In this document: one piece after another, positions 1 to 12,084 of the stretch | Numbering within the stretch: position 1 is the stretch's first letter | Layout of the letters: every line of letters starts with the position of its first letter | DNA from: Candidatus Moraniibacteriota bacterium | Lineage (GTDB): Bacteria; Patescibacteriota; Minisyncoccia; Moranbacterales; UBA11712 | Direction: 5' to 3' | Length of the DNA: 12,084 nt | NCBI GenBank assembly: GCA_003157295.1 | Contig: PMJF01000076.1 | Span: 1-12,084 of the forward strand | Made by a program: the position numbers and the translations under genes | Notes under the pieces: generated by a model | What the model was told of the DNA's origin: nothing | Databases searched by the model: none | The model's input: the letters and a program-made list of their open reading frames with translations, nothing else

Positions 1-309
1 GATTATCTTCGCTTCAAAAAAGGGGGCGAATAAGTGCGTAAATATGGCTAAAAATAGAACAGTCACCCAAACCAAAGCTCCTCCCATCAAAGGAGTTCCG
101 TTTTTGCTCTTATGAAGCGCGTGATAAATAGGCGCCTTTTGGCCGTCGACGGAATTTTCTTTGATCTTTATGCCAATCTTGTATTTATAGAGAAAATAAG
201 CCAGAAGTGGCGTCCACGCCATAGCCACCACAAAAGCCAGGGTACCCAGGATCCATATTTTTAGAGCGGCCATCGCGGCCGGAATAGTTGTAATGTCGGC
301 GAAATGCAT
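1..309 (-). CDS. mraY: Phospho-N-acetylmuramoyl-pentapeptide-transferase, N-terminal part (cut by window edge)
   Basis: MraY moves phospho-MurNAc-pentapeptide from UDP onto undecaprenyl phosphate, making lipid I at the cytoplasmic membrane, the first membrane step of peptidoglycan synthesis. Only the first 103 codons are present; family members are about 320-370 residues. I translated this by hand. Residues 15-42 form a hydrophobic helix and 74-97 a second one. Between them sits the family signature HALHKSKNGTPLMGG (residues 63-77), matching the MraY consensus H-x-K-x-G-T-P-x-M-G-G, preceded by the usual basic loop (IKIKENSVDGQKAPIY). The ATG at 309 begins one base after the stop of the upstream carboxypeptidase gene, with a weak GGAAA 6-9 bases before it, so the two are surely co-transcribed. 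The catalytic aspartates lie beyond the window. Confidence 0.93.
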   Translation of the reverse strand, partial: MHFADITTIPAAMAALKIWILGTLAFVVAMAWTPLLAYFLYKYKIGIKIKENSVDGQKAPIYHALHKSKNGTPLMGGALVWVTVLFLAIFTHLFAPFFEAKII

Positions 310-310
310 A

Positions 311-1327
311 TTATTTCCAAATATAATTCTCAAAAGTCCAGTCGATGAGTTTTTTCATATCGGCCCATCGATCATTGTCATTGAGTATTACGGCGATTAT
401 CTTATGCTGTCCGTCCAAAGGATCGGCAGCCGCCAGCATCAGGGATTTTCCCGCCTTATAGGTAAAGCCTGTTTTCCCTCCCAGGCAATTTGGAATTTGA
501 TCCAGAAGAAGATCCGTATTTTTGAGCTTATGAGTATACCTCCCGTCGATCGAACAGATGTTAGTTTCGGAAGTCTTTGTTATGCTCCATATTTTGTCAA
601 AACGCATCGAATAAGCGGCGATGCGAGCGATGTCGTAGGCGGACGAATAGCAGCCTTCCTCGTCAAGCCCGGAAGGATTGCAGAAATGAGAATCCATCAA
701 ATTCAAATCCCTGGCTTTTTCGTTCATGAGAGCGGCAAACTCTTTTTGCGAACCGGCAATATGTCTTCCCAGTGCGATGGCCGCGTCATTGGCGCTGTCG
801 AGAAGCATGGCCTTCATCAGATCTCCGACCGTAACTTTCTCGCCTGCATGAAGCCTTTCATCCACACAGTGGCCGGTTGTGGGACAACCGACCTTGGTTC
901 CCTCGGTTAAAAGAGGTTCTTGATCAATGGTCACGGGCTCGTCAAGATCTTTCACGTTCTCCATGACCAAAACAGCCGTCATCATCTTAGTGAGAGATGC
1001 GATAGGCATATTCTCCCTTCCATTATCGTAATGCAAAATTGTTCCGGAATCGACATCAATGACAACGGATGCACCAGAAAAGATCTTGATATCGGAATAA
1101 TCTTCCTTCCTTTGAGGGATCAGGCCGGAATTTGCACTTTCTTTCTTTTGGCTTGAAAGACTGCCGGCAAGACTTTTTTCATTGGAAGATGCTTGGCTTT
1201 CCGTAGATGCTCCCTCGACTTGGGCCGCCACAGGTTGACTCATGTTTTTGGGCGCCGAAAAAAAACCGAACAGGTAATATTGGACGGGAAGAAAAAGGAT
1301 CAGGATTATATTAGCAATAATGCTCAT
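311..1327 (-). CDS. D-alanyl-D-alanine carboxypeptidase (PBP5/DacA-DacF family, peptidase S11)
   Basis: This serine enzyme trims the terminal D-alanine from peptidoglycan stem peptides outside the membrane. All three penicillin-binding motifs are present in order: SLTK (111-114, catalytic Ser111 and Lys114), SAN (178-180) and KTG (285-287, in GGKTGFT). Residues 1-24 are a hydrophobic signal anchor; 28-75 is a Ser/Gln/Glu/Lys-rich, low-complexity linker, then the catalytic domain runs to the C-terminus. At 338 residues it lacks the C-terminal beta-sandwich domain of PBP5, so it must be held at the membrane by its N-terminus. An oddity is six cysteines (148, 154, 216, 226, 258, 281), all in the external domain, with the first two in a small loop GCPTTGHC. 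The start is fixed by an AAGGAG seven bases before the ATG. It follows scpB and precedes mraY by one base. Confidence 0.95.
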   Translation of the reverse strand: MSIIANIILILFLPVQYYLFGFFSAPKNMSQPVAAQVEGASTESQASSNEKSLAGSLSSQKKESANSGLIPQRKEDYSDIKIFSGASVVIDVDSGTILHYDNGRENMPIASLTKMMTAVLVMENVKDLDEPVTIDQEPLLTEGTKVGCPTTGHCVDERLHAGEKVTVGDLMKAMLLDSANDAAIALGRHIAGSQKEFAALMNEKARDLNLMDSHFCNPSGLDEEGCYSSAYDIARIAAYSMRFDKIWSITKTSETNICSIDGRYTHKLKNTDLLLDQIPNCLGGKTGFTYKAGKSLMLAAADPLDGQHKIIAVILNDNDRWADMKKLIDWTFENYIWK

Positions 1328-1335
1328 AAATAAAT

Positions 1336-1341
1336 CTCCTT
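1336..1341 (-). promoter_or_regulatory. Shine-Dalgarno site of the carboxypeptidase gene
   Basis: On the minus strand AAGGAG is followed by ATTTATTT and the ATG at 1327. It is the only textbook Shine-Dalgarno site at correct spacing that I find among the thirteen genes, and it fixes the start of the carboxypeptidase. Confidence 0.75.
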
Positions 1342-1351
1342 ATATGCTTAC

Positions 1352-1930
1352 TCACAGCAATGGAATATTCTTTTCTGATTCCTGAAGATTAATATCAAGA
1401 AGTTCCGCCACTTTTTCATTTTTTGACAGCTTGTCCCATTCAGGAAGGTCTTTGACGCTTCCGACGCCCAAGTTCTTCAAAAAATTAAAAGATATCTCAT
1501 ATAGATAGCCTCTTATGTCGGCGGCTTCTTTCCTTTCAACGAGGCCCCGCAAAAGCAAGCTTCGCAAAACATAACTGCAGTTTACCCCTCTGATCGCTTC
1601 GATCTGCACGCGAGAGATAGGACCACGGTAAGCGACGATTGAAAGCGTTTCAAGAGCCGAGCGTGACAATTCGGCGCCGAGCTCTCCGCTGACCAACTGG
1701 TTCACAAATTCCTGATTTTCGGGGCGAGTGGCCAATTGCACAGAATCTTCTTTGGAAATGATCATTAATCCCCTTTTTTCCTGTTCATAATCCCGCTCCA
1801 GCTCCAGAATGGCCGCCTCTATATCATTCTTAGGAATATTGCAGATTTTTGCAAGGCGGGAGGCTCGAATTGGTTCGCCGGAGATAAAAAGAAGGCTTTC
1901 TATAACGGATTTGAGTTTTAATAACTCCAT
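1352..1930 (-). CDS. scpB: Segregation and condensation protein B
   Basis: ScpB dimers bind ScpA and complete the SMC-kleisin complex that condenses and segregates the chromosome. The protein is 192 residues, normal for the family, and built of two winged-helix domains (about 1-80 and 88-165). The second carries the diagnostic stretch ALETLSIVAYRGPISRVQIE (92-111), followed by AIRGVN and VLRSLLLRGLV. The GRPxLYxTT element that usually follows is altered to RGYLYEISFNFL (140-151), so its wing has diverged. A DLPEW segment (161-165) resembles the usual C-terminal DLP. The ATG at 1930 lies 16 bases after the scpA stop, with a T-rich leader and no Shine-Dalgarno site. The scpA-scpB order is the classical one. 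Confidence 0.95.
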   Translation of the reverse strand: MELLKLKSVIESLLFISGEPIRASRLAKICNIPKNDIEAAILELERDYEQEKRGLMIISKEDSVQLATRPENQEFVNQLVSGELGAELSRSALETLSIVAYRGPISRVQIEAIRGVNCSYVLRSLLLRGLVERKEAADIRGYLYEISFNFLKNLGVGSVKDLPEWDKLSKNEKVAELLDINLQESEKNIPLL

Positions 1931-1946
1931 AAAAAAACTTTAGCAA

Positions 1947-2693
1947 TTATGTAAAAACTTCGGCTTTCGATACGCTGATCGCATTCTCTTGACTGCTAAA
2001 CTTGGAAATTCTTATATCTTCAAATAATTTATCCTGCTCAACCATCACGATTCTCTGTTTTACCAGTTCAAGGAGGGCCAGGAAGCTGACAATCACCTCG
2101 ATCTTGTCCTTGGCCGAAGCCTTGAGGTCCGAAAAGCTGATCTCGATCCTCTCCAGCAACGTTTTTTGCAGTTCACTGATCTTATCCTCCAGAGTGAGGA
2201 TATCCCTCACCGCTTCCTCGGGAATTTTCTCGGGAAGGATTATTTGTTCAATGATCTTATTATAGCACTTCTTGAGATCGAATAAATTCACATTATCGGG
2301 AGGAGAAAAAATGTTCGCAACCCCCAGCAAATAATCCCTTGAATACGCGAGATTATTTTTCTGGAGAAGCGCGTTTATTTTTTCGGAAATTTGCTTATAT
2401 TCCCGGTAAAGTTTGAGCTGTTCCTCGAGATCCTTGATCTCTTTTTCCTCCTCGGGCGTCACTTCGAGGGTCGGAAGAATATTGCGCGACTTTATCAGGA
2501 TTATCTTGGCAGCAATACTGATAAATTCGGATAAATGCTCAAGAGAAATATTCTGCTCCCGCTGGACATATTCAAGATAATCATCGGCCACTTTTGCCAA
2601 ACTCACTTCCGCAATATCAAGCTTCTGCTCCTCGATAAGGCGCAAAAGCAGCTCCAGCGGACCTTCGAATTTCGGAAGCATTACGTTATACAT
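1947..2693 (-). CDS. scpA: Segregation and condensation protein A (kleisin)
   Basis: ScpA is the kleisin that bridges the two SMC heads and recruits ScpB during chromosome condensation. The 248-residue protein opens with the family signature FEGPLELLLRLIEEQKLDI (9-27), followed by the conserved helix AAKIILIKSRNILP (61-74). The middle (80-120) is Glu/Lys-rich and probably helical; the C-terminus (about 160-235) is the winged helix that binds the SMC cap, with VSFLALLELVKQRIVMVEQ (202-220). The ATG at 2693 follows the stop of the upstream deacylase gene by a single base, so translation is likely coupled; no Shine-Dalgarno site is seen at normal distance. A second in-frame ATG at 2681 is less likely because it would shorten the N-terminus. 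Confidence 0.96.
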   Translation of the reverse strand: MYNVMLPKFEGPLELLLRLIEEQKLDIAEVSLAKVADDYLEYVQREQNISLEHLSEFISIAAKIILIKSRNILPTLEVTPEEEKEIKDLEEQLKLYREYKQISEKINALLQKNNLAYSRDYLLGVANIFSPPDNVNLFDLKKCYNKIIEQIILPEKIPEEAVRDILTLEDKISELQKTLLERIEISFSDLKASAKDKIEVIVSFLALLELVKQRIVMVEQDKLFEDIRISKFSSQENAISVSKAEVFT

Positions 2694-2694
2694 A

Positions 2695-3213
2695 TCACAT
2701 TTTCACGCTAAAAACTCCTTTCACTGGCTGTTCTATCTTTAGGTATTGCTTGGCTGATAACTTAATCGAATACTCGTATTCACCCGATCCGGCATAAATA
2801 TTTTTCTGCCTGGCCAGCAGATTATCCATATAAATATCCAGTTTCACTATTTCGCGAAAAGGCGGAGTAGCGCCCACTTTCCCCGGCATATTTTTTTTCA
2901 TCCAAACCTCTTTGGCGAAATTCAGCGATTTTGCCATTTTTTCTTGTTGTTTTTTCAGATTTATGTTTATGACCTTTAGTAATTTCTTTTTGTCCAATTT
3001 TTTACTGGCCGAAAGCAACGCCAAAACATAATTTTTGTCCGTTTTCATGACCAAAGCTTTGGCGATTTCTTCCGTCTTTATTTTTTTCTTCAACTGGTGC
3101 TTTTGAGCCGTTTGGGCGGTATCCCAGGCAGTATAGGTGGTTTTATGCTCAATAACTTCGTATTTATACCCGGCCGCATCAAGATACTTGATAATTTTTT
3201 TTGAGATAGCCAT
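2695..3213 (-). CDS. YbaK/prolyl-tRNA editing-domain protein (aminoacyl-tRNA deacylase)
   Basis: Proteins with this fold hydrolyse wrongly charged tRNA (for example Cys- or Ala-tRNA(Pro)) in the cytoplasm. In the 172-residue sequence I see the family elements in order: an early His (H23) and Thr-Ala stretch, EIAKALVMKTD (49-59) with the likely catalytic Lys52, a VLALLSA strand (63-69), GKVGATPPF (111-119), a MDNLL strand (129-133) and the loop AGSGEYEYSIKL (141-152). The protein is very lysine-rich between 40 and 95, a region where the family is variable. The exact tRNA substrate cannot be read from the sequence. The gene lies between an MFS transporter and scpA. Its ATG follows six A residues and no Shine-Dalgarno site; a TATAAT box lies ten bases upstream. 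Confidence 0.85.
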   Translation of the reverse strand: MAISKKIIKYLDAAGYKYEVIEHKTTYTAWDTAQTAQKHQLKKKIKTEEIAKALVMKTDKNYVLALLSASKKLDKKKLLKVININLKKQQEKMAKSLNFAKEVWMKKNMPGKVGATPPFREIVKLDIYMDNLLARQKNIYAGSGEYEYSIKLSAKQYLKIEQPVKGVFSVKM

Positions 3214-3223
3214 TTTTTTATAT

Positions 3224-3229
3224 ATTATA
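3224..3229 (-). promoter_or_regulatory. Possible -10 box before the deacylase gene
   Basis: The minus strand reads TATAAT, ten bases before the ATG at 3213. If it is a real -10, transcription would begin within a few bases of the start codon and the message would be almost leaderless. No convincing -35 stands at 16-18 bases, and the short gap is AT-rich, so this could be chance. Confidence 0.25.
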
Positions 3230-3236
3230 TGTTAAT

Positions 3237-4448
3237 TTAACGTTTTTTTCCGGAAACCGGATTAAGGACAGGCGGGATCCGGCTGCTCGCCATTCTGAGA
3301 GCAAAAGGTATGCCGGTGAGCATCATGAGTCCCACAAAAAGAAAGATGTAACGAATATGGGCGAAATAAACTAGCGGTGCGGCAACCGCCAGTCCCAAAA
3401 TATAAGCCATGGGACGAACGCTGCGAAAAAAGTCGACTATATCCACATCTATCTGATCGATGCGCTTATAAAAATAGGAGTCGCGGAGGATCTCAATGAG
3501 ACTGGCGCCTATTCGGGTGGCGAAGAGAATGGCCGCCCAAATAAAATATTCGTGGGAGTGAATGAAAAAAATGATCGTGGTGGAAGCCGCCATCAAAAGA
3601 AGGGCGCCGATGATCATATCTTTTTCTTCGTATTTTTTGTCAGCCAAAACACCGGCCGGATATTGCAGCAAAACAAAAGGAATGAGCATGATCGAGAACA
3701 TCCCTCCGATCTTTGCCCAGGAAAAACCAAGCTCAAGGAGATAAAGAGGCGTATACACGATCATCAGAGCAAAAAAAAGCTCAAGGAGGAAGGAGATATA
3801 ATATATCCGTAAAACGTTCTTGCGCCGAAACACCTTTTTCATCAATAAAAAAAATCCAGGATCTTCAATTTCACAGTCGGTGACCTTTTTGAGCTTTAAA
3901 ACGGCTATTAGAATAACGACAATGAGCGTCAGGGCGGCCACAAAAAAAACGGAGCGTATGCCCCAGCGGCTGATCAAGATCCCGGCGATAAGGGGCGCGA
4001 TCAAATACCCGGCGTTCATAATGGTCAGATAGGCGCCACGTATTTTTCCGGTTTTCAGATCCCTGGAGCAGGATTCAAGCAGAACATCCAGATCTACCCA
4101 CATAAGCACCGTTGAAGCGATATAAATGACCAACAACCAAACGCTAAAACGGTTGATCGGAAAAAATACCAGCATCAGCACAACAAGCGCCTTGGCCGTC
4201 ATATTTGCCAAAAAAACCCTCACTTTTCCGTAGCGCCTTACCAGATGGTGCCAATTAAAGATCAAAATGAGGGCCAGAATATATGCGGCAATGAAATAGA
4301 AAGTGATATTATCGCTCCCGAGAGCGATCTTGAAGTAATCTGACTCCAAATAAAGTATCAAAGCCGAGGAAATTCCGAGAAGAAAAGAGCATAATGACAA
4401 AATTTTCAAAAGCGGTAAATTTAGTTTTTCTGTGTGTTTTATTTTCAT
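3237..4448 (-). CDS. Major facilitator superfamily transporter
   Basis: A 403-residue polytopic membrane protein with about twelve hydrophobic segments and a loop near 185-212, the expected 6+6 MFS arrangement. The loop between helices 2 and 3 has a degenerate motif A (RRYGKVRVF, 71-79); the equivalent loop in the second half is well conserved as GVLADKKYEEKD (266-277). The stretch GKIRGAYLTIMNAGYLIAP (134-152) resembles helix 4-5 of drug and sugar efflux members. The substrate cannot be told from sequence. The C-terminus is short and basic (GKKR). The gene starts 29 bases after the response regulator stop, so it may be read with it; the gap has no Shine-Dalgarno site. Confidence 0.88.
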   Translation of the reverse strand: MKIKHTEKLNLPLLKILSLCSFLLGISSALILYLESDYFKIALGSDNITFYFIAAYILALILIFNWHHLVRRYGKVRVFLANMTAKALVVLMLVFFPINRFSVWLLVIYIASTVLMWVDLDVLLESCSRDLKTGKIRGAYLTIMNAGYLIAPLIAGILISRWGIRSVFFVAALTLIVVILIAVLKLKKVTDCEIEDPGFFLLMKKVFRRKNVLRIYYISFLLELFFALMIVYTPLYLLELGFSWAKIGGMFSIMLIPFVLLQYPAGVLADKKYEEKDMIIGALLLMAASTTIIFFIHSHEYFIWAAILFATRIGASLIEILRDSYFYKRIDQIDVDIVDFFRSVRPMAYILGLAVAAPLVYFAHIRYIFLFVGLMMLTGIPFALRMASSRIPPVLNPVSGKKR

Positions 4449-4477
4449 TTATAATGAAACGCGAAGAGGATGTAGTT

Positions 4478-5299
4478 TTAATTTCCAATAAGTTCTTTTA
4501 CTTTCTCGACAATTTCACCGGGAGTAATTTGTGTTTTGACATAATACGCGCTGGCGCCCAGATCAAGCGCTTGTTTTACTTCGCTATCCATGGCCGAGTT
4601 AGAAAGAATGATGACAGGCGTATCTTTTGTCGCTTCATTCGCCCGAAGCTCTTTCAGCGCTTCGTAGCCGTTCATAGCCGGCATCATCATATCAAGAAGG
4701 ATACAGACAAAAAGACCTTTTTCCGCTTCTTTGATCCCCCATTTTCCATTTTTGGCCGCTACCACCTCGAAGCCTTCCTGTTTCAACTTATCCCCGAACA
4801 TCTCAATGAAAATATCCTCGTCTTCGATTATCAGCACTTTGTGCCCGTTGATTTCTTTTTTTTCAATAAATTCAGGAGCCGAAGGCACTACCTCGGACGG
4901 CGCTTCCTGCGGAAGTGATGTCGGTAAAGGCGAACTGCCGACCAATTCTTTCACTTTATCCGCCAGCTGGGACGGGGTAAAATTCGATTTTGTCAGAAAT
5001 CCCGCCGCGCCCAAACCTGTGGCCCGGTCGATATCTTCCTTGGCGCTCAAGTTACTAAAAACATAAATGGGTATGTCCTTGATAGATTCCTCTTTCTTCA
5101 CGGTTTCCAATATCTCAAATCCGTCCATATCCGGCAAAACAACATCCAGGAGAATAAGATCAGGCTGCCACAGAACAGCTTCATCCTTTACCGCTTTTCC
5201 GCTGGTCACGACCCTGATCTCAAAGCCTGCGCCCTGCAATTTTTTTTCGTATATTTCAACCAACATTGGATCGTCTTCAACGATCATTATTTTAGCCAT
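4478..5299 (-). CDS. Response regulator with two receiver domains and no output domain
   Basis: The protein (273 residues) is two CheY-like receivers joined by a Pro/Ser-rich linker (about 122-150). Receiver 1 has acidic residues E8-D9-D10, phospho-acceptor D52 (LILLDVVLPDMDG), switch S82 and K104. Receiver 2 has E159-D160-E161, phospho-acceptor D203 (LLDMMMPAMNG), switch S233 and K255. Both are complete, so both should accept phosphate. There is no DNA-binding, enzymatic or kinase domain, so it would act by protein contact or as a phosphorelay intermediate. It lies downstream of a sensor kinase, separated by a sugar-nucleotide dehydrogenase gene; partnership with that kinase is likely but not shown. 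The ATG follows the leader AAAAAAAT. Confidence 0.92.
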   Translation of the reverse strand: MAKIMIVEDDPMLVEIYEKKLQGAGFEIRVVTSGKAVKDEAVLWQPDLILLDVVLPDMDGFEILETVKKEESIKDIPIYVFSNLSAKEDIDRATGLGAAGFLTKSNFTPSQLADKVKELVGSSPLPTSLPQEAPSEVVPSAPEFIEKKEINGHKVLIIEDEDIFIEMFGDKLKQEGFEVVAAKNGKWGIKEAEKGLFVCILLDMMMPAMNGYEALKELRANEATKDTPVIILSNSAMDSEVKQALDLGASAYYVKTQITPGEIVEKVKELIGN

Positions 5300-5331
5300 A
5301 TTTTTTTATTATCATCTTATTGGACACTGTT

Positions 5332-5360
5332 ATTTTACCGTATTCAAGGTAAATTTGCAA
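5332..5360 (-). promoter_or_regulatory. Sigma-70-like promoter for the response regulator
   Basis: On the minus strand TTGCAA (5355-5360, four of six matches to TTGACA) and TAAAAT (5332-5337, five of six to TATAAT) are separated by exactly 17 bases, in the 73-base gap upstream of the response regulator. The implied transcription start is near 5325, giving a leader of about 25 bases. It would let the regulator and the MFS gene be expressed apart from the upstream genes. Predicted by eye only. Confidence 0.45.
5334..5353. promoter_or_regulatory. Dyad inside the response-regulator promoter, possible operator
   Basis: The sequence TTTACC, an 8-base gap, then GGTAAA forms a perfect 6+6 inverted repeat between the -35 and overlapping the -10. 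Its 14-base centre-to-centre spacing is suited to a dimeric regulator. It has no T-tract after it on the minus strand, so a terminator is unlikely. Six-base arms can arise by chance in AT-rich DNA. Confidence 0.3.
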
Positions 5361-5372
5361 TTATGCCTAAGT

Positions 5373-6641
5373 TTATCGTCCTATTCCTTTGTACTTTATC
5401 CCTAGCGCCAACAGTTTGTCCTTATCCAGGCAGTTCATTCCGTCCACGATCAGACCGATCCCGTGTTCTTTAAATTTTTCCACAGGAATTTTCAGAAACT
5501 CATCGTGACCCGTAGCGAGAAAAATAGCTTCTGATCTATCTAGAACTTCCTCAACATTATTGGCGTTGGAAAGTTTGGGAATAAACGGGTCGTAGATATT
5601 GAGAACGGCGCCATGCTTTTCCAAAAGCTCAATGATCTTGAGAGCCGGACTTTCGCGCAGATCACCAACATTCGCTTTATAAGAAACTCCCAGGAGGCCG
5701 ATCTTGGCGCCCTTCAACGATTTGCCCAAGCTATTAAGCTCGTCTTGCAAAAGTTCGACGCTATATAATGGCATTCCGTTGTTGATGGCGCGGGCTACTC
5801 GCAAAAATTGATGATCAAAATCATTTTCCTTGGCTTTTTCAATGAGATAATACGGATCGACCGGAATACAATGCCCGCCCACGCCGCAACTGGGCCAATG
5901 AGCCATAAAAGCAAAGGGTTTGGTCGAGGCGCCCCGGATGACATTGACAACGTCTATATCCATCAGATTGAAAGATTTTGCCAGTTCGTTGACAAAAGCA
6001 ATGTTGATATCCCGAAAAGAATTTTCCATGATCTTGACCGCTTCCGCTTCTCGAATGGTTTTCATCGGCATGATTTTGGCGCCCACAATGCTTTCATAAA
6101 ATTTCACGCTTTTCTCGAGTCCTTGCTCATCGAATGAACCGACGACGCGCGGAATATTGGAAACGTTCCATTTTGGGTCACCCGGATTGATACGCTCGGG
6201 ACAATGGGCGATAAAAACATCTTGGCCAACGGTAAATCCTTCTTTTTCGAAAGCCGGACGGACGAATTCCTCGCAAACACCCGGATTGATCGTTGATTCC
6301 ACAATCACCAGCGAGCCTTTTTTCATGTTTTTGGCCACGGTAACGGACGCGGAAATGACATAGCTCAGATCTGGATAATATTTTTCATCGACCGGCGTCG
6401 GCACGGCAATGATGAAAATATCGCAGTCTTTCATTTGAGATTCGTCGCGGATAACATTGATCTTCGCTTTCGGGAGCAATTCGTCGAGATATTTTTCCTC
6501 AACTATGTTTTCGCCCTTTTCGATTCTGGCCAGTTTTTTTTCGTCCTTATCGAACCCGTAGACCTCATAGCCATTTATCGAGCACAAAACCGCCAGCGGA
6601 AAACCGACGTATCCGAGACCGATAACGCAGACCTTTTCCAT
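5373..6641 (-). CDS. UDP-sugar 6-dehydrogenase (UDP-GlcNAc/UDP-ManNAc dehydrogenase type, WbpA/TviB/WecC-like)
   Basis: These cytoplasmic enzymes oxidise the C6 hydroxyl of a UDP-hexose twice with NAD+, giving a UDP-uronic acid for surface polysaccharide. Numbered from the chosen ATG (422 residues): NAD-binding VIGLGYVGFPLA (6-17), VPTPVD (80-85), ESTINPGV (116-123), HCPERINPGDP (146-156), the central ENSFRDINIAFVNELAK (206-222) and catalytic Cys258 in VGGHCIPVDPYYL. The FRDINIAFVNELA and TKPFAFM stretches resemble the N-acetylated-sugar branch more than UDP-glucose dehydrogenase, but the substrate is not certain. The open frame extends upstream to a GTG at 6740; I chose the ATG at 6641 because the Rossmann fold starts right there and the leader AAAAAAAT equals that of the response regulator. 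An ATG at 6653 is the alternative. Confidence 0.93.
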   Translation of the reverse strand: MEKVCVIGLGYVGFPLAVLCSINGYEVYGFDKDEKKLARIEKGENIVEEKYLDELLPKAKINVIRDESQMKDCDIFIIAVPTPVDEKYYPDLSYVISASVTVAKNMKKGSLVIVESTINPGVCEEFVRPAFEKEGFTVGQDVFIAHCPERINPGDPKWNVSNIPRVVGSFDEQGLEKSVKFYESIVGAKIMPMKTIREAEAVKIMENSFRDINIAFVNELAKSFNLMDIDVVNVIRGASTKPFAFMAHWPSCGVGGHCIPVDPYYLIEKAKENDFDHQFLRVARAINNGMPLYSVELLQDELNSLGKSLKGAKIGLLGVSYKANVGDLRESPALKIIELLEKHGAVLNIYDPFIPKLSNANNVEEVLDRSEAIFLATGHDEFLKIPVEKFKEHGIGLIVDGMNCLDKDKLLALGIKYKGIGR

Positions 6642-6679
6642 ATTTTTTTGCATGAGTTCTGATGAATTATTACTAAAAA

Positions 6680-6708
6680 ATCGTACCATAATCGGCACGA
6701 AAAGACAA
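6680..6708 (-). promoter_or_regulatory. Possible extended -10 promoter for the UDP-sugar dehydrogenase
   Basis: On the minus strand TTGTCT (6703-6708, four of six) and TACGAT (6680-6685, four of six) stand 17 bases apart, and TG precedes the -10 by one base (TGG-TACGAT), an extended -10. The implied start lies near 6673, about 30 bases before the ATG at 6641. It sits in the 98-base gap after the kinase stop. Predicted by eye. Confidence 0.35.
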
Positions 6709-6739
6709 ACCTCCGAAGCATAGATATTAATTACAAACA

Positions 6740-8404
6740 CTACCGACTGACTGGCAACTCCAATATAAACCGGCTCCCTTTCTCCTTACCGGCCGATTCG
6801 GCCCAGATCTTGCCTTGATGGGCCTCGGTCACTTTTTTGGCTATGAACATTCCGAGTCCCGTTCCGTCGGTGTGGTAATGACTGATCTCTTTTCCGCGCA
6901 CGAATTTATTGAAAATATTCTCGATGTCCTCTTTATCCATCCCGATTCCGGTGTCGGAAACGATCACTCGGACGGTATTTTTCTGCTCCATGGCGTTGTG
7001 GTCAAAAAAACCGCCATTTTCCACCCGAACGGTGACACCGCCTCTTTGCGTGTACTTGATCGAGTTATCGACCATATTGGAAATGACTTCTTTTATCTTG
7101 GTAATATCAATCTTTATTTTTTGAGATAGCTTCTTCGGCTTTTTCCATTCGAGATAAAGCCCCTTGGCTTTCGCCGAAAGATCGAGCGTGCTAACTGCTT
7201 CGTCGATCAGATCCTCGATTTGCGCTTCCTGAAAATCAAACTCCATCCGCCCGGATTCAATGCGGGAAATGTTCAGCAGGTCCTCAACTAATTGCACCAG
7301 CCTTTCATTGGAGATATATACTTTCTCCAACGCCGTTTTTTGTGTTTCCGACACCTCGCCATAGGTTCCCTCCAGAAGAAGCGACACAAAGCCCTTGATG
7401 GCGGTGAGAGGCGTCCGCAGCTGGTGGGAAGCAATGGAAATAAACTCTGATTTAGCTTTGTCAAGTTGGTGGAGCTTGTCATTCGCTCCCGCTAGTTGCG
7501 CAGAAAGTTTTTCCAACTCTTCTTTGCGCTCAACTTCGAGTTTGACGGAACGGACGAGAATATATCCAAAGATTATGGCTATCGCAAATGTTACGCCGGT
7601 TAAAATTTGATTCGTAGTATTTTGAATGAAGAAAAATTGCGCCCCAATCCCAATAATTAGCCCGACTACAAGGGCTTGAGAGGCGATCAATTTTATCTCA
7701 AAAGCTTTATATCTGACTATGAGGTACGCCAGAAAACCAATAAAGATTGGCATTGCAAAAAAGCTGTATTGAGTGATCTCCCATTTTTCTATAATTGTCC
7801 CATAAATATTTATCCACGAAATAACAACATTTAGAAAGACTGCTCCAATCGCGAAATAAAATATGCGATCTCTATTTCTCTTGTCTGTTTTTAATAGTTT
7901 ATATATAAGATAGAAAATAATCGAAAGAGATAGTAATCCTTCGAGAAATCTATAGTAATAAATCAGTAGTCCTTGGGTTCCCTCGCAATTTGTTGCATCA
8001 AATCTAGATACATTTATACTAGTCGGGATAAAAAAAATGAAGCCAATTAGCAATATTCCGAAAATAATTTTTATTTTAAAGTTTGCATCTCTGTTATTTA
8101 AGAAAACATAAATAAAATATAAGGTGGAAACTGAAACTATAATCTCCCAAAAATTAATGAAAGACCAAAAAAACAGGACTTGCCTGCTGTCAAACGTGGT
8201 CCAAAGGACAATATCCGAAATAGCCCAGATAGAAAACGAGGCTGCAATTAAGAATAGAATTTTACTGGGCAGACTTCTGCTTTTTATGAATATATACGCA
8301 CTTACAAAAAGAGAGATGATAATTGATGGAATATGAGAATAGTATAAAAGAGAAGGAACGGCGACGTGACAATTTTCAATATTCGTAATTGAATTGAAAT
8401 CCAT
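6740..8404 (-). CDS. Membrane sensor histidine kinase
   Basis: A 554-residue kinase. Residues 20-286 hold about nine hydrophobic helices, similar in layout to 7TM-type kinase sensor regions, with a short Cys-containing external loop near 130-147. A basic, heptad-like coiled coil (287-318) leads to the HisKA domain with H-box SHQLRTPL (phospho-acceptor His327) and the second helix up to about 388. The ATP-binding domain has N-box ISNMVDNSIKYT (441-452), G1 DTGIGM (484-489), F-box-like FNKF and G2 GTGLGM (514-519), so it should be active. No PAS or HAMP domain is seen. The ATG immediately abuts the methyltransferase stop (TAA-ATG), suggesting one transcript. The sensor half is visibly AT-rich while the catalytic half is not. 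Its likely partner is the double-receiver regulator two genes downstream. Confidence 0.94.
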   Translation of the reverse strand: MDFNSITNIENCHVAVPSLLYYSHIPSIIISLFVSAYIFIKSRSLPSKILFLIAASFSIWAISDIVLWTTFDSRQVLFFWSFINFWEIIVSVSTLYFIYVFLNNRDANFKIKIIFGILLIGFIFFIPTSINVSRFDATNCEGTQGLLIYYYRFLEGLLSLSIIFYLIYKLLKTDKRNRDRIFYFAIGAVFLNVVISWINIYGTIIEKWEITQYSFFAMPIFIGFLAYLIVRYKAFEIKLIASQALVVGLIIGIGAQFFFIQNTTNQILTGVTFAIAIIFGYILVRSVKLEVERKEELEKLSAQLAGANDKLHQLDKAKSEFISIASHQLRTPLTAIKGFVSLLLEGTYGEVSETQKTALEKVYISNERLVQLVEDLLNISRIESGRMEFDFQEAQIEDLIDEAVSTLDLSAKAKGLYLEWKKPKKLSQKIKIDITKIKEVISNMVDNSIKYTQRGGVTVRVENGGFFDHNAMEQKNTVRVIVSDTGIGMDKEDIENIFNKFVRGKEISHYHTDGTGLGMFIAKKVTEAHQGKIWAESAGKEKGSRFILELPVSR

Positions 8405-9650
8405 TTATTTTATTTTACTAATCGAATATTCAATGTCTCCCTGCACACCGCACAAAGTATAAGACAAATAAACGTCAAACTCATCACCTTTTCTCACCTT
8501 CACATCCTGAATTGGTAAGATCAATGGAAAACTATAAGCGGAAGAACAGCCGAAAACAGATTTATCAAAAAAAACTGTTTGTCCGCTGATCCTAACGCCA
8601 TTAATTATGCCGTTTTTGTTTATTTTCAATCTAATTATTTTACTTATTTTTTCTTTGGCATTTTTTTTGTTGAAGTTTACGCTAAGATATTTTATTTTTT
8701 TTGCGAATGAAGTTGACTTAGTTTCTGGTATTCCGGGATAATCAAACCTGAATATGTCTAGCTTGTGGCCATAAAACTTTGTGTTCTGCGATACTAAATC
8801 AACATAAGAATCATATTGATTCAGAAAAACCTTCACATTTTTTTTTCCGAACTTCAAAATGTTATTCATGACCGGAATTTGAAGTTCTTCAATCAAACCC
8901 GTTGAAATCATTTCACAAATAATTACATCGACTCTTTCAGGCAGTTTGACGTTGAGTGCATTTCCATAAATTACATCAATTACATCTCCAAACCCATTCT
9001 TTGCGAAATTTTCTTTTAGAGTTGCAGCGCATCTCCTGTCAATTTCAACTACATATACTTTTTTCGCGCCCGCCTCTGCCGCAAACAGCGCTAAAATTCC
9101 GGTTCCAGTTCCGACATCGACGACAATATCGTTTTTCTTAACCGTATTAAATATCGATTTCTTGAAGAAATTGGTTCTTTTTTTGTCTATTAGGCAGCAA
9201 TACGCTCCTTCGGAAACAGACCAGTATTTTTTTGTTCCTTCTATTTGCATATATTTTATATCCAACCCCACTCTTTAAGTTTTTTATTATCTTCTTCAAT
9301 AAACTTTAATCCTATATCCGTTCTATAAAACATTTTTGGAATCACCAATTTATCGATTATATCATATGTTTTTTTTCTAGCGTCTTGTGGCGTATTGCCG
9401 GCTCCAGTGACATATAGTATATAGCCATTACTCCCTGCAATCTGAAGATATTCTTTTCCATTTTTTCCAGGCTTAATACAAACTTCTTCAAAATGTAACT
9501 GATCCCTCTCTTCCCTTGTCAGTCTGCCTTTAAATAATATATTTACACCTTTTAAGTAATACTCGTTTGATATGGATTTATACGGAAAAGGTGGAACAGC
9601 AACGGAAACAACGATCCCAAATCCTTTTTTATATTCTAATTCATATTTCT
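7600..9650. other. AT-rich island inside the gene cluster
   Basis: Hand counts of sampled 60-base lines here give mostly 22-43% GC (for example 22% at 7861, 23% at 8041, 30% at 8821, 25% at 9301) against 40-60% in sampled lines of flanking genes (57% at 6781, 62% at 5881, 55% at 10261). It covers the sensor half of the kinase, the methyltransferase and the C-terminal part of the ATP-grasp gene. Edges are approximate and fall within coding sequence. Confidence 0.5.
8405..9250 (-). CDS. SAM-dependent methyltransferase, PRMT-like (double-E loop)
   Basis: Numbered from the ATG at 9250 (281 residues). The Rossmann half has motif I VDVGTGTGILALFAAEAGA (44-62) and the acidic SAM-ribose residue in VVEID (E70). 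After strand 4 comes CEMISTGLIEE (112-122): Glu113 and Glu122 are nine residues apart, the spacing of the double-E loop of protein arginine methyltransferases (SEW...E). A beta-rich C-terminal half (about 145-281) ends in a PRMT-barrel-like stretch with GQTVFFD and VKVRKGDEFDVYL. Where PRMTs have the THW loop this protein reads SFP (240-242). A GTG at 9271, overlapping the upstream stop by 16 bases, is an alternative start. The target is unknown: it may methylate a small amine or guanidino compound, a peptide or a protein. It sits 5 bases after the ATP-grasp gene. Confidence 0.85.
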   Translation of the reverse strand: MQIEGTKKYWSVSEGAYCCLIDKKRTNFFKKSIFNTVKKNDIVVDVGTGTGILALFAAEAGAKKVYVVEIDRRCAATLKENFAKNGFGDVIDVIYGNALNVKLPERVDVIICEMISTGLIEELQIPVMNNILKFGKKNVKVFLNQYDSYVDLVSQNTKFYGHKLDIFRFDYPGIPETKSTSFAKKIKYLSVNFNKKNAKEKISKIIRLKINKNGIINGVRISGQTVFFDKSVFGCSSAYSFPLILPIQDVKVRKGDEFDVYLSYTLCGVQGDIEYSISKIK

Positions 9651-10554
9651 CTCCGTTAGCTACGACCATCAAAAATTTATGCCAAGAAGGCAGGTGAAGC
9701 TCGATTTGCGCTTGAATTGTTGGGCACCCAAACCTTGCAGTAATTTCTAAAGGATGCACACTCCTCTCATCCACTATGCAATTAACATCAAAATAACCTT
9801 TAAAGTTAATTTTTTGAAGATAGGGTTTTATTTTCTGGAGAGTTTCCTGAAATAATTTATTTTTTTCTTCAGGCGTATACCACATAAGAGTGCCCATTTC
9901 TCCAGTAAGAGGACCAATGTCTCCGTTAAATAACCTTTTGTGCTCAATATTAATTTGGACGGGACCTACCCAGTCATTGCCGTTAAAAAACCTTCCGCAT
10001 GCGATCTCAACACCATCAACTTTACGTTGAAGGCTAATGGATTCGATAGACGTTTGACTTTCATAACTCTCCAGAACTTCTAATGCATCGCTTCCATCCT
10101 TCATCGTGCCTATGTAAGTTAACGCGCTCGCGTGTTTGTTTTGCTTTACCACCCAAGCGCCACTATGTTTTTTTATAAATCTTATCGCTGATTGTATATT
10201 ATTAAAATCGAATGTCGGGATTGTCTTAATTCCGCATGTTGCCATTATTTTTTGCGCATAGGCGCGTTCTTTTTCCAATTTATCGCCACCTTCGCTTCCC
10301 CCGACAACCTGATAGCCCTCTTTTCGGAGATCATCCTGAATTTTTCCATAGCCAACATCATCAAAAACGATCAGCCCGTCTTTTCCGACCCAGACCAATT
10401 CTTTTTTCCAATCATCCGTTTTTTCGACCATTCCATCAAGGCAATCTTTTCTGCTTTCATCCTCGATATATAATCTTACGTCACAACCCTCCTGCTTGAG
10501 CCTTACAGCGAGATCAGCCGCGATCAGCTCCCCTGACACAAATAATACCCTCAT
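9256..10554 (-). CDS. PurD-like ATP-grasp ligase, probably not a purine enzyme
   Basis: ATP-grasp ligases join a carboxylate to an amine through an acyl phosphate. The 432-residue protein aligns by eye with phosphoribosylamine-glycine ligase: GGSEGGDKLEKERAYAQKIM (85-104), VVKQNKHASA (135-144), GDIGPLTGEMG (211-221, PurD GPNTGGMG), LEITARFGCPTIQ (269-281, PurD LEFNxRFGDPETQ) and a C-terminal domain with VTGAGNTPQDARKKTYDII (382-400) and MFYRTDIG (408-415). It lacks the N-terminal GGREHA element that opens true PurD; in its place is LFVSGELIAADLA. At the metal site Glu270 stays but the PurD Asn two residues on is Thr272, and RFGDPE has become RFGCPT. The substrate is therefore probably different. 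Eight bases separate it from the EamA gene upstream; the methyltransferase follows after five bases. Confidence 0.85.
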   Translation of the reverse strand: MRVLFVSGELIAADLAVRLKQEGCDVRLYIEDESRKDCLDGMVEKTDDWKKELVWVGKDGLIVFDDVGYGKIQDDLRKEGYQVVGGSEGGDKLEKERAYAQKIMATCGIKTIPTFDFNNIQSAIRFIKKHSGAWVVKQNKHASALTYIGTMKDGSDALEVLESYESQTSIESISLQRKVDGVEIACGRFFNGNDWVGPVQINIEHKRLFNGDIGPLTGEMGTLMWYTPEEKNKLFQETLQKIKPYLQKINFKGYFDVNCIVDERSVHPLEITARFGCPTIQAQIELHLPSWHKFLMVVANGEKYELEYKKGFGIVVSVAVPPFPYKSISNEYYLKGVNILFKGRLTREERDQLHFEEVCIKPGKNGKEYLQIAGSNGYILYVTGAGNTPQDARKKTYDIIDKLVIPKMFYRTDIGLKFIEEDNKKLKEWGWI

Positions 10555-10562
10555 AAGTGCGT

Positions 10563-11576
10563 TTAGTTGCTAATTATATAGACTCCAATAGCCATTATAA
10601 CAGTTGCCAGAGCTTTAATCCAAATGCCATCCAGCTGCTCTTGATAGATCCTTTTCATGATCGACGTTTTCTTTTTTAAGATAAGCCAAAAGATAAACAA
10701 GATCAACAGGCTATCGATCAGAATGAATACCGGAACAAAGGTCTCAATGGTTGCGACATAAGATACAGAAGGGGCGATATCAATCGCCCTTTGCGAAGCC
10801 AGGTTACCCAGGAAAGAGATCCCTTCAAATAAAAGGAAGATCAGGGCAAATCTCTTTATAAGTGGAAAAGGATTTCTTTTTTTTGCCAGCGCAAAAAAAA
10901 CGCCGGCGAGGAAGGCTCCTAGCGTAAAGCCCAAAAATCCGATCAAAAAACCCTGGTCGCCCAATCCTCGCGCAGACAGATCCGAGTAAACTTTGTCCTC
11001 AAAAACCATACTAAGCGATAAAATTATCACAGCCCAGATCATGACCCATAGATAACCGAAGGAAAATTTGTCGCGAAGTTTTTTGCTAACCGACAATAAA
11101 ATGGCGCCCAGCAACGTTATTCCCATACCTGCATACTTCAAAGCGGATAGCCTTTCTCCCCAAAAAAAGAAAGTCATGAGCGGCACGGCAATTATGGTCA
11201 GCCCCCAAATGATTTGAAGAAAAGCGACGTCATTATGTTTGAATAATGCCTTGAAGTAAAAATAGAAAGATGAAGTGAATAAAAAACCGCCCAAAAGGGC
11301 CAGCAAAACGATGGGGTCGATCCAGAACAGGCTTCCGCTTCCTCCAATTGACACAAATTGACCCACGTCTATTTTCAAAAAAAACAAAGATAGGATGCTG
11401 AATGGTATTATTTGGAAAATTCCTGATATGATCGTTCCATCTAGCTCATCGTCATATATTTTTCCAACAAAATATACGTCTATGACATTTACCGCCGCCC
11501 AAAGTACCGGAGCCAGAAAAGAAACTAGCATCCAGTGGTGCTTGAGAAATTCGGATATATCGGACAATAAAGCCAT
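10563..11576 (-). CDS. EamA/DMT-family membrane transporter
   Basis: A 337-residue membrane protein with about ten helices (approximately 15-38, 48-68, 87-111, 116-136, 146-164, 175-195, 208-231, 243-262, 270-300, 318-336), the drug/metabolite transporter arrangement of two EamA repeats. The first repeat ends with the typical WGERLSALKYAGMGITLLGA (139-158); the second ends with a parallel but degenerate stretch up to GVYIIS. Members export amino acids, metabolites or amines; the cargo here is not evident. Placed 8 bases before the ATP-grasp gene and 46 bases after the SpeD-family gene, it could export their product. I chose ATG 11576 over an in-frame TTG two codons upstream (11582). No Shine-Dalgarno site is seen. 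Confidence 0.88.
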   Translation of the reverse strand: MALLSDISEFLKHHWMLVSFLAPVLWAAVNVIDVYFVGKIYDDELDGTIISGIFQIIPFSILSLFFLKIDVGQFVSIGGSGSLFWIDPIVLLALLGGFLFTSSFYFYFKALFKHNDVAFLQIIWGLTIIAVPLMTFFFWGERLSALKYAGMGITLLGAILLSVSKKLRDKFSFGYLWVMIWAVIILSLSMVFEDKVYSDLSARGLGDQGFLIGFLGFTLGAFLAGVFFALAKKRNPFPLIKRFALIFLLFEGISFLGNLASQRAIDIAPSVSYVATIETFVPVFILIDSLLILFIFWLILKKKTSIMKRIYQEQLDGIWIKALATVIMAIGVYIISN

Positions 11577-11622
11577 CTGCAAAATTTAGCGTTTATTCAT
11601 TTCCCCACTAATTGATAATCGA

Positions 11623-12048
11623 TCAACAAATGATCTTTACCGGATACTTTGTCCCCCGCTTGATAAAATGCGTTTCAATGTCTTTCAAATTGAATTTTTT
11701 TCGGAAATACTCCTCTATAAACTTTCGATTCATCCCATTTTTACAGGTATAAACATCAATGCTCACGAACCCTCGATGCGGAAAAGTGTGGATGCTGATA
11801 TGGGATTCGGCGATTACCACGAAACCGCTCCAACCGCCTGAGTCATTGATGCCATTGTCCGCCGCTTTGTATGCTTGCGGTTTTCCGAGAATGTTCATTC
11901 CGACTTTTCCGGGAAGCTCCTCGAGACACTTCAAAACCAGCTTTTTTTCATTTAGCTTTTTGAAATTACCGCCGTAACCGTCGAGCGTGAAATGCTCCCC
12001 GAAATTGCATGTTTTTTTGGTTTTCCTTTTGAAAATATTGCTCAGCAT
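11623..12048 (-). CDS. SpeD-family pyruvoyl-dependent decarboxylase (AdoMet decarboxylase-like, possibly arginine/ornithine decarboxylase)
   Basis: This 141-residue proenzyme resembles the short bacterial/archaeal S-adenosylmethionine decarboxylases, which cut themselves to form a pyruvoyl group. The core is AESHISIHTFPHRGF (80-94): cleavage would fall between Glu81 and Ser82, with His87 at +5 and Cys102 at +20, the positions of the processing residues in the Thermotoga enzyme (S63, H68, C83). It should thus self-process. At +7 and +9, where AdoMet decarboxylases have Trp and Glu (WPE), it has Phe89 and His91; that Glu binds the SAM ribose in the characterised enzymes. Some SpeD homologues, including CPR ones, are known to decarboxylate ornithine or arginine instead. 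No spermidine synthase lies in the window. The ATG follows six A residues; only 36 bases of upstream sequence are visible. Confidence 0.88.
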   Translation of the reverse strand: MLSNIFKRKTKKTCNFGEHFTLDGYGGNFKKLNEKKLVLKCLEELPGKVGMNILGKPQAYKAADNGINDSGGWSGFVVIAESHISIHTFPHRGFVSIDVYTCKNGMNRKFIEEYFRKKFNLKDIETHFIKRGTKYPVKIIC

Positions 12049-12084
12049 TTTTTTACTTTACCCCAATACCGAATGTTGGAGTGG

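Follow-up and report, generated by a model that had tools for sequence, protein, structure and literature searches.

A modular gene island linking putative amine-making enzymes to a multi-pass histidine kinase in Patescibacteria

Genes of the island and their linkage across the order

Why would a patescibacterial genome hold genes for a SpeD-like decarboxylase, a candidate exporter, an ATP-grasp ligase and a methyltransferase side by side, and are these four genes the whole of the unit? We considered this question in the window, the whole 12,084-nucleotide stretch analysed here. All four previously noted open reading frames were found, each on the minus strand: a 141-residue SpeD-like pyruvoyl decarboxylase (11623..12048; Pfam AdoMet_dc, 6.7e-24), an EamA/DMT-like membrane protein that is a candidate exporter (10563..11582; EamA at 16.2 bits, below the Pfam gathering threshold of 28.2), a 432-residue putative PurD-like ATP-grasp amide ligase of type A (9256..10554; GARS_A, 3.9e-16) and a PRMT-like methyltransferase (8405..9271). 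The listed start of the EamA-like gene is a TTG, with an ATG at 11576 also possible, and the methyltransferase likely starts at the ATG at 9250. Listed starts give spacings of 40, 8 and -16 bases between the genes, and the two internal ATG starts give 46, 8 and 5, which bears out the initial annotation of four closely spaced same-strand genes.

The boundaries of that annotation held for the genes themselves but were too narrow, as they left outside an adjacent histidine kinase with a multi-pass (7TM-type) sensor. The kinase gene (6740..8404, minus strand) adjoins the end of the methyltransferase gene with zero gap. Its product matches HisKA (7.2e-20) and HATPase_c (1.2e-25), with the sensor in residues 1-300; its HisKA_7TM score (PF16927) was 24.3 bits, below the gathering threshold of 28.6, and its AlphaFold2 model had a pLDDT of 82 and a pTM of 0.77. 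The sensor was matched (E <= 1e-10) in 79 of 128 genomes of the order. On the same strand lies a tandem-receiver response regulator (4478..5299), a candidate partner of the kinase, with two Response_reg stretches (8.9e-45), no other Pfam family and no recognised output domain. This regulator family occurred at 23 of the 67 loci holding a kinase of the window kinase's cluster. A gene recognised by eye as serine hydroxymethyltransferase-like precedes the SpeD gene, 4 bases upstream; we rejected it as a member of the system, as its protein shared no family with any other locus.

Linkage to a 7TM kinase was counted within 8 kb across the 128 genomes of the order, with an expectation of 0.3 to 1.5 per family. 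Type-A ATP-grasps were linked in 26 of 32 genes (0.7 expected), SpeD in 24 of 61, deoxyhypusine-synthase homologues in 6 of 17, SET proteins in 17 of 72 and a Cys-rich membrane protein in 40 of 69, some of these fragments. An unnamed enzyme, m13, had 19 strong matches, of which 18 were linked, 14 of these at less than 200 bases. Observed linkage was roughly 15 to 37 times expectation, so that a check of co-occurrence across genomes finds the genes not scattered but linked far above chance for several members. When loci were fetched through the kinase rather than the ATP-grasp, 27 of 28 carried at least one listed enzyme, or 19 with m13 excluded (hand tally), and the same kinds of genes adjoin the kinase outside the order as well. 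We note that gene calls at fetched loci came from a longest-ORF script that can miss genes (the SpeD at L109 was unlisted, though placed there). Names at these loci came from clustering with window or searched proteins, and serine hydroxymethyltransferase, radical SAM, GNAT, formyltransferase-like, MFS, aminoacyl-tRNA synthetase and class I methyltransferase genes were named by eye.

The island is modular and larger than four genes in these tiny uncultured bacteria. Among the loci read, the exact four genes stood together only in the window, and subsets of three recurred at L021, L027, L076, L110 and L124, the last with a run of Cys-rich protein, SpeD, EamA-like protein, ATP-grasp, kinase and regulator, with two other genes interspersed. 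SpeD was present at 5 of 32 type-A loci of the order (the window's own genome, G040, G086, G087 and G109) and at L124, and a PRMT-like gene at only two ATP-grasp loci, the window and L027. We therefore rejected a conserved four-gene set, as the initial annotation had it: loci can do without SpeD and without the PRMT-like gene, and the commonest neighbour is the kinase that it overlooked.

Predicted chemistry of the enzymes

The decarboxylase differs from AdoMet decarboxylases at a short segment. The window SpeD has ESHISIHTFPHRGFVSIDVYTC where a relative's SpeD-SpeE fusion has HTWPE..VFTC, and the HTWPE segment, found in both the Thermotoga maritima SpeD and this same-order fusion, reads HTFPH. 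We take the W and E of HTWPE to be AdoMet-binding residues. HTFP was present in all 21 SpeDs compared, 20 from the order and that of L124. No Spermine_synth (PF01564) match was found in the window's own genome (0 candidates; 90% complete), and spermidine synthesis via the window SpeD was rejected, as this genome lacks SpeE. Aligned with solved SpeD chains, the window protein retains the pyruvoyl Ser and the catalytic His and Cys of class 1b SpeD, residues whose roles are described in passages of PMC10407285. Among the Gln, Thr, Phe and Tyr diagnostic for SpeDC (Figure 8 of PMC10407285), it has Phe and Tyr, at positions that are only plausible. Given the altered segment, the missing Spermine_synth match and the caldomycin-synthase and agmatinase genes beside such SpeDs elsewhere, the substrate of the window SpeD is probably an amino acid (arginine) rather than AdoMet.

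The gene neighbourhoods of sister loci point to agmatine as the amine. Homologues of caldomycin synthase and agmatinase adjoin such SpeDs at other loci, with agmatinase matches passing at L123, L132 and L141. At kinase loci within the order, each of the six deoxyhypusine-synthase homologues matches the caldomycin synthase NCBIfam family, and two from another context do not. Since caldomycin synthase couples agmatine, the SpeD at kinase loci probably makes agmatine. The window's own genome holds another SpeD, a deoxyhypusine-synthase homologue and ureohydrolase pieces elsewhere, so the window locus is not its sole polyamine set.

Canonical PurD identity was rejected for the ATP-grasp protein, which scored 123.1 bits against a cut-off of 288 for the purD equivalog and departs from the PurD motif. 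In E-x-N-x-R-x-G-D-P, as found in the canonical-type L033, the N is replaced by T in all 34 type-A and all 18 type-B proteins, and the D by C, W, F, S, Y, T or N in type A and by Y or F in type B. The two types share about 39% mean identity. No type-B gene was near such a kinase (0 of 5), which indicates that this family of enzymes is not confined to signalling. Two pocket motifs, GP[LM]GGETG and RFGSST, were present at five of five loci with a DapF-like epimerase and in none of the 29 other type-A ATP-grasps. Because the five ATP-grasps form one clade, this match represents a single event, and we rejected repeated coevolution of epimerase and pocket. Graspetide-type peptide modification, suggested by a weak TIGR04188 match (19.3 against 380 bits), was also rejected, as inspection by eye showed no precursor peptide. 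In genome G109, SpeD and the ATP-grasp form a single in-frame fusion.

PrmA was the top Pfam match of the methyltransferase, with PRMT5 barely above its cut-off, and its top PDB matches were PRMTs (6dnz, 5.8e-16). Both glutamates of the double-E loop align with PRMT6 (CEMISTGLIEE vs SEWMGYGLLHE). The THW loop is a motif of the PRMT C-terminal barrel, and none was seen by eye in the 288-residue translation.

Sensor matching, export and a proposed signalling route

Sensor halves of the kinases appear to track enzyme content at some loci, with mixed results overall. We compared sensor similarity given kinase similarity in eight overlapping locus sets; 57 kinases passed the sensor filter of the pooled test. 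By this sequence comparison, the sensor tracked the enzymes in four overlapping classes: caldomycin (p=0.0008), DapF (p=0.0024), SpeD plus ATP-grasp (p=0.0087) and EamA-clade ATP-grasp loci (p=0.0083). It did not at k3-clade ATP-grasp (p=0.57) or PRMT loci (p=0.21); matching was weak at m13 loci (p=0.07), and p was 0.085 with classes pooled. ATP-grasp distance correlated with sensor distance given the kinase (partial r 0.22, p=0.02) and not with kinase distance given the sensor (r 0.06, p=0.28).

Two membrane families alternate as candidate exporters. At the 67 kinase loci, 20 had an EamA-like gene only, 30 had only the unnamed membrane family k3, 1 had both and 16 had neither (Fisher 2.5e-6). 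Profile searches of the PDB gave no match at E <= 1 for the sensor, m13 or Cys-rich families, and just two rows for k3 (E 0.26 and 0.30).

These patterns are consistent with an agmatine-derived molecule that is produced in varying forms, exported and then detected by the adjacent kinase, a reading we hold tentatively, at a likelihood just short of even. The SpeD homologue would convert arginine to agmatine, the PRMT-like enzyme may N-methylate the guanidine, and the PurD-like ATP-grasp would use ATP to join the amine to a carboxylic acid. The EamA-like protein would export the product; outside, the acidic Cys-rich membrane protein may hold it, the kinase sensor may read it, or both, and the kinase would signal to the tandem-receiver protein. 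Against this reading stand the mixed sensor results, the regulator's lack of a recognised output domain, the 16 loci with neither membrane family, the type-B ATP-grasps away from such kinases and the sub-threshold EamA score. The initial annotation had proposed that an amine is made, conjugated, N-methylated and exported, and this is still the most natural reading of the enzymes, supported by the caldomycin-synthase and agmatinase homologues, the double-E loop and the SpeD-ATP-grasp fusion, but not as the work of a four-gene set. Since predicted amine-making and export proteins are paired with a membrane receptor kinase, the locus may represent a kind of chemical signalling not described before. 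A broader possibility, which we rate as somewhat unlikely, is that Patescibacteria use a family of private chemical languages. Interchangeable cassettes would make guanidino-amines derived from agmatine, conjugated or methylated; these would be exported, concentrated at the surface by the polyanionic Cys-rich protein and recognised by matched multi-pass receptor kinases whose sensor fold may be GPCR-like. Sensor and cassette would be exchanged together.

Known systems and alternative explanations

Two-component quorum sensing with a linked signal synthase is known from CqsA/CqsS, LuxM/LuxN and Agr. Like these, the island has synthetic genes beside a multi-pass histidine kinase and a response regulator, and in the 128 genomes this linkage recurs as in synthase-linked two-component systems. 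Unlike them, it has no such recognised synthase, its predicted chemistry is that of amines, its enzymes are swapped between loci, and it includes two alternative candidate exporters and an acidic Cys-rich membrane protein. SznE of the streptozotocin pathway is reportedly a PRMT-like methyltransferase of free arginine, and by analogy the window enzyme, also bacterial and PRMT-like, may act on a free guanidine. The genomes of Patescibacteria are reduced, and many members of the group live on other cells. Among the literature matches listed, none described a chemical communication system dedicated to Patescibacteria, and none relevant combined the group with kinases or quorum sensing.

Products of polyamine pathways, putrescine and spermidine, act between cells in Dickeya (PMC12239582) and Pseudomonas aeruginosa (PMC9241758), according to passages of these papers. 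The Dickeya passages describe SpeA and SpeC pathways with uptake via PotF and PlaP and, unlike the island, make no mention of a dedicated adjacent receptor kinase (PMC12239582). Passages of PMC10407285 describe the SpeD-derived arginine and ornithine decarboxylases SpeDA and SpeDC, in clusters with SpeY, SpeB, AguA/AguB, Hss, CASDH/CASDC or SpeE. The island's SpeD resembles these in its linkage to agmatine-using enzymes at sister loci and, in the window, in a genome without spermidine synthase, as in CPR genomes cited in that study. ATP-grasp and EamA are absent from its main text and methyltransferase appears once, whereas the window has genes resembling all three. In the Thermus caldomycin pathway, a deoxyhypusine-synthase-type enzyme joins two agmatines before a ureohydrolase acts, and proteins of the corresponding NCBIfam family are encoded at six sister loci; the relevant passages (PMC10981699) make no link to a kinase or exporter, unlike the island, and caldomycin synthase is absent from the window.

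If the island does signal, it would suggest roles for several unnamed families and for a PurD-like ATP-grasp family called phosphoribosylamine-glycine ligase in some public records. Its amine chemistry and receptor kinase make it a concrete, testable candidate for communication in Patescibacteria, and the compounds to seek in co-cultures are agmatine, caldomycin and methylated or acylated forms of both.

The strongest alternative, and one we judge unlikely, is polyamine homeostasis: the kinase would respond to polyamines inside the cell or in its surroundings, such as those of a host cell, and would control the adjacent synthesis and efflux cassette with no message sent. Kinases often regulate neighbouring metabolism, and guanidino-polyamine sets of SpeD, caldomycin synthase and agmatinase adjoin the kinase at L123 and L132. 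However, many loci have no polyamine backbone enzyme, with an ATP-grasp, m13, DapF-like or SET gene instead, and the own genome's polyamine genes outside the window also argue against it. Plain homeostasis further does not predict that, in some classes, the sensor half but not the kinase half is matched to the enzyme set.

The island might instead make a secondary metabolite for export, be it a metallophore, a toxin or a protective compound, with the kinase as dedicated pathway regulator; this would fit the swappable tailoring enzymes, ATP-grasp amide ligation and exporters typical of such clusters, as well as the variable substrate motif of type-A ATP-grasps. We consider it quite improbable, since inspection by eye of the loci read showed no uptake receptor, no resistance gene and no known metallophore synthase, and 19 genomes that lack a type-A ATP-grasp still have the kinase linked to the Cys-rich protein. 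Less probable still is that the enzymes act on the cell surface or on a protein, such as the kinase-linked Cys-rich ectodomain protein, with the kinase as an envelope sensor. Proteins are the usual targets of SET and PRMT methyltransferases and may also be acetylated by GNATs, but SpeD, caldomycin synthase, agmatinase and DapF-type enzymes have small-molecule substrates. Chance or operon packing without common function, which genomes of about 1 Mb and recurrent housekeeping neighbours such as aminoacyl-tRNA synthetases (by eye) might favour, is very improbable and already disfavoured by the linkage enrichment across the 128 genomes and by the same kinds of genes adjoining the kinase beyond the order.

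Gene layout at the kinase-centred locus

Four genes on the minus strand of the window, predicted to encode SpeD-like (11623-12048), EamA-like (10563-11582), ATP-grasp (9256-10554) and PRMT-like (8405-9271) proteins, were closely packed in one orientation, and ORF and domain analysis bore out this part of the initial annotation. However, the limits it gave the set were drawn too tight. Immediately downstream of the four genes, at 6740-8404 and without an intervening gap, comes a histidine kinase whose sensor is of the multi-pass kind; beyond it are a UDP-glucose dehydrogenase-like gene and, at 4478-5299, a response regulator with tandem receivers. Upstream, outside the window on the 27,993-base source contig, lie a serine hydroxymethyltransferase-like gene (named by eye) 4 bases from speD and, beyond it, a membrane protein (contig 13575-14126) whose ectodomain is acidic and rich in Cys. 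The four genes are also not a fixed set, as loci with the window's ATP-grasp type (type A) keep neither the SpeD nor the PRMT-like gene; what they tend to retain is the ATP-grasp and the kinase, along with a membrane protein that is either EamA-like or of the unnamed family k3. The earlier idea of a pathway making, conjugating, methylating and exporting an amine is supported in part, but the locus type is better described as modular and centred on the kinase, with the window version uniting SpeD, EamA-like, ATP-grasp and PRMT-like genes.

Linkage to the kinase across genomes

ATP-grasp homologues were found at E <= 1e-40 in 36 of 128 genomes of the order, and in 70 of 383 genomes from a class-wide draw. 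Score, tree and context separated two PurD-like types. Type A occurred in 32 genomes of the order; type B, with about 39% mean identity to type A, occurred in 5 and is more widespread in the class. The window's own genome carries one of each. For each family we counted how many of all genes found had a sensor match no more than 8 kb away on their contig, and set this against the expectation for sensor-bearing genomes. Type-A ATP-grasp genes were near a sensor in 26 of 32 cases (expected 0.70) and type B in 0 of 5 (0.08). Counts were 24/61 for SpeD (1.04), 6/17 for deoxyhypusine synthase (DS) homologues (0.30), 17/72 for SET (1.10) and 40/69 for the Cys-rich protein (1.46), some of whose matches are pieces of one gene. 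The corresponding p-values are rough, assuming independent genes and 1-Mb genomes, and observed-to-expected ratios are the safer figure. Strong sensor matches occurred in 29 of the 32 genomes with type A, against 29 of the other 96 (Fisher 1.2e-9). Since the sensor was found at E <= 1e-10 in 79 of 128 genomes of the order, the kinase module is more widespread than the ATP-grasp.

We read 28 kinase loci lacking type-A ATP-grasp. Twenty were from the order, drawn from 20 genomes out of the 29 that have a strong sensor match but no type A, and several of these were picked for a Cys-rich gene on the same contig; the other 8 came from 8 of the 20 sensor-bearing genomes outside the order. By hand tally, 27 of these 28 held at least one of SpeD, DS homologue, ureohydrolase, SET, PRMT-like, GNAT or m13, an unnamed enzyme family; 19 were positive with m13 left out. 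The sole exception was L120, where the contig edge is next to the kinase. Genome-wide counts, in place of random same-length stretches, served as the baseline for SpeD, DS and SET. Members of m13 are about 265 aa long (L105:6276-7064, L078:7851-8654 and others), with no Pfam match for one member, no NCBIfam match for another and no PDB match for the family. Of the 19 strong m13 matches in the order, 18 had a sensor no further than 8 kb away, and for 14 of these the distance was below 200 bases; five weak matches were elsewhere or fragmentary.

Sensor divergence and a possible signalling role

We compared sensor halves (residues 1-300) with kinase halves in 57 kinases, setting sensor likeness against random sets and correcting for kinase distance. 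Sensors were more alike than random sets at DS-homologue loci (n=6, p=0.0008), DapF loci (n=4, p=0.0024), EamA-clade ATP-grasp loci (n=12, p=0.0083) and SpeD plus ATP-grasp loci (n=4, window included, p=0.0087); these sets overlap, with L071 in three. With eight sets tried, one of them restricted to the DS loci of the order, the Bonferroni limit for eight was passed by DapF and by the DS sets. Kinase halves of the four sets showed no significant likeness, with a weak exception for the DS loci of the order (n=5, p=0.026). Sensor likeness was not significant for m13 (p=0.07), PRMT (p=0.21) or k3-clade ATP-grasp loci (p=0.57), or for all classes pooled (p=0.085). Where a locus had both genes (n=24), the distance between ATP-grasps correlated with sensor distance when kinase distance was held (r=0.22, p=0.02), but not with kinase distance when sensor distance was held (r=0.06, p=0.28).

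The best single explanation, which we put forward tentatively, is that the locus type is a signalling system in which an agmatine-derived molecule would be made, varied, exported and sensed by the adjacent kinase. Polyamine signals as such are already known (PMC12239582, PMC9241758). Among the matches listed from the open-licence literature we found no description of this locus type.

Predicted amine chemistry and accessory parts

SpeD homologues in SpeE-free genomes have been shown to be able to decarboxylate arginine or ornithine (JBC 2023, PMC10407285). No SpeE match was found in the window's own genome (~1.02 Mb, 90% complete). HTFP and DxYxC were present in the window SpeD and in each of 20 further SpeDs, which came from the 61 of the order and from L124, and a SpeD-SpeE fusion of genome G011 had HTWPE and DVFTC. 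The DS homologues of six kinase loci match the NCBIfam family of caldomycin synthase. SpeD was also present at 5 of these 6 kinase-linked DS loci, and the ureohydrolases of L123, L132 and L141 exceeded the agmatinase cut-off. That of L142 fell under it (164.7 vs 174.3), and that of L024, nearest to arginase, passed neither the arginase nor the agmatinase cut-off. Caldomycin in Thermus is formed from two agmatines (PMC10981699). Together with SpeD at DS loci, matches to caldomycin synthase and agmatinase make agmatine the most economical candidate product of this SpeD group; ornithine decarboxylation is a possible alternative. Two DS homologues of other context (L029 and own contig 17) fell short of a caldomycin synthase match (218, 206).

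At L130 (G011:C7, ~84300-86200), the interval from the Cys-rich gene to the kinase holds the SpeD-SpeE fusion together with another SpeE, which means that some kinase loci may also carry out classical aminopropyl polyamine chemistry. The window's own genome also holds a DS homologue, the type-B ATP-grasp, a second SpeD and ureohydrolase pieces at two contig ends (C17, C25, C82; L129, L020, L128), which look like a separate polyamine set. Type-B loci in its family have a ureohydrolase alongside, which at L029 scores over the agmatinase cut-off, and DS homologues too at L029 and L030.

The ATP-grasp core is kept: K206, G214, P215, E270 and R274 do not vary across 34 sequences of type A and 18 of type B. 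In most of both types the PurD motif ExNxRxGDP is altered to ExTxRFGxP, which makes glycinamide ribonucleotide synthesis unlikely. At the variable x of ExTxRFGxP, type A has C, W, F, S, Y, T or N, and all but one of the 18 type-B sequences have Y, suggesting from the motif a variable substrate in type A and a fixed one in type B, but this contrast is weakened by the greater overall divergence of type A (mean identity 51% vs 63%). In genome G109 the SpeD frame continues into the ATP-grasp as one open frame (C51, L071:5821-7670), whereas in G040 (L021), of the same genus, they are two separate frames.

In PRMTs the double-E loop holds guanidine, and its two glutamates are conserved in the PRMT-like enzyme; THW is absent from the window protein. 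PRMT-like genes are close to SpeD at L110 and L117 as well.

EamA-like and k3 proteins are distributed as would be expected of two alternatives for a single job: the 67 loci carrying a window-cluster kinase divide into 20 with EamA-like only, 30 with k3 only, one with both and 16 with neither (Fisher 2.5e-6). At L066, L067 and L088_10, k3 stands behind a stretch that is MFS-like by eye (MFS_1 at L067, 12.7 vs cut-off 33.4). Net charge averaged -31 over 39 Cys-rich ectodomains and ranged from -63 to -2, which would suit them to holding polycations. Sensor domains standing alone, with no kinase part attached, were seen at L023:2078-2923, L088:7364-8185 and L072:8566-9375. Locus L078 (G095:C11) has a pair of sensor kinases as well as a pair of Cys-rich genes, suggesting a duplicated module.
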